Source: Bartonella schoenbuchensis R1
GTDB lineage: Bacteria; Pseudomonadota; Alphaproteobacteria; Rhizobiales; Rhizobiaceae
NCBI RefSeq assembly: GCF_002022685.1
Contig: NZ_CP019789.1
Coordinates: 1,314,501 to 1,378,500, forward strand
Direction of reading: 5' to 3'
Length of the DNA stretch: 64,000 nucleotides
Position 1 is the stretch's first letter. Every line of letters begins with the position of its first letter. The notes under the pieces are model-generated. The model worked only from the letters and a program-made list of their open reading frames with translations. It did not search any database and was not told the origin of the DNA. Of the stretch, positions 1-64,000 are shown one piece after another. A program made the translations under genes and the position numbers.

Positions 1-108
1 TGGAGATATCGTGTGGGAGATTATAGGATATTATGTGATCTCCACGATAAAGAGCTTTTGGTCTTGGTTTTGGCTGTGGGACATAGAAAAAATATATATA
101 AAAACTAA
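1..108 (+). CDS. RelE/ParE-family toxin, 3' end only
   Basis: The window opens inside an open frame that reads 35 residues to a TAA at 106-108. The residues run WRYRVGDYRILCDL, then LVLVLAVGHRKNIY. This is the typical C-terminal beta-strand pattern of RelE/StbE-type ribosome-dependent mRNA interferases (RYRVGDYRI followed by VLxVGHRxxVY). The N-terminal half and any RelB partner lie before the window. It is on the + strand, unlike the three complete toxin-antitoxin operons further in. Seen: the motif and stop. Inferred: the family. Confidence 0.75.
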   Translation, partial: WRYRVGDYRILCDLHDKELLVLVLAVGHRKNIYKN

Positions 109-288
109 AATAACCATTTGCGCTTAGAAAGTACCATATTTAGGTTGATTGAAATAAAAAATACCAGATTATGATTTTTTAGTTGACATGGGGATATAAA
201 TAGTATTTAATGACACTGCGGCGTTAGTTTTATTGCGCCTAAAATTACAGATTTATGTAAATTTTTCTTTTGAGTTTTGTTGTTAAAA

Positions 289-312
289 GCCCTGCGTTTG
301 CAGGGTTTTTTT
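289..312 (+). terminator. Rho-independent terminator
   Basis: Perfect 6-bp stem CCCTGC/GCAGGG with a GTTT loop, followed by seven T (306-312). It lies about 180 bp after the RelE-like stop codon and probably ends that transcript or a small RNA. Confidence 0.75.
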
Positions 313-361
313 ATTAAACAACTCAAATTTAGTCACTCCTATTTATTGACATACACTTATT

Positions 362-401
362 GACCTCACTCTTCTTTCCTCCTGAGAGTGAGGTCTTTTT
401 T
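362..401 (+). terminator. Strong terminator or attenuator upstream of the first phage gene
   Basis: Perfect 11-bp stem GACCTCACTCT (362-372) / AGAGTGAGGTC (385-395), then TTTTTT (396-401). It ends only 28 nt before the ATG at 430, leaving no room for a promoter in between. A similar hairpin lies the same distance before the tail sheath gene. Confidence 0.75.
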
Positions 402-429
402 ATGTCTCAATCTCTCCAAAGGAATAATT

Positions 430-849
430 ATGGGAAAAGTACAAGTAGTTATCACAAGACCTATGTCTGTTCTTGGTGATAACAAAACAATCGTTCGTTT
501 TGAGCCTTCCACAAAAAGTGAGCCATTCGTTGAGGTTTCTTATCAGGTTTACTGTCGTCTTAAACGCGCCGGTGCTGCCAAAGTTTATCAAGAATGGCTA
601 TCACAAAACGTTAATGAAAAACCTAAACCTAATGAGCAAGAGGTTTCTGTAGAAGTTACACAGGTTGTTGAGCAGATTACACAAACGTCTATAGAATCTG
701 ACAAACAATCTCAAAAAGAGCCTAATGAGCAAGAAGTCTCTGTAAATGTAGACACTCAAGATGTTGAGCAAACGTCTATAGAATCCGACGAACAATCTCC
801 AAAAGCAAAAACTTCTAAATCCACAACGCGTGCGACAAAAAAGGCTTAG
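430..849 (+). CDS. Small phage protein, possibly FI-like
   Basis: Predicted 139-residue protein of uncertain function. The ATG at 430 is chosen because AAAGGA precedes it; an in-frame start at 388 lies inside the terminator hairpin. The first 60 residues look folded (an EVSYQVYCRLKRAGA segment that faintly recalls the C-terminal part of lambda gpFI). The rest is a low-complexity acidic tail with two imperfect copies of PNEQEVSV...QTSIESD and a basic end (KSTTRATKKA). The stop codon is 3 bp from the next gene, so the two are coupled. The FI resemblance is weak inference. Confidence 0.6.
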   Translation: MGKVQVVITRPMSVLGDNKTIVRFEPSTKSEPFVEVSYQVYCRLKRAGAAKVYQEWLSQNVNEKPKPNEQEVSVEVTQVVEQITQTSIESDKQSQKEPNEQEVSVNVDTQDVEQTSIESDEQSPKAKTSKSTTRATKKA

Positions 850-852
850 GTT

Positions 853-1440
853 TTGGCGTTAAAGATCCATGCCAAGTGGTATCTGCAACAGGCAGAAAAT
901 ACTTTTACAAGTCTTCAAGCCCCACGTCTTCATTGGGCTTTGCGTAATGCTATTAACACTACAGCAAAGCAAGTTGAGCGTTTTGCTGAAAAGAAAGTTG
1001 CAGAGGATGCTTCAATTCCACCAAAGCGTGTTAAGAAAGGTATTTATATTAGCGGCAAAGCCACGGCAAAATTTCTTGAAACGGATATCATTGGTTCAGC
1101 TTCTCTACTTCCTCTTAAGATTTTTAAGGCAAGGGAAACGAAACGTGGCGTGATTTATAAAATCTTCGGTAAAAGAGAGATCATGCCCCATGGTTTTATT
1201 CGGGGAGGAAAATTTCCAGAGCGTGTCGATTTAAAAATGGGCGGACATGTCTTTATGAGAACCTCTGGAGATAGGTTCCCAATTGCAAAACAAGAAGGCA
1301 CCTCGATTGCTTATGTCATGTCTAAACCAAAGGTCTCAAGTTCTATTGAACACCATGCACGTGAGAGGCTAACCAAAAATATACAGAGCCAAATTGCTCG
1401 GCAAGAATATATGGTCAATCAAAAGGCCCCACGCTCTTAA
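853..1440 (+). CDS. Prophage minor tail protein Z-like
   Basis: 195-residue protein starting with TTG. The N-terminal half contains ALRNAINTTAKQVERFAEKK followed by a PPKRVKKGIYI segment. That is the pattern of the prophage minor tail Z (GpZ) family, whose lambda member acts at the head-proximal end of the tail. The start codon is weak and follows the previous stop by only 3 bp, suggesting translational coupling. In lambda, Z lies between FII and U. Here a Z-like gene lies before the terminase genes, and the FII-U interval holds BrnTA plus a decayed gene instead. Family assignment is by eye. Confidence 0.65.
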   Translation: MALKIHAKWYLQQAENTFTSLQAPRLHWALRNAINTTAKQVERFAEKKVAEDASIPPKRVKKGIYISGKATAKFLETDIIGSASLLPLKIFKARETKRGVIYKIFGKREIMPHGFIRGGKFPERVDLKMGGHVFMRTSGDRFPIAKQEGTSIAYVMSKPKVSSSIEHHARERLTKNIQSQIARQEYMVNQKAPRS

Positions 1441-1639
1441 ACTATACCAATTATATACAAACAATATGATGATTTTAATGTTTCAAAACCAAATTATCGA
1501 GAGAAAAGTTTTTAAAAGGTACTTTCCAGTGGGATACGTGTGTTGCGGGGCAATCAAGCGCAACATATCGCTAGCGACAGAATTTTTAAATGACTGTACA
1601 TTGTACACATAACTTATTGGAAAATAACAATTATCATAC

Positions 1640-1670
1640 GCTATCTTCCTTCCATGGCGAGATAGCTTTT
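1640..1670 (+). terminator. Weak candidate terminator after the Z-like gene
   Basis: Stem GCTATCT (1640-1646) / AGATAGC (1660-1666) followed by only four T. It lies at the convergent junction with the higA stop. The interval 1441-1639 is otherwise AT-rich with no supported gene. It contains TGTACA-T-TGTACA at 1595-1607, of unknown meaning. Confidence 0.4.
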
Positions 1671-1965
1671 AAGCCATTTGTTTAAATTTATCTATTTTAG
1701 CAAATTCATCAGCTTTTTCAGTTTGTAGTACATTAACGTCGTAAGCAGCTTGCATGTTAAGCCAGAATTCAGCTGTGGTATCAAAAAAATAGGCCAATCT
1801 TAGCGCTGTATCAGGAGTTATAGGGCTATTTTCAGCAACAATACGCTCTATCCGGGTACGTGGAACATTTAATGCTTTAGCAAGAGCATAAGCAGAAAGG
1901 GCATATTCTTTTAAATATTCCTCCCGTAGAATTTCTCCGGGATGGATCGCTATGTAATTTTTCAT
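1669..1965 (-). CDS. higA: HigA-family antitoxin (addiction-module HTH)
   Basis: 98-residue XRE-type helix-turn-helix protein. It begins with IHPGEILREEYL, the hallmark of HigA/VapI antitoxins, followed by ALAKALNVPRTRIERIV (recognition helix region) and TPDTALRLAYFFDTTAEFWLNMQ. HigA binds and neutralises HigB and represses the operon. The gene follows higB by 16 bp on the same strand, the usual toxin-first order of higBA. The operon runs against the surrounding phage genes, so it is an independently transcribed cargo module. Confidence 0.9.
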   Translation of the reverse strand: MKNYIAIHPGEILREEYLKEYALSAYALAKALNVPRTRIERIVAENSPITPDTALRLAYFFDTTAEFWLNMQAAYDVNVLQTEKADEFAKIDKFKQMA

Positions 1966-1981
1966 CTCAAACTCCTACAGA

Positions 1982-2263
1982 TCAATGATAATCTACAATT
2001 TCAACTTTATAAGCACCATTAGAACGCCACTCAAAACAAATACGAAATTGGTCATTGATACGGATAGAATATTGACCACGGCGATCACCTTTCAATGCTT
2101 CTAAGCGATTTCCCGGGGGGCTACGTAGATCTTTAAGATTAGCTGCTTTATCGAGCATAAATAATTTTCTTTGAGCCATGCGCATCAAGGCTACCGGAAA
2201 ACCTTTTGGTAGCTTACCTTCTAGAAGGTCCTTACATCGTTTATCCGCAAAGTTTTCAATCAC
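1982..2263 (-). CDS. higB: HigB/RelE-superfamily toxin
   Basis: About 93 residues. Features are CKDLLEGKLPKGFP near the N terminus, then RMAQRKLFMLDKA, LRSPPGNRLEALKGDRRGQYSIRI and QFRICFEW. This is the layout of the HigB/GraT branch of RelE-fold mRNA interferases, which cleave mRNA on the ribosome. No ATG exists; GTG at 2263 gives a start typical of the family (VIENFADK), and TTG at 2266 is the alternative. It is the first gene of a two-gene operon with higA. Confidence 0.88.
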   Translation of the reverse strand: MIENFADKRCKDLLEGKLPKGFPVALMRMAQRKLFMLDKAANLKDLRSPPGNRLEALKGDRRGQYSIRINDQFRICFEWRSNGAYKVEIVDYH

Positions 2264-2289
2264 CAAATTACTTTCATTTATTAGTTTAT

Positions 2290-2327
2290 GTATCGTGATA
2301 TGATACCAATTTAAAAGAAAAAATCAA
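2290..2327 (-). promoter_or_regulatory. Candidate higBA promoter with overlapping operator
   Basis: Reading the - strand: -35 TTGATT (2322-2327), 16-bp spacer, -10 TATCAT (2300-2305). The inverted repeat GTATC...GATAC (2290-2306) covers the -10. HigA proteins commonly repress through such palindromes; binding here is inferred. Confidence 0.45.
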
Positions 2328-2353
2328 TAAAAAACATTCAATCACGGAAGATT

Positions 2354-2923
2354 ATGAATAAAAAGAACAGACAAGGACTGTCGATTCGTGCTTTTGCGAA
2401 GAAGATGGGTGTTTATCCTAATGCAGTTGTTGCTCGTTTTAAAACGGGAAAGTTTGATGAAGCCATTTATGATGACGGTTCTATCAATGAAGAATTAGCC
2501 ACTGTTCTATGGAATGAGAATCCCACCAAGCAAGCCTATATTGTAGGCGATGATGGAAAACCTCGCACAAAAACAAAGCAGGATTCTATAGAAGGAGCTA
2601 ACGAATACGAGATAAAACTCAAGAGAATGCAAGTTGCTCTTGAAAGAGAAAAAATTGCTCTTGAGCAGTTACGAGAGACAACTGTTGATCGTGAAGAAAT
2701 GAAGAAGGCGGTAAGTTGTTTTGCAAGAACCCACCGTGATGCCATGTTGCATTTTCCTCATCGTTACGGTGCGCGTATTGCAGCTCAGGTCGATTGTGAT
2801 ACTGCAAGCCTCATTGGTACCATTGATTACTATATACGAGAAGCTTTACAGGAGGCAGTTGATATTCCTCTTCCTTTTCATGATCAAAACCATCCCGATC
2901 ATAAGGAGGAGAAAAGTGATTGA
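2354..2923 (+). CDS. Terminase small subunit (Nu1-like)
   Basis: 189 residues. The N terminus (GLSIRAFAKKMGVYPNAV) is a winged-helix/HTH DNA-binding segment. The middle is a charged coiled coil (KLKRMQVALEREKIALEQLR). The C terminus is helical (SCFARTHRDAMLHFPHRYG). This matches small terminase subunits of the lambda Nu1 type, which bind cos DNA and load the large subunit. It overlaps the large-subunit start by 8 bp. Start at ATG 2354 after CGGAAG. Confidence 0.8.
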   Translation: MNKKNRQGLSIRAFAKKMGVYPNAVVARFKTGKFDEAIYDDGSINEELATVLWNENPTKQAYIVGDDGKPRTKTKQDSIEGANEYEIKLKRMQVALEREKIALEQLRETTVDREEMKKAVSCFARTHRDAMLHFPHRYGARIAAQVDCDTASLIGTIDYYIREALQEAVDIPLPFHDQNHPDHKEEKSD

Positions 2924-5075
2924 TACAGTAATTAAGGAAGTTTTTTTAATTGCCAATGAAGCACGTAAACCAGATCCTCCCTATACAGTTTCACAATGGG
3001 CAGATAAAAACCGTTATTTGAATACAGTAGCCAGTGCTGAACCTGGATTATGGAGAACTAAACGCACCCCTTATTTACGGGAAATCATGGACAATCTTTC
3101 CTCTTACGTACCAGTTGAAACAACGGTAGTAATGAAAGGTGCGCAGATTGGTATGTCAGAGGCTGCGTTAAACTTTTGTGGTTATGCTATTCATCATAGT
3201 CCTGGCCCTGCTCTTTATGTGATGCCTACAGTTGATCTGGCTAAGAGAGTGTCTAAGAACCGTCTTGACCCTATGATTGAAGCTAGCCCTGCATTAAGCG
3301 AACGTATCTCCCCTGCCCGCGCTAGAGACAAGGGGAATACAATGTTCTCGAAAGAATTTGATGGTGGAACATTGATGCTTACAGGAGCAAACAGTGCTGC
3401 TAGTTTGCGATCGATGCCTGTTCGTTATTTGGTCCTTGATGAAGTTGACGCCTATCCGCTGAGTGTTGATAGAGATGGTGACCCATTAACTCTTGCTGAA
3501 GAACGCACCTCGTCTTTTGTCAAACGCAAGATTTTTAAATTATCAACACCAACTCATCGTGACATAAGTCGTATAGCTCAAGATTTTGTCTTAGGAGATC
3601 AGAGATATTACAATGTGCCTTGTGATGGATGTGGTACGCTTCAGCCCATTGTTTGGTCGCAAATTAAATGGCCAAAAGGGGCTCCTGAAAAAGCTGTGTT
3701 TGTTTGTGCGCATTGTGGTCATGAACATGCTGAACATCGTAAAGAAGATTTATTGTCTGAAGAAAGGGGGGCTTGTTGGATACCAACACAAGAGCCAAGC
3801 GAGCCTGGTTTGCGCTCTTACCATATTTCAGCACTGTATTCACCTTGGAGAACATGGAAAGAGTGTGTACGCAAATTTTTAAAGGTGAAAAATGATCCTG
3901 CGCGTTTACAGGCTTTTGTCAATACTGTTCTAGGTGAACCATGGGAAGATAAATCAGGAGAAGTCATTGATCCGGATAGCTTGTATGCACAACGTGAAGA
4001 CTATCCTCTTGCCCCTGCTCAAGTAGTCCTCCTTACAGCGGGTATTGATGTACAAAATGATCGCTTAGAGCTTGAAGTTGTGGGCTGGGGGCGTGATGAA
4101 GAAAGTTGGAATATTGATTATCAAGTTCTACCGGGTAATCCCTCTTCTCTAGACGTTTGGGATCAGTTGGATGAGTATCTTCAAAAACGATGGCCACATC
4201 CTGGTTTCAAAGACGGGATACAAATAGCAGCAGCTTGTATTGATACAGGAGGCAACCATACACAAGACGTTTACAATTATGTGCGTCCTCGTGAAGGAAA
4301 GCGTATCTGGGGCATTAAAGGACAAGCAGGACCACGCCCTGTATGGCCACGTCGCCCCAGTAAAAATAACAAAGGACAAATTAATTTATATATCGTTGGT
4401 GTTGATTCAGCAAAAAATACCATCACAAGTCGCTTTAAAAATTCAGGTCCTGAAGCGTCAGGAGCTGGTGCAACGCACTTTCATAAAAACCTTGATCGAG
4501 AATATTTTGAGCAGCTGACTGCTGAAAAAAAGGTGGTCAAATATTTTAAAGGCCATCAGCGAATGGAATGGCATAAAAGTGACACAGCAAGAAACGAGGC
4601 TCTCGACTGTAGGGTTTATGCTTATGCTGCCTTACAGGGTCTGATTTTAGCGGGACTTAATCTCAATAAAGAAGTCGACATCTTAGAAGAGCGCTTGAAA
4701 AACATTGAAAGCCCTTCAACAGATTCATACTACCCAAAAAGACTAAAACCAGAACCTGAAAAGCAATTTATCAGAACATCGATCAGTGCTTACATGCAAG
4801 GGAATAGGGAGCAATTTATGTACGAAAAATCAAACCAAGTGAACTGGAAATACGAAAGACTTGCACAGCTTAAAAAACGACGCGAGCAATTGGAAAACGC
4901 ACTTTATTCAGGAGCACAATCTGTCCGTCACGGTGATAAGCAAGTCAATCATCGTTCTACTGAAGATATACGCAAAGCCCTTACAATGCTGGCTGAGGAA
5001 ATAGCAATTCTTGAAGGGTACAAGCCTTTATACCCTTTCTACTCTTTTTATCTTAACACATCACGAGGTTATTAA
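2916..5075 (+). CDS. Terminase large subunit (GpA family)
   Basis: 719 residues from GTG 2916, preceded by AAGGAGGAG; this start is much better than the ATG at 2721 inside the small subunit. It contains a Walker-A-like VMKGAQIGMSEAAL, a Walker B YLVLDEVDAYP, a CxxC...CxxC zinc ribbon (CDGCG ... CAHCG), and a nuclease-domain strand with acidic residue (TAGIDVQND) further on. These are the ATPase and nuclease parts of GpA-type terminases, which cut and translocate DNA into the capsid. Length fits the family. Its stop overlaps the portal start by one base (TAATG). Confidence 0.95.
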   Translation: MIDTVIKEVFLIANEARKPDPPYTVSQWADKNRYLNTVASAEPGLWRTKRTPYLREIMDNLSSYVPVETTVVMKGAQIGMSEAALNFCGYAIHHSPGPALYVMPTVDLAKRVSKNRLDPMIEASPALSERISPARARDKGNTMFSKEFDGGTLMLTGANSAASLRSMPVRYLVLDEVDAYPLSVDRDGDPLTLAEERTSSFVKRKIFKLSTPTHRDISRIAQDFVLGDQRYYNVPCDGCGTLQPIVWSQIKWPKGAPEKAVFVCAHCGHEHAEHRKEDLLSEERGACWIPTQEPSEPGLRSYHISALYSPWRTWKECVRKFLKVKNDPARLQAFVNTVLGEPWEDKSGEVIDPDSLYAQREDYPLAPAQVVLLTAGIDVQNDRLELEVVGWGRDEESWNIDYQVLPGNPSSLDVWDQLDEYLQKRWPHPGFKDGIQIAAACIDTGGNHTQDVYNYVRPREGKRIWGIKGQAGPRPVWPRRPSKNNKGQINLYIVGVDSAKNTITSRFKNSGPEASGAGATHFHKNLDREYFEQLTAEKKVVKYFKGHQRMEWHKSDTARNEALDCRVYAYAALQGLILAGLNLNKEVDILEERLKNIESPSTDSYYPKRLKPEPEKQFIRTSISAYMQGNREQFMYEKSNQVNWKYERLAQLKKRREQLENALYSGAQSVRHGDKQVNHRSTEDIRKALTMLAEEIAILEGYKPLYPFYSFYLNTSRGY

Positions 5076-6586
5076 TGATGTCTTCTCTTGTAAATCAAAT
5101 CAATCATAACCCACATTTTGAAGCCGCAAGCCGTAGCCGTCGATTAAATGGATTTGACCCTGCAAAAAAACACATCAATAAAGCTATTGAAGAATGTGGC
5201 GATACAATTGTTGCTCGTTCAAGATGGCTTTACGATAATGAACCCCTTTACGGATCTGCAACGGAAGAATGGGTTTCAGCAGCAGTAAGTGATGGGATTA
5301 AGCCCTACCCTAGAATTGAAGGGTTTCAGGAAGAAAAGAAAAAGCTTCTTGATCTTTGGTGGCAATGGGTCGATGAAGCTGATTATGATGAAGATGCTAA
5401 TTTTTATGGTCTTCAAGCAACAATTGCTCGTGAGGTTTTTTTAACTGGTGAGTGTTTTGTAAGACTACACTATACCGACTTTTATGAGCGCTCACGTGTA
5501 CCACTTCAATTACAAATTTACCCTTCAGAAATGCTGGACTTAACCTATAACGGACCAGCAGAAACTAAAGGCAACACCATTCGTATGGGAATTGAATTTA
5601 ATGCAAAGGGTAAGCGTGTCGCTTATCATTTTTGGAAACGTCACCCTCACGATGATCCTCAGATAACTCAGGTATTTACAGGTCAAGAACGCATTAGAGT
5701 GCCTGCTGAATTGGTTATTCATATTAAAGATCGCCGCACTGCAGGACAACTGCGTGGATGCCCCAAAGTCACGCGCTGTATGACGAAGATCTTTCAACTT
5801 GAAAGTTATGATGATGCAGAACTTGAGAGAAAAAGAACCGCTGCTCTTTTTGCTGTCTTTATCACAGGATCAGACTCTGGTGAGACGATAGCGCCAGACA
5901 ATCATGGTGAAAATAAATCCGAACCTCCTTCACAAACACTTCCCGACTTGCCAATGACGCCAGGATCAATCAATGTCGTGGATGGCAATAGACAAATTAC
6001 ATTCTCCAATCCTGTAGAAGTTGGAGGTTCTTATGAAGCCTTTCAATATCGCAATAATTTAAAAATTAGTGCAGCTTTAAATATACCTTATGCCATTGTT
6101 ACAGGTGATGTAACACGAGGTAACTTTTCTAACGTACGCACATCCATTATTCAGTTTAGACGTCACATCAAACAATGGCGTGAAAACATCATCGCTTTTC
6201 AATTCAATCGCGTTATTTGGGAACGCTTTGTCCAACTAGCCGTGCTTGCTGGGTGTGTTGAGTTGCCAGGATGGGAAGAAAATCCTTTACCATGGATCCA
6301 ATGTGAAAGCTTTGCGCCACCACTTGAGATGATTGATCCAAACAAAGACATCTCAGCTGAGAAAGAAGAAATCCGAGCAGGTTTAAAAACACGACGCATG
6401 GCACTTGCTGAGCGTGGTTTTGATATTGATACCATTCATGCAGAATTTGAAGAAGAGCAAAAAGACGCACAAGCACGAGGATTATCATTCGACACAGATG
6501 GTGAAGATTTTTCTACTGGTTTGAGTAACACTGACGAACCCGATGAAAATGATCACAACAATAAAGCGCATGAAGATGAAGAATAA
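5075..6586 (+). CDS. Phage portal protein (lambda gpB family)
   Basis: 503 residues. Contains the lambda-portal-like N terminus (RLNGFDPAKKHINKAIEE, then WLYDNEPLYGSATEEWVSA) and core segments (REVFLTGECFVRLHY, LQIYPSEMLDL, NNLKISAALNIPYAIVTGD, NFSNVRTSIIQFRR). The C terminus is acidic and disordered. The portal forms the dodecameric ring through which DNA enters. Translation is coupled to the terminase by a TAATG overlap. Confidence 0.95.
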   Translation: MMSSLVNQINHNPHFEAASRSRRLNGFDPAKKHINKAIEECGDTIVARSRWLYDNEPLYGSATEEWVSAAVSDGIKPYPRIEGFQEEKKKLLDLWWQWVDEADYDEDANFYGLQATIAREVFLTGECFVRLHYTDFYERSRVPLQLQIYPSEMLDLTYNGPAETKGNTIRMGIEFNAKGKRVAYHFWKRHPHDDPQITQVFTGQERIRVPAELVIHIKDRRTAGQLRGCPKVTRCMTKIFQLESYDDAELERKRTAALFAVFITGSDSGETIAPDNHGENKSEPPSQTLPDLPMTPGSINVVDGNRQITFSNPVEVGGSYEAFQYRNNLKISAALNIPYAIVTGDVTRGNFSNVRTSIIQFRRHIKQWRENIIAFQFNRVIWERFVQLAVLAGCVELPGWEENPLPWIQCESFAPPLEMIDPNKDISAEKEEIRAGLKTRRMALAERGFDIDTIHAEFEEEQKDAQARGLSFDTDGEDFSTGLSNTDEPDENDHNNKAHEDEE

Positions 6587-7436
6587 CATTGATATGCCCT
6601 TTTTGGTTTCACGACTTTTTAATGTACCGCATATGCTCGCCCCTACAAAGTTTGATGTCATTCTCAATTTAATGACACCACGCCTTTTTGAGGGAAATAA
6701 ATTTTCCCCTGGGGCATTTTCTCAAGAGGATTCTATCTTTCAAGCTCCTCCAGAAACTTATGTGGTTAAAAATCATGTCGCTATTCTTCCGGTTCATGGC
6801 ACGCTTGTACGTCGTGGTGCGTGGCTTAGTGCTGCGTCAGGATTAACTTCTTACAATGGTCTGCGCGAGGCTTTTCAAGAAGCCATTGGGCAACCTGATG
6901 TTCGTGCAATTTTACTGGATATTGATAGTGGCGGCGGCGAAGCAGGTGGTGTTTTTGATTTAGTTGACGCGTTTCGTGCGCTTTCACAAGAATACAATAA
7001 ACCCATCTGGGCACATGCTAATGAAATGGCCTGTTCAGCAGCTTATGCCATTGCTTGTGCGGCTTCTCAAATTTGGGTTGCACGCACGGGTATTGTTGGA
7101 TCAATTGGGGTTGTGTGTGCTCACCTTGATCAGTCCCGTGCTGATGAAATGGACGGATATAAATGGACTTTTGTCTATGAAGGAGATCACAAAGTTCACG
7201 GTAATCCTCACGAGCCATTGGCTGATAAAGCCCTTGAAAAGATGCAAGCAGATTGTGCGCTTCTCTATGACATGTTTGTCGATTTAGTTGCACAAAACAG
7301 ACCTACAAGTGCTCAAGCGATCCGCGACACGAAAGCAGAGACATTTATAGGCACCCAAGCTGTAGAGCTTGGGTTAGCAGATGCGCAAGGCACATTTGCA
7401 CAAGCTTTGGAAGCTCTAACCGCTTCCATTCAATAA
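6576..7436 (+). CDS. S49-family capsid protease (lambda gpC-like)
   Basis: About 286 residues. The fold markers are VAILPVHGTLVRR, ILLDIDSGGGEAGGVFDL and the nucleophile region NEMACSAAYAIACAA, followed by TGIVGSIGVVCAH. These match SppA/ClpP-like head maturation proteases such as lambda gpC. It likely processes the scaffold and portal complex. Several in-frame starts exist (6543, 6570, 6576, 6594), all overlapping or close to the portal stop at 6586; 6576 is a compromise. Lambda carries its scaffold Nu3 inside C, whereas here a separate scaffold-like gene follows. Confidence 0.9.
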   Translation: MKNNIDMPFLVSRLFNVPHMLAPTKFDVILNLMTPRLFEGNKFSPGAFSQEDSIFQAPPETYVVKNHVAILPVHGTLVRRGAWLSAASGLTSYNGLREAFQEAIGQPDVRAILLDIDSGGGEAGGVFDLVDAFRALSQEYNKPIWAHANEMACSAAYAIACAASQIWVARTGIVGSIGVVCAHLDQSRADEMDGYKWTFVYEGDHKVHGNPHEPLADKALEKMQADCALLYDMFVDLVAQNRPTSAQAIRDTKAETFIGTQAVELGLADAQGTFAQALEALTASIQ

Positions 7437-7471
7437 TCATGAATATGAAATCAAACAAAGGAATTAAATAT

Positions 7472-7903
7472 ATGGTGAATCTATTACGGACAAGATATCG
7501 CGCCAAAGATGATGGTGAGCTTTCCGCACAATTGCCTGCAGGAGAGGAAAGCGAAAAAATTGAAGCTTCTGCAGAAGTAAGCACTGTCGACACTGGTGTT
7601 AACGCTGAGGTCTTTAATGAAGACAAGGATGCAGGTATTCAAGCGGCACTTGAACAAGAAAGAAAGCGTGCTCAGAGCTTTATGACTCTGGAAAAGCAAG
7701 CTCAGCGTCTAGGTGTTTCTTTTAATGCTGCACAAGCTATTCAAGATGGTATGAGTTTAGAGGAAGCAAAGAGCATTATTCTAGCTAATGCTACGTCACA
7801 AAGCGAGGCTTTAGCCGTATCGCCTTATGCACCCCATCCGGAAGGAAACACTCAAGCAAATATTTATGCAAAATGGGATAAAGTTTGGAGCACAATACAA
7901 TGA
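7472..7903 (+). CDS. Probable capsid scaffold protein
   Basis: 143 residues from ATG 7472, preceded by AAAGGA; an in-frame ATG at 7439 is less well placed. Composition is acidic and Ala/Glu/Lys-rich. A likely coiled coil (ALEQERKRAQSFMTLEKQAQRLG) lies mid-protein and a short amphipathic tail is at the end. Position between the S49 protease and decoration protein D matches Nu3-like scaffolds or the scaffold tail of gpC. No catalytic motif is seen. The role is inferred from composition and synteny. Confidence 0.6.
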   Translation: MVNLLRTRYRAKDDGELSAQLPAGEESEKIEASAEVSTVDTGVNAEVFNEDKDAGIQAALEQERKRAQSFMTLEKQAQRLGVSFNAAQAIQDGMSLEEAKSIILANATSQSEALAVSPYAPHPEGNTQANIYAKWDKVWSTIQ

Positions 7904-8265
7904 GTAAAGTTTTTTATGAAGGCCCTCGTAATAGCGCTTATCTTGGGCGTTATGATCCTGACATGTCAAACGAGGAAGTAATCTTTGCACAAGGAGATGA
8001 AGTTGTAGCGGGAACCGTCATGGGGCTTGTGACATCAACGGGTAAATATGTGCCGTTTAATCCTGATGCATCAGATGGCAGTGAAATTCCAGCGGGAATT
8101 TCTTATGCCAATGTTGATGTATCACAAAGCGATCAACGTGCAACGATTACAGTGCGTTTATGCACAGTAAAAAAATCTGAACTGATATGGCCTGACAAAA
8201 TTGACGAAAAGAAAAAGAAAACAGCCATTCAGATCTTAGAAAAAAATAACATTCTATTGCGATAG
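7900..8265 (+). CDS. Head decoration protein D
   Basis: 121 residues beginning MSKVFYEGPRNSAYLG. It contains GDEVVAGTVMGLVTSTGKYVPFNPDASDGSEIPAGISY, typical of lambda gpD-family trimeric decoration proteins that stabilise the expanded capsid. The ATG at 7900 overlaps the previous TGA (ATGA), so it is coupled to the scaffold-like gene. Confidence 0.9.
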   Translation: MSKVFYEGPRNSAYLGRYDPDMSNEEVIFAQGDEVVAGTVMGLVTSTGKYVPFNPDASDGSEIPAGISYANVDVSQSDQRATITVRLCTVKKSELIWPDKIDEKKKKTAIQILEKNNILLR

Positions 8266-8278
8266 GAGACATACAAAT

Positions 8279-9355
8279 ATGGATATAAGTTTTTTTAATC
8301 ACAACGCATTCTCAATGGCAACAATGATGAAAGCGATTGAGAATTACGCGTTTAAACCTGATCTGATTGGTTCACTTAACCTTTTTGAGGAAGTTGAGAC
8401 AAACAAGACAACAGTTGGCATTGAGAGACGTGACAACAAATTATCACTCATTCCAACAAGTGAACGCGGCTCACCTTTAATAGAAGCAGGTAGAGATAGT
8501 CGCAACGTTCGGTTTTTTCCAACAACACGTATTGCTAAAAGCGACACAATAAAGGCGGAAGAAATTCAAGATCGGCGAGAATTTGGTACAGAAGATCAGC
8601 TTGAAACAGCGATGAAATTTATCGCTAAAAGGCAAAAGAAGCTGATTGAGGAAATTGAACTGACTTGGGAAAATATGCAGCTTGGAGCTATCCAAGGTAT
8701 TGTTCTCGATGCTGATGGATCAGTGCTTTATGATTGGTATAAGGAATGGGGGATCACACCACCAGAGCCTATTGATTTTAAACTAAATGAGGACACAACC
8801 GATGTTTCTTATATGGTTAATCAAATTCGCATCAAGATGGTTAAAGCTTCAGGCAATACATTTTCCACTCGTTCACGAATTATTGGGTTTTGTGGAGATG
8901 AATTCTTTTTCAAGTTAAAAAATCACAAAACAATTCGTGAAACTTATCTCAACACATCTTTAGCACAAACATTAAATAGTACAGCAGGTATCGCAACGCC
9001 TGGAGCTATTGAATTAGGAAGCTTTGGAAGTTTTGATTTTGCTGGTGCGACGTTTGTTAATTACTGCAACATTCATGATTATAATATGAATACTAAATCC
9101 AAGACAAAACGAAGCATAGGTATTAAGCCTGATGAATGTCAATTTGTTCCTGTTAATGTGCCTGGTGTATTCCAAAAAACATTTGCTCCAGGTGAAAGTT
9201 GGAAGGTTGTTAATACAGTCGGTAAACCTCTTTATCCTACACTTGTTATAGATCGCGATAATGACGCGTGGGTGAGAGCTGAAGTATACAGTTATCCACT
9301 CTTCATTTGCGCGCGTCCTGAAATGCTCTTCAAAGCAGTAGTGAAAGCACAATAA
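8279..9355 (+). CDS. Major capsid protein (lambda gpE family)
   Basis: 358 residues, close to lambda gpE (341). Characteristic segments are FNHNAFSMATMMKAIE at the start, GRDSRNVRFFPTTRIAKSDTI in the middle, SRIIGFCGDEFFFKL, and a C-terminal SYPLFICARPEMLFKAV. AGGAG lies 10 nt before the ATG. It follows the decoration gene directly, as in lambda (D-E). Confidence 0.92.
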   Translation: MDISFFNHNAFSMATMMKAIENYAFKPDLIGSLNLFEEVETNKTTVGIERRDNKLSLIPTSERGSPLIEAGRDSRNVRFFPTTRIAKSDTIKAEEIQDRREFGTEDQLETAMKFIAKRQKKLIEEIELTWENMQLGAIQGIVLDADGSVLYDWYKEWGITPPEPIDFKLNEDTTDVSYMVNQIRIKMVKASGNTFSTRSRIIGFCGDEFFFKLKNHKTIRETYLNTSLAQTLNSTAGIATPGAIELGSFGSFDFAGATFVNYCNIHDYNMNTKSKTKRSIGIKPDECQFVPVNVPGVFQKTFAPGESWKVVNTVGKPLYPTLVIDRDNDAWVRAEVYSYPLFICARPEMLFKAVVKAQ

Positions 9356-9356
9356 A

Positions 9357-9701
9357 ATGCAATGGTATGGGCTGCTCAGTCAAATGATTGAAGATGTACG
9401 CGACACTTTTGGGCAGCCCGTTATCTATACACGAAAGAAAACAGGGCAATCTTTTCATATCATAGCGATTTATAGCATTAAGCATGCAGAGCCAGAAGCT
9501 GGGGGAAGAGTAAAAACAACAATCCCAAGAAAAGAACTTGATGTTTGCATCAATGATATTGGAGGCGTGCTTCCTGAACTAGGAGATCGTATTGTTCTTC
9601 TTGCTTCTCAAGAGAATTTTTCTGTCGCAAATGTACAAGCTTCGGAATCAAATATGTATAAGCTTATCCTTCGTGAGGACGCTGTGTCTGATGTAAAGTA
9701 A
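9357..9701 (+). CDS. Head-tail joining protein (FII-like)
   Basis: 114 residues, about the size of lambda FII (117). It has a predicted beta-rich body (QSFHIIAIYSIKH, then GDRIVLLASQENFSVANVQ) consistent with phage head-tail attachment proteins. It starts 1 bp after the capsid gene stop, the position of FII in lambda-like head modules. Assignment is by size, fold impression and synteny rather than a diagnostic motif. Confidence 0.6.
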   Translation: MQWYGLLSQMIEDVRDTFGQPVIYTRKKTGQSFHIIAIYSIKHAEPEAGGRVKTTIPRKELDVCINDIGGVLPELGDRIVLLASQENFSVANVQASESNMYKLILREDAVSDVK

Positions 9702-9779
9702 ATTTTTTTATTACTCTCTCATCTCCACAGGTGGAGAGATAATTAACATTGTGGTTTAATTCCTTTTTTGCATTTGGTT

Positions 9780-10085
9780 TTAGCAACCACTTGCTTTTGT
9801 TAAGATTTCACCCATACGCGTGCGCCAGTTTTTACCTTGTTCCTTAAAAGAGGCAATAACTTTGGGGTCAAGACGTAGAGTAATCGCTTGTTTGGGAGAT
9901 TTAACTGGTGGGCGTCCACGCTTACGACGCTCTTCTGTTACATATTTAAAGAAGGAGGTAGGTAAAATTTCTTTAGCTGGTTTTAAGCGTGCAAGCTCTT
10001 CGTCTGTAAGTGGTGGCGAATCCACTGCATCCCAATCTTCTTTTGTGTAGCCACATCCTTCTTTAAAGGTTTTTTTGATAGTCAT
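9780..10085 (-). CDS. brnA: BrnA antitoxin (ribbon-helix-helix)
   Basis: 101 residues from ATG 10085 with GAGAGG upstream. The acidic N-terminal part ends in DSPPLTDEELARLKPAKEILP. The C-terminal RHH has KQAITLRLDPKVIASFKEQG, then NWRTRMGEIL. This is the standard BrnA layout: a DNA-binding dimer that neutralises BrnT. The gene overlaps the end of brnT by 23 bp. An imperfect hairpin (9722-9737) lies in the convergent gap before it. Confidence 0.9.
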   Translation of the reverse strand: MTIKKTFKEGCGYTKEDWDAVDSPPLTDEELARLKPAKEILPTSFFKYVTEERRKRGRPPVKSPKQAITLRLDPKVIASFKEQGKNWRTRMGEILTKASGC

Positions 10086-10329
10086 TAAAAACCTCTCTTT
10101 CTTTCTTATTTGCTTGACGAAAACTGATAATAGATATTGCTTCAATACCCAGTTTTGCAAAAATAATAACTGCTGTGTTATCAGCAAAATGTCCAATAGC
10201 TTTCATGCGGTTTGAATGTGTTGCATCAATAAAGGCGTGCTCCCAGTCAAAATAAATAACATCTGAAAAATCAAGCTTATGTTTATCAATGTTCGAAACT
10301 CTTTTTGGTTCATCCCACACTATCTTCAT
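10063..10329 (-). CDS. brnT: BrnT toxin
   Basis: 88 residues from ATG 10329. Motifs are VWDEPKRVSNIDKHKLDF, typical of BrnT N termini (W-D-x-x-K-x-x-x-N-x-x-K-H), and later ISIISFRQANKKERE, which holds the conserved SxRxAxxxER ending. BrnT is a RelE-fold ribonuclease. A predicted -10 lies only 6 bp upstream of this ATG, so the transcript may be nearly leaderless. A longer start at 10344 overlaps the promoter and is less likely. Confidence 0.9.
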   Translation of the reverse strand: MKIVWDEPKRVSNIDKHKLDFSDVIYFDWEHAFIDATHSNRMKAIGHFADNTAVIIFAKLGIEAISIISFRQANKKEREVFNDYQKNL

Positions 10330-10335
10330 ATATTT

Positions 10336-10377
10336 TATGTACACTTAAAATATGATATCGTCAACAAAAAAGTGTAC
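10336..10377 (-). promoter_or_regulatory. brnTA promoter and inverted-repeat operator
   Basis: On the - strand: -35 TTGACG (10359-10364), 17-bp spacer, -10 TACATA (10336-10341). Perfect 8-bp inverted repeats GTACACTT (10339-10346) and AAGTGTAC (10370-10377) flank the core with centres 31 bp apart, about three helical turns. This suits autorepression by BrnA-BrnT. Sites are seen; regulation is inferred. Confidence 0.55.
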
Positions 10378-10399
10378 TTTAATTCATATAGAGCTATAA

Positions 10400-10642
10400 A
10401 GAAAAGAATTACAGCTTCGAAGAGATACATCTATTCGAATTACAGTCAATGCCCATGACTTACATGCCTTTTCAGAAATGAAATCTGAATTTAGAAACTG
10501 AATTAAAAATCGTATTGAACAGTATTTTAATGAAAGAAAAAACTTTATAACTACGGTAAATTTTACCGGGGTGGAGAAACAAAAAACTACCACCTTACTT
10601 AACCAACTATTTATTACATGGAGTAATGAATTTTTCATTTGA
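10400..10642 (+). pseudogene. Decayed phage gene upstream of the U-like gene
   Basis: A + frame reads RRDTSIRITVNAHDLHAF..., meets a TGA at 10499-10501, continues 46 codons with protein-like composition, and stops at 10640-10642. That stop overlaps the ATG (10626) of the next gene, as functional phage genes often do. A TAA at 10397-10399 closes the frame upstream. I read this as a gene truncated by the brnTA insertion and then interrupted by a nonsense mutation. Its identity is unknown; by position it is where lambda carries Z. Confidence 0.45.
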
Positions 10643-11183
10643 CAATATAACAGGATTTAAGATGCATCCACGAGATACATTAAGAGAAACGTTTGTTGAG
10701 TTGATTAAAGCTGGCAAGACATCTGCTGGCGATGAAGTTTACAACATGCGAGACTTTAATTTCTTTAATGAAGAGCATCCGTTCGTTAATGTGTCGACCC
10801 AAAACGAAACAATAGAAGATGGGCACGATTATGGGGCAAGACGACGTATTTTAACGGTTGATGTTGAATGCTATGACACGAGAGACAATGGAGCACGTTT
10901 TGTTGATCAATTAGCCTGGGAAATTGAAGCGATTTTCCATAGCAATCCTAGTCTTAACAACACAGTTGAAAACTGTCGCTTACAAAACATTGCCATGGCT
11001 TTTGGTGATAATGGCTCCTTAGCATTGCATGGTTCTATTTTAACCTTTGAAGTCACTTATGTAACCAATATCCCTTCTGAAGAAGAAGATGCTGCCTTTT
11101 TTGAGCCTTGTGTAGGCTTTGATCCCGATACAGGTCTTAACAATAAGGATCAATATCAAACCACTGGAAATTCCCCATGTTAG
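10626..11183 (+). CDS. Minor tail protein U-like
   Basis: 185 residues. HPRDTLRETFVELIKAGKT starts the domain, then FPFVNV-like strand EEHPFVNVSTQNETIEDG, RRILTVDVECYD and LTFEVTYVTN. This order resembles lambda minor tail protein U, the tail terminator. The C-terminal 30 residues (EEEDAAFFEPCVGFDPDTG) are an extra tail. It overlaps the next gene by 7 bp. Family assignment is by pattern, not by alignment. Confidence 0.6.
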   Translation: MNFSFDNITGFKMHPRDTLRETFVELIKAGKTSAGDEVYNMRDFNFFNEEHPFVNVSTQNETIEDGHDYGARRRILTVDVECYDTRDNGARFVDQLAWEIEAIFHSNPSLNNTVENCRLQNIAMAFGDNGSLALHGSILTFEVTYVTNIPSEEEDAAFFEPCVGFDPDTGLNNKDQYQTTGNSPC

Positions 11184-11962
11184 AGCGGCGTGATAGCGAA
11201 ATTACAGATTTAAAAAGGCGTGTGGCCAATATGGTTATGGTAGGCAAGATTAGCCACGTTGATCATAAAAACGCACGCTATCGTGTTCAAAGTGGTAATA
11301 TTGTAAGTGATTGGATTCCAGATACACAGGCCCGTGCAGGAAAAACGCGTTCCTATGAAGGGCGTGATGTGGGCGAGCAAGTCATTGTCCTTTCCACATC
11401 AGGTGATTTATCACAAGGGATGATTATTGGCTCTATTCATACAGATGCCAATCAAGCAGCTGATAAGGGCAATATTCATACAACTATATACCCTGATGGC
11501 ACAACGGTTGAATATGATGATGAGACAAGCACTTATTCATTGACGATTAAGTCAGAAGGCAAATTCATTTTAACAATTTCCGATGGCGTTTCAATAAAAG
11601 GTGAAGGAGGTGAATTAGAAATCACCGCTCCAGAGGGCATAAAGATTATTTCAGAAAGCGATATGACTTTAAAGGCAGATGGAAACATGACACTAGAAGC
11701 ACAAGGAGATGTTTCTATCAAATCAAGTGATGGAGTTTCTCTTGAGTCAGGCAATGATATGTCACTCAAATCAAGTGGTAGTGCATCCCTTGAGTCAGGC
11801 AGTCATATGTCCCTTAAATCAAGTAGTGGCACCTCTCTCAAAGCGGGTGGTGAGGTGTCTGTTAAGTCAAGTGGGTTAAAACATAATAGCGTTAACGTCG
11901 GAAGCGGACATAAACACCCTGGTGTTACATCTGGTGGTGCTATGACGGGAGGCCCCATTTGA
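11177..11962 (+). CDS. Baseplate spike protein V (P2 gpV family)
   Basis: 261 residues. N-terminal OB-fold-like region (VANMVMVGKISHVDHKNARYRV, then DWIPDTQARAGKTRSYEGRDVGEQV) is followed by a run of short beta repeats (SLKSSG, SLESGS), the triangular beta-helix of the spike. Near the C terminus is GSGHKHPGV: the HxH motif that binds iron at the tip of P2 gpV-type spikes. It punctures the outer membrane when the sheath contracts. Confidence 0.93.
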   Translation: MLERRDSEITDLKRRVANMVMVGKISHVDHKNARYRVQSGNIVSDWIPDTQARAGKTRSYEGRDVGEQVIVLSTSGDLSQGMIIGSIHTDANQAADKGNIHTTIYPDGTTVEYDDETSTYSLTIKSEGKFILTISDGVSIKGEGGELEITAPEGIKIISESDMTLKADGNMTLEAQGDVSIKSSDGVSLESGNDMSLKSSGSASLESGSHMSLKSSSGTSLKAGGEVSVKSSGLKHNSVNVGSGHKHPGVTSGGAMTGGPI

Positions 11963-12300
11963 GTATAGGAATGAATTGTGAAACAGGCAAATCCATGATC
12001 GGGCTTGACCACTTGCGTCAGTCCATCATGGATATTTTAATGACGCGGATAGGTACACGGGTTATGCGTCGTGATTACGGATCACGTGTTCTTGATCTGA
12101 TTGATGATCCGGTCAATGAAACCTTTAAGGTGGCCATTTATGCAGCCGTTGCAGAGGCTTTAGATAGATGGGAGCCTCGTTTTAAGCTTAAACAAGTGAA
12201 TTTAACTTCTGTTGAAGAGGGAAAAATTTCCATATCTTTTGAAGGAATTTACGTCCCTTCAGGAAAGCCAATAACTATGGAAGGATTACAGATAGGATGA
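11959..12300 (+). CDS. Baseplate wedge protein W (gp25-like)
   Basis: 113 residues starting with TTG at 11959, overlapping the V stop, with GGGAGG about 7 nt upstream. An ATG at 11971 has no useful ribosome site. Contains IMDILMTRIGTRVMRRDYGS, RVLDLIDDP and the C-terminal ISISFEGIYV. These are standard for GpW/gp25-like baseplate wedge proteins that nucleate sheath assembly. Confidence 0.92.
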   Translation: MSIGMNCETGKSMIGLDHLRQSIMDILMTRIGTRVMRRDYGSRVLDLIDDPVNETFKVAIYAAVAEALDRWEPRFKLKQVNLTSVEEGKISISFEGIYVPSGKPITMEGLQIG

Positions 12301-13121
12301 ATGAGGATTTCATAAAACCAGAAATCATTCCAGAGCTTTCTATTGAAGAAATACGTGCTGCCTCTCTTGAGAGTTTAAAACAGCTTTTGCCTAATTACAC
12401 ACCTTTGGAAAGTGATCCAGCAGTTAAAATCATTGAGGTTGCAAGTTATAGGGAGTTTTTATTAAGGCAGCGTATTAATGAGGCTGCACGTAATACCGTT
12501 CTTGACTTTGCCAAGGGGGAAGCTCTTGATGCTTTAGGGCAATGGCATGGTGTTGAACGCTTGGAGGGTGAAAGTGATGACAGTTATCGTGAACGCATTA
12601 AGCTTCGTGTACGGGCTGGTAAAGGGGGTGGAACAGAGCCTTATTACAGATATTTCGCCTTATCAGCAGATAACCGTGTGAAGGATGCGATCATTTATCG
12701 AAAAGGGAGAAATCCTACTATTCACGTGGCTATTTTTGGCAAGAATGAACAAGGAACAGCCAGTGAGGATTTATTACAAAGAGTCAAAGAAGTGCTGACG
12801 GATAAAAGCGTGATTATGACGAATGATACAATTGAAGTTCACGCTGCAGTAACAACAGTTTTAGATTTAGAAGCAGATGTTTGGCTTTTACCTGAAATTT
12901 CTTTAGAGATCTTAACACAAATGGAGGCAAATTTACGGGCAGCTTGGAAGAAAGAGCAAGCCCTTGGTCGTGAATTGAGTTCATCATGGTGGATTTCAAA
13001 ACTGATGATCCCTGGTGTGCAGAAAGTCATTGCTGTTACCCCTACGCATGATACTGCCGTCTCCAGTGAAGAGGTTTTAGCCATTGGTAAAGTAACACTC
13101 AACTTCAAAGGTCGTCTATAG
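12297..13121 (+). CDS. Baseplate protein J
   Basis: 274 residues. Segments LPNYTPLESDPAVKIIEVASYREFLLRQRINEAARNTVLDFA and LDALGQWHGVERLEGESDDSYRERIKLRV are the classic N-terminal half of P2 GpJ, a baseplate wedge component. The ATG overlaps the W stop (ATGA). Confidence 0.93.
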   Translation: MNEDFIKPEIIPELSIEEIRAASLESLKQLLPNYTPLESDPAVKIIEVASYREFLLRQRINEAARNTVLDFAKGEALDALGQWHGVERLEGESDDSYRERIKLRVRAGKGGGTEPYYRYFALSADNRVKDAIIYRKGRNPTIHVAIFGKNEQGTASEDLLQRVKEVLTDKSVIMTNDTIEVHAAVTTVLDLEADVWLLPEISLEILTQMEANLRAAWKKEQALGRELSSSWWISKLMIPGVQKVIAVTPTHDTAVSSEEVLAIGKVTLNFKGRL

Positions 13122-13123
13122 TA

Positions 13124-14338
13124 ATGCTTGGGTGCTTACTTCCAACAAACACAACAAAATTTGAAAAGCGCCTTGCCGATGCTTGTGACTTTCATAAAAG
13201 TATTGAAGATTCAATCAATTTTATCTCTCGTGCAAAGCTTGATATCATAGACCCAAGCTTCTTGCCATGGTTAGTTGAAGAATATGGGCTTGGAGAACTG
13301 ACATCTTATGTTCCAGACTTCTATGTTTTGCTTGAAACGGGACCTGGGTGGCAGCGGGTACGTGGATCTTTAGCGGCTATTGATAAAGGGCTTGAATGGT
13401 TAGACCTTAGTGCACATTTCGTAGGAGCATGGCCAGAGCGAAAATGGTGGAATTCATTTCAGCTTTATTTTGATCAATTGCCTGATACAGACAAACTTAA
13501 AGCCATTGAAGGGATCGTCAAGCTTTCTGAATGTTTACGTTCTGATTTTTGGCGTGGTGTTCATGGTTATGACGCCCCCATTGTAGAGGGGAATATATCT
13601 CGCTTAGATGACAGCATATTTGACTCTCAAAGTGGTGCGTGCGCGACAGAAGGTGGCACAGTATTTTCCTTTGGGCGTTCTACAGAAATAAGCCTTACTT
13701 TAACTGAAGAAGACGGAAAGCTCATTGGCAATTGGATTGATGATCAAGAAGAGCTCGTTTGGGAAGGTTTGGATTACTCATGGGATAGAGCCAATTTCCC
13801 TTGGGGTTCAGCACAAAAAAGCGAACATAACCTATTGAATTTTGTTGATGATGAGGATGATGAGTTCAGCTGGAAAAGTTTAGATTATCCATGGAATGAA
13901 GCAAATGTTCCTTGGGTATCAGATCAAAAAAATGGGCGCGATATCTTGATGGCGGATTGGTTTAAAGGTCGCACCCTTTATCTGGCTTTAAGAGATAACG
14001 ATGATAAGCTGATTGGTTATCGAAGATGTAACATTGTCCAGCAAGTGACAAGAGTTTCAGATGGAGTTTACAGTCATTCAGGTCATCACTTTACACCATT
14101 TATAAAGGGTACAAAAGTTTTGCTTGCTGCGCGAACGCAATTTCATGATGTTGATAATAAACAAGCAGCATCTGTCTCTATTTTTGTTCATGCGACCCCT
14201 ACAAAGCTTATTCCCTTTGGAAGACTGTGGTTGGGGCCAGATGGGCTTATTGATGGCGTGGAGATTCTTAAAACCCCTGTCTCTCTATCTTTACGTAAAG
14301 ATGTTCGTGAACAATTCAAAATTTTATTGAGGTTTTAA
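13124..14338 (+). CDS. Tail protein I-like with extended C terminus
   Basis: 404 residues. The first 150 resemble P2 gpI (FEKRLADACDF, then IDPSFLPWLVEEYGLGEL, then WQRVRGSLAAIDKGLEWLDL), a baseplate protein that links fibres to the wedge. P2 gpI is about 176 residues, so the C-terminal 230 residues are additional. They include two similar blocks, WEGLDYSWDRANFPW and WKSLDYPWNEANVPW, an internal duplication. It starts 2 bp after J. Confidence 0.8.
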   Translation: MLGCLLPTNTTKFEKRLADACDFHKSIEDSINFISRAKLDIIDPSFLPWLVEEYGLGELTSYVPDFYVLLETGPGWQRVRGSLAAIDKGLEWLDLSAHFVGAWPERKWWNSFQLYFDQLPDTDKLKAIEGIVKLSECLRSDFWRGVHGYDAPIVEGNISRLDDSIFDSQSGACATEGGTVFSFGRSTEISLTLTEEDGKLIGNWIDDQEELVWEGLDYSWDRANFPWGSAQKSEHNLLNFVDDEDDEFSWKSLDYPWNEANVPWVSDQKNGRDILMADWFKGRTLYLALRDNDDKLIGYRRCNIVQQVTRVSDGVYSHSGHHFTPFIKGTKVLLAARTQFHDVDNKQAASVSIFVHATPTKLIPFGRLWLGPDGLIDGVEILKTPVSLSLRKDVREQFKILLRF

Positions 14339-14339
14339 T

Positions 14340-17300
14340 ATGGAGCATGAAAGCGGTTTACCGTTTGCAATTGACCGATCTGTAGGCAAAGACGAGCAAC
14401 AAAGTGTTGTATTCTATGGAGAGCGTTCCTTTATTCAAAGCGCAGAACTCAATGAAGTTCAAACCATTATTCGTGGCCGTCATGATCGTTTAGGAAGACT
14501 TGTCGCTAAAGAAGGTGACCGTATTGAGCGTGCCGATGCTTTTGTTGATCAAGAAAACAAAAAAGTTACTTTGACAGAGGGAAAGATCTTTATTGCAGGT
14601 GATATCTTCCCTGTATCAGAAACCGTTTTAAACAATGTCCCCATGTTTGGACGTGTAGAGATCGGTGTGAAACTCCAAAAACAATGGATAACCCATGAAG
14701 ATGATCCACAGTTATTAGGTCAAATTCCAGGCACATTGGCAGAAGGTGAACCAGGAGCAGCAAGGGAAACAGCAAAACTTGTATGGGCTTTACAAAATGA
14801 CAAGCAAGAAGGTGTTTTCTTCCCTGTCTATGTCTTGCAAGATGGCACTTTGATTGATCAAAAGCCCCCTTCATTGTTAGAACCTGCTTTGCAAGCTATT
14901 GCAACTTATGACCGCGCTCATGGACATTACATTGTCAATGGTTGTCGGGTGACAGCCTTAGGACAAAATGACGGCAAACAAATATTTAGTATAGAAGAAG
15001 GTGAAGCCAATATTAATGGCTTTAAACATAAACGCCTTGCTGCTTTAAGGCATGAAGAGCCAGAAGACTATTGTGAAGGCATAGTGCCAAGTGAAACACA
15101 TCTCTTTACATCCAAGAAAGCCAAGGCAACTAAATCGGAGAAGGCAAGCTTTACGTTTGAAACTTATTATTTTCCCATCGCAACTGTTCACTCTATTTTA
15201 CTCACAAAAGAAAAGACCACTAATGTCACACGTGGTGCAGTAGCCTCAGGGCGTGATGGTGTTCCCGATAAAAGTATTGTCAGTTTTGTTAAGGTGACTC
15301 AGGATAAAAAGGAATTTAAAGAAGGCGTAGACTTTAAAAAGACTGGTGATACGATTGACTGGTCTTTATCCGGTGATGAACCTAAACCAGGTAGCACTTA
15401 TGAAGTCACCTATCATTATCGTGCAAAGGTGAATGCTGATAAGATTACAGCACGAGAAATTACTGTCTTAGATGGTGCTGAAGGTGGAGATATTATTGTC
15501 AGTTACACCTATAAACTCCCTCGTATTGACCGCATAGGCTTAAATGCTCAAGGGAATGTAGTTTATATTCAGGGAATTTCAGCAGACAATCCCATAGCAC
15601 CCAGTGTTCCTGATGATATATTATCACTTGCAACGATCACAAACAATTGGCTTGATTATCCACGTGTCGATAATAATGGCACGCGTGTTGCCCCTTATGC
15701 TGAAATGTGGCGCTATTTTAACCGTGTTCTTGATCTTGATCGGTTGTTACAGCTTGAAAAGATTAAGAGCAATGTTGATTCAAAAGAACCTGTCTCCAAA
15801 AAAGGGATGATTGCTGATCCTTTTCTTGATGATAGCCTTCGCGACGAAGGAATAGAACAAACGGGGGCCATAGGTCATGGCTTATTACGCCTTGCGATTG
15901 AGCCTACATTTTACTACGCTACCTTAAATGAGCCTGTTACCCTTGATTGGGAGAATGAAGTGATCATTGCGCAAGAGTTGATGACTGCTTGCGAGAAAAT
16001 CAATCCTTATCAAAACTTTGATCCATTACCAGGCACACTTGCCCTCACCCCTGCAACTGACTTCTGGCGTGTTCAACGCACAGATTGGCTTTCAGGTGTA
16101 ACAAATGAACTGTCTATGGGCAGTCGTCCTGGCGGTGGGCGTGAAACAGAAGTAAAGGATGAACTGGTCAGTACACATCAAGAGCAAATTGATTTCTTAA
16201 GGCAAATTGATCTCAACTTTAAGATTGAAGGCTTTGGTAAAGGAGAGGTTTTAGAAAGTCTAACATTTGATGGCGTTAGTGTTTTACCAAAGGAAACACT
16301 TGCTGCCAATGCTCAAGGCATTATTGAAGGGAAATTTAAAATTCCTAAAAATATCACAGCAGGAACAAAGAACGTCATTGCTGTTGGTAAAGGAAAAACG
16401 ACGGCTACGGGCCTTTTTACGGGTCAAGGTACGATTGATGTGAAGGTTATGCGGCGTGTAACAACAGTGCGTGTATGGAAAAAATCTGATCCACAAGCGC
16501 AGGTCTTTACACCTGATGAAACGCGGCAAATAACAGGAATTGACTTTCATATTTGTAAGATTGGCAATCGTTCCAATGATTTGATGATTGACTTAGTCAC
16601 AACGGACAATGGCTATCCTACAGCTGACATTCAAGCACAAGCTTTCTATTCGATGAAAGAGGCTGAAACGGGATGGGCTGCAGCACGCTATAGTGTCCCA
16701 TTGACAGTACAAAACGATCGCTTAACAGCTTTTGTCATTAAAACAGATGATGGCGATCATTCTGTTTCTCTTGCAAAACTTGGAGATTTTGATGAAGAAA
16801 ACCAAAGATACGTCTCCAGTCATCCTTATATCACAGGACCTCGTTTTTCCTCTGTTAATGCACAAACATGGACAGCTCACCAAGATGAGGCCTTAGCATT
16901 TCGTGTACTTGCTGCTCGTTATACACAAACAGAAAAAACTGTCGATTTAGGTGAATTTGATCTTAAGGAATGTTCTGATTTACAGGTGCGTGCAGCAATT
17001 GAACTGCCCTCCAGTGAATGTTCTGTCATCTTTGAAATTGAACGCAACAACGGTACAATTTATCAACTCTTACCGTTCCAATTACTTAGTTTAACGGAAT
17101 ACATCAGTGAAAAAGTCCAGTTACGAGCCATTTTAAAAGGGACCGAGAAACTATCGCCAGTGTTATTTGCTCCCGTTGAATTGATCTCGGGTAAGATTAA
17201 AAAGGAAGCAACTTACGTCACACGTGCTTTTTCCTTTGGCGAAAAGTCGAGACTAACCAGCTATATTAAAACTTTTTTACCGGGTGGCTCAACTTTCAAA

Positions 17301-17498
17301 ATGGAGATCCAGCTGGATGATGGTGATTTTACTTCTTTGAAATTAGAAGAAATAGAACAACTCCAACAACCACTTTGGACGGAACGTAAATTTGTAAGTG
17401 AAGACAAAACAGCTGAGCAAGCGCGTTTGAAACTGACATTGACTGGCGGTCCTGCTGCACGTTCCATGGTGAGTGATTTTGGTGCAGGAATTATGTAA
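14340..17498 (+). CDS. Large tail/baseplate protein (DUF4815-like)
   Basis: 1052 residues. The N terminus (FAIDRSVGKDEQQSVVFYGERSFIQSAELNEVQTI) and the LTEGKIFIAGDIFPV strand resemble DUF4815-type phage proteins found between gpI and fibre genes. The middle has beta-rich stretches (DIIVSYTYKLPRIDRIGL, GNVVYIQGI). Function is probably as a baseplate hub extension or long fibre base, inferred from position and size. No signal peptide or catalytic motif is visible. Starts 1 bp after the I-like gene. Confidence 0.7.
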   Translation: MEHESGLPFAIDRSVGKDEQQSVVFYGERSFIQSAELNEVQTIIRGRHDRLGRLVAKEGDRIERADAFVDQENKKVTLTEGKIFIAGDIFPVSETVLNNVPMFGRVEIGVKLQKQWITHEDDPQLLGQIPGTLAEGEPGAARETAKLVWALQNDKQEGVFFPVYVLQDGTLIDQKPPSLLEPALQAIATYDRAHGHYIVNGCRVTALGQNDGKQIFSIEEGEANINGFKHKRLAALRHEEPEDYCEGIVPSETHLFTSKKAKATKSEKASFTFETYYFPIATVHSILLTKEKTTNVTRGAVASGRDGVPDKSIVSFVKVTQDKKEFKEGVDFKKTGDTIDWSLSGDEPKPGSTYEVTYHYRAKVNADKITAREITVLDGAEGGDIIVSYTYKLPRIDRIGLNAQGNVVYIQGISADNPIAPSVPDDILSLATITNNWLDYPRVDNNGTRVAPYAEMWRYFNRVLDLDRLLQLEKIKSNVDSKEPVSKKGMIADPFLDDSLRDEGIEQTGAIGHGLLRLAIEPTFYYATLNEPVTLDWENEVIIAQELMTACEKINPYQNFDPLPGTLALTPATDFWRVQRTDWLSGVTNELSMGSRPGGGRETEVKDELVSTHQEQIDFLRQIDLNFKIEGFGKGEVLESLTFDGVSVLPKETLAANAQGIIEGKFKIPKNITAGTKNVIAVGKGKTTATGLFTGQGTIDVKVMRRVTTVRVWKKSDPQAQVFTPDETRQITGIDFHICKIGNRSNDLMIDLVTTDNGYPTADIQAQAFYSMKEAETGWAAARYSVPLTVQNDRLTAFVIKTDDGDHSVSLAKLGDFDEENQRYVSSHPYITGPRFSSVNAQTWTAHQDEALAFRVLAARYTQTEKTVDLGEFDLKECSDLQVRAAIELPSSECSVIFEIERNNGTIYQLLPFQLLSLTEYISEKVQLRAILKGTEKLSPVLFAPVELISGKIKKEATYVTRAFSFGEKSRLTSYIKTFLPGGSTFKMEIQLDDGDFTSLKLEEIEQLQQPLWTERKFVSEDKTAEQARLKLTLTGGPAARSMVSDFGAGIM

Positions 17499-17512
17499 CA
17501 AGGGTTAATATA

Positions 17513-18895
17513 ATGGCGAAAACAAAGAAATTAGGAATGGAATTACCATTAGAAGGTCGCTTTATCAGTGCTGAGTTTCCTATTTTACGTGAAAACCTGA
17601 CAATCATTGACCAAGCCGTTTCTGATCTTGATGAAAAAGCAGATGGTAAAGCACCTTTACAGCACACTCATGTGATAAGTGAAGTAAGCGAGCTTGAAGA
17701 TGCACTAAGTGGTAAGATGGCAGCAGATAAGACCTTTGCTTTAGTTGATTTAACTGATATCGAAGGTGCCAACGATGCAGCTGAAAATCATGTTTTATAT
17801 AAATCAGGTGAGGATCACTTTGCATTTGGTACTGCTCAATCACTCGTAGGAGAACACCAGCATACGATTGAAGATATTGTAGGTCTTGAGGAGCATTTAG
17901 AAAGCATCAATGTAGATTTGAAAAATTATGGGCGCTTGTCAGGTAAAAATGAGTGGGAAGATACGAATGCTTTCAAAGGAAAAGTCAATATTGAAAAGGG
18001 TATTGAATTAACTGAAACCTCTTCTTTAACTTTGAAACAAAATGATAAAATAGTGACGAATTTAAATGCAACTGAAAGCTTGCTTAAAGGTCCCCTTAAA
18101 GTTGATGGTAAACTCGTTTATACCAAACCGCAAGCCGATAAAGCCATATCGGAAGCAATCGAAAAGCTGAAAGAGTCTTTACCTAATAAAAACACAAGTT
18201 TAATTGATAAGTTCATTGATTGGCCAGAGCTTGCTGATGCAGAATTAGTCTACACGCAAAGTGGGAGGATTGTGTGGCCAGATTGGATAACCGATGAAGC
18301 CATGGTTGAGATCCAAGCGTGGGGCGGTGGCGGTTCTGGTGGCGGTGCTAATATAACATATTTCGGTGGCGGCGGCGGTGGCGGTGGCTGCTCAGTATGG
18401 TATGGCCCTAAAAAACATTTAAATGGACATGAAAATTTTGTCATTGGTAAAGGGGGATCTTCTGTACAAAATAAAAATGAAACAGGCAATCCTGGAGGGA
18501 AAACAACTGTCGGACAGGATCTTATCGTAGCCGGAGGCGGTAGAGGCGGCTGGGGAGCCACTGACGTGGGGTCAGGACAAAGTGTTGATGGTGGAGCTGG
18601 AAAAACCATTACCGAATTAACGGACGGTCGCCCGGGTATTGCCAAAGGAGGCAATGGCAGTCCGGGAACGCAAGGATCCGCTAGATTTAAAAGTGGCTTT
18701 GGTGGTGATGCTGGAGGGGATACATCAAGGGGGGGCTGTGGAGGGACTGGCAGGGGTCATTTTATTTCAGGCAAACCAGGTTGTGGATTTGGTGGTGGCG
18801 GTGCTGGTTCTCATTTTCAACTTAATCCCAGCGGTCCTGGAGCTAACGGTGCTGTTCTTATACGAATATGGAAAAAACCATATGAAAAAGAATAG
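17513..18895 (+). CDS. Tail fibre with glycine-rich tip, copy 1
   Basis: 460 residues. The N-terminal 230 residues form a shaft with HTHV and HQHT elements and helical stretches (LEDALSGKMAADKTFAL). From about residue 260 the chain is strongly glycine-rich, with GGGGSGGG, an eight-glycine run and repeated GxGG patterns to the end. Such a tip recalls polyglycine-II adhesins at the ends of some phage fibres. AAGGG precedes the ATG. Its neighbour downstream is a paralogue with a near-identical shaft and a diverged tip. Confidence 0.8.
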   Translation: MAKTKKLGMELPLEGRFISAEFPILRENLTIIDQAVSDLDEKADGKAPLQHTHVISEVSELEDALSGKMAADKTFALVDLTDIEGANDAAENHVLYKSGEDHFAFGTAQSLVGEHQHTIEDIVGLEEHLESINVDLKNYGRLSGKNEWEDTNAFKGKVNIEKGIELTETSSLTLKQNDKIVTNLNATESLLKGPLKVDGKLVYTKPQADKAISEAIEKLKESLPNKNTSLIDKFIDWPELADAELVYTQSGRIVWPDWITDEAMVEIQAWGGGGSGGGANITYFGGGGGGGGCSVWYGPKKHLNGHENFVIGKGGSSVQNKNETGNPGGKTTVGQDLIVAGGGRGGWGATDVGSGQSVDGGAGKTITELTDGRPGIAKGGNGSPGTQGSARFKSGFGGDAGGDTSRGGCGGTGRGHFISGKPGCGFGGGGAGSHFQLNPSGPGANGAVLIRIWKKPYEKE

Positions 18896-18949
18896 ATAAA
18901 TCTAAAATTATAAAGCTTTTAGTATTTAAGTTTGACAGGGAGTAATACA

Positions 18950-20299
18950 ATGGCAAAAACAAAGAAGTTAACAATGGAGTTACCTTTAGAAGGCCGTTTT
19001 ATTAGCACTGAATTTCCTATTACATGCGAAGATTTGATAATAATTGATCATGCGGTTTCTGATCTTGATGAAAAAGCAGATGGTAAAGCACCTTTACAGC
19101 ACACTCATGTGATAAGTGAAGTAAGCGAGCTTGAAGATGCACTAAGTGGCAAGATGGCAGCAGATAAAACCTTTGCTCTGATTGATTTAACTGATGTTAA
19201 AGGTGCTAAGAATGCAGCTGAAAATCATGTTTTATATAAATCGGGTGAAGATCACTTTGCATTTGGCTCTGCTCTCTCACTCTTAGGCGAACATCAGCAT
19301 ACGATTGAAGATATTGTAGGTCTTGAGGAGCATTTAGAAAGCATCAACGAAGGATTAACAGGTTATGGGCGTTTGTCGGGTAAAAATGAATGGGAAGATA
19401 CGAATGTTTTTAAAGGAAAAGTTAGTATTGAAGAAGGTGTTGAATTAACTGAAACCTCTTCTTTAACTTTGAAACAAAATGATAAAGTAGTGACACAGTT
19501 AAATGCAACTGAAAGCTTGCTTAAAGGGCCTCTTAAGGTTGATGGCAAACCCGTTTATACCAAATCGCAATTGGATGAAGCTATGTCAAAAGAAATCGAA
19601 AAACTGAAACAGTCTTTACCTGATGAAAGTACAGATTACTCTAATCTTGCTGATGCTGAGTTACTTATCACTCAAAGTATGAGAATCCAGTGGCCATATT
19701 GGGTAACTGATAAAACCAAAGTTGAGATCCAAGCATGGGGCGGTGGTGGAGGTGGCGGTACTGCAAAGAATAATGATTATCCTGCCGGTGGTGGAGGTGG
19801 TAGTGGTTGCGTAGCGTGGTATGGTTATAAATCAAGTTTGAATGGACATCACGATATCGTTATTGGTAGTGGGGGGGAAGGTCTTAAACCAGGCTATGGT
19901 GGCAGTTCTGGAGGACACACAATTATAGGCAATAATTTTATTGCCGTTGCAGGTGGGGGGGGTGGCAATCCTGGTACTACACAGAGCATAGGAAGCGGCG
20001 GATACGGAAGTAGAGGAGATAACTTTGGCTTGGTAACTGATGAACGCCCCGGTCTCGTCAAAGCTTGTAATGGTTATAGTGGAGGGCATGGAGAATATAA
20101 AACAAGAAGTGGTTTTGGTGGTAATGCAGGCAATGCCATAAAAGGAGCTACTGGAGAGCGGGGAAGTGGTTTAGGTAACCTTGTCTCAGGAGTTGGAGGG
20201 GCAGGTTATGGCGGTGGCGGTAGTGGTGCTCGTGGGATTAACGGTATCGGCGGCAAGGGAGCTAATGGTGCTGTCCTCATAAGACTATGGAAGAATTAA
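18950..20299 (+). CDS. Tail fibre with glycine-rich tip, copy 2
   Basis: 449 residues from ATG 18950; a longer start at 18932 lies within the likely ribosome site region. The first 215 residues are nearly identical to the preceding gene (MAKTKKL.MELPLEGRFIS start, then identical stretches). The Gly-rich tip has the same architecture but different loop sequences (QAWGGGGGGGTAKNNDYPAGG). The linker is shorter than in copy 1. A tandem duplication followed by tip divergence is the simplest reading, which would give two receptor specificities. Confidence 0.8.
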   Translation: MAKTKKLTMELPLEGRFISTEFPITCEDLIIIDHAVSDLDEKADGKAPLQHTHVISEVSELEDALSGKMAADKTFALIDLTDVKGAKNAAENHVLYKSGEDHFAFGSALSLLGEHQHTIEDIVGLEEHLESINEGLTGYGRLSGKNEWEDTNVFKGKVSIEEGVELTETSSLTLKQNDKVVTQLNATESLLKGPLKVDGKPVYTKSQLDEAMSKEIEKLKQSLPDESTDYSNLADAELLITQSMRIQWPYWVTDKTKVEIQAWGGGGGGGTAKNNDYPAGGGGGSGCVAWYGYKSSLNGHHDIVIGSGGEGLKPGYGGSSGGHTIIGNNFIAVAGGGGGNPGTTQSIGSGGYGSRGDNFGLVTDERPGLVKACNGYSGGHGEYKTRSGFGGNAGNAIKGATGERGSGLGNLVSGVGGAGYGGGGSGARGINGIGGKGANGAVLIRLWKN

Positions 20300-20333
20300 T
20301 TAATGCTTTAAAGATTTTTACAAAGGAGTTTTT

Positions 20334-20528
20334 ATGCAATACGCAGTTGTTGAAAATGGTGTGGTAACCAACATTATTGTTGCACCAGAGGATTATGTTT
20401 ACCCATTTGAAGGTGAAGCCATTGTCTCAAATGAAGCCCAAATTGGTTGGACTTATAAAGACGGACAATTTTATCCTCCTGTTGATGAGGGAGGCGTTTT
20501 AGAGTCGTCTGTAGAGTTTGTGAAATAA
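20334..20528 (+). CDS. Small fibre-associated protein
   Basis: 64 residues: MQYAVVENGVVTNIIVAPED, then IGWTYKDGQFYPP. This is the compact form often encoded after phage fibres, resembling N-terminal parts of fibre-assembly proteins. It has a clear AAAGGAG ribosome site. Role as a fibre chaperone or accessory is inferred from position. Confidence 0.6.
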   Translation: MQYAVVENGVVTNIIVAPEDYVYPFEGEAIVSNEAQIGWTYKDGQFYPPVDEGGVLESSVEFVK

Positions 20529-20549
20529 ATTGTATGAAAGGATAATCAT

Positions 20550-20906
20550 CTAAGCTATAAGGCTTTCAAGAGGAATATTAAATTGTTGGTGCAAATTTTT
20601 AATCATACGCAGAGTTAATTTTCTTTTGCCGTTTAATATTTCATAAACACGATTTAAATGGCCAATTGCAGGAACTAAATCTTTAGCACTCAAGTTCATT
20701 TGCTCCATTCTAAATTTAATTGCTTCAATTGGATGAGGAGGAGAAACAGAAAAATGTTCCGTTTCATAAGCCTCAATTAACAAAACAAGGATCTCCATTT
20801 TATCAAATTCTGAGGTATTCATTTCAGGTTGATTATCAAACATTGTAGATACAATTTCTAATGCTTTTTGATAATCTTCTTCAGTGCGAATGGGTTTGAT
20901 ATTCAT
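20550..20906 (-). CDS. higA: HigA-type antitoxin of a second TA operon
   Basis: 118 residues. The N-terminal half (IRTEEDYQKALEIVSTMF, ILVLLIEAYETEHF) and C-terminal HTH (MEQMNLSAKDLVPAIGHLNRVYEILNGKRKLTLRMI) match the longer HigA class with a toxin-binding arm followed by an XRE domain. It lies 2 bp after higB. This is a different branch from the shorter HigA at 1669-1965. Confidence 0.88.
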   Translation of the reverse strand: MNIKPIRTEEDYQKALEIVSTMFDNQPEMNTSEFDKMEILVLLIEAYETEHFSVSPPHPIEAIKFRMEQMNLSAKDLVPAIGHLNRVYEILNGKRKLTLRMIKNLHQQFNIPLESLIA

Positions 20907-20908
20907 TG

Positions 20909-21217
20909 CTAAAACTCCTTTAATTCTACAGTATTAGCATCAATAGCATCGTATTGTTTATGCGTTCCTATGAACTTTATATAAAGCCAACCTGCTGGAT
21001 AAAAAATTGATACAATTAAGCGATAGTCATTGCCTTTAATATTAAAAGCAACGCGATTATTTTTTAGTATGCTCGCACTTTTATATTTCTCTTTAATATC
21101 ATGAGGAGAACGCCACTGTGCATTTTTTGCTTCATCTACCCACGCTTTTAAAGGTTGCTCAGCATCAGGATGTTGTATCCAAAAAGTTTGAAGTGTGGAA
21201 ATTTTAATAATCTTCAT
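20909..21217 (-). CDS. higB: HigB-type mRNA interferase of a second TA operon
   Basis: 102 residues. MKIIKISTLQTFWIQHPDAEQPLKAWVDEAKNAQW and KNNRVAFNIKGNDYRLIVSIFY, then YIKFIGTHKQYDAID are diagnostic of the HigB_toxin family: the FIGTHxxYD ending holds the conserved catalytic-site residues. It cleaves mRNA on the ribosome. First gene of the operon, opposite to phage transcription, placed between the fibre and sheath modules. Confidence 0.92.
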   Translation of the reverse strand: MKIIKISTLQTFWIQHPDAEQPLKAWVDEAKNAQWRSPHDIKEKYKSASILKNNRVAFNIKGNDYRLIVSIFYPAGWLYIKFIGTHKQYDAIDANTVELKEF

Positions 21218-21240
21218 AAGGATATCCTGACTTTTTATTT

Positions 21241-21269
21241 AGATTAGTACCATTTTGGGACTAAGTCAA
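21241..21269 (-). promoter_or_regulatory. Promoter and nested operator of the second higBA
   Basis: On the - strand: -35 TTGACT (21264-21269), 17-bp spacer, -10 TAATCT (21241-21246). A 21-bp imperfect palindrome TTAGTCCCAAAATGGTACTAA (21244-21264) fills the spacer, with 8 of 10 arm positions paired. Placement between -35 and -10 fits HigA autorepression (inferred). Confidence 0.65.
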
Positions 21270-21289
21270 GATCTTTTAGAAATTTCTCC

Positions 21290-21323
21290 AAGGCCAAATA
21301 GATTTATTTGGCCTTTATTTTTT
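21290..21323 (+). terminator. Terminator or attenuator before the sheath gene
   Basis: Perfect 11-bp stem AAGGCCAAATA (21290-21300) / TATTTGGCCTT (21305-21315), then TA and six T (21318-21323). The T-run ends 30 nt before the sheath ATG. As a + strand terminator it would cut the late operon just before the sheath unless read-through or antitermination occurs. Confidence 0.75.
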
Positions 21324-21353
21324 ATCAGCCAATCATTTTAAGGAGCACAAAGA

Positions 21354-22745
21354 ATGGCATCAAGTTTTTTACATGGTGTTGAAGTCATTGAGAATGACGA
21401 CGGCACACGTCCTATTACGCCAATTCAATCGGCAGTTATAGGCATTGTAGGTACAGCACCCAGTGCAGATGAGGACGTTTTTCCTCTTAACACACCGGTT
21501 TTAATATCGGGATCTCGTTTCAAAGCAGCCAAACTCGATAAATATAACTCAGGTAAAGGTACACTACCCAATGCTGTTGATCTGATTTTCAAACAAGCAG
21601 GTGCCATTGTTGTTGTAGTGCGAGTAGAAGAAAGCAAAGATGAAAACGAAACACTGGCGAATGTTTTAGGTGGCGTCAATGCCAATGGCGCTTACGAAGG
21701 TGTCCATGCTTTAATAGGAGCACAATCCATCGTTGGGCAAACGCCACGCATTCTGATTGCTCCTGGTTTTACTCACAAACGCCCTACTGGCGTGGATCGG
21801 ATAAAAGTCACAGACGGAGGCAGTGGTTACACTAAGGCTACTGTTACAATAGAAGGCAATGCCAAGGCAACAGCTAGTGTTTGGAACAATAAAGTAGACT
21901 TCATTACTGTTAGTAAGAGTGGAAGTGGTTATGAAAAAGCACCCCGTGTCACCATTGAAGGTGATGGAGAAGGTGCCACAGCTGAAGCTACAATCAAAAA
22001 AATGTCTAATCCCGTAGCAGCAGAGCTGATTGGTATTGCTGAGCGTTTACGCGCTATTGTGGTGATTGATGGACCAAACACAACGGATGAAGAAGTTATT
22101 GAAGCGCGAAGAGATTTCGGTTCCAAGCGTGCTATCATAGCTGATCCATTTGTAAGCGTTTTGCGTAAAGGAAGAATTTTACAAGAACCAGCAAGTTCAG
22201 TAGTTGCCGGTATTATTGCTAAAACAGATTTCACTCACGGTTTTTGGCATTCTCCTTCAAACAAAGTGATCAATAGCATTAGTGGCACAGCACGGCCCAT
22301 TGATTTTGCCATTGGTGACAGTTCTAGTCGTGCTAATTTGCTTAATGAAAAGAATATCACAACAATCATTCGTGAGAATGGCTATCGCTTATGGGGAAAT
22401 CGCACACTTTCATCAGATCCAAAGTTTGCTTTTATATCCGTGGTGAGAACTGCAGATATGATCAATGATGCCATTTTGCATGGGCATATGTGGGCAGTCG
22501 ATCGAAACATCACAAAGACTTACATGAGCGATGTGAGTGAAAGCGTTAATGCTTATTTGCGTGACTTGAAAACACAAGGCGCCATTATTGAAGGGCGTTG
22601 TTATCCCGACCCAGAACTTAATACACCAAGCGCCATTGAAAGCGGAAAAGTCTATTTCAATGTCGAATTCCAACCAACCACGCCAGCAGAACGTATTACG
22701 TTCCGTTCGCGTATTGTTAATGATTACATAGAGGAGATCCTTTAA
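21354..22745 (+). CDS. Tail sheath protein (P2 FI family)
   Basis: 463 residues. Start region SSFLHGVEVIENDDGTRPI and later RPIDFAIGDSSSRANLLNEKNITTIIRENGYRLWGNRTLS and YPDPELNTPSAIESGKVYF are standard for P2-type contractile sheath proteins. An insertion of about 75 residues near 145-220 carries two similar motifs (GGSGYTKATVTIEG and GSGYEKAPRVTIEG) that are not part of the core sheath fold. AAGGAG precedes the ATG. Confidence 0.95.
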   Translation: MASSFLHGVEVIENDDGTRPITPIQSAVIGIVGTAPSADEDVFPLNTPVLISGSRFKAAKLDKYNSGKGTLPNAVDLIFKQAGAIVVVVRVEESKDENETLANVLGGVNANGAYEGVHALIGAQSIVGQTPRILIAPGFTHKRPTGVDRIKVTDGGSGYTKATVTIEGNAKATASVWNNKVDFITVSKSGSGYEKAPRVTIEGDGEGATAEATIKKMSNPVAAELIGIAERLRAIVVIDGPNTTDEEVIEARRDFGSKRAIIADPFVSVLRKGRILQEPASSVVAGIIAKTDFTHGFWHSPSNKVINSISGTARPIDFAIGDSSSRANLLNEKNITTIIRENGYRLWGNRTLSSDPKFAFISVVRTADMINDAILHGHMWAVDRNITKTYMSDVSESVNAYLRDLKTQGAIIEGRCYPDPELNTPSAIESGKVYFNVEFQPTTPAERITFRSRIVNDYIEEIL

Positions 22746-23251
22746 TGATTGCACCAAGAATACCAAGAGCTTTGAAGCATTTTAACATTTATGTTGATGG
22801 GATTCCCTATAGAGAAAAATGTGACAGTGTTACTTTACCAAGCTTAAATTTCGTTGTTGAAAGTTTCCGTGCAGGTGGCATGGATGCTCCCGTTGGAATC
22901 GAAATGGGAATGGAAGAGCTCACACTTTCTATGACTGTTGCAGATTGTTCTGACGAACTTCTAGGTCTTTTGGGTAAACCCAATATTGATATTTCTCTGC
23001 GTGGTGCAATTCAAGCACAAGGTGCAGCAGAAGAAGGAATTGTAATCTCCATGCGTGGATTTTGCAAGAGCTATGAACCTGGCCAATGGCAGCCTGGTGC
23101 TAAGTCTACCACAACAATCAATTATACATTGCATTATTTCAAATATGTTCAAAATGACAAGGAAATCGTTGAGATTGATATCTACAACATGGTGAGAAGA
23201 TTCAATGGCGTTGATCAATTAGCAAAACATAGAGAACTTTTAGGAATGTAA
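22745..23251 (+). CDS. Tail tube protein (P2 FII family)
   Basis: 168 residues, the same size as P2 FII (172). PRALKHFNIYVDG, VTLPSLNFVVESFRAGGMDAPVGIEMGMEELTLSM and the C-terminal EIDIYNMVRRFNGVDQLAKHRELLG match the major tube protein. The ATG overlaps the sheath stop (TAATG). Confidence 0.95.
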   Translation: MIAPRIPRALKHFNIYVDGIPYREKCDSVTLPSLNFVVESFRAGGMDAPVGIEMGMEELTLSMTVADCSDELLGLLGKPNIDISLRGAIQAQGAAEEGIVISMRGFCKSYEPGQWQPGAKSTTTINYTLHYFKYVQNDKEIVEIDIYNMVRRFNGVDQLAKHRELLGM

Positions 23252-23252
23252 A

Positions 23253-23513
23253 ATGACTATAAAACAAAATATTACTTATAAATTGCTTTCGCCCATTAAA
23301 GTTGAAGGAAAAGAGCGCACTGAAATCACCTTACGCCCTCCAAAGGTAAAAGACGCTCAAGCTATTGAAAAAACAGAAGGTGTTGAGCAAACGGTAATTC
23401 TGATTTCACGTCTTTCTGAGTGGCCTGAAGAGGCTATTAGTGAACTTGCTATGATTGATATGATAAAGATCGGAAAAATATTGGAGGGTTTTATGAAGCG
23501 GCTGGGTATCTAA
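23253..23513 (+). CDS. Tail assembly chaperone E
   Basis: 86 residues (P2 E is 91). LSPIKVEGKERTEITLRPPKVKDAQAIE is the usual gpE start. It lies between tube and tape-measure genes and would make the short chaperone form. A slippery heptamer near its end allows the longer E+E' form. Confidence 0.88.
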   Translation: MTIKQNITYKLLSPIKVEGKERTEITLRPPKVKDAQAIEKTEGVEQTVILISRLSEWPEEAISELAMIDMIKIGKILEGFMKRLGI

Positions 23514-23650
23514 CCTGGGAAACAGCCGCTAAACTCATGGCCGACATTGCTGTCGTGTTTCATTGGCCCCCATCAGAGATGATGGAAATGGAACCTCAAG
23601 AGCTCTGGTTTTGGCGCAATGAAGCCGCGGAAAGGTATAAGAAAAAATGA
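23253..23650 (+). CDS. E+E' chaperone fusion by -1 frameshifting
   Basis: At 23486-23492 the E frame reads G GGT TTT, a canonical X XXY YYZ -1 slippery heptamer. A -1 shift continues into an open frame (FYEAAGYLTWETAAKLMADI, ... PPSEMMEMEPQELWFWRNEA) that ends at TGA 23648-23650, overlapping the tape-measure ATG. The fusion would be about 132 residues; P2 E+E' is 142. The E' sequence has the HxPPSEMxxM...EL..W motif typical of this domain. Frameshifting itself is inferred. Confidence 0.8.
23486..23492 (+). promoter_or_regulatory. Programmed -1 frameshift heptamer GGGTTTT
   Basis: The heptamer sits in phase (G GGT TTT) six codons before the E stop. P2 uses T TTT TTG at the equivalent place. 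Confidence 0.75.
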
Positions 23651-25695
23651 GTAAAACAGTTGCAGACGCTAAGGTGCGATTGACCCTTGAAGACAAGATA
23701 ACCGCACCCATTAAACGTATTCAAAAGCGTTTGACGCACTTATCAAATAAACTATCAAATAAGTTTAAAATTCCTCGCCTTATAGCGGCAACACGCAAAA
23801 TGACAGCAAGCTTAAAAGGGGTCAACAATGCTCTTGGTACAGTAACCAACCGTGTTTCTATGTTATCAGGAGCATTAGGCCTTGCTGGTGGCGGTCTTGC
23901 TGCAAGCTTGACTGCAGTGACTATGAAAACCATGCATATGGGGGATAGTCTTCACCACGCTTCACGCCATTTAGGTATGAGCGTTAAAGATCTTCAGTTA
24001 TGGGGTGATGCAGCAGATAATTCAGGTTATTCTGCCGAGAAATTCCAACAATCTCTGGCTGTTTTAAACAGGCGTTCAGCACAAGCTTTAGCTGGACAAA
24101 GAAGAGGGATTATGGGGTTTCAAGCGCTTGGCATTTCTGTAAAAGATGCCTCTGGAGAGCTTAAATCAAACTCAGATCTATTGGAAGAAATTACCGATAA
24201 GATGAGTAAGATAGACAATCAAGCACAAAGACAACATATCGCCGCCTTGCTTTTTGGCGGCGATGGTAAAGAAATGGCCGCCATGCTCTCGCAAGGTATG
24301 GAGCCCATTAAAGAGTTATTTGAAAAGGCAAAAAAGAGCGGTTGGCTTATGGGGGCTGATGTTGCCCACTATGCCGCAGATTTAAGTGATAAGCTCGGGG
24401 CTTTTAAGAAAAAACTGGGTGGTGTTGCCACTTTTATTGGGGCACGGTTCATGCCGGTAATCAATGATATGATTGATGCCTTTTCAAAGCTGATTGATGA
24501 AAATCGTGATCTCATTCAAACAACTGTCGCAAATTGGGCGAAAACCTTAAAGAAAGCTATACGGGATTTATGTGATCCTACTTCTGAATTAAGGCAAAAT
24601 ATCACAAATGTTACAGAAAGTATTAAAGGCTGGTTTAAATGGTTAGAGCCACTCACTGGTGAAATAACTCTTTTTAAAATAGGTCTTGCAGCCCTTGTGG
24701 CCTTCATTGTGGGGCCACTGGTTTCAGCACTTGCTGTGGTTGGTGCAGCGTTTGTTACATTTGGTACAACTATTGTTACCCTTATTATGGGGCCACTTAT
24801 AACAGCGATTTACACACTTACTACAGCCTTTTTTACATTTGGTACAGCCATTATGACTACACCTGTTGGGTGGATTGCGGCAGCTATTATAGGGCTTATT
24901 GCAGCAGGGGTCGCACTTTATGTCTATTGGGATAAAGTCAAGAAAGTGCTTACTATAGCACTCAATAAGATTTGCGATGCCTTTGTTAAGCTGGGTGACT
25001 TCATCATGAAGTATACGCTTATCGGTTATATCGTTAATGGTATTAAGAAGCTTGTTGCAACAGCTGTTTGGCTTTATGAAAATTGGGATGAGGTCATGGC
25101 CTCCTGTGGGCGGTTATGGGACTCTCTTGGGGAAACAATTAATCAATTTTTTGATTGGTTTTCTAATCTCAATTTATCTGAAGCCGGTTCCAATCTGATT
25201 ATGGGCTTGTGGGATGGCATTAAAAGCAAATGGAATGCTATGGCACAATGGCTTCATGGTGCGGTGCAAAAATTAATGAGTTGGATGCCTGATTTTGTCA
25301 AAGACAAGTTAGGCTTCAACGTTACAGTAAGCAAAAGCACGACCGAGAGTTTAAAGAATCTCACACAAGAGACAACAACATACGCACAAAAGATTATTCA
25401 TTCAACTGTTGTTCCAAACATCCCTCCTGAACAACGTGATTACAGAAATGGAGAATATGTTAACGATGGAGGCAAACAACCTTCCGTAGTGGTATTTCAA
25501 GCGCCTGAACCGATTATGCCATATAAGGAACATAATAATAAGCCCACTAATTTTGATGCATCTATTAAAACTGGCGATTTAATCATCAATGGGGGCAACG
25601 GCTCTCCACAAGAGATCAGTGCTGCTATCAAAAAAGCTCTTGCAGATCAGGCTAGACAGCAACGTTTAGCGATTAACTCAAGTTTTTCGGATTAA
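23647..25695 (+). CDS. Tail tape-measure protein
   Basis: 682 residues. The N-terminal part is basic and helical (RLTLEDKITAPIKRIQKRL). A TMP-like core follows (MGDSLHHASRHLGMSVKDLQLWGDAADNSGYSAEKFQQSL). Strongly hydrophobic segments at about 350-430 (LAALVAFIVGPLVSALAVVGAAFV, WIAAAIIGLIAAGVALYVYW) are those expected to insert into the host inner membrane. The ATG overlaps the E' stop (ATGA). Length sets tail length. Confidence 0.93.
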   Translation: MSKTVADAKVRLTLEDKITAPIKRIQKRLTHLSNKLSNKFKIPRLIAATRKMTASLKGVNNALGTVTNRVSMLSGALGLAGGGLAASLTAVTMKTMHMGDSLHHASRHLGMSVKDLQLWGDAADNSGYSAEKFQQSLAVLNRRSAQALAGQRRGIMGFQALGISVKDASGELKSNSDLLEEITDKMSKIDNQAQRQHIAALLFGGDGKEMAAMLSQGMEPIKELFEKAKKSGWLMGADVAHYAADLSDKLGAFKKKLGGVATFIGARFMPVINDMIDAFSKLIDENRDLIQTTVANWAKTLKKAIRDLCDPTSELRQNITNVTESIKGWFKWLEPLTGEITLFKIGLAALVAFIVGPLVSALAVVGAAFVTFGTTIVTLIMGPLITAIYTLTTAFFTFGTAIMTTPVGWIAAAIIGLIAAGVALYVYWDKVKKVLTIALNKICDAFVKLGDFIMKYTLIGYIVNGIKKLVATAVWLYENWDEVMASCGRLWDSLGETINQFFDWFSNLNLSEAGSNLIMGLWDGIKSKWNAMAQWLHGAVQKLMSWMPDFVKDKLGFNVTVSKSTTESLKNLTQETTTYAQKIIHSTVVPNIPPEQRDYRNGEYVNDGGKQPSVVVFQAPEPIMPYKEHNNKPTNFDASIKTGDLIINGGNGSPQEISAAIKKALADQARQQRLAINSSFSD

Positions 25696-25700
25696 GCGTC

Positions 25701-26090
25701 ATGATGTTAGCATTGGGGGATTTTATTTTTTCTGTTCAAACAGCTGCTTATCAAGAACTTGAGATGACTTATGATGTTCCATGGGTAGAACAAGGACGTC
25801 TGGGTAGTAAAGCAGCGTTTCAGTTGCCGGCCATTGCCAATGCAGAATATTCTTTATCAGGCGTGATTTGTCCGGGTTTTAAGAGAAGTTATGGCCAGTT
25901 AAACAGACTACGGAGTATGGCTCATATGGGGCCACATTTGCTGGTCAGTGGAAAAGGCAAAATTTTCGGCAAATTTGTTATTCTTTCCGTAGATGAAAAA
26001 CAGAGCTTTTTTCGTCTAAACGGTGATCCACGCAAGCAAGAATTCACATTACAACTTAGAGAATATGGTGGAGATGGAGGCATTTGGTGA
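25701..26090 (+). CDS. Tail protein U (P2 family)
   Basis: 129 residues. MLALGDFIFSVQTAAYQELE and VEQGRLGSKAAFQ, then GKIFGKFVILSVDEKQSFF match P2 gpU, a tail-completion/baseplate component. Neighbours T upstream and X, D downstream follow the P2 order. Confidence 0.92.
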   Translation: MMLALGDFIFSVQTAAYQELEMTYDVPWVEQGRLGSKAAFQLPAIANAEYSLSGVICPGFKRSYGQLNRLRSMAHMGPHLLVSGKGKIFGKFVILSVDEKQSFFRLNGDPRKQEFTLQLREYGGDGGIW

Positions 26091-26308
26091 GTGATATTTA
26101 CGTTACCAAAAATGGAGATATGGTTGATGCCATTTGCTGGAAACACTATCCAAAGGGTCAGCAAGCACTGGCTGTTGAGCGTGTTTATACAGCCAACCAC
26201 AGACTGGCAGATCTTGGACCCATTTTAAAAGCGGGGGTCACAATTGTTTTACCTGCCCTTCCCTACCCTCAAGCAACACCTGTCATTAGGCTCTGGGGCA
26301 GCAAATAA
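26087..26308 (+). CDS. Tail protein X (LysM-like)
   Basis: 73 residues from GTG 26087, which overlaps the U stop (GTGA) and has GGAGG six nt before it; TTG at 26084 is an alternative. DIYVTKNGDMVDAICWKHYP, ANHRLADLGPILKAGVTIVLPAL is the LysM-like fold of P2 gpX. Confidence 0.92.
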   Translation: MSDIYVTKNGDMVDAICWKHYPKGQQALAVERVYTANHRLADLGPILKAGVTIVLPALPYPQATPVIRLWGSK

Positions 26309-27612
26309 TGAAACCTTTCTGTAGGGTGATGTCTAATGGTGAGGATGTCACAAAAGCTTTAATGGATTATGTTCTATCCATTGAAATAACTGATGAAGCA
26401 GAAGACAAAAGTGATCGGATCACCATAGAACTCGATGACCGTGCTCGTATCAGTGATAATGGTTTTTTAGAGATCCCTTTAATTGGGACAGTTCTTTCTA
26501 TAACACTTGGCTATGAAGACGGTAAAGCGCGTGACATGGGATCCTACCTGATTGATGAAATATCTGTCAGCAGTCCACCACAAAGTTTAAGTGTGACGGG
26601 ACGAGCGGCTTCTATGAATACATCTTACCGAACTCCAAAAAGCCAGTCTTATCATCAGACAACACTAGGCAAGATCATTCAAGAAATAGCAACGCGCAAT
26701 GGCTATATTCCCGAGATTGATCCTTCTCTTGCAAAGATTGTCGTACGTCACATTGATCAAACGGGTGAAAGCGATATGGCTTTTGCAGCACGTCTTGCTG
26801 CAGAATATGACGCTGTAACAAAACCTATGGATAGCAGACTTGTTCTGGCCAAACGTGGTGAAGGCAAGGCTACCACTGGAGAGATGTTGCCTGTGGTCGC
26901 TATTCATGAAAGGATGTGTAGCTCTTGGGATTTTAAATATAATGCACGCGATGAAGCAGGTGAAGCACAGGGCTTAACACCAGGTGAAGGGGATGATCAA
27001 AAAGCAGCATCAGCAGCACAAAACCCAGAAGATATTGAAGAGTATGATGAAGAAACATCCATTCATATGGATGAATCACCTTTGCGTTCATTAAAACCAC
27101 TTCAAAAACAAGACAAAGTTGAAAAGCAAGAGGAAGAAAAAAAAGGAGGTGTGATAGCAACCTATCATGATTTACGCAGTGGTGAAAAGAAAGAGGTCAA
27201 AACCGGTCAGGCACCTTTTCATGAATTAAAATATACTTACCACAATCAATCAGAAGCTGTTGCTGCTATTGCTGCTTATCGTAATCAATCATTACGTGGT
27301 AAAGCGACCTTTTCGTGTGATATGGGCGGAGATCCGTTCATTCAATCTGAAATGAAGCTTATTCAAGCACCACCTTTCCGTCCTTACATTCCAGAGCAAT
27401 GGCGCATTAAAAGTGTCAAACATCGGTTGGATACACAAGGCGGTTATACAACAAGCATAGAGTGTGAGCTATTTGATGAAGCGCAAGAGAATACGGCGCA
27501 AAACGTCACAAACACTACACCCGATAAAGATGACACAATAGATGATAACGCCCCACCTCATGCTTATGATGAAGGTGAAGGTGTTATTCATATGGAAGGG
27601 GAAGATACATGA
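26308..27612 (+). CDS. Tail hub protein D (late control D family)
   Basis: 434 residues. Contains ALMDYVLSIEITDEAEDKSDRITIELDD and VTGRAASMNTSYRTPKSQSYHQTTLGKIIQEIATRNGY, typical of GpD/gp27-like baseplate hub proteins that hold the spike. Residues about 215-290 are an acidic, low-complexity insertion (QEEEKKGG region), and the C terminus is also disordered. The ATG overlaps the X stop. Confidence 0.93.
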   Translation: MKPFCRVMSNGEDVTKALMDYVLSIEITDEAEDKSDRITIELDDRARISDNGFLEIPLIGTVLSITLGYEDGKARDMGSYLIDEISVSSPPQSLSVTGRAASMNTSYRTPKSQSYHQTTLGKIIQEIATRNGYIPEIDPSLAKIVVRHIDQTGESDMAFAARLAAEYDAVTKPMDSRLVLAKRGEGKATTGEMLPVVAIHERMCSSWDFKYNARDEAGEAQGLTPGEGDDQKAASAAQNPEDIEEYDEETSIHMDESPLRSLKPLQKQDKVEKQEEEKKGGVIATYHDLRSGEKKEVKTGQAPFHELKYTYHNQSEAVAAIAAYRNQSLRGKATFSCDMGGDPFIQSEMKLIQAPPFRPYIPEQWRIKSVKHRLDTQGGYTTSIECELFDEAQENTAQNVTNTTPDKDDTIDDNAPPHAYDEGEGVIHMEGEDT

Positions 27613-28796
27613 CAGAGATTGTAGAACAATTACTCAATGGTGACTGTAAAGCGCGTACCCAAGGTTTGATTAAATCTTTAGCACAAGAGATCGGGTGTGA
27701 AGAAACTGTAGTTTCTGCCATTATTTCTGTTGAGTCAAATGGTAAAGGTTTTGATGATGAAGGGCGTGTAAAAGTACTTTTTGAAAAACATCAGTTTTAT
27801 AAGAATTTACCCCCTCATAAGCGTAAACAAGCTATTACAGAAGATCTTGCGAGACAGGAGTGGATCAGCCCTAAAGACGGGGGATATAAAGAACAAAAAA
27901 CCAACACTCAAGCTTTGAAGTTGCTCATTGCAGCTATGACCATTGATGAAGAAGCTGCCTTAAAATCTGCTTCTTATGGTGCTGGTCAAATTATGGGAAA
28001 TAACTATGGTATCCTTGGTTGGAATAGTGTCCAAGATTTTGTCACCAGCATGTGTTCGTGTGAAGACGAACAAATAAGAGCGATGTTTATTTTTTTCAAA
28101 AGACGTGGCCTTGCTTCAAGTTTACGAGACAAAGATTTTGATGCCATTGCACGCGTTTACAATGGCAGTGGTATGGTTAAAGAATATGGCCGACGCATGC
28201 GTAATGCTTATTGTGCCATCACAAAAAAATCAGCAGAGGTTAGTAATTCAGTTCGTGCCAATGGTTTACGACTAGGGTGTAAAGGCTACCGTGTTGAAGC
28301 GCTGCAAAAACGTCTCAATGATCTTGGTTATCCTGTTGCCATTGATAGTGATTATGGACCAGATACACGCAGTGCAATCTTTTCTTTTCAAGCTGATCAT
28401 AATTTAGAAGTTGATGGTGTTGTTGGTACCAAAACTCAAGAAGCGCTTGACGTGGCCACTCCAATGATTAGTCCCCGTCGCTCTGGTGTAAGTATAGCGG
28501 ATTTGAGAAAAAAGGGTACAAACATTATTAAAGATGCAGATAAAACCCAAACGGCGGGTTATGGTCTTGCTGCCACTTCAGCTCTCATGGGAGCAGAACA
28601 AATGGGGCTATTTGATAATCTTAAACTCTCTATAGGAAAAATGAGTGCTCTTGTAGAGCCACTTGTTCATATTGGTAAAGCAATCTCGGATCATTGGTGG
28701 ATGGCTGCTATTTTTGTAGGATTGATTATTGTTCTCGTCTCAGATCGTGTCAAAAGAACTTATCTAAAAGATTACAAGAAAGGCAGAGCTATCTAA
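27609..28796 (+). CDS. Endolysin: N-acetylmuramidase with PG-binding domain and C-terminal TM
   Basis: 395 residues. Residues 15-195 form an N-acetylmuramidase domain with the likely catalytic Glu in VVSAIISVESNGKGF and SYGAGQIMGNNYGILGW. Residues about 215-270 are a peptidoglycan-binding type 1 repeat (LRLGCKGYRVEALQKRLNDLGY, YGPDTRSAIFSFQ). The end has a membrane segment (WWMAAIFVGLIIVLVSD) followed by a basic tail. A C-terminal anchor is unusual for an endolysin. The ATG overlaps the D stop (ATGA). No separate holin is recognised next to it. Confidence 0.88.
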   Translation: MTEIVEQLLNGDCKARTQGLIKSLAQEIGCEETVVSAIISVESNGKGFDDEGRVKVLFEKHQFYKNLPPHKRKQAITEDLARQEWISPKDGGYKEQKTNTQALKLLIAAMTIDEEAALKSASYGAGQIMGNNYGILGWNSVQDFVTSMCSCEDEQIRAMFIFFKRRGLASSLRDKDFDAIARVYNGSGMVKEYGRRMRNAYCAITKKSAEVSNSVRANGLRLGCKGYRVEALQKRLNDLGYPVAIDSDYGPDTRSAIFSFQADHNLEVDGVVGTKTQEALDVATPMISPRRSGVSIADLRKKGTNIIKDADKTQTAGYGLAATSALMGAEQMGLFDNLKLSIGKMSALVEPLVHIGKAISDHWWMAAIFVGLIIVLVSDRVKRTYLKDYKKGRAI

Positions 28797-29012
28797 GTGC
28801 AAAAATACCTTGCGATTATACTTGATACATCCGCTGCTCTTTTCGAGATTTTGATGAATGTTTGTCAGATTGGAAAGAAAGTTGAACAGCACAAACAGAC
28901 AGAGGAAGCTTTAAAGGCAGCCAAAACAAGGTTAAAAATAGAAGATGAGATTAACAAAAAAAGTGATGATAATGTGCGCGCTGATCTCTCTAACTGGCTG
29001 CGCGACAAATAA
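28797..29012 (+). CDS. Rz-like inner-membrane spanin candidate
   Basis: 71 residues from GTG 28797, directly after the endolysin stop. A hydrophobic N terminus (YLAIILDTSAALFEILMNV) is followed by a charged helical part (KKVEQHKQTEEALKAAKTRLK). The last third overlaps an Rz1-like lipoprotein in another frame, the nested layout of Rz/Rz1. The hydrophobic part carries acidic residues, so the membrane call is tentative. Confidence 0.6.
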   Translation: MQKYLAIILDTSAALFEILMNVCQIGKKVEQHKQTEEALKAAKTRLKIEDEINKKSDDNVRADLSNWLRDK

Positions 29013-29163
29013 ACATGCTTCTTGTGTGGGGTGGATGCCTATTTATTTAGACAGACAAGATCTCAATACGATCAGTCCAAACCTAGCACGAGACATTTTA
29101 AAGCATAATGAGCACGGTAAACAGTTATGTGAGTGGAAGCCTGTTAATAAAAAATCAGGGTGA
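28945..29163 (+). CDS. Rz1-like outer-membrane lipoprotein spanin
   Basis: 72 residues. The signal MRLTKKVMIMCALISLTGC ends in an LTGC lipobox, then CVGWMPIYLDRQDLNTISPNLARDILKHNEHG. This body resembles small lysis lipoproteins of alphaproteobacterial phages. It overlaps the Rz-like gene by 68 bp. Role: bridging to the outer membrane in the last lysis step. Confidence 0.75.
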   Translation: MRLTKKVMIMCALISLTGCATNKHASCVGWMPIYLDRQDLNTISPNLARDILKHNEHGKQLCEWKPVNKKSG

Positions 29164-29280
29164 TTTTAATGCAGTTTGTTAAGACAAGTTGAAAAATCCT
29201 ATTCCCTAACCTGATTATTTTATCCCTAACCTTAAAAAAATATCAATAAAATCAATAGGTTATATACTATAAATTAACGA

Positions 29281-29303
29281 TTCGAATTCAGGTTCCCCAG
29301 CCA
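29281..29303 (+). other. tRNA-Gln 3'-end fragment, probable prophage att site
   Basis: TTCGAATTCAGGTTCCCCAGCCA reads as a T-loop, T-stem 3' strand, acceptor strand TTCCCCA, G discriminator and CCA, the form of bacterial tRNA-Gln (acceptor 5' TGGGGAA). The 5' T-stem partner is absent, so it is not a tRNA gene. It lies 118 bp after the lysis cassette. 29164-29541 holds no other feature I can support. Confidence 0.65.
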
Positions 29304-29541
29304 TTTTGATTTAACGACTTTAATTTATGCGTCTTTCTCTCACGCTTATTAAAACTATAATTCTCTATCTCTAAAAACTAAATTCTTTGTTGAATTCAAA
29401 GGGGGATTCTTAAACGCTTGATTTTATAAAACAAATCTATTAATCTAAAGGACACTTTTATAAAAAGTGACAATAATAATTTCACAAACATTATATCTAT
29501 ATATCTAGGTATGGTTTGGTAAATAATGAGGGAATACAACA

Positions 29542-29898
29542 ATGAAGCCAGAAACTATTGCGTCTGCTATGCATTCTATAACGTTGGCTTCAACAACGAT
29601 AGGGACAATGGAAGCCTCTAACAATGGGGTGGAGCCAACACAGAAAATGGCAAAACCTATTCCTATTATCGAACCTATGCCTCATTATCCCCTTTCTGCA
29701 AATATCTCTGATATGATAGCACATATTAATGAGCTTATTAGTCAGAAAACGACAAAACTTGTTACAGAAATTAATCACGTTTTCTCGTTAGAAAAACATA
29801 AAGAGCAAAAAAAGCAATCAATTCAGCAAGGTGCAGTAATAGAACAAGAAGGATTCTATGAAGCAACAAGAGTAGTAGAAAGAGTAACTAATAATTAA
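29542..29898 (+). CDS. Orphan small protein of unknown function
   Basis: 118 residues with a GAGGGA ribosome site. The N-terminal 45 residues are low in charge and rich in Thr/Ser/Pro. The C-terminal 70 are a predicted helix (SANISDMIAHINELISQKTTKLVTEINHVFSLEKHKEQKKQ). I do not recognise the family. It is alone between the att site and the beta-helix array. The following 29899-30161 holds no gene I can support. Confidence 0.45.
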   Translation: MKPETIASAMHSITLASTTIGTMEASNNGVEPTQKMAKPIPIIEPMPHYPLSANISDMIAHINELISQKTTKLVTEINHVFSLEKHKEQKKQSIQQGAVIEQEGFYEATRVVERVTNN

Positions 29899-30161
29899 AG
29901 TAGAGTCACATAGTCAGATTACTATTCATAACACCAAAGTAAGTTTGTGAATATTCTGATTTAGTCGCTAATGTAATATTTTGTTATCAATGTGATGAAA
30001 AATGCAAATAGAGCTTCTAGTAATGTGTAGCGATATTTATATTTCTGTTACATAATCAAATTATGTATAATTTCATTTCTTTCTAAACACATGATTGTAA
30101 AAACGCTCGAGTAAAAAATATAACAAGAATTGTCCATCACAAAATTCTTGCATAATATTAA

Positions 30162-32104
30162 TCAATATACCCCCATACCCTTATTCTTTCCCGTAATCGT
30201 CACATCATTCAACTCAGCACTCGTCACCCCATTCCCCACATACACCCCATACTCACCCATAAAATTAATCGTCGAGTTCTCCCTAATCATCAGCCTCTCA
30301 CCCTTCTCCATACTCACCCCTTTTGTGACCTGCAAAATCTTCACATCATCTAACGTCATCGTCATATCTGTCCCCCCCCACCGCATAGACCCCGTATCCA
30401 CTTTCCTCTCCCGTAATCGTTGTCCCCGTCAAGCTAACATTCTTTATCCCTCCCTTCACATAAACGCCCCATCCACTCTCTTTAAAGTCAATGGTTGTTC
30501 CCTTTTCTATTATCAACGTCCCCCTCTCTGCATAGACCCCCGTCCCACTTCCCTTTCCCGTAATCACCGTCTGCGTCAACTCAGCACTCTTCACCTCTCC
30601 CCACACCCCAACCCCAACTCCATCCCCCACAAACTCAATCGTCGAACTCCCACTAATCGTCAAACTCTTACCTCCCTTCTCCATCATCACCCCCATTGCC
30701 ACTCCTTTTATCCTCACATTATCCAACTTCACATCACCCCCCATCATCATCACCCCCGTACCCTTTCCATCTCCCGTAATCTCCACACCCATCAAACTCG
30801 CACTCTTCACCTCACTCCCCACCATCACCCCCGTTCCCGTAAACCCTTTTACCGACCCCTGATTCATTATCAACACCCCCTTCTCCACCCTCACCCCCGT
30901 TGCGAACCTTGAAATATCCACCCCTCCACTCAACGTCACACCCCCCTCCATATACACCCCCGTACCCTTTCCATCTCCCGTAATCTCCCCCTCAGTCATC
31001 TTAAACGTCCCCCCCTTCACATACACCCCCGTTTCAAACCTTGAAACCTCCACCCCTCCACTCAACTCAACCGTCCCCGAAGTATCCACAATCACCCCAT
31101 AACTCCCTCCACTTCCCCCTCCCTGAATCGACCCCCCCATCATAGTAGCCTTCCCCGACCCCGTCACTCTAAGCCCCATCGTAGTTCCCACAATCGTCGC
31201 CCTCCCATTCACCTCTAACACCCCACTTCCCGACACCTCAGCCCCCACCGTAGTTCCCTGAATCGACCCCTTTGTCACCTCCAACGTCCCCTTTGTCACC
31301 CTCGCCCCCACTCCAACCCCCTCAATCGTCACCGTATTCAACATCAACGCCCCATCCCCCATCATCACCGCCCCCGTACTCCCACTTGCTAAATTAATCT
31401 TCGCCCCTACCCCCATCACAGTAGCATTAGCCGTCCCCTTATCTCCCATAAACACTATCCCCATACTTCCCTGAACCTTCACCTCTCCCCCCAACGTCAC
31501 AGTCCCCCATCCTTCACCCCTATCCCCCCTCCATTAACCTTCACCCCATCAATCAACGTCACAGTCCCCCATTCTTCACCCCAATCACATAATCTCCCCT
31601 AACCCCAATCACCCCTTTAGTCACCGTAACAGAAGATCCCTTACCATCAGCCACTATCCCCTTATACACATTTTGAATATCAACCTCTCCCGCCAATACC
31701 AGCTTCCCTTGCTTTTCCACCTGAATCGCCGGCATCTTACTACTCTTATCCGTGATCGTCAGCTTATCTACTATCGTAATATCTGCCTTCGACCCATGCA
31801 CCTTCACAGCAGGATTACTAGGCTCATCCTTCATATCTATAGTTCTCGGACCCCTCAGCGTCCCCCCATCACCCGTACCCCCATACCTCCCATCACACTC
31901 GATTTTCCCATTTGGATTATCACCACTCCTATCACCAGCCTCCCCAGTACCATAAGTATTAGTAAACCCATTACAATTCAGTGATTTGGCATACACTTTT
32001 GTTTGAGCCGTAATAAGAGCAAGACCCGCCAGAACAGCTGTCGAGAGAACACACAAACAAACATGATGTTTTAACACACAACGCATAACCATAAACCCAT
32101 ACAT
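30162..32104 (-). pseudogene. Beta-helix surface protein, copy A, truncated and frameshifted
   Basis: Begins with the shared signal peptide (MVMRCVLKHHVCLCVLSTAV, ... QTKVYA) and head region, then right-handed beta-helix repeats of the form VTLSGGVxISRFxTGVxVxxGxxxMxxGxxxxFxGxGVxVG. Reading is broken at C5 tracts (31566-31570, 31504-31508, near a small local duplication) and at a C8 tract (30372-30379) where seven would keep frame. It ends at a stop after GKNKGMGVY, far shorter than copies B and C. No autotransporter beta-barrel follows. The family resembles Bartonella autotransporter passengers. Confidence 0.75.
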
Positions 32105-32340
32105 CCTCTTTAAATCACCCTGATTAAAAGAGACAAAATCTTCTTAAAAAAAAAGAAAAAACAAAAATGAAAACACACATGAATGGCTTGATCCCCAAAT
32201 CAAACGCCCCCAGAAAGCCTTCTACAAAAAACATCAAAACAAAACAAAATGCTCTCTAAACACGATCCTAAACACAGACCCAAAATAAAAAATAAACCTA
32301 CAAAACATAAAAGGGAAAATAAACACACCTAAACCATAAC
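32105..32340 (-). repeat. Array leader repeat, copy 1
   Basis: About 235 bp, nearly identical to 38966-39200 and 45901-46136, and continuing into the first 135 bp of the gene. It holds the putative promoter region and an AAAGAGG ribosome site. Its upstream edge is exactly where the body of copy B is cut. Confidence 0.85.
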
Positions 32341-35300
32341 AACATCACACGGCCACCATTATTTACATAAACACCCCTTGCTTTATCCTGCCCATCGATT
32401 TTAATGCCTATTCCCTTAATATCCGCAGTGTTTAAAACCCTTTTACCCTCTTTGTCTACAACGCTATCTGCCTCGACCTTTAAGAAAGTAGCATCGGAAT
32501 TACTACCCCTATACTTCATAGACAAATTATTTAACAAAACACTCCCCTGCTTGAGCAAAACACCGTGCTCTCTTTTAAACTCTATCGATCCTCCCACCAT
32601 ACTGACATTCCCCTTTACGATAGTCATACCCTCTGCAACCTCTTTCAAAGTAGTATCAACCATCAACAGCTGTCCATACCCCATCTTTATCCCCGTACCT
32701 TTATGACCAGACCCTGTAATATGGACATCATTTAATACAGCATACCCCTGATCAAAATAAATACCGTAGTCTCCCTTAAAACTAATGGATCCCTTACCCA
32801 TCACCAGAAACCCATTCCCCATCACATAAGCCCCCGTTTTAACCCCCTCAATATTCACCCCCTTCATCATGACTTTTGCTGAGTGACTCACCTCCACCCC
32901 TGCCCCTGCCCCTACACCTTCAACTGTATCTTCAACTGTATTTGCAACTGTATCTTCAACTGCAACTGCAACTGTACCTTTATTCTCTTGTCTTGTAATT
33001 TTGAAACCACTTAAAAAAGCATTCCCCCCTGAAACACTGATACCATACCTTCCACTAAAGGTAACCGATCCTCCCACCATGTGGACAACCCCTTGTGAGA
33101 TAGTCATACCCTTTGCAACATCTCTCAAGATAGTATCCTTCAACCGCACTGCTCCTCGTGTCATATACAGCCCCGTACCCTTTCCTTTTCCATCTCCCTC
33201 AATCGTCACCTTTTCTAAGAGAACCTTCCCTCCCATCGCATAGACCCCGTACCCACTTCCACTCCCCATAATCTTCGCCCCCGTCAAACGAGCATTCACC
33301 CCTCCCACCATCACCCCATATCCATCCTTAAACTCAATCTTCGTCCCATCCTCCACTGCCAACGTCCCACTCCCTGTCATAGCTACCCCTGTTCGTACAT
33401 TTGAAATCTTTACTCCCCCACTCAACGTCACCGTCAGCTGACTTCCCTCAGCACTCACCCCCGTTTGTACCCCTGAAATATCCACCCCCTCCAACGTCAC
33501 TATCCCACCCCCCACTGCATAGACCCCCACACTCACCCCATTATTCCTACCCCTCTCACTTCCAGTTCCCACAATCCTTGTTTTTGTCAAATAAGTACTC
33601 ACCAATCCTTCAACCTTCACCCCATACTCACCCATAAAACTAATCTCTGTTGTCCCCCTAATCATCAGGCTCTTTCCTCCCCTCGCATAAACCCCTTTCC
33701 CAACCTTTGAAATCTCCACCTTCTCCAACGATATCGTCAACTCCCCATTCCCCGCCCCTCCCACCGCATACACCCCCGTGCCCATACCACTTTCCTCTCC
33801 CTTAATTGTCACATCATTCAAGTTAACACTCTTCACCAATTTCTCCACATAAACGCCCCATCCACTCTCTTTAAAGTCAATGGTTGTTCCCTTTTCTATT
33901 ATCAACGTCCCCTTTTCCGCATACACCCCCGTTTTAACCTTTGAAATCCCCACCTTATCCAACATCATCTTTCCCGAGCTCTCCATTATGACCCCCACTC
34001 CCTTATCCTGTCCCGTAATCGTTGTCCCCTTCAACTCAGCCGTCACCTCACCCCCCACCATCACCCCATATCCACCCATAAACTCAATCCTCGAGTTCTC
34101 CCTAATCATCAAACTTTTACCCCCCATCACCCTCACCCCCGTTTGTACCTCTTTTATCGACCCCCCAGTAATCGTCAGACTTTTACCCTCCAACATCATC
34201 ACCCCCATTTCAACCTTTGAAATCTCCACCTTATCCAACGTCATCGTCAAGTTCGTCCCCCCCATCCCATAGACCCCCATACCCTTTCCACTTCTCCCTC
34301 CTATAATCTTCACATCTTTCAACTCAGCCGTCACATCACCCCCCACCATCACCCCGTACCCACCCCCAATTGCTAAACTAATCCTCGTCACATTCTCCAT
34401 CGTCAAGTTCCCTTTCCCCAACATCATCACCCCTATTTCAACCGCCTCAATCTTCACATCCGTCAAACCAACCTTCACATTTTCCGTCCCCATCGCATAG
34501 ACCCCCGTACTCCCCTTTCCACTTCCCGTAATCGTCACATCATTCAACTCAGCCATCGCCGTATTCCCCAGATAGACCCCAACCCCATAATTTCCCGTAA
34601 AATCAACTGACCCTTTCTTCATCGTCAGCTTTTTACCCCCCCTCGCATACACCCCCATTGCCACCTGTGAAATATCCACCTTATCCAACGTCATCGTCAA
34701 GTTCGTCCCCCCCATCGCATGTATCCCCATACCCTTATTCTTTCCCGTAATCGTCACATCATTCAACTCAGCACTCGTCACCCCATTCCCCACATACACC
34801 CCATACTCACCCATAAAATTAATCGTTGAGTTCCTACTAATCATCAAACTTTTACCCCGCCCCATCACTACCCCCATTGCCACCTTTGAAATCCTCACAT
34901 CGTCCAACGTCATCTCCAATGTCCCACCCCCCATCGCATACACCCCCATACTCCCAACTCCCCCACCCGTAATCACCGTCTGCGTCAAACTAACACTCTT
35001 CACCTCTCCCCACACCCCAACCCCAACTCCATCCCCCACAAACTCAATCGTCGAACTCCCACTAATCGTCAAACTCTTACCTTCCTTCTCCATATAGACC
35101 CCCATTTCAACCCCTTTTATCTCCACCTTATCCAACGTCATCGTCAAGTTCGTCCCCCCCTTCGCATACACCCCCGTACCCTTCCCTTTTCCATTCCCCC
35201 TAATCACCGTCCGCGTCAAACTCGCACTCTTCACCCCACTTCCCACATACACCCCATAATCCCCCATAAACTCAATCTTCGTCCCATCCTTCACCGTCAA

Positions 35301-38300
35301 CCACCCACTTGACATAGCTATCCCCATTTGCACCTTTTTTATCTCCCCTCCACTGACCATCACATTCCCCCCCATCGCATGTATCCCCGTTCCCGTTCCT
35401 TTTCCATTCCCCTCAATCATCACCCTCACCAAATCAGCTTTTGTCACCTTGTCCCCCATATACACCCCATAATCCCCCATAAAACTAATCGTCGAGCTTC
35501 CACTAATCATCAGACTCTCCCCCTTCATCATAACTATGCCCGTTTGTACCTCTTTGATCGACCCCCCAGTAATCGTCAGACTTTTACCCCCCCATCACCC
35601 TCACTCCCGTTCCAACCCTTGAAATCGTCACCCCCTCCAACCTCATCGCCATCCCCGTCCCCCCCCTCGCATACACCCCCTGACCACTTCCCCTTCCTGT
35701 AATCCTCATCCCCTTCAAACTCGCATTTGTCACCAAACTCCCCATATACACCCCATAATCCCCCATAAAACTAATCGTCGAGCTTCCACTAATCATCAGA
35801 CTCTCCCCCTTCATCATAACTATGCCCGTTTGTACCTCTTTGATCGACCCCCCAGTAATCGTCAGACTTTTACCCCCCATCACCCTCACTCCCGTTCCAA
35901 CCCTTGAAATCGTCACCCCCTCCAACCTCATCGCCATCCCCGTCCCCCCCTCGCATACACCCCCTGACCACTTCCCCTTCCTGTAATCCTCATCCCCATC
36001 AAACTCGCATTTGTCACCAAACTCCCCACATAGACCCCATAGTTACCCCAACTTGCTAAACTAATCGTCGACCCTCCCTCCATCCTAAACACCCCCTTCT
36101 TCGCATACACCCCCACTCCAACCTTTGAAATCCTCACATCCGTCATCGTCATCGCCATCCCCGTCCCCCCCACCGCATATATCCCCGTTCCCGTTCCTTT
36201 TCCATTCCCCTCAATCATCACCCTCACCAAATCAGCTTTTGTCACCCCATTCCCCACATACACCCCATACTCACCCATAAAATTAATCGTCGAGTTCTCC
36301 CTAATCATCAGACTCTCCCCCTTCATCATAGCTACCCCCGTTTGTACCTCTTTTATCGACCCCCCAGTAATCGTCAGACTTTTACCCCCCATCACCCTCA
36401 CCCCCGTTTTAACCCTTGAAATATTCACCATATTCAACATCACATCACCCCCCATCATCATCACCCCAATCCCCTTATCTCCATCTCCCGTAATCTTCGC
36501 CCCCATCAAACTCGCACTCGTCACCCCATCCCCCACAATCACCCCCGTTCCCGTAAACTCTGTTACCGACCCCCCAGTCATCTTAAACACCCCCTTCCCC
36601 ATCATCACCCCCATTGCCACATTTGAAATCCTCACATCCGTCATCGTCATCGCCATCCCCGTCCCCCCCTTCGCATACACCCCCGTACCCTTCCCTTTTC
36701 CATTCCCCCTAATCACCGTCCCCGTCAAACTCGCACTCTTCACCCCACTTCCCATATACACCCCATAATCCCCCATAAACTCAATCTTCGTCCCATCCTT
36801 CACCGTCAACCACCCACTTGACATAGCTACCCCCGTTTGTACCTCTTTTATCGACCCCCCACTAATCATCAAACTTTTACCCCGCCCCATCACTACCCCC
36901 GTTTTAACCTTTGAAATCTCCACCTTATCCAACGTCATCTCCAATGTCCCACCCCCCATCGCATGTATCCCCGTACCCTTATTCTGTCCCGTAATCGTCA
37001 CCCTTGTCAAATCAGCTTTTGTCACCCCATCCCCCACCATCACCCCCGTTCCCGTAAAATCTGTTACAGACCCCTGATTCATTATCAACGTCCCCTTCTC
37101 CACCTCCACCCCCACTCCAACCTTTGAAATCGTCACCATATTCAACGTCACATTCCCTCCCCTCGCATAGACCCCCGTACTCCCACTTCCCCCTCCCGTA
37201 ATCGTTGTCCCCGTCAAACTCGCACTCGTCACCCCATCCCCCACCATCACCCCCGTTCCCGTAAAATCTGTTACAGACCCCTGATTCATTATCAACACCC
37301 CCTTTTCCACCTCCACCCCCATTTCAACCTGTGAAATATTCACCTTATCCAACCTCATCGCCATCCCCGTCCCCCCCTTCGCATACACCCCAATCCCCTT
37401 ATCTCCCCCTCCCGTAATCTCCACACCCATCAAACTCGCACTCTTCACCTCACTCCCCACCATCACCCCCGTTCCCGTAAACTCTGTTACAGACCCCCCA
37501 GCCATTGTCAAGCTCTTCGCCCTCTCCACCCTCACCCCCGTCTCAACCCCTTTTATCTCCACCCTCTCCAACGTCATCTCCAACGTCTCACCCCCCTCCA
37601 TATACACCCCCGTACCCTTCCCTTTTCCATTCCCCCTAATCACCGTCCCCATCAAACTCGCACTCTTCACCCCATCCCCCACCATCACCCCATATCCCGT
37701 AAACTCTGTTACCGACCCCTCAGTCATCTTAAACGTCCCCCCCTTCTCCACCCTCACCCCCGTTTTAACCTTTAAAATATTCACCATATTCAAAGTCACA
37801 TCATCCCCCACCGCATATATCCCCGTGCCCTGACTATTTCCCATTCCCGTAATCGACCCCCCAGTCATCTTAAACGTCCCCCCCTTCACATACACCCCCA
37901 TCTTAAACCTTGAAATCTCCACCTCACTCAACGTCACATTCCCCGAGCTCTCCACAATCACCCCATAACTCCCAGTCCCACCTCCCTGAATCGATCCCCC
38001 CACCATAGTAGCACTCCCCTTCCCCGTCACACTAAGCCCCACCGTAGTTCCCTGAATCGACCCCTTTATCACCTCCAACGTCCCCTTTGTCACCCTCGCC
38101 CCCATTTCAACCCTTGAAATATTCACCATATTCAACATCAACGCCCCATCCGTCACATCAGCCCCAATACTCCCCCTCCCTGAATCGTCATATTCATCAC
38201 AGTAGCATTAGCTCCCCCCGTCCCCTGCATTATCACTCCCGTACCCCCACTTGCTAAATTAATCTTCGCCCCTACCCCCATCACAGTAGCATTAGCCACC

Positions 38301-38965
38301 CCATTCCCCATAAACACTATCCCCATACTTCCCTGAACCGTCACCCCCCTCATCAACGTCACCTCTCCCCCATTCTTCACCCCAATCACATAATCTCCCC
38401 TAACCCCAATCACCCCTTTAGTCACAATAACAGAAGACTTTGAATCCTTAACCAATATCCCCTTATACACCCCTGTAGCATTGACATCATTCAACGTCAG
38501 CTTCCCCTGCCTTTCCACCTGAATCGCCGGATTAGTATTACGCTTACCATTATCCGTGATCGTCAGCTTACCTACTATCGTAATCACAGCCCTCCCCCCA
38601 TGCACCTTCACAGCAGGCTTAAGATCCTTACCCATATCTATATCTCGATTACCACTCAGCTCCCCATTACTACCACCTATACCACCCATCACCCTCTGAT
38701 ACTGCCCCCTCATACTCACCCTCCCATACCCCCCCTCATACACCCCATCCCCATCACACTCGATTTTCCCAGTTTCACTATCACCCCTAGGATCACCAGC
38801 CTCCCCACTAGCACTAGTATTAGTAAACCCATTACAATTCAGTGATTTGGCATACACTTTTGTTTGAGCTGTAATAAGAGCAAGACCCGCCAGAACAGCT
38901 GTCGAGAGAACACACAAACAAACATGATGTTTTAACACACAACGCATAACCATAAACCCATACAT
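32298..38965 (-). pseudogene. Beta-helix surface protein, copy B, frameshifted, no beta-barrel
   Basis: About 6.7 kb. Signal peptide and head as in A and C, then dozens of beta-helix repeats with recurrent phrases (LTMTLDKVEISKV, KSLTITGGSIKEVQTGV, ASLMGTTITG). Frame breaks: a 1-nt loss in a G-rich stretch near 38171-38180; C7 at 35944-35950 (eight expected); C7 at 35587-35593 (six expected). The C-terminal 400 residues are Lys/Asp-richer and less repetitive. The frame ends by running into leader copy 1 after VNNGGRVML, so the 3' part, where an autotransporter barrel would lie, is missing. Confidence 0.8.
35468..36030 (-). repeat. 286-bp internal tandem duplication
   Basis: The block starting near 35471 recurs near 35757 with almost no substitutions. 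The two units differ in homopolymer length: C7 versus C6 (35587-35593, 35873-35878) and C8 versus C7 (35659-35666, 35944-35950). Confidence 0.8.
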
Positions 38966-39200
38966 CCTCTTTAAATCACCCTGATTAAAAGAGACAAAAT
39001 CTTCTTAAAAAAAAAAGAAAAAACAAAAATGAAAACACACATGAATGGCTTGATCCCCAAATCAAACGCCCCCAGAAAGCCTTCTACAAAAAACATCAAA
39101 ACAAAACAAAATGTTCTCTAAACACGATCCTAAACACAGACCCAAAACAAAAAAATAAGCCTATAAAAAACATAGGGAAAATAAACACACCTGAACCATA
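38966..39200 (-). repeat. Array leader repeat, copy 2
   Basis: Second copy of the roughly 235-bp leader; differs from the others by few bases. The body of gene copy C is cut at its upstream edge. Confidence 0.85.
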
Positions 39201-39206
39201 ACAACA

Positions 39207-42200
39207 TCACACACCCCTTGCTTTATCCTGCCCGTCGATTTTAATGCCTATTCCCTTAATATCCGCAGTGTTTAAAACCCTTTTACCCTCTTTGTCTACA
39301 ACGCTATCTGCCTCGACCTTTAAGAAAGTAGCATCGGAATTACTACCCCTATACTTCATAGACAAATTATTTAACAAAACACTCCCCTGCTTGAGCAAAA
39401 CACCGTGCTCTCTTTTAAACTCTATCGATCCTCCCACCATACTGACATTCCCCTTTACGATAGTCATACCCTCTGCAACCTCTTTCAAAGTAGTATCAAC
39501 CATCAACAGCTGTCCATACCCCATCTTTATCCCCGTACCTTTATGACCAGACCCTGTAATATGGACATCATTTAATACAGCATACCCCTGATCAAAATAA
39601 ATACCGTAGTCTCCCTTAAAACTAATGGATCCCTTACCCATCACCAGAAACCCATTCCCCATCACATAAGCCCCCGTTTTAACCCCCTCAATATTCACCC
39701 CCTTCATCATGACTTTTGCTGAGTGACTCACCTCCACCCCTGCCCCTGCCCCTACACCTTCAACTGTATCTTCAACTGTATTTGCAACTGTATCTTCAAC
39801 TGCAACTGCAACTGTACCTTTATTCTCTTGTCTTGTAATTTTGAAACCACTTAAAAAAGCATTCCCCCCTGAAACACTGATACCATACCTTCCACTAAAG
39901 GTAACCGATCCTCCCACCATGTGGACAACCCCTTGTGAGATAGTCATACCCTTTGCAACATCTCTCAAGATAGTATCCTTCAACCGCACTGCTCCTCGTG
40001 TCATATACAGCCCCGTACCCTTTCCTTTTCCATCTCCCTCAATCGTCACCTTTTCTAAGAGAACCTTCCCTCCCATCGCATAGACCCCGTACCCACTTCC
40101 ACTCCCCATAATCTTCGCCCCCGTCAAACGAGCATTCACCCCTCCCACCATCACCCCATATCCATCCTTAAACTCAATCTTCGTCCCATCCTCCACTGCC
40201 AACGTCCCACTCCCTGTCATAGCTACCCCTGTTCGTACATTTGAAATCTTTACTCCCCCACTCAACGTCACCGTCAGCTGACTTCCCTCAGCACTCACCC
40301 CCGTTTGTACCCCTGAAATATCCACCCCCTCCAACGTCACTATCCCACCCCCCACTGCATAGACCCCCACACTCACCCCATTATTCCTACCCCTCTCACT
40401 TCCAGTTCCCACAATCCTTGTTTTTGTCAAATAAGTACTCACCAATCCTTCAACCTTCACCCCATACTCACCCATAAAACTAATCTCTGTTGTCCCCCTA
40501 ATCATCAGGCTCTTTCCTCCCCTCGCATAGACCCCTTTCCCAACCTTTGAAATCTTCACATCCGTCAAATCAACCTTCACATTTTCCTTCCCCCCGCATA
40601 CACCCCGTACCCATTATCCTCTCCCTTAATCGTCACATCATTCAAGTTAACACTCTTCACCAATTTCTCCACATAAACGCCCCATCCACTCTCTTTAAAG
40701 TCAATGGTTGTTCCCTTTTCTATTATCAACGTCCCCCTCTCCGCATAGACCCCCGTTTTAACCTTTGAGATCCCCACCCCCTCCAACGTCATCTTTCCCG
40801 AGCTCTCCATTATGACCCCCACTCCCTTATCCTGTCCCGTAATCGTTGTCCCCTTCAACTCAGCCGTCACCTCACCCCCCACCATCACCCCATATCCACC
40901 CATAAAATTAATCCTCGAGTTCTCCCTAATCATCAGACTCTCCCCCTTCATCATAGCTACCCCCGTTTGTACCTCTTTTATCGACCCCCCAGTAATCGTC
41001 AGACTTTTACCCTCCAACATCATCACCCCCATTTCAACCTTTGAAATCTCCACCTTATCCAACGTCATCGTCAAGTTCGTCCCCCCCATCCCATAGACCC
41101 CCATACCCTTTCCACTTCTCCCTCCTATAATCTTCACATCTTTCAACTCAGCCGTCACATCACCCCCCACCATCACCCCGTACCCACCCCCAATTGCTAA
41201 ACTAATCCTCGTCACATTCTCCATCGTCAAGTTCCCTTTCCCCAACATCATCACCCCTATTTCAACCGCCTCAATCTTCACATCCGTCAAACCAACCTTC
41301 ACATTTTCCGTCCCCATCGCATAGACCCCCGTACTCCCCTTTCCACTTCCCGTAATCGTCACATCATTCAACTCAGCCATCGCCGTATTCCCCAGATAGA
41401 CCCCAACCCCATAATTTCCCGTAAAATCAACTGACCCTTTCTTCATCGTCAGCTTTTTACCCCCCCTCGCATACACCCCCATTGCCACCTGTGAAATATC
41501 CACCTTATCCAACGTCATCGTCAAGTTCGTCCCTCCCACCGCATACACCCCCGTACCCTTTCCATCTCCCGTAATCGTTGTCCCCATCAAACTCGCACTC
41601 GTCACCCCATTCCCCATATACACCCCATAATCCCCCTTAAAATCAATCGTTGAGTTCCTACTAATCATCAAACTTTTACCCCGCCCCATCACTACCCCCA
41701 TTGCCACCTTTGAAATCCTCACATCGTCCAACGTCATCTCCAATGTCCCACCCCCCATCGCATACACCCCCATACTCCCAACTCCCCCACCCGTAATCAC
41801 CGTCTGCGTCAAACTAACACTCTTCACCTCTCCCCACACCCCAACCCCAACTCCATCCCCCACAAACTCAATCGTCGAGTTCCCCCTAATCGTCAAACTC
41901 TTACCTTCCTTCTCCATATAGACCCCCATTTCAACCCCTTTTATCTCCACCTTATCCAACGTCATCGTCAAGTTCGTCCCCCCCATCGCATGTATCCCCA
42001 TACCCTTATTCTTTCCCGTAATCGTCACATCATTCAACTCAGCACTCGTCACCCCATTCCCCATATACACCCCATAATCCCCCTTAAAATCAATCGTTGA
42101 GTTCCTACTAATCATCAAACTTTTACCCCGCCCCATCACTACCCCCATTGCCACCTTTGAAATCCTCACATCGTCCAACGTCATCTCCAATGTCCCACCC

Positions 42201-45200
42201 CCCATCGCATACACCCCCATACTCCCAACTCCCCCACCCGTAATCACCGTCTGCGTCAAACTAACACTCTTCACCTCTCCCCACACCCCAACCCCAACTC
42301 CATCCCCCACAAACTCAATCGTCGAGTTCCCCCTAATCGTCAAACTCTTACCTTCCTTCTCCATATAGACCCCCATTTCAACCCCTTTTATCTCCACCTT
42401 ATCCAACGTCATCGTCAAGTTCGTCCCCCCATCGCATGTATCCCCATACCCTTATTCTTTCCCGTAATCGTCACATCATTCAACTCAGCACTCGTCACCC
42501 CATTCCCCATATACACCCCATAATCCCCCATAAAACTAATCGTCGAACTCCCACTAATCGTCAAACTCTTACCTTCCTTCTCCATATAGACCCCCATTTC
42601 AACCCCTTTTATCTCCACCTTATCCAACGTCATCGTCAAGTTCGTCCCCCCCTTCGCATACACCCCCGTACCCTTCCCTTTTCCATTCCCCCTAATCACC
42701 GTCCCCGTCAAACTCGCACTCTTCACCCCACTTCCCATATACACCCCATAATCCCCCATAAACTCAATCTTCGTCCCATCCTTCACCGTCAACCACCCAC
42801 TTGACATAGCTATCCCCATTTGCACCTTTTTATCTCCCCTCCACTGACCATCACATTCCCCCCCACCGCATATATCCCCGTTCCCGTTCCTTTTCCATTC
42901 CCCTCAATCATCACCCTCACCAAATCAGCTTTTGTCACCCCATTCCCCACATACACCCCATACTCACCCATAAAATTAATCGTCGAGTTCTCCCTAATCA
43001 TCAGACTCTCCCCCTTCATCATAACTATGCCCGTTTGTACCTCTTTGATCGACCCCCCAGTAATCGTCAGACTTTTACCCCCCATCATTCTCACCCCCGT
43101 TCCAACCCCTGAAATCGTCACATTCTCCAACATCATCGTCAAGTTCGTCCCCCTCTCTGCATACACCCCCGTACCCTTTCCATCTCCCGTAATCGTTGTC
43201 CCCATCAAACTCGCACTCTTCACCTCACTCCCCACCATCACCCCCGTTCCCGTAAACTCTGTTACCGACCCCTCAAGAATCTTCAACATCCCCTTCTCCA
43301 CCCTCACCCCCGTTTTAACCTTTAAAATATTCACCATATTCAACATCACATCACCCCCCATCATCATCACCCCCGTACCCTTTCCATCTCCCATAATCTT
43401 CGCCCCCATCAAACTCGCACTCCTCACCCCACTCCCCACACTCACCCCCGTTCCCGCAAAATCTGTTACCGACCCCTGATTCATTATCAACGTCCCCTTC
43501 TCCACCTCCACCCCCATTGCCACCTTTGAAATCTCCACCTCACTCAACGTCACATTCCCTCCCACCGCATGTATCCCATACCCACTTCCCTTTCCCGTAA
43601 TCGTTGTCCCCATCAAACTCGCACTCTCCACCCCCTCCCCCACCATCACCCCATATTCCGTAAACCCTTTCACCGACCCCCCAGTAATCGTCAGACTTTT
43701 ACCCCCCATCACCCTCACCCCCGTTTGTACCTTTAAAATATTCACCATATTCAACGTCACATTCCCTCCCACCGCATAGACCCCCGTCCCACTTCCCTCT
43801 CCCGTAATCGTTGTCCCCGTCAAACTCGCACTCTCCACCCCCTCCCCCACCATCACCCCATATTCCGTAAACCCTTTCACCGACCCCTGATTCATTATCA
43901 ACGTCCCCTTCTCCACCTCCACCCCCGTTCCAACCCTTGAAATCGTCACCCCCTCCAACCTCATCACCATCCCTTCCGCCCCCCTCGCATACACCCCCGT
44001 CCCACTTCCCCCTCCCGTAATCATCACCCTTGTCAACTCAGCACTCTCCACCCCCTCCCCCACCATCACCCCCGTTCCCGTAAACCCTTTTACCGACCCC
44101 TGATTCATTATCAACACCCCCTTCTCCACCTCCACCCCCATTTCAACCTGTGAAATATTCACCATATTCAACGTCACATTCCCTCCCCTCGCATAGACCC
44201 CCGTACTCCCACTTCCCTTTCCCGTAATCGTTGTCCCCATCAAACTCGCACTCTCCACCCCATCCCCCACCATCACCCCCGTTCCCGTAAACCCTTTTAC
44301 CGACCCCTGATTCATTATCAACACCCCCTTCTCCACCCTCACCCCCACTCCAACCTTTGAAATCGTCACCATATTCAACGTCACCTTCCCTCCCCTCGCA
44401 TACACCCCATAGCTATCCCCACTATCCTTTCCCGTAATCGTCACATCCATCAAAGTAGCACTCTTCACCCCATCTCCCACCATCACCCCATAACTCGCAA
44501 AATCTGTTACCGACCCCCAGTCATCTTAAACGTCCCCTTTTCCGCATAGACTCCCGTTTTAACCCTTGAAATATCCACCCCTCCACTCAACGTCACATCA
44601 TCCCCCGCCGCATATATCCCCGTGCCCTGACTATTTCCCATTCCCGTAATCGACCCCCCAGTCATCTTAAACACCCCCCCTTCACATACACCCCCGTTTC
44701 AAACCTTGAAACCTCCACCCCTCCACTCAACTCAACCGTCCCCGAAGTATCCACTATCACCCCATAACTCCCAACACCCCCACTTCCCTGAATCGACCCC
44801 CCCACCATAGTAGCACTCCCCCCCGTCACCTTAAGCCCCGTACCATTACGCCCCGTAACCATAATCATCACATTCCCCATCACCGTCAACACCCCACTTC
44901 CCGACACATCAGCCCCCATCGTAGTTCCACTAATCATCGCCTCTCCCATCACTGTCAACGTCCCCTTTGTCACCCTCGCCCCCACTCCAACCCCCTCAAT
45001 CGTCACCATATTCAACATCAACGCCCCATCCGTCACATCAGCCCCAATACCCCCCCTTCCCTGAATCGTCATATTCATCACCTCTCCCCTCCCCTTCCCC
45101 TGCATTATCACTCCCGTACCCCCACTTGCTAAATTAATCTTCGCCCCTCCCCCCATCACAGTAGCATTAGCCTTTCCATTCCCCATAAACACTATCCCCG

Positions 45201-45900
45201 TCTTGACATTACTAAAACTCGTACCCACCAACGTTACAGTCCCCCCACCCTGACCCACCACTATCCCCCCTCCATTAACCGTCACCCCCCTCATCAACGT
45301 CACCTCTCCCCCATCCTTCACCCCAATCACATAATCTCCATCTCTCCTAACCCCTATCGATCCTTTAAGTACCGTAACAGAAGACTTTGAATCCTTAACC
45401 AATATCCCCTTATACACCCCTGTAGCATTGACATCATTCAACGTCAGCTTCCCTTGCTTTTCCACCTGAATCGCCGGACCAGTACTCTTACTACTCTTAT
45501 CCGTGATCGTCAGCTTACCTACTATCGTAATCTCAGCCCTCCCCCCATGCACCTTCACAGCAGGCTTAAGATCCGCACCCATATCTATAGTTCGATCACC
45601 ACTCAGCTCCCCACTACTACCACCTATACCACCCGTCACCCTCTCATACTTCCCCTTCCCATACTTCTTCTCATACCTCCCCTCCCCATCACACTCGATT
45701 TTCCCAGTTTTACTATCACCACTAGGATCATCAGGATCCCCACTAGCCCTATCATTAACAAACCCATTACAATTCAGTGATTTGGCATACACTTTTGTTT
45801 GAGCCGTAATAAGAGCAAGACCCGCCAGAACAGCTGTCGAGAGAACACACAAACAAACATGATGTTTTAACACACAACGCATAACCATAAACCCATACAT
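39207..45900 (-). pseudogene. Beta-helix surface protein, copy C, frameshifted, no beta-barrel
   Basis: About 6.7 kb, first gene of the array. Start at 45900, or 45888 (MVMRC), which has better spacing to AAAGAGG. Frame breaks: C7 at 44674-44680 (eight expected), C5 at 44514-44518 (six), T5 at 42827-42831 (six), C6 at 42425-42430 (seven), and C6 at 40590-40595. Its last 1.35 kb (39207-40552) is nearly identical to 32367-33712 of copy B. A 22-bp deletion relative to B, flanked by GTGT, creates the stop at 39207. Like B it lacks a barrel domain. Confidence 0.8.
41629..42520 (-). repeat. 447-bp internal tandem duplication in copy C
   Basis: The block beginning near 41629 is repeated near 42076, an offset of 447 bp (149 codons), nearly without change. 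It carries the MISRNSTIDFKGDYGVYMG to TLDKVEIKGVEMGVYMEKEG segment. Confidence 0.75.
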
Positions 45901-46136
45901 CCTCTTTAAATCACCCTGATTAAAAGAGACAAAATCTTCTTAAAAAAAAGAAAAAACAAAAATGAAAACACACATGAATGGCTTGATCCCCAAATCAAAC
46001 GCCCCCAGAAAGCCTTCTACAAAAAACATCAAAACAAAACAAAATGCTCTCTAAACACGATCCTAAACACAGACCCAAAATAAAAAAAATAAACCTACAA
46101 AACATAAAAGGGAAAATAAACACACCTAAACCATAA
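45901..46136 (-). repeat. Array leader repeat, copy 3
   Basis: Outermost leader copy. Homology to copies 1 and 2 ends at CCATAA (46131-46136). Unique sequence follows, which marks the edge of the duplicated unit. Confidence 0.85.
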
Positions 46137-47171
46137 ACGATAAATCAAACTTATAAACAAATAGGGTATGTGTTCAAAAACTAACTACCGCCAAATATTA
46201 CTAAGCTCACTAAACTCAATCATACACTGGAGAAAGCATAATTCAGTTACCTGCACGCATTTATAAAACCCCACAATGACTTGCATACTATCTTACCAAC
46301 ACCAACCATTCATTCTTCAAACGCTCTAAACAGATCTTCGACTGTGCTGAAATAATTCAACCATATACACACTATGCAAAAGCTTGATGTGTTGTTTCCT
46401 TCTCCCATGCTTCCTCTATAGATATAAACTATAAACTTCGTTGATCAGTGGATACTGCTGTAGGAACTAGCAAAAGCTTATCATAATCAAATCAGTAAGG
46501 AAGAGACTACATTCCACAATCCAAAACTGAACCTGAGAAACTTATGACTTATGGGGCCTTCCTTCATACCTATCTATCACTTAAATTAAGCAAAGTAATC
46601 CATAGGTAGAACGGTCAAGATTTAATTCCCCGCTTTTTCTCCCTCAATCAGACCATGTAGATACACTGTAAACAAATAAATAAGTCATCGATAATGGTTT
46701 TCGAGAATAATACCGGTAGATCACAAAAACAACTTGTTGAGTCTCATAGTTATTTTAGCTTATTCGACAGCATCAAGATAGATATTAAGCATTTTGGCTA
46801 AAAACTCTATAGACCCTATAAATTGTTATAGAAAAATAGATAAAAACGGTACGTCAGCATTTGAATAGAAGATTGATACAGTAGAGATTATACTTTACGT
46901 ATGTTTAGCTATAAGCTAAAATAAATTTCCTCTTATAACAACAATCCAAAAAGCCCTTCTCAAAATTGAAGAAATAATTGCCAAATTTCTTCTTGAAAAA
47001 ATCTATTTGCTTTAAGTATTTTTAAAATTGTAGAATTTCCTTGCAAACCCATTGATCACAAAAATAAGCGGATATGTTCAAATATAAAGGGTAAATTTCA
47101 TTAAAAACAAATAATCAAAGATTGATGAAAATTTCCCAATACATTGTTGCTAAAACATGATGTTTAAATTT
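46137..47171. other. Gene-free interval between the array and fliQ
   Basis: About 1.03 kb, AT-rich, stops in all frames. No RNA gene, terminator or flagellar remnant recognised by eye. This is where flhA would be expected in a rhizobial-type flagellar operon. Confidence 0.6.
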
Positions 47172-47438
47172 TCAAAAACCCGTTTCTATTCGATTATAAA
47201 CCAACTGCGTGAACGCATAAATTTGCCCTCCAATAAATGGAGCTGTCAGCGCTAAAACAAGAAAAATAATAATGATTTTTGGAATAAAGGTCAGAGTCAT
47301 TTCCTGCACTTGTGTTAACGCCTGAAATAACGCAATACAAATCCCTATAGACATAGCAGCAAGGACTGCTGGACCACTGGCAATTAAAATGGTCCATATA
47401 GCAGCCGTTACCATATCAATAGCATCAGCTTCATTCAT
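47172..47438 (-). CDS. fliQ: Flagellar export protein FliQ
   Basis: 88 residues with two membrane helices (AAIWTILIASGPAVLAAMSIGICIALFQ and IIIIFLVLALTAPFIGGQIYAF). The LTQVQEMTLTFIPKI linker is the family signature. FliQ is part of the FliPQR export gate in the inner membrane. The start overlaps the flgD stop by 4 bp. It is the last flagellar gene here. Confidence 0.97.
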   Translation of the reverse strand: MNEADAIDMVTAAIWTILIASGPAVLAAMSIGICIALFQALTQVQEMTLTFIPKIIIIFLVLALTAPFIGGQIYAFTQLVYNRIETGF

Positions 47439-47917
47439 ACTTCAACCTCAGCCTCAACATGAGATTGATCAGTATCTGAATCAGGTTTACTGCCCATTAC
47501 CGTAATACCCGGACCGATAAGCACTTTTTCATTATTATCTAATGTCGCAACCATACCATCAGTATAGATATCTATAGATTCAACATATCCTTCAATTATC
47601 TTACCATCAGCATCCTCAAATTGAATATATTTTCCAACATATCCTTCTGCTCCATTAATGGAACCATTTGAAAGTATCTGATCAAGTTTATCATTTGTCT
47701 TTATAGTTTGTTCAACAACTGAAAAGCTTGCTAATTGTGCTACAAATTCTGTTGAATCCATAGGATTGGTTGGATCTTGATTATTCATCTGTGCTACCAA
47801 CAATTTTATAAATGTATCGAAATCTGTGTCTTTCTTAGCTTCAACAACATCTTGTCTTCCACTATCTCTGCGCAGAAAACTTTCAAGACTACCACTACCA
47901 ATCGCACCTAACGTCAT
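47435..47917 (-). CDS. flgD: Flagellar hook capping protein FlgD
   Basis: 160 residues from ATG 47917, with GAGGTG six nt upstream; a longer frame to 47959 overlaps flbT. DFDTFIKLLVAQMNNQDPTNPMDSTEFVAQLASFSVVEQ is the hallmark FlgD N-terminal block. It caps the growing hook. Follows flbT with a 1-bp gap. Confidence 0.96.
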   Translation of the reverse strand: MTLGAIGSGSLESFLRRDSGRQDVVEAKKDTDFDTFIKLLVAQMNNQDPTNPMDSTEFVAQLASFSVVEQTIKTNDKLDQILSNGSINGAEGYVGKYIQFEDADGKIIEGYVESIDIYTDGMVATLDNNEKVLIGPGITVMGSKPDSDTDQSHVEAEVEV

Positions 47918-47918
47918 A

Positions 47919-48350
47919 TCACACCTCGCTAACCTGTCTAACTTCTCTTGCGTTTGCATTTGTTAAAGGTATTTTCCCCATAATTTGCGCTTCTCTTGGG
48001 AATAAACCACGAATAACTTTCAACACTTCAAACATTTTATTTTGCTCGGTTAAATAGATACACTCTTTCAACCCTTCCAAAAGATCACTATCCGTAAAAG
48101 TTTGAAGTAATTTTTTTAACAATCCAACAAAAACTGCCAATGCCTGTTCAGCTTCTCCTGGGTTAATCAACATAAGTTGAGCAGAAAAATAAAGTTGTTT
48201 AAGTGGCGTATCAGTATCTTCCACTTGTAAAACATGCCCCTCTAAAAGAAAAGTCACATCATTGAGCAATTCAAAAGTCACTTTACGATCTACACGTAAA
48301 ACTGCACCATTAATAAAAATTTTTTCATTCGGCTTTAATGTTAAATACAT
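47919..48350 (-). CDS. flbT: Flagellin synthesis regulator FlbT
   Basis: 143 residues from ATG 48350 (GAGG upstream). LTLKPNEKIFINGAVLRVDRKVTFELLNDVTFLLEGHV matches FlbT, a post-transcriptional regulator of flagellin mRNA in alphaproteobacteria. Its usual partner FlaF is directly upstream. Confidence 0.95.
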   Translation of the reverse strand: MYLTLKPNEKIFINGAVLRVDRKVTFELLNDVTFLLEGHVLQVEDTDTPLKQLYFSAQLMLINPGEAEQALAVFVGLLKKLLQTFTDSDLLEGLKECIYLTEQNKMFEVLKVIRGLFPREAQIMGKIPLTNANAREVRQVSEV

Positions 48351-48361
48351 TGGTTGCCTCC

Positions 48362-48733
48362 TCATTCACACATTTCTGGATTAGTGGAAAGACCATCGCG
48401 GATAGATTCTGAGATCTCAACGAGAACATCAAAATCAGCAACCTTTCCCTCATCTAATTTCTGAATTTCCTTTAAAATAAAAAAACCAATAGAGATAAGA
48501 GATGCCTTCAATTCTGGTGGCAAAGCATTTTCTGCCTGTCCGAGATCTTCAATAAGAATGATCCAAAGCTTCCGAGCAAATTGAACTGCTTCATTAACCT
48601 CATGTGAACCAGGACCTTTTGCTTTTGCATCCAAAAAAAGTTTAATGCAACGATCAAACAAAGAACGTTCACGCTCACGCGCGCTCATTGCATCATCTTC
48701 CATGACATCTTCATATCGCATTTGGTACATCAA
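48362..48733 (-). CDS. flaF: Flagellin assembly/regulatory protein FlaF
   Basis: 123 residues, mostly helical. SARERERSLFDRCIKLFLDAK and LWIILIEDLGQAENALPPELKASLISIGFFILKEI match the FlaF family, which works with FlbT in flagellin expression and secretion. ATG 48733 or 48730. Confidence 0.93.
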   Translation of the reverse strand: MMYQMRYEDVMEDDAMSARERERSLFDRCIKLFLDAKAKGPGSHEVNEAVQFARKLWIILIEDLGQAENALPPELKASLISIGFFILKEIQKLDEGKVADFDVLVEISESIRDGLSTNPEMCE

Positions 48734-48746
48734 ATAACTGCACCTC

Positions 48747-49829
48747 TTATCTTAAATAATTAACAAGACTTAACTGGCTTATCCGCCCTGTCAAAGTATA
48801 AGAAAGATTTAACATCGCTTCTAACGCTTGAACTTTCTGAACAGCCTCTGTTGAATCAACACCAATCAAATCAATCTTTGCTTTCATGAGAAGATCTTTC
48901 TGAATCTCAATTCGTTGTGTAGCTGTTTTTACTCTCGCTTCAGCACTCCCTATTCTGGAGGCTATAGCAATAATTTCACTCGTAGAACTACTTGTAGATG
49001 TTTGATCATTAGAAGTCCGCGCCTTTGAATATAGACCTTCTTGTGCATCTTTTGACAAACCAATATCGCCAAACTCTGCCACCAAAACCATACTCTTCAT
49101 GGCATCGCGAAATCCTTTTTCATTAGCACTCGCTGCAACATTGACTGTCTCACCATTCGACAAAATACGCTTTTCAATAGAGCCATCTTGAGCATTTGAA
49201 AAAATTTGAGTGAAATTCTCTTCATCAAACAAGCTACTAAATGGCCCATCAATAAATTCTTCCATCTCTTCACTGGTAAGATCTTCCGGTTTTCTACCGC
49301 CTAGAAATTCATCAAATGTATCTCTTACGACCTTACTAGGCCCAGTTTCACCACCAACTGTATAAAAGTTCAACGGCTGTTCACTAGTATTAGTCCCACC
49401 AAATACATATTCACCATTATAATTGGTATTTAAAGCAGAAATAAATGCACTCAAAGAATCCTGTGCAACTGCTTGTATCACAGATGGCGCTGCACTTCCT
49501 GGATCGCCCACAAGCATATTATTAAAAAGAGTCAACGCTCCTGGTGCAGCTGCTTCATCACCTGATGAAACCAAACTGTGTATTGCAGCTTGCATAGAGG
49601 ACATTCTTAACATCGTCAATTTATTGGTATTACTAAAACCTTCAAGATAACTCATCTGGCTTTCAATATTCACCAAGCGTCCTGTTCTGCGCCCTAATGT
49701 AAGACCTGGATCATACAATTTTCCAGTAGTCGCTTCATAGCTTGCTTGCATTAATTCAGACTGCCCATTAGCAATTACATCACGCCGAGCATTACTTAAA
49801 ACATATGTTGAAACTGATGGAACTCTCAT
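48747..49829 (-). CDS. flgL: Hook-filament junction protein FlgL
   Basis: 360 residues. RVPSVSTYVLSNARRDVIANGQSELMQASYEATTGK at the start and the C-terminal coil ending LSLVNYLR are flagellin-like, as in HAP3. NGEYVFGGTNTSEQP is typical of FlgL. Lies between flgK and flaF as in rhizobia. Confidence 0.94.
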   Translation of the reverse strand: MRVPSVSTYVLSNARRDVIANGQSELMQASYEATTGKLYDPGLTLGRRTGRLVNIESQMSYLEGFSNTNKLTMLRMSSMQAAIHSLVSSGDEAAAPGALTLFNNMLVGDPGSAAPSVIQAVAQDSLSAFISALNTNYNGEYVFGGTNTSEQPLNFYTVGGETGPSKVVRDTFDEFLGGRKPEDLTSEEMEEFIDGPFSSLFDEENFTQIFSNAQDGSIEKRILSNGETVNVAASANEKGFRDAMKSMVLVAEFGDIGLSKDAQEGLYSKARTSNDQTSTSSSTSEIIAIASRIGSAEARVKTATQRIEIQKDLLMKAKIDLIGVDSTEAVQKVQALEAMLNLSYTLTGRISQLSLVNYLR

Positions 49830-49836
49830 TTCATAC

Positions 49837-51207
49837 CTACCGAATTGCTATCATAAGATCGTCTAACATTTTACCAACCGTACTAATAATACGTGTGGTG
49901 GCTGCATATGTCTGTTCTAATTGTAACATTAACACCATTTCATCATCTGTATTTACACCTGTTCCGTTGGATAATGCTTCAGACGCATGTAAAAACATTG
50001 TACTGTGATATTTTGCGTCTTTATCCGCATCTGAACGTAATCCTTCAAGCCAACCAATTGAATTTTTACTAAAATCCATAATAGATTGTTCGGGAAACAA
50101 ACCTGTATCTGTTCCAAATGTCCGCTTTTGATCAAAAGCATCCACTAACGATTGAAGATCCTCACCAAAATGTTCTGGTCCGCCGCCTTCTGTGTTACTA
50201 TCAAATACAGAATTAAGCCGTATTCTCCCTGATAACCCCTCAATAGGACCAATAACACCATCTGGCTGATTATCATCTAAAAATAAGGAAGGAGGCCCTG
50301 GAAACATCTGCAGTAAAGCATTTGCCATTTCATCCAGCTGTTTTTGATACTGTGGTGCTATTTCATCACGTATCCTCAACAATCCACCAAGATTGCCACC
50401 CCCATTGGGTTCAACAAAAGATGGGTGACCTAATGGCACGCCATCAACAAAGACTTGCTTTCCCGCAACACCAGCTGGCAAGGAGCCGCTCGACTGAAAT
50501 GTTACCTCCCGTGGGGTCTTATCATATAAAGTACTGCCATCCATACCATAAATGGTCATACTTCCATCAGAATGATACACTGTATTGATGCCAATTTCTT
50601 GAGATAAAGCTTTTAAGACTGTATCTCTCTGATCCATATAGATGCTATCATCCCGCCCCGCATTCCTTTCTCGAACTACATACTGATCAAGCTCATGAAA
50701 CTGTTGCAATAAATCATTAATATGATCAACAGAGTCCTGAATATCGCTATCTGCATCATTACGTAGCTTTTCGATTTCGCGATTGCCTTCATTTAAACTG
50801 TAAACTAAATCACGCGCACGATCAACGGCCGCATCTCCTGCAAAACGTTGTTGCGGATCATTCGCATAAGTTTGTAGTGCTTTTTGAAAATCGCTAAGCA
50901 ATTGTGAAGGTGCACGTGAAAACTCATCTACCCCATAAATGTTAGACAAACGATTAAGCCCATTAGCGACACTGCCAGAAACAGCAGCTTGACTCGATTT
51001 GACCAAATAATTATTCAACAAATGGATGTCACCATCACGGCGAACCATAAGATGAACAGCACCTTTTGGCCCTGATTCTATATATGAAGTTCGCCGGACA
51101 TAGTTCGGGTCTTGAGCGCCAACTACATTTTGCGAAACAATACCCAATTGACCTGTAGTCGCCTTGAGAGAGTTTCGTGCTGTGTTAATTGTTGAGTTAA
51201 ACCCCAT
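49837..51207 (-). CDS. flgK: Hook-associated protein FlgK
   Basis: 456 residues. NSTINTARNSLKATTGQLGIVSQNVVGAQDPNYVRR is the conserved rod/hook N terminus. The C-terminal DDEMVLMLQLEQTYAATTRIISTVGKMLDDLM is the matching coil. First junction protein (HAP1). Seven bases separate it from flgL. Confidence 0.95.
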   Translation of the reverse strand: MGFNSTINTARNSLKATTGQLGIVSQNVVGAQDPNYVRRTSYIESGPKGAVHLMVRRDGDIHLLNNYLVKSSQAAVSGSVANGLNRLSNIYGVDEFSRAPSQLLSDFQKALQTYANDPQQRFAGDAAVDRARDLVYSLNEGNREIEKLRNDADSDIQDSVDHINDLLQQFHELDQYVVRERNAGRDDSIYMDQRDTVLKALSQEIGINTVYHSDGSMTIYGMDGSTLYDKTPREVTFQSSGSLPAGVAGKQVFVDGVPLGHPSFVEPNGGGNLGGLLRIRDEIAPQYQKQLDEMANALLQMFPGPPSLFLDDNQPDGVIGPIEGLSGRIRLNSVFDSNTEGGGPEHFGEDLQSLVDAFDQKRTFGTDTGLFPEQSIMDFSKNSIGWLEGLRSDADKDAKYHSTMFLHASEALSNGTGVNTDDEMVLMLQLEQTYAATTRIISTVGKMLDDLMIAIR

Positions 51208-51237
51208 AATTTGAAATCCCTTTAAATTTTACCTAAA

Positions 51238-52449
51238 TTATCGTTTCAAATTAACAATAACATCCATTAATTCAGAGCCTGTTTGAAAGACTTTGGAATT
51301 GGCCGTATAATTACGTTGAGCCTCAATCATATCCGTTAATTCATCGCTCATCTCAACGTTTGAATCTTCAAGATAGCCTGAGAACAACAAACCAAATACA
51401 CCATCTCCAGGACGTCCCATCATTTGGCCTCCTGTGCGACTATTAGTTCCAAAAACAGAGCCACTTAAAACAGTCAAACTTTCTGGGGATGTCACAGTGG
51501 TCATACCCACGTACCCCACAACACGCATCTGGTGATTAGTATATCTTACCTCAATCTCACCATTGCGACCAAAAGTGAAACCGTCAAAAGCACCCGATTC
51601 CATACCATCTGCTTCGAGTTCGAAAGCAGATAAATTACCTACCTGGGTAACCAAGGAATCTTTTCCTACCCCACCTAAGTTTACAGCAACTTCAAAAGTA
51701 CCATCTTCCCCATCATTTTCTGGAAGCGTTAATGTAAAATCATCTACCGGATCTTTAAGATTACCATCTTTATCAAAAACTAAATCCGTGGTACCGACCT
51801 TCTCCCCTCCAACATAGGCATCAACTGTCCACTTATTATCATCAGTTTTACGCATATAGAAATCAACTTGAATCTTCTTACCCTGGCTATCATAAGTGGT
51901 TACCGATTTTTTATGATTATAACTTTCAGGGTCATTAGGATCAATATCTCCATGAACATCCAAAGCCTCTGCACTGGCGTCAAAATTTACCTTAAAATCA
52001 ATCTTTGTCGTGACCTCAGGACCAAATAAATCAGTCGGTCCACCTTTAATTTGAACTCTTTGTCCATCTTCATCTAAAAGATAATAACCAGCTAGATTAC
52101 GGACATATCCATCCTTATCACGAGAAAAAGAGCCTGCACGCGTTAAATATTCTATTCCATTTTCATCTGCGACACGGAAAAAACCATTACCATCAATCAT
52201 CACATCACCCATCCGACCTGTCGCACGCGCCGGACCACTGATTGAAATGTCATGACCAACATAACTCCTCGCCCCACCAGGAACATAAGCATAATCTCCA
52301 GAAGGTATCACATAATTAGAAAATTGGACATCTGTACGTTTATATCCAATCGTATTAACATTAGCGACATTTTCTGCTACACCAGAAAGGCGTGTCCCTT
52401 GAGCGTTCATACCTGAAACACCCGTACGCATCATTCCATAAATACTCAT
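51238..52449 (-). CDS. flgE: Flagellar hook protein FlgE
   Basis: 403 residues. SIYGMMRTGVSGMNAQGTRLSGVAENVANVNTIGYK, a central FlgE domain, and C-terminal SNVEMSDELTDMIEAQRNYTANSKVFQ are diagnostic. 52450-52673 upstream is a gene-free AT-rich stretch that probably holds its promoter. Confidence 0.96.
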   Translation of the reverse strand: MSIYGMMRTGVSGMNAQGTRLSGVAENVANVNTIGYKRTDVQFSNYVIPSGDYAYVPGGARSYVGHDISISGPARATGRMGDVMIDGNGFFRVADENGIEYLTRAGSFSRDKDGYVRNLAGYYLLDEDGQRVQIKGGPTDLFGPEVTTKIDFKVNFDASAEALDVHGDIDPNDPESYNHKKSVTTYDSQGKKIQVDFYMRKTDDNKWTVDAYVGGEKVGTTDLVFDKDGNLKDPVDDFTLTLPENDGEDGTFEVAVNLGGVGKDSLVTQVGNLSAFELEADGMESGAFDGFTFGRNGEIEVRYTNHQMRVVGYVGMTTVTSPESLTVLSGSVFGTNSRTGGQMMGRPGDGVFGLLFSGYLEDSNVEMSDELTDMIEAQRNYTANSKVFQTGSELMDVIVNLKR

Positions 52450-52673
52450 ATTATCTCCTGTTAATGTTAGCCTATTACGTTATCATAAGCAAACTTTCTT
52501 GCGCGAAACTTTTGCTTAATATTTCTATCGAAATAAAATGATCTTAAAAAAGACACATTTTACAAATAACTTTATCTTTGGCGTAGATAGAGAGTGAAAT
52601 TATGAGCGCTAACTATAGTGTATTTTAAGAAAAAAGCAGAAAAATAGAAAAAAAGTAGAGGTTTTTAAAAACA

Positions 52674-53360
52674 TTAATTTTTAACTATTAAACTGTAACC
52701 AAGAAAGCGTTTTGAATCGATAACATCATAACCGATTTTCAATTTGAGCTTTTTGCGGAGTTTACTAATATGGCTTTCAACAACGTTTTCTTCAATAGCG
52801 TCGTCAAAGACGCCGTAGATAGAGTTAAAAATTTGTGTTTTGTTAACGCGCTTACCGTAGTTTGTTACAAGGTATTCAAGGATACGTCTTTCGCGGCGTG
52901 GAAGAGGAAAGTCTATACCGTTGATGCGCGGATCGCGTCCATCATTAAAGACACTGATGGGGCCAATTTTTATTGCAGCGTTAGCGCTACGAACATCACC
53001 TCCGATGCGGCGGCGAATGGCAGCAATACGTGCGAGAATCTCACGCACATGTATTGGTTTGCGTAAAACATCATCGATGCCTGCTTGAAAAAGCTCTATT
53101 GTATGATCTAGAACGTTTGTTTCCGTCATAGCTAAAATAGGTGCAGAGCTGTATGTGCGGATTTCCTTTGGAAGCTCAATTTGATTTTCGCATTTTCCTA
53201 AAAGAATCGCTTCAATCGAATTTACTTCATGCTCAGGAGCTGTTGAAATCCATTCACTAAAATCTGAAGGAAGGAGACCTGTTGTAGCCACTCCTTCTCG
53301 AGCGAACAGCGCAGAATAGCCCTCCGTTACTAACTTACGGTCATCTACTACAACTATCAT
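52674..53360 (-). CDS. ftcR: Flagellar master regulator FtcR/Rem
   Basis: 228 residues from ATG 53360. The N-terminal receiver-like domain keeps [13 protein letters not shown] but lacks a phospho-acceptor Asp at the end of strand 3 (EAILLGKC). The C-terminal OmpR-type winged helix has [16 protein letters not shown] and [34 protein letters not shown]. This matches Brucella FtcR and Sinorhizobium Rem, which activate flagellar genes without classical phosphorylation. It stands between the SLT and flgE genes, as Rem does. 53361-53599 is AT-rich without genes. Confidence 0.94.
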
Positions 53361-53599
53361 GCGCTTCTCACTCAAATAATTTAACTTAACTTAAAATCTA
53401 TTTTTGAAAAGATCTAAATCTTAACAAAACGTATAATTTAATCTTTAAAAACACAAGTTATTTTTCTAATTTATCTTATATAAATCAATAATTTACTATT
53501 TATAATTGTATTATTAATTTAATTATACAACTTATACTTGTTTAATACATGTAAAACTGTTCAAAATGAAACAATATGCCATTTTTCTCAAAAAGTGAT

Positions 53600-54244
53600 T
53601 CAAGGTGCGTTTTTACAAAATGCTCGAGAATTAGGAGTCCATTGACCAAAACCACTTGCAATCATATTGCGCATAACGCGGCATACGTAACGTTTTTGAG
53701 CTGGGTCATTATTGGGGCCAGCATGGTAACGTGCAACTGCCATAGTCCAGTTGCCTTCTTTTTGACGTAAACTTCGTAAAAAGCGTGCTGCGTAATCTAC
53801 ATTAACATGAGGTTTCAGCATCTCTGCCACAGAAGAAAAATGCTTACGATGATAAAAATAGTTGATTTGCATACAACCCACATCGATTAATTTAGCACCA
53901 CGCTGTTGGGCAGTTTTAAAAATACGTAAAGCTTCCGCTTGCGTTTTAGCAAAAACAGCTTTGCCATCAATATTTAATGCATAAGGTTGAAGTGATTCTT
54001 TATGACCTGTTTCTGTTAAACCAATCGCATAAAGAATACCCAAAGGAATACCATAACGCTTAGAGGCGTCAATCATTTCCGCTTCACACACATTTCCAGC
54101 AGCTATAGCACTGCTCAGTGTAACAAAGCTACACAACCAACCGATAAGGATCGTGTGGGTGAACATTGTCAACGGAAATATCCAACAGCGATGAATCCAC
54201 CAATAAAAATTGTTTGAAAAATTGCTTTGATTCATTTTGTTCAT
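53600..54244 (-). CDS. Lytic transglycosylase (SLT) of the flagellar cluster
   Basis: About 214 residues from ATG 54244, which has AAGG upstream; ATG 54166 gives a neater signal peptide (MFTHTILIGWLCSFVTLSSA) but no ribosome site. After export, the SLT domain has the catalytic Glu in AIGLTETGHKES, GCMQINYFYH and VARYHAGPNN. Probably opens peptidoglycan for rod passage, like the transglycosylase-like gene beside rem in Sinorhizobium. It overlaps the end of fliK. Confidence 0.88.
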   Translation of the reverse strand: MNKMNQSNFSNNFYWWIHRCWIFPLTMFTHTILIGWLCSFVTLSSAIAAGNVCEAEMIDASKRYGIPLGILYAIGLTETGHKESLQPYALNIDGKAVFAKTQAEALRIFKTAQQRGAKLIDVGCMQINYFYHRKHFSSVAEMLKPHVNVDYAARFLRSLRQKEGNWTMAVARYHAGPNNDPAQKRYVCRVMRNMIASGFGQWTPNSRAFCKNAP

Positions 54245-55274
54245 TCTGACCCTTATGACCAAAAGCCTGACGCTGACCATTGAAATTTTGTCCACTATCA
54301 TTCTGCCCTGCCCCCTGATCCATCTGCGAAGACTGACCATGCTGGATAGTTTGAGCATTTTTATCAATAATACTGACTAACACGCGACTGTCATCATTAA
54401 CAGGCACCTTTTCCAAAATGCGGACCAACATCTGTTGATTGTCAGCCAAAAGGCGTGCTGTTTCTTGACGTTGAATATGCAATTCAACATGAAGCCCTTG
54501 TGCACTCATGCGCAATTTAGCATCAATCGTTCCAAGCTCAGCAGGTGTTAACTTCAAACGTAAAAGCTGCACATGGCCAACCTTTTTATTCAACGTAATG
54601 TCAACATCGCTTAACTTATTGATTAAATTAGAATTTTCTTTTTCAAGAGTAAGTTTATCACCTATTTCCAGGTCTTCTAGAAGTTGAGATTTTTCAACAC
54701 CCATCTCCAAACGAGCCATTAATGGTTCACTATTTTGTGTAACACTGTGCGTAAAATTTGGTACAAATTTTTGTGCAAGCGGATTTTTCTCAACGGTTTT
54801 AACTTGGTTCTCTCCTTGGACTTCATCCTTAACCACATCCGTTCTTTGAATATCTGCAATCTTTTGATCTTGCACATTACTCTTCATAGAAGATGGTACG
54901 TTCTCATTTTTTTCAAATCTGTCTGATTCTTGTGCAATTTTTTCTTGTTTCATAAACTGCTGTACCAAGCATAAAGGGTAAGAAACATCTTGAAGAGAAG
55001 CTCTCTTTTTATCTTTTAAATGCTTATCTTTTGCTTTTACAGTTTCAGCATCATCTTGTTCTAGATCTTCTTTTAAAGCTTCTTCTTCTACTGCCTGAGA
55101 AAAATCTTCCTCAAGAATCTTTTCATCCGACAGCTTCATACCTTGGCTAACCAGCGCTTTAAACGCTTCACGCAGCTGATTGTCTCCGCCTTCTTTTGGT
55201 TGAACCAAAGTCTTATTAACTTTAGACACTGATGTAGAAAGAATATCACACAATTCATCAGTATTTATCATCAT
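54129..55274 (-). CDS. fliK: Hook-length control protein FliK (MotD)
   Basis: 381 residues. The N-terminal 250 are low-complexity, Lys/Glu/Gln-rich, as in FliK. The C-terminal domain has LLRLKLTPAELGTIDAKLRMSAQGLHVELHIQRQETARLL, the Flg_hook core. In rhizobia this gene was named motD. Starts 2 bp after motC. Confidence 0.92.
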   Translation of the reverse strand: MMINTDELCDILSTSVSKVNKTLVQPKEGGDNQLREAFKALVSQGMKLSDEKILEEDFSQAVEEEALKEDLEQDDAETVKAKDKHLKDKKRASLQDVSYPLCLVQQFMKQEKIAQESDRFEKNENVPSSMKSNVQDQKIADIQRTDVVKDEVQGENQVKTVEKNPLAQKFVPNFTHSVTQNSEPLMARLEMGVEKSQLLEDLEIGDKLTLEKENSNLINKLSDVDITLNKKVGHVQLLRLKLTPAELGTIDAKLRMSAQGLHVELHIQRQETARLLADNQQMLVRILEKVPVNDDSRVLVSIIDKNAQTIQHGQSSQMDQGAGQNDSGQNFNGQRQAFGHKGQNEQNESKQFFKQFLLVDSSLLDISVDNVHPHDPYRLVV

Positions 55275-55276
55275 AT

Positions 55277-56667
55277 CTATGTTCCCAATAATTTATCGAC
55301 TTCGTCTATTTTTTCTTGTGCTTGCTCGATAAGCTGATTTATTTCTGTTGATGTAGAAGATGGAGCATTTTGTTGCTCAACAGCTTCTTTAGCTTCTTTC
55401 GACACAACTTCAACTTCTTTTGACACAGTTTCTTTTGACATTGTATCTAATTCTTTTTGACTTTGTGGTTGTGTAGAATCTTGTGTCTTAACTTCTTTTT
55501 GACCATCCACTAGAGAAGAAGTAACTTTTTGTGCCACAGCTTGCGCAGCAATAAATAATAAGCGATCTTTTTCTGATAAATCTTTGCTTGAAATATTCTG
55601 TAACAATTGTTCTGCTTCATGTGCTGTTACAGAACTAGCTAAACTAGCAGCATAATAAAGGCGAGCCGGTGCATCATTTACATTAAGTTCATGCGCCAAT
55701 GTTAAAGCTTTTTGAGCACTCAATTGCGCCCTTTCCATACGCGCATTAATCAATGCAGTGCGACTAACATCCATATATGCCATCAATTGTACCATAGGCG
55801 GCGCATATGAAATCAGTGCTTCTAACTGTTGATCATCTAATTTCTCATCAATGCGTGGTATAGCAATTCCAAACTCACGCCAAAAATCCTTCGCATAAGG
55901 TGACTTCCCAAATCGACTTGCATAATTGCGCACTAATAAAGTCAAAAGATCCGTCTGACCGAGAATTGTCGCAACCTTAATCTCACGACGAATTGCACTT
56001 TCTTCAAATAAAGTCCCCGGGGAAAGAAGCCTTACTTGATCCAATTGCTTCATAGCTAGAACAGGATCTTTCATAATCGTATTACCAACCGTAGAAAGAA
56101 CTATAGAAAAGAATAAAGCAGGTGGAATAGATTGAATATCTTCATCGGTTAAATTTGCAAAAGTTTTAAAAAAGACTTCTTGTTTATGAGACAAATAAGC
56201 CAAAACACCAGTCATTATATTTTCTGCAATCACCCCTTGCCCATAACTTTTTAAAATTACGCGCACAACTGAAGGGTTGCCACCATTAAAAAGGTAAATC
56301 AATAATGCATAAAGATTTTGCTTATCTTTCCAAATGCTAGGATTAAAACTTAAAAATTTTTCACCAATTTCCCTTAAAAGCTGCGGTTGTTTTTGCAGTA
56401 CTTCCTCTTGGCCTGATACAATTTGATCTTGTAAATTTTGTAAAGAACGAACAAGCTGCATTGGATGAGACAAAACAGCCTCTGACCCAACAGAAGACTT
56501 CTCAGATTTAGAAAAGGGCGCCGCCTGCACTACAAACATTTCCCCAACTTTTGCATAAGAAGCTGATTCTTCTTTTTGTAAAGCCCCCCTGCTCCTTGTG
56601 CAAAAATCCCTTGTGTAAATGTTATAAAAAACAAAAGACCAGCACCACATGCCTTTTTCACAATCAT
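55277..56667 (-). pseudogene. motC: Motility protein MotC, apparent frameshift after the signal peptide
   Basis: The ATG at 56667 overlaps the motB stop (ATGA) and opens a signal peptide (MIVKKACGAGLLFFITFTQG, IFAQ). At a G6 tract (56584-56589 as C6 on +) the frame runs out of phase with the MotC body (LQKEESASYAKVGEMFVVQA...), which continues in the next frame to 55277. Seven G would restore one 460-residue protein. The body is helical, with an Ala/Gln/Glu-rich tail, as in periplasmic MotC of Sinorhizobium and Brucella. An in-frame ATG at 56650 would give a body without a signal peptide. Sequencing error, pseudogene and phase variation are all possible. Confidence 0.8.
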
Positions 56668-57854
56668 GGTGTTTTTTCCTTTTGAGAAACTGGCTCCATT
56701 TGTCTTGGATGTTTAGACAAGGCCTTTTTTAATACAGGCATTTTCCGTGTAAGATCAACATTTGGATCCCGTACAAAAATGGATGTACGTCGATTTTCAG
56801 AAGCATAAGGATCTTGTTTGTTTTTCAAATTCCGATCTGCATAACCTTCAACACGCAAAATGCGTTTTTCATCCAAACCACCGCGCACTAACATATAATA
56901 AACCATCTGTGCACGTGATGTTGAAAGTTGCCAATTATCACGAGTTGTACTACGGTAAGGGCGTGCATCAGTATGCCCACCAACCACCACATTTCCTGGA
57001 TGCTTTGCAATAACTTTTGCTATACGATCAATAAATTCAACTGTTTGTGCCGTAGGAACAGATGAACCAACTTTAAACATTTCATACTCAGGCTGGTCCA
57101 TCAACTCAATCATAACACCTTCTCTGATTGGCAACACACTAGCCGATAAATGATTTTCATCAGTTATTTCTTTGATAAGATCTGCCAGCTCTTTTGCAAA
57201 ATCACGTGACTCCTGAGAAGGGGCATCTTCTTGCGCAAGCTGTTGCTGGGCCTGACCTTCCTTCCATTCTATTCCTTGTGCATTCAACGTATTGTTATGA
57301 GATGCCACATTTTCCTTCCAATAATGAGGTGAAAATGGATCCCGATAATCAGTTACTGGTAAATTTTCTTTCGAATCACCCTTACTATTACCCATAAGAG
57401 TTTCATGCTTCCCATCACTATCAGGAAGACTTTGCATATTTTGCACATTTTGTTGAGATTGAACAATTTTGTCCAGTCCACTATAGGGATCACGCATTAA
57501 TTCTGTTTCTTCCAAAGAAACCAGCTGAACATTTTCTGATTTGCTATCGCCTCCACATGTCTGACCAACAGGACAAATTTTGTCATCCTCAACATCATTT
57601 TTTTTCTGAATGCTACGGCTACTTGTTTGAGAATCCGTAAGTTTGATTGGATTAAAATAATTTGCAATAGCTTCTCTAGTCTCTTCATCTTTTGCGTTAA
57701 CAAGCCACATCACAAGAAAAAACGCCATCATTGCTGTCACAAAATCAGCATAAGCAATTTTCCAAGCGCCCCCATGGTGCTCATCATGATCGTCATGCCC
57801 ACCACGACGAACAATAATAATTTCAGAGTGAGACTGTTCATCTTCAGATTTCAT
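56664..57854 (-). CDS. motB: Flagellar stator protein MotB
   Basis: 396 residues. One membrane helix with the proton-path Asp (WKIAYADFVTAMMAFFLVMW), a long polar linker, then an OmpA-like peptidoglycan-binding domain (VVVGGHTDARPY, LSTSRAQMVYYMLVRGG, RTSIFV). Starts inside the stop of the upstream gene (ATGA) and overlaps motC likewise. Confidence 0.97.
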   Translation of the reverse strand: MKSEDEQSHSEIIIVRRGGHDDHDEHHGGAWKIAYADFVTAMMAFFLVMWLVNAKDEETREAIANYFNPIKLTDSQTSSRSIQKKNDVEDDKICPVGQTCGGDSKSENVQLVSLEETELMRDPYSGLDKIVQSQQNVQNMQSLPDSDGKHETLMGNSKGDSKENLPVTDYRDPFSPHYWKENVASHNNTLNAQGIEWKEGQAQQQLAQEDAPSQESRDFAKELADLIKEITDENHLSASVLPIREGVMIELMDQPEYEMFKVGSSVPTAQTVEFIDRIAKVIAKHPGNVVVGGHTDARPYRSTTRDNWQLSTSRAQMVYYMLVRGGLDEKRILRVEGYADRNLKNKQDPYASENRRTSIFVRDPNVDLTRKMPVLKKALSKHPRQMEPVSQKEKTP

Positions 57855-58603
57855 TGAACCAACTCCTGCAAGTTTGCTAATAATGGAGTCAGTTGTGTAG
57901 CGGTAACCACGTTACCGCGACGCAAACGTATTTCTGTACTGTTAGTTGATTGAAATTCAAATTTAGAAGCATCAAACCCCTCCTGTTTTTTGAGCTGTTC
58001 AAACAGTTTTTCATTTCCTTCAAGCACTAAAGATTGCTCTTCATCAATAACTTGATCTGCCATCTTTGTAGCAAATTGCTGAAGTGCCTCTTGCGTAATT
58101 TTCTCACCAATAAAGGCAGCAAGTACCTGCGCAATATCTTTAGCAATCCCTTGACGCAAATCAGCAAACCCTTCCATTAATTGGCTGTGCATCTGAGCAC
58201 CCAGGTTTTCAACCGCACCTTGCTTGGCCACTTCAATAGCCTTGGCATACTCTTCTTCCATTTGCTGCTTTTCAGCTGCAAATTGTTTTTGTAACTTTTC
58301 TGTCGTTTCTTGCTCAACCTGATCAAAAGTCTTTTGTTCGACAACTTCAAAATCAACATCATTTTCAGAAGCAACATGGAGAGGCAATATTTCTTCCATA
58401 TCTTCTTCTACAAAATCAGTACTAGATAACAAAAATTCTTCATATTTCTCGTTATCACATACCTGTTCACTTTCATCACTAAAAAGTAAAATCTCTGTAT
58501 CTTCATCGATAGGTGAAAAATCACTCAGAAATGAAGCAAGTGATACACTTGCTTCTCTTTTAAATTCTTCACCTATCTTTTCCATTCCATTGATCGCTTC
58601 CAT
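57851..58603 (-). CDS. FliH-like flagellar protein
   Basis: 250 residues. The first 90 are acidic. The middle is a long coiled coil (TEKLQKQFAAEKQQMEEEYAKAIEV). The C terminus has EIRLRRGNVVTATQLTPLLANLQELV. This plan (acidic head, coiled coil, C-terminal domain) resembles FliH/YscL ATPase regulators, and the position between fliF and motB is flagellar. Sequence identity to FliH is not evident by eye, so the name is inference. Confidence 0.65.
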   Translation of the reverse strand: MEAINGMEKIGEEFKREASVSLASFLSDFSPIDEDTEILLFSDESEQVCDNEKYEEFLLSSTDFVEEDMEEILPLHVASENDVDFEVVEQKTFDQVEQETTEKLQKQFAAEKQQMEEEYAKAIEVAKQGAVENLGAQMHSQLMEGFADLRQGIAKDIAQVLAAFIGEKITQEALQQFATKMADQVIDEEQSLVLEGNEKLFEQLKKQEGFDASKFEFQSTNSTEIRLRRGNVVTATQLTPLLANLQELVQ

Positions 58604-58625
58604 TCAACATCTCACTTTGGTAAAT

Positions 58626-60293
58626 CTATGCGGGTTGTACAGTTGCATTGGCGTCATTAACCCATTCGCGTAAAACCTCAGCAAAGCGTTGTTCATCTAT
58701 TTCTATCATTTTCTCCAAACGATTTTGAGGAGCTACACGCATACGACTACGCAAGTCATTAAGCGTATCATCTTTTGCACCTGCAATTCCACCAAATTCT
58801 CCATTAATGTTAGATTGATTTTCCAAAGCAGGCACATCTTGAAGACCTGCCAAAGCATTTTGTTCATTATCAAGAGCCTTTTGTCCCTCACGCATTTCAC
58901 GCATCAATGGGCGCACACCTAAGAACAAAATCAACAAGACAGCAACAACCAAAGCCAATCCGTTAACGAAAGTGGATAAATAAGGTGACAATGATTTCCA
59001 AATAGGCGTTTGCATAGGTGTTAGATCTTTATCAGAATAGCCCATAAAATCAACTGCTGTAACATTGATAACATCACCACGTTTTGGATCAAGCCCTGCA
59101 GCTGTTGCTACCATCTGCTGAATACGGTTAATTTCATCATTAATGAAACTTTCAGAATCTCCATTGTTACCTTTTGCAAGAGCCAAACGTGCACGATCTA
59201 CCACAATAGCAACAGCCAGTTTTTTCACGCTATAACCATCTTTAACAGTGGAAATAATCTTAGAGTTAATTTCATAATTAGTAGTTTCTTCACGACGGTC
59301 TTTTTTATCAGTTGAGCGTTCTCCACCACCATTAGCAATTTCCTCTTGTGGAATATTTTGTTCCACCCCAACAGCATCATTATTGCGGCTATTTTGACTA
59401 TCCGCTTGATCACGCACAGAGCGCACAGAACGTACAACCTGCGATTCTGGATCAAAAACAGTTTCATTGATCTGTTGACGGTTTGTATCCAAATCAACTT
59501 GCACACTAGTTTGGAAATGATCAAGACCAAGGTAAGGTACTAATTGCTTACGAATATTAGCATCAATTTGCGATGCAACTTGTTGTTCAAGTAAAGCCAT
59601 CCGAACAGAAGCTCCATTCGCCGCATCAACCCCAGAAGCCAATAACTGCCCCCGTGTATCCATAACTGTAACAGAACTTGCTTCAAGCGAAGGAACCGCT
59701 GCAGATACCAACTGGCGAATAGATTGAGCAGACTCGGCTGAAAAACCACCATCTGTACGAATTACAACAGAAGCGGTAGGCTTCTGATTAGCCTTACGGA
59801 ATGATCCTTTGTCTGGCAAAACAATATGAACACGTGCAGCCTTTACACCTTGCACAACTTGAATTGTGCGGGCAATCTCACCTTCCAAAGCACGTTGGCG
59901 GGTAATCTCCTGCATAAAAGATGTTAACCCCAATGACCCCATATTATCAAACAATTCATACCCTGCATTATTTGATGTAGGAAGCCCTTTTTCTGCAAGA
60001 AACATCCGAGCCTTTTCCGCCTGCCCCACAGGAACTTGAATAGAACTTCCATCGGAAGAAACATCAAAAGCAATTCCCGTTTCACCCAAAGCCACTCCCA
60101 TACGATTCACATCATCACGAGAAAGACCAATATAAAGTGTCTCATAAGAAGGACGTGTTAAATAAAAACTGGAAAATAAAATCGTTCCAAACAACGTGAT
60201 TCCAACCAGACCAAGCGCAACAAGACGCTTCACCCCTAATTTCTGAAGAGCCTGCCCGGAAGAAGAAAGAAAAGCTAAAAGTTTATCAAGCAT
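58626..60293 (-). CDS. fliF: MS-ring protein FliF
   Basis: 555 residues. Membrane segments at about 25-45 (LVALGLVGITLFGTILFSSFY) and 440-460 (FVNGLALVVAVLLILFLGVRPL). Ring-building motifs include LYIGLSRDDVNRMGVALGETGIAFDV, GYELFDNMGSLGLTSFMQEI, RALEGEIARTI and AARVHIVLPDKG. The C-terminal RLEKMIEIDEQRFAEVLREWV is the FliG-binding tail. First gene of the minus-strand cluster here. Confidence 0.97.
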   Translation of the reverse strand: MLDKLLAFLSSSGQALQKLGVKRLVALGLVGITLFGTILFSSFYLTRPSYETLYIGLSRDDVNRMGVALGETGIAFDVSSDGSSIQVPVGQAEKARMFLAEKGLPTSNNAGYELFDNMGSLGLTSFMQEITRQRALEGEIARTIQVVQGVKAARVHIVLPDKGSFRKANQKPTASVVIRTDGGFSAESAQSIRQLVSAAVPSLEASSVTVMDTRGQLLASGVDAANGASVRMALLEQQVASQIDANIRKQLVPYLGLDHFQTSVQVDLDTNRQQINETVFDPESQVVRSVRSVRDQADSQNSRNNDAVGVEQNIPQEEIANGGGERSTDKKDRREETTNYEINSKIISTVKDGYSVKKLAVAIVVDRARLALAKGNNGDSESFINDEINRIQQMVATAAGLDPKRGDVINVTAVDFMGYSDKDLTPMQTPIWKSLSPYLSTFVNGLALVVAVLLILFLGVRPLMREMREGQKALDNEQNALAGLQDVPALENQSNINGEFGGIAGAKDDTLNDLRSRMRVAPQNRLEKMIEIDEQRFAEVLREWVNDANATVQPA

Positions 60294-60717
60294 ATAGTTG
60301 CACCATTTTTATTGAAAAAACCCATTTCGAGCTAAATAAAGACAACTTTCCTATAGTTGCTTATCTACTCTCTTTCCCTAAAGTCATAAAAAATAAAACT
60401 TGCGCGAAAATGACGCCCACTCTCAACAAAAAATCTCATAATACCCATTGACTATTATCTTAAAGCATTATGTAAATAACAATCTCGTCTTTTAATAAAG
60501 GAAAGCAGTAAAAAATTAACTTTTAAACTATATCTATGCTTATAACATAATTACATATAAATACAATATGTATTTTATAAATAAACAATCTGTATTTTAT
60601 TATAATTTATCTTTAAATGTATAGAATTATTTTTTATCTTTACAGATAAGTTATAATGAAATATTTGTTTTTCTAAATAATCCATTGTGTCCTTCTTATA
60701 AGCGGGGAGGGGTCAAT
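60294..60717. other. Divergent intergenic region, fliF / autotransporter
   Basis: About 420 bp, very AT-rich. It must hold promoters for both directions; I see no clear consensus pair or operator to place with confidence. Confidence 0.5.
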
Positions 60718-63700
60718 ATGGGGTTTATAAGTAAGGAAAGTATCATGCATAAAAAGTCCCTTTTATTATCCACAGCAGTAGCTATCGTATTGTTTAGCGC
60801 TCATCTTAATGCACACGCAGGAACTCTTAGCTCTGCTAGTGATGATGATCCACAGGTAGTTTCTGGTGAGAGCTATCAAGCCACAGGTGAGGGTAAAGAT
60901 GAGAATGCTGTTAGCGCGACAGCGGGTGGTAAAATCGACGGTACTAAATTAACGTTGACTGGTAAGGGAGATAAAGGAAGGGGTGCATATGCTAGTGGCT
61001 CTGGAAGTGTGATTGACTTAAAAGATAACACAACCATTAAAGAAGTTACAACTGGCCTTAAAGCAGAAGACAGTGGTATGATCACAATGACTGGCGGCTC
61101 TATTGATGCAGCTAAAGTGGCTGTAGGAGCTATAACCAATGGTGTTATCACACTAAACAACGTTGAAAAAATCACATCTAAGGAATATGGATTACTTGCA
61201 GGTAGTGAAGCACAAATCACAATGACTGGTGGCTCTATTGATGCAACTAAAACAGCAGTGTGGGCTGACGATAAAGGTATCATCAATTTAAACGGTGTAG
61301 AAATTACGTCTAAGGATTTTGGGCTACTCGCGAAAAACGAATCGCAAATCACAATGAATGGTGGTTCTATTAAAGCAACTGATAAAAATGCAGCAGTGAA
61401 ATCTCAACACAATAGTGTTATCACTTTAAACGGTGCTGTAACAATTGAATCTAAAACCAAAGGATTATCTGCAGATAACGCAGCCACAATTATAATGAAT
61501 GGCGGCTCTATTGATGTAACTGGTGAAAAAGGTGTAGCAGTAGAGTCTGAGGGTAAAAGTACTGTAGAATTAAACAATGGTGTAAAAATCACGTCTAAGA
61601 ATGTTGGGCTGCTCGCGAAAAACGGAGCGCAAATCGTGATGAATGGTGGCTCTATTGAAGCAACTAAAACAGCAGTGAAGAGTAAAAGTTCTATCGAGCT
61701 TAATAATGTAGAGGTCACGTCTGAAGATGTTGGGCTTGTTGCAGAAAGCGAAGCGCAAATCACAATGACTGGTGGCTCTATTGATGTAACTGGTGAAAGT
61801 GCAGCAGTAAACGTTAAAAAGAAGGGTACTGTTAACTTAAACGGTGTAGCAATCACGTCTAAAGCAGAAGGACTATCTGCAAAAGATGAAGAAGCACAAA
61901 TTACAATGGTGGGAGGAAAAGTTAGCGGAAAGAACACAGTTTATGCAAAAGATGGAGGACAAATTGCTCTTACAAACGTTGCCGTTACATCCAATCAAGG
62001 TTTTGGTTTGTTTGCAGAAGGTGAAAACACGAAAGTTACAATGAATGGTGGTTCTGTTACTGCAATTGCAGGAGATGATCCTCACACACAAGAAGATGGT
62101 GTTGCCTTTTATGTAAAAGAGGGAGGGCAAATTGATACTACCAATGTTTCTGCAACAGCGGATAAAATTGGTTTGGAATTACACAACCAAGAAAAGGGAG
62201 ATAATAAAGTCAATTTTACCAATACAAAACTTATTGTTAAAAATGGTATTGGTATTTATCTTACTGATGTTTCTCACGATGAAGATGAAGAACAAGAAAA
62301 TCTTAGATCATCTGAAGAGCGTGCCCCTAAGGTTTTTAATAATAATATCACGCTTAAAAATTCAGAAATTCGTGCTGATGTTCTGTTGACAGCCACAGAT
62401 AAGGCTAAAGCTACTATAACCGCAGATCACTCTATCTTAGAAGGTCGTGTAGGTACTGGAGAGGAAGGTAATATAATCTTCGATCTCAACAATGGCTCTC
62501 AATGGATTTTAAAGGCCAGTAAAACAGAAAAAGGTGAGAAAGATCAGTTAGCTCCTATCGCTAATAGATCCCACTCTGATATTTCTGTGCTTAATCTTAA
62601 TGATAGTTCCATTATTTTTGATGGTCCAACAGAAGGTCATTATCAGACATTACAAGTGGGAACAGGAAAAGATGTCACCAAAGAAGTCTATAATGCGACA
62701 GGTAATGCTAAACTCTATTTAAATGCTGAATGGAGTGATGGTAAGAAGATAGATGAGCAAAAAGCTGATCACCTGCTCATTAAAGGTGATGTATCAGGAT
62801 CAACAGCAGTGTATGTTAACGTTCAAGGAAATGCCACAGAAGCAAGCAGTTTTGTCCCTTGGAATAAACGTGGGATTTCTCTGATCCAAGTTTCTGGAAC
62901 AGCAAAAGAAGATTCTTTCAAATTAGCGAATGGTTATACTACAGTTGGTGGTTCACCTTACAAATATACACTAAATGCCTATGGGCCAGAATCCAGTAAA
63001 GGTTCAGCTAATGCTGACCAAATGTTGATTGAGAAAGATCCTGCTGTACTAGATGGTCGCGATGAAGGTAATAAAGGTGACGATTTCTGGGATTTCCGTC
63101 TACAAAATCAATACCTTGCCAACTTAAAGGTAAAAGCTCTTGTGCCACAAATGGCAAACTATTTGGTGATGCCAAGCGCTTTATTTTCCACTGGTTTCAC
63201 TGATATCGAAAATCAAAATGCTCTTTTAACTGATATTCGGGCAGCGATGCCATGGAATATGGAAAATGATAAGAGGAATCCTTTCTTCCTATCTTCCTAT
63301 GGAAGTAAAGCAACTTTATCGTCTAACCGCACTGGTCTCGAATATGGCTATGGAGCTGATATTGGCTATGCTGCAATACAAACAGGTGTTGCATTAGCTG
63401 CATTGGAAAGCCAAAATATCTCCTCATACTTCGGGCTTTTAGGGACTTACGGAAAGTTATCTTTTACGCCACAAAATATGGCAGATGTTGACAAAACTGC
63501 ACTCGAAAAATGGGGTATTACAGCTTATAGTAGCGTGCAGCACAATAGTGGGGTGTACCTCAATGCGCTCTTATCCTATGGTTTCTTGAAGGGAAATGTC
63601 TTCAATGCCGTCATTGGTCGTACTGCAAAGTTAGACGATGCGAATACATGGAGTGCATCTGCTACTCTGGGTAAAAAACTAACAACCAGTGCTGAAGGAT

Positions 63701-64000
63701 TGGTTTTTGAACCACAGATGCAGATTGCTTACCAACAATTGTTGTTGGGCAGCATTCAAGATGCTGATAACTTTAAGGTAGATATGGGTAATCCTCATCA
63801 GTGGGCCGTTCGTATGGGTGGACGTTTAACTAAAAATGTTAACAACCGTGTTGAAGATGGTCATCTCTTCTCCTTCTATGGTAAACTGAACCTTATCAGT
63901 ACTTTTGGTAATGAAGGAACAATACGCGTTGGTGATAGCTTCCGTCTTGATTCTATGGGGTCAGCAATTGAAGGAGGAGTAGGTGTCAATGCGCAACTAT
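60718..64000 (+). CDS. Autotransporter adhesin (Iba-like), 3' end outside the window
   Basis: At least 1094 residues. ATG 60718 has GGGGAGGGG seven nt upstream; in-frame ATG 60745 with AAGGAA is an alternative and gives a classic signal peptide (MHKKSLLLSTAVAIVLFSAH, LNAHA). The passenger is a beta-helix of 35-45-residue repeats (ITMTGGSIDA, NGVKITSKNVGLLA). A pertactin-like section (about 62400-63080) is followed by the beginning of the autotransporter beta-barrel from about 63280 (NPFFLSSYGSKATLSSNRTG, LEYGYGADIGYA). It resembles the inducible Bartonella autotransporters. It uses balanced codons, unlike the G-tract-rich array genes. Confidence 0.92.
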   Translation, partial: MGFISKESIMHKKSLLLSTAVAIVLFSAHLNAHAGTLSSASDDDPQVVSGESYQATGEGKDENAVSATAGGKIDGTKLTLTGKGDKGRGAYASGSGSVIDLKDNTTIKEVTTGLKAEDSGMITMTGGSIDAAKVAVGAITNGVITLNNVEKITSKEYGLLAGSEAQITMTGGSIDATKTAVWADDKGIINLNGVEITSKDFGLLAKNESQITMNGGSIKATDKNAAVKSQHNSVITLNGAVTIESKTKGLSADNAATIIMNGGSIDVTGEKGVAVESEGKSTVELNNGVKITSKNVGLLAKNGAQIVMNGGSIEATKTAVKSKSSIELNNVEVTSEDVGLVAESEAQITMTGGSIDVTGESAAVNVKKKGTVNLNGVAITSKAEGLSAKDEEAQITMVGGKVSGKNTVYAKDGGQIALTNVAVTSNQGFGLFAEGENTKVTMNGGSVTAIAGDDPHTQEDGVAFYVKEGGQIDTTNVSATADKIGLELHNQEKGDNKVNFTNTKLIVKNGIGIYLTDVSHDEDEEQENLRSSEERAPKVFNNNITLKNSEIRADVLLTATDKAKATITADHSILEGRVGTGEEGNIIFDLNNGSQWILKASKTEKGEKDQLAPIANRSHSDISVLNLNDSSIIFDGPTEGHYQTLQVGTGKDVTKEVYNATGNAKLYLNAEWSDGKKIDEQKADHLLIKGDVSGSTAVYVNVQGNATEASSFVPWNKRGISLIQVSGTAKEDSFKLANGYTTVGGSPYKYTLNAYGPESSKGSANADQMLIEKDPAVLDGRDEGNKGDDFWDFRLQNQYLANLKVKALVPQMANYLVMPSALFSTGFTDIENQNALLTDIRAAMPWNMENDKRNPFFLSSYGSKATLSSNRTGLEYGYGADIGYAAIQTGVALAALESQNISSYFGLLGTYGKLSFTPQNMADVDKTALEKWGITAYSSVQHNSGVYLNALLSYGFLKGNVFNAVIGRTAKLDDANTWSASATLGKKLTTSAEGLVFEPQMQIAYQQLLLGSIQDADNFKVDMGNPHQWAVRMGGRLTKNVNNRVEDGHLFSFYGKLNLISTFGNEGTIRVGDSFRLDSMGSAIEGGVGVNAQL

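Follow-up and report, generated by a model that had tools for sequence, protein, structure and literature searches.

A tandem array of barrel-less beta-helix genes in Bartonella schoenbuchensis and a barrel-bearing relative with a mosaic passenger

The window analysed here comprises 64,000 nucleotides of Bartonella schoenbuchensis R1 (G000:C1:1314501-1378500), whose 1.73 Mb genome consists of two contigs, the smaller of which matched Bartonella plasmid records only (9/9 records). It contains a tandem array of beta-helix genes with phage structural genes to the left (terminase, portal, head, sheath, and tape measure) and FlgD, FlgK, FlgE, and MotC to the right. By comparison with the available text of Guy et al. 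2013 (PMC3610622) the phage-like cluster was taken as the Bartonella gene transfer agent, and the flanking barrels are presumably iba. Window positions 28000-28482 were 95% identical to a stretch at about 967.5-968.0 kb of the same contig. This stretch duplicates the end of the phage-like cluster and is separated by a few kb from a further beta-helix gene (P0073, 1,341 aa).

All features of the array are on the minus strand. The first copy in the direction of transcription, copy C (39202..46160), consists of a leader and a barrel-less beta-helix passenger and was delimited by leader match, homology, and open or local reading frames. Copy B (32340..39201) has the same composition and was identified by leader match, homology, and the Pfam Beta_helix model PF13229, while copy A (30132..32339; leader match, local frames, and PF13229) consists of a leader and a short truncated passenger, together about 2.2 kb of family sequence. 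Leader matches and alignment placed the leaders, which include 5' noncoding DNA, the start region, and the signal peptide, at 45700..46160 (copy C), 38765..39201 (copy B), and 31904..32339 (copy A). The array head upstream of copy C (46137..46882) was recognized by its sequence identity to the regions upstream of copies E and G elsewhere in the genome. The first open frame of copy C (44662..45900, 412 aa) covers the signal peptide and the start of the passenger, and a scan of genome contigs with this 412-aa ORF found no relative. The longest open frame of copy B (32298..35531, 1,077 aa) is a beta-helix ORF with a PF13229 match at E 2e-44; the same model matched a second ORF of copy B (35928-38156, E 5e-26) and one of copy A (30346-31500, E 4e-8). 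GC skew across the array (window 30132-46160) was near -0.7 on the plus strand.

The first-pass annotation had described three copies about 6.9 kb apart with the same leader and signal peptide, diverged mosaic middles, nearly identical 3' blocks in copies B and C, and no beta-barrel, and this description held up. The three leaders were 95-100% identical to the query leader, the 3' sides of copies B and C shared 96.2% identity over 2,920 nt, the mosaic middles were borne out by the window scan reported below, and among the six autotransporter barrels detected genome-wide none was located at 1344-1361 kb, where the array lies.

Eight leaders were found in the genome in total, namely those of copies A, B, and C in the window, of copy D at 1283 kb, and of copies E to H at 231-246 kb; all eight copies carry the leader with the signal peptide, and their matches to the query leader extend for up to 461 nt with 95-100% identity. 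The leaders of relatives were only about 68-85% identical to the query leader from the window, and the 17 leaders within B. bovis were 96-100% identical to their own query. Since the leaders are near-identical within a genome and diverged between relatives, they point to concerted evolution. The array head was 98.0% identical to the region upstream of copy E (at about 230 kb) over 751 alignment columns, and its first 343 nt were 100% identical upstream of copy G.

Rfam returned no match at E-values up to 1 for a known RNA in the leader region (window 45800-46600), and a scan for sigma-70 promoters gave one site, on the other strand, where 1.7 were expected. Folding of the leader in four species gave a hairpin over the AAAGAGG preceding the start codon (window 45900-45960) with z-scores of -1.91 for the window leader and -1.98 for B. 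bovis, the B. melophagi and WD12.1 foldings being unconvincing (remaining z-scores of -0.36 and 0.09); on this evidence the predicted hairpin is not conserved. Upstream of the start (window 45950-46010) a T run of 8-10 differs in length among the eight leaders in a stretch that is otherwise nearly invariant, a difference which may reflect slippage or sequencing error.

The genes of the array belong to pbhR, a family found in ruminant Bartonella. According to the available text of Guy et al. 2013 (PMC3610622), pbhR is a massively duplicated beta-helix family of the ruminant (group A) Bartonella, which occurs as tandem duplicates of variable size at two major sites, one of them adjoining the fla-iba-fla cluster. 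The autotransporter domain was there supposed to have been lost, as a hypothesis and not as a definition of the family, and the means of long blood infection and of cell binding in ruminant Bartonella were stated to be unknown. Among the open-access literature searched pbhR of Bartonella was named in this paper only, judging by titles. Right-handed beta-helix repeats were present in the window, with PF13229 above its cut-off in 3/4 window ORFs, and leader DNA was matched at length in 4/71 Bartonella genomes (the window's genome, B. bovis 91-4, Bartonella sp. WD12.1, and B. melophagi), four further genomes giving matches of 27-34 nt only. The copies lie at two major sites, 231-246 kb and 1274-1361 kb, with the array beside the flagellar genes. 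Loss of the autotransporter domain applied to the array copies and did not apply to copy D.

Copy D (G000:C1:1274477-1283712, minus strand, outside the window) lies about 61 kb from the array and is the sole barrel-bearing member of the eight copies; the other seven, including the three in the window, consist of leader and passenger. It comprises a leader that is 97% identical to that of copy C, a beta-helix passenger, an autochaperone (PF18883), and a beta-barrel (TIGR01414, E 3e-27, above the cut-off; also PF03797). In the window's assembly the gene is broken by three frame switches, and its open frames end in one of 1,277 aa that contains the autochaperone and the barrel. The WD12.1 counterpart is a single uninterrupted frame of 2,466 codons that includes both leader and barrel, that of B. 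bovis 91-4 consists of two overlapping frames, and that of B. melophagi contains runs of N. Each of three scanned genomes had one gene with both the family leader and a barrel. The barrel has thus not been lost from the pbhR family. Among named relatives with a barrel the nearest is B. schoenbuchensis m07a, whose barrel-side part was 89% identical to copy D over 1,261 aa. For the 16 passenger windows preceding this part of m07a, copy D was the best match among the window genome's own copies in only three, at 48-72% identity; on these comparisons the passenger appears to turn over between strains.

When the barrel-bearing gene of WD12.1 was used as query in a protein search, 38 proteins were retrieved. 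Three of these combined the leader with the end of the barrel, i.e., P0002 (WD12.1, 2,464 aa), P0003 (WD16.2, 3,448 aa), and P0009 (B. bovis m02, 2,176 aa). The barrel was found by NCBIfam in P0002 and by Pfam in P0009; NCBIfam reported no barrel in P0003, yet the last 390 residues of this protein were 78-92% identical to copy D, window by window. The Pfam scan missed the barrels of P0001 and P0002, which were found by the genome search with the same family and by NCBIfam. Another 20 of the 38 proteins had the family leader at their start and lacked the last residues of the barrel (1,513-2,523 aa; absence of the barrel was checked with Pfam on P0012 and P0020 and with NCBIfam on P0012). Twelve of them came from three B. 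schoenbuchensis strains, five from WD16.2, two from WD12.1, and one from B. bovis. The three B. schoenbuchensis strains with these intact barrel-less proteins appear to be L2, L19, and L24, for which long-read assembly with short-read polishing was reported (PMC11320913). One record labelled Helicobacter pylori (P0060) has a B. melophagi-like leader and matches the pbhR family; it is probably mislabelled or contaminated.

The first-pass annotation had proposed a genome search for an intact full-length relative with a barrel and with patches matching the array; copy D has the barrel and such patches, its frame being broken in this assembly. When 200-nt windows of copy D were compared with the other seven copies, median identity over the first 6.3 kb was 0.99, with 46/62 windows at 0.95 or above and 38/62 at 0.98 or above (this limit and that of 4.6 kb were chosen after seeing the scan). 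The same part of copy D had a median identity of 0.63 to sequence elsewhere in D and of 0.67 to the WD12.1 copies, and its 3' part had 0/29 windows at 0.95 against the other copies. The best donor switches among A, B, C, E, and G along the gene, and the longest exact blocks shared with D measured 839 nt (E), 779 nt (B), 357 nt (C), 324 nt (A), and 269 nt (G). The barrel-bearing gene of WD12.1 gave a similar result (24/45 windows at 0.95, 16 at 0.98, and 0/29 in the 3' part), as did that of B. bovis (29/60 at 0.95, 25 at 0.98, and 0/22 in the 3' part). In B. bovis 2/60 windows had a further match at 0.98 in another place of the gene itself. At the limit of exchange the G skew drops from 0.70, 0.68, and 0.61 to 0.16, 0.15, and 0.16 in the three species. 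The variable region of one complete locus is thus a mosaic of incomplete copies, and the exact shared blocks indicate that sequence exchange between the copies has occurred, a conclusion which these alignments support well. On its coding strand the exchanged part of copy D contains 43% G and 8% C, and the strand bias is also seen in WD12.1 and B. bovis.

The first-pass annotation further reported several 1-nt frame breaks per copy, mostly in G/C tracts. To assign local reading frames, the copies were compared with 35 homologues (P0002-P0036), four of which lack the leader or belong to other autotransporters. Over the roughly 35.5 kb of the eight copies 21 frame switches were counted, 18 of the type left by loss of a single base and three of the gain type. 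The breaks are present in the sequence (two in copy A, three in B, five in C, and three in D). As a control, the same type of break was looked for in two 140-kb stretches of the window's assembly (G000:C1:560001-700000 and 300001-440000; 186 kb aligned), using 179 B. bovis ORFs that have counterparts there. Sixteen frame switches were found in 13/179 conserved genes, 16/16 of the loss type, of which 7/16 were within 30 nt of a G/C run of at least five and most others near A/T runs of 5-7. Among the broken genes was rpsB, which is in two pieces and has no other copy in the genome, and three others we take to be clpA, the pyruvate dehydrogenase E2 gene, and gltX. The reverse control, with window-genome ORFs against B. 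bovis, gave six switches (five gain and one loss), three of them in one ORF at 60% identity.

Because conserved genes of the same assembly break alike, the breaks in the family cannot be taken as biology. The reported tie to G/C tracts also carries little information, since with 519 G runs of at least five in the eight copies almost any break falls near one. The control rate of 7 breaks per 90 G/C runs of at least five would predict about 40 breaks for the 519 family runs, by a rough sum with runs counted as called, and 21 were seen. On this sequence evidence most breaks of the array are probably assembly errors due to homopolymer under-calling, and a few may be real; the window's genome should be polished before its frame breaks are read as phase variation.

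The copies could alternatively be phase-variable contingency loci that are switched on and off by G-tract slippage, as the first-pass annotation had also suggested. Such loci have been published for other Bartonella (badE and others; PMC11466379, available text), and G runs of at least five exceeded synonymous shuffles by 5-22% in all seven G-rich own ORFs tested, in addition to being numerous. Runs of at least six, however, were not in consistent excess (9, 7, 9, 16, 12, 12, and 11 observed against 7.8, 8.6, 11.5, 14.8, 14.7, 16.1, and 13.0 in the shuffles), as expected if long G runs arise because glycine is written as GGG. The longest G run in the eight copies was 8, below the in-frame homopolymer of 9 or more used in PMC11466379, and the breaks in the window's assembly match its error mode. 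The WD12.1 family (13 copies, 6/13 without any switch) had 13 switches in 51.6 kb, seven losses and six gains, which per kb is far above its control (about 106 kb, with one switch against B. bovis ORFs and three against window-genome ORFs). Three of these gains, in three adjacent copies, are at equivalent positions and could go back to a single event, and 13 breaks per 689 family G runs against 0 per 52 control G/C runs of at least five is no clear excess. It is possible, from WD12.1, that a modest share of the breaks is real. As a reading of the array's breaks, slippage was rejected on account of the 179-gene control and the shuffle test, and we regard on/off switching of the copies as very unlikely. 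One WD12.1 copy (G070:C2:105495) has a G run of 15 near a frame switch, the family's strongest candidate for a genuine contingency tract.

Plain decay of a duplicated array, in which the breaks are real and the copies dead, was the main alternative named in the first-pass annotation. It would account for the 21 frame switches, for the shortness of copies A, F, and H, and for the one clear internal stop in copy H. In-frame stops were nevertheless absent from copies B, D, E, and G; copies A, C, and F have four, one, and two, respectively, all of them next to a frame switch or close to where the assigned region ends. Three paralogue pairs (a fourth gave no data) differ by 203 substitutions, none of which created a stop where 5.3 were expected (P 0.005), uninterrupted copies exist in other strains, and the same type of break occurs in the 13/179 conserved genes, including the only rpsB. 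Decay is thus disfavoured by the few in-frame stops, the intact relatives, and the depletion of stop-creating changes, and we consider it very unlikely. Paralogue dN/dS was 0.65-1.32 in 6/7 pairs and 4.81 in a short seventh pair; these counts are crude and do not demonstrate positive selection. Together the substitution counts suggest that the reading frame is maintained and the residues can vary freely. The arrays of B. bovis and B. melophagi contain runs of N, and their frame breaks were left out of the counts.

We favour the interpretation, with a probability of roughly 0.6, that copy D is a single locus capable of export and that barrel-less cassettes are used to rebuild its passenger time and again, so that the cell surface changes. 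Passenger segments would move between copies by homologous recombination (as gene conversion or as unequal crossing-over), for which the 5' leader and the 3' passenger block, both shared and flanking the variable passenger in every long copy, would serve as guides. Recombination of a barrel-less copy with copy D would then replace the passenger and keep export. We infer that exchange runs mainly from the cassettes into the barrel-bearing locus, and that it may take place during infection with immune escape as its benefit, i.e., as antigenic variation. Barrel-less products, if made, may be periplasmic, or the copies may serve as donors only. The first-pass view of the array as a store from which expressed surface proteins are assembled gains support from the barrel-bearing member with the same leader and a mosaic passenger in three species, and antigenic variation itself is a reading of this pattern. 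Its qualifier "silent" fits poorly, as no copy lacks a leader and signal peptide and such copies are uninterrupted in other strains. That the barrel-less copies have a leader and signal peptide, unlike classical silent cassettes, is also a point against the cassette interpretation.

Mosaic sharing also arises from birth-and-death duplication without a role in immune escape. The locus could accordingly be an ordinary multigene family under birth-and-death and concerted evolution, homogenized by unequal crossing-over and with no dedicated role in surface variation, the barrel-less copies being by-products or secreted proteins in their own right. The tandem layout, the homogenization of leaders and 3' blocks within a genome, dN/dS values near 1, and the presence in other strains of barrel-less copies without interruption (1,513-2,523 aa) are all consistent with such a family. 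It does not readily explain that in three species exchange spares the export part and the passengers turn over, nor that each of the three scanned genomes has one gene with leader and barrel, and we hold it to be a serious but rather unlikely alternative. An extension of the cassette interpretation would be antigenic variation of a new layout, in which leader-bearing donors feed one barrel autotransporter and the extremely G-rich strand of the exchanged part is the recombination substrate. Because the array adjoins the phage-like cluster taken as a gene transfer agent, cassettes might in addition be packaged and shared between cells, and the donor library would then belong to the population; we consider this extended version unlikely. 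Under the favoured cassette interpretation, a single barrel-bearing gene with a rewritable passenger provides one locus to watch and makes antigenic variation in this clade directly testable.

Antigenic variation by gene conversion is known from Neisseria pilE/pilS and Borrelia vlsE. The present system resembles these in having one complete locus with constant ends, the variable part of which is a mosaic of incomplete copies. It differs in that the incomplete copies keep a leader and signal peptide (all eight copies have both, whereas silent donors have no promoter or 5' end), are in part located 1 Mb away, and run to thousands of codons, and in that the pattern is one seen by genome comparison. 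With type Va autotransporters copy D shares the signal peptide, beta-helix, PF18883 autochaperone, and TIGR01414/PF03797 barrel, the C-terminal beta-barrel that the window copies lack; 7/8 copies here, unlike type Va autotransporters, have no barrel next to the passenger. The SSR contingency loci described in the available text of PMC11466379 are likewise Bartonella surface genes with homopolymer runs, but the runs here do not exceed 8 and are explained by codon usage, and the breaks match assembly error. The closest match is pbhR as described in the available text of PMC3610622, with which the array shares the clade, the beta-helix repeats, the tandem copies of variable size, and the two sites, one of them by the flagellar cluster. 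That paper supposes the barrel to be lost, whereas a single member in each genome scanned here has retained it, with a passenger that is a mosaic of the barrel-less members, a combination not described in the open-access literature searched, including the available text of PMC3610622. Copy D hereby corrects the view that the pbhR family has lost its export domain.
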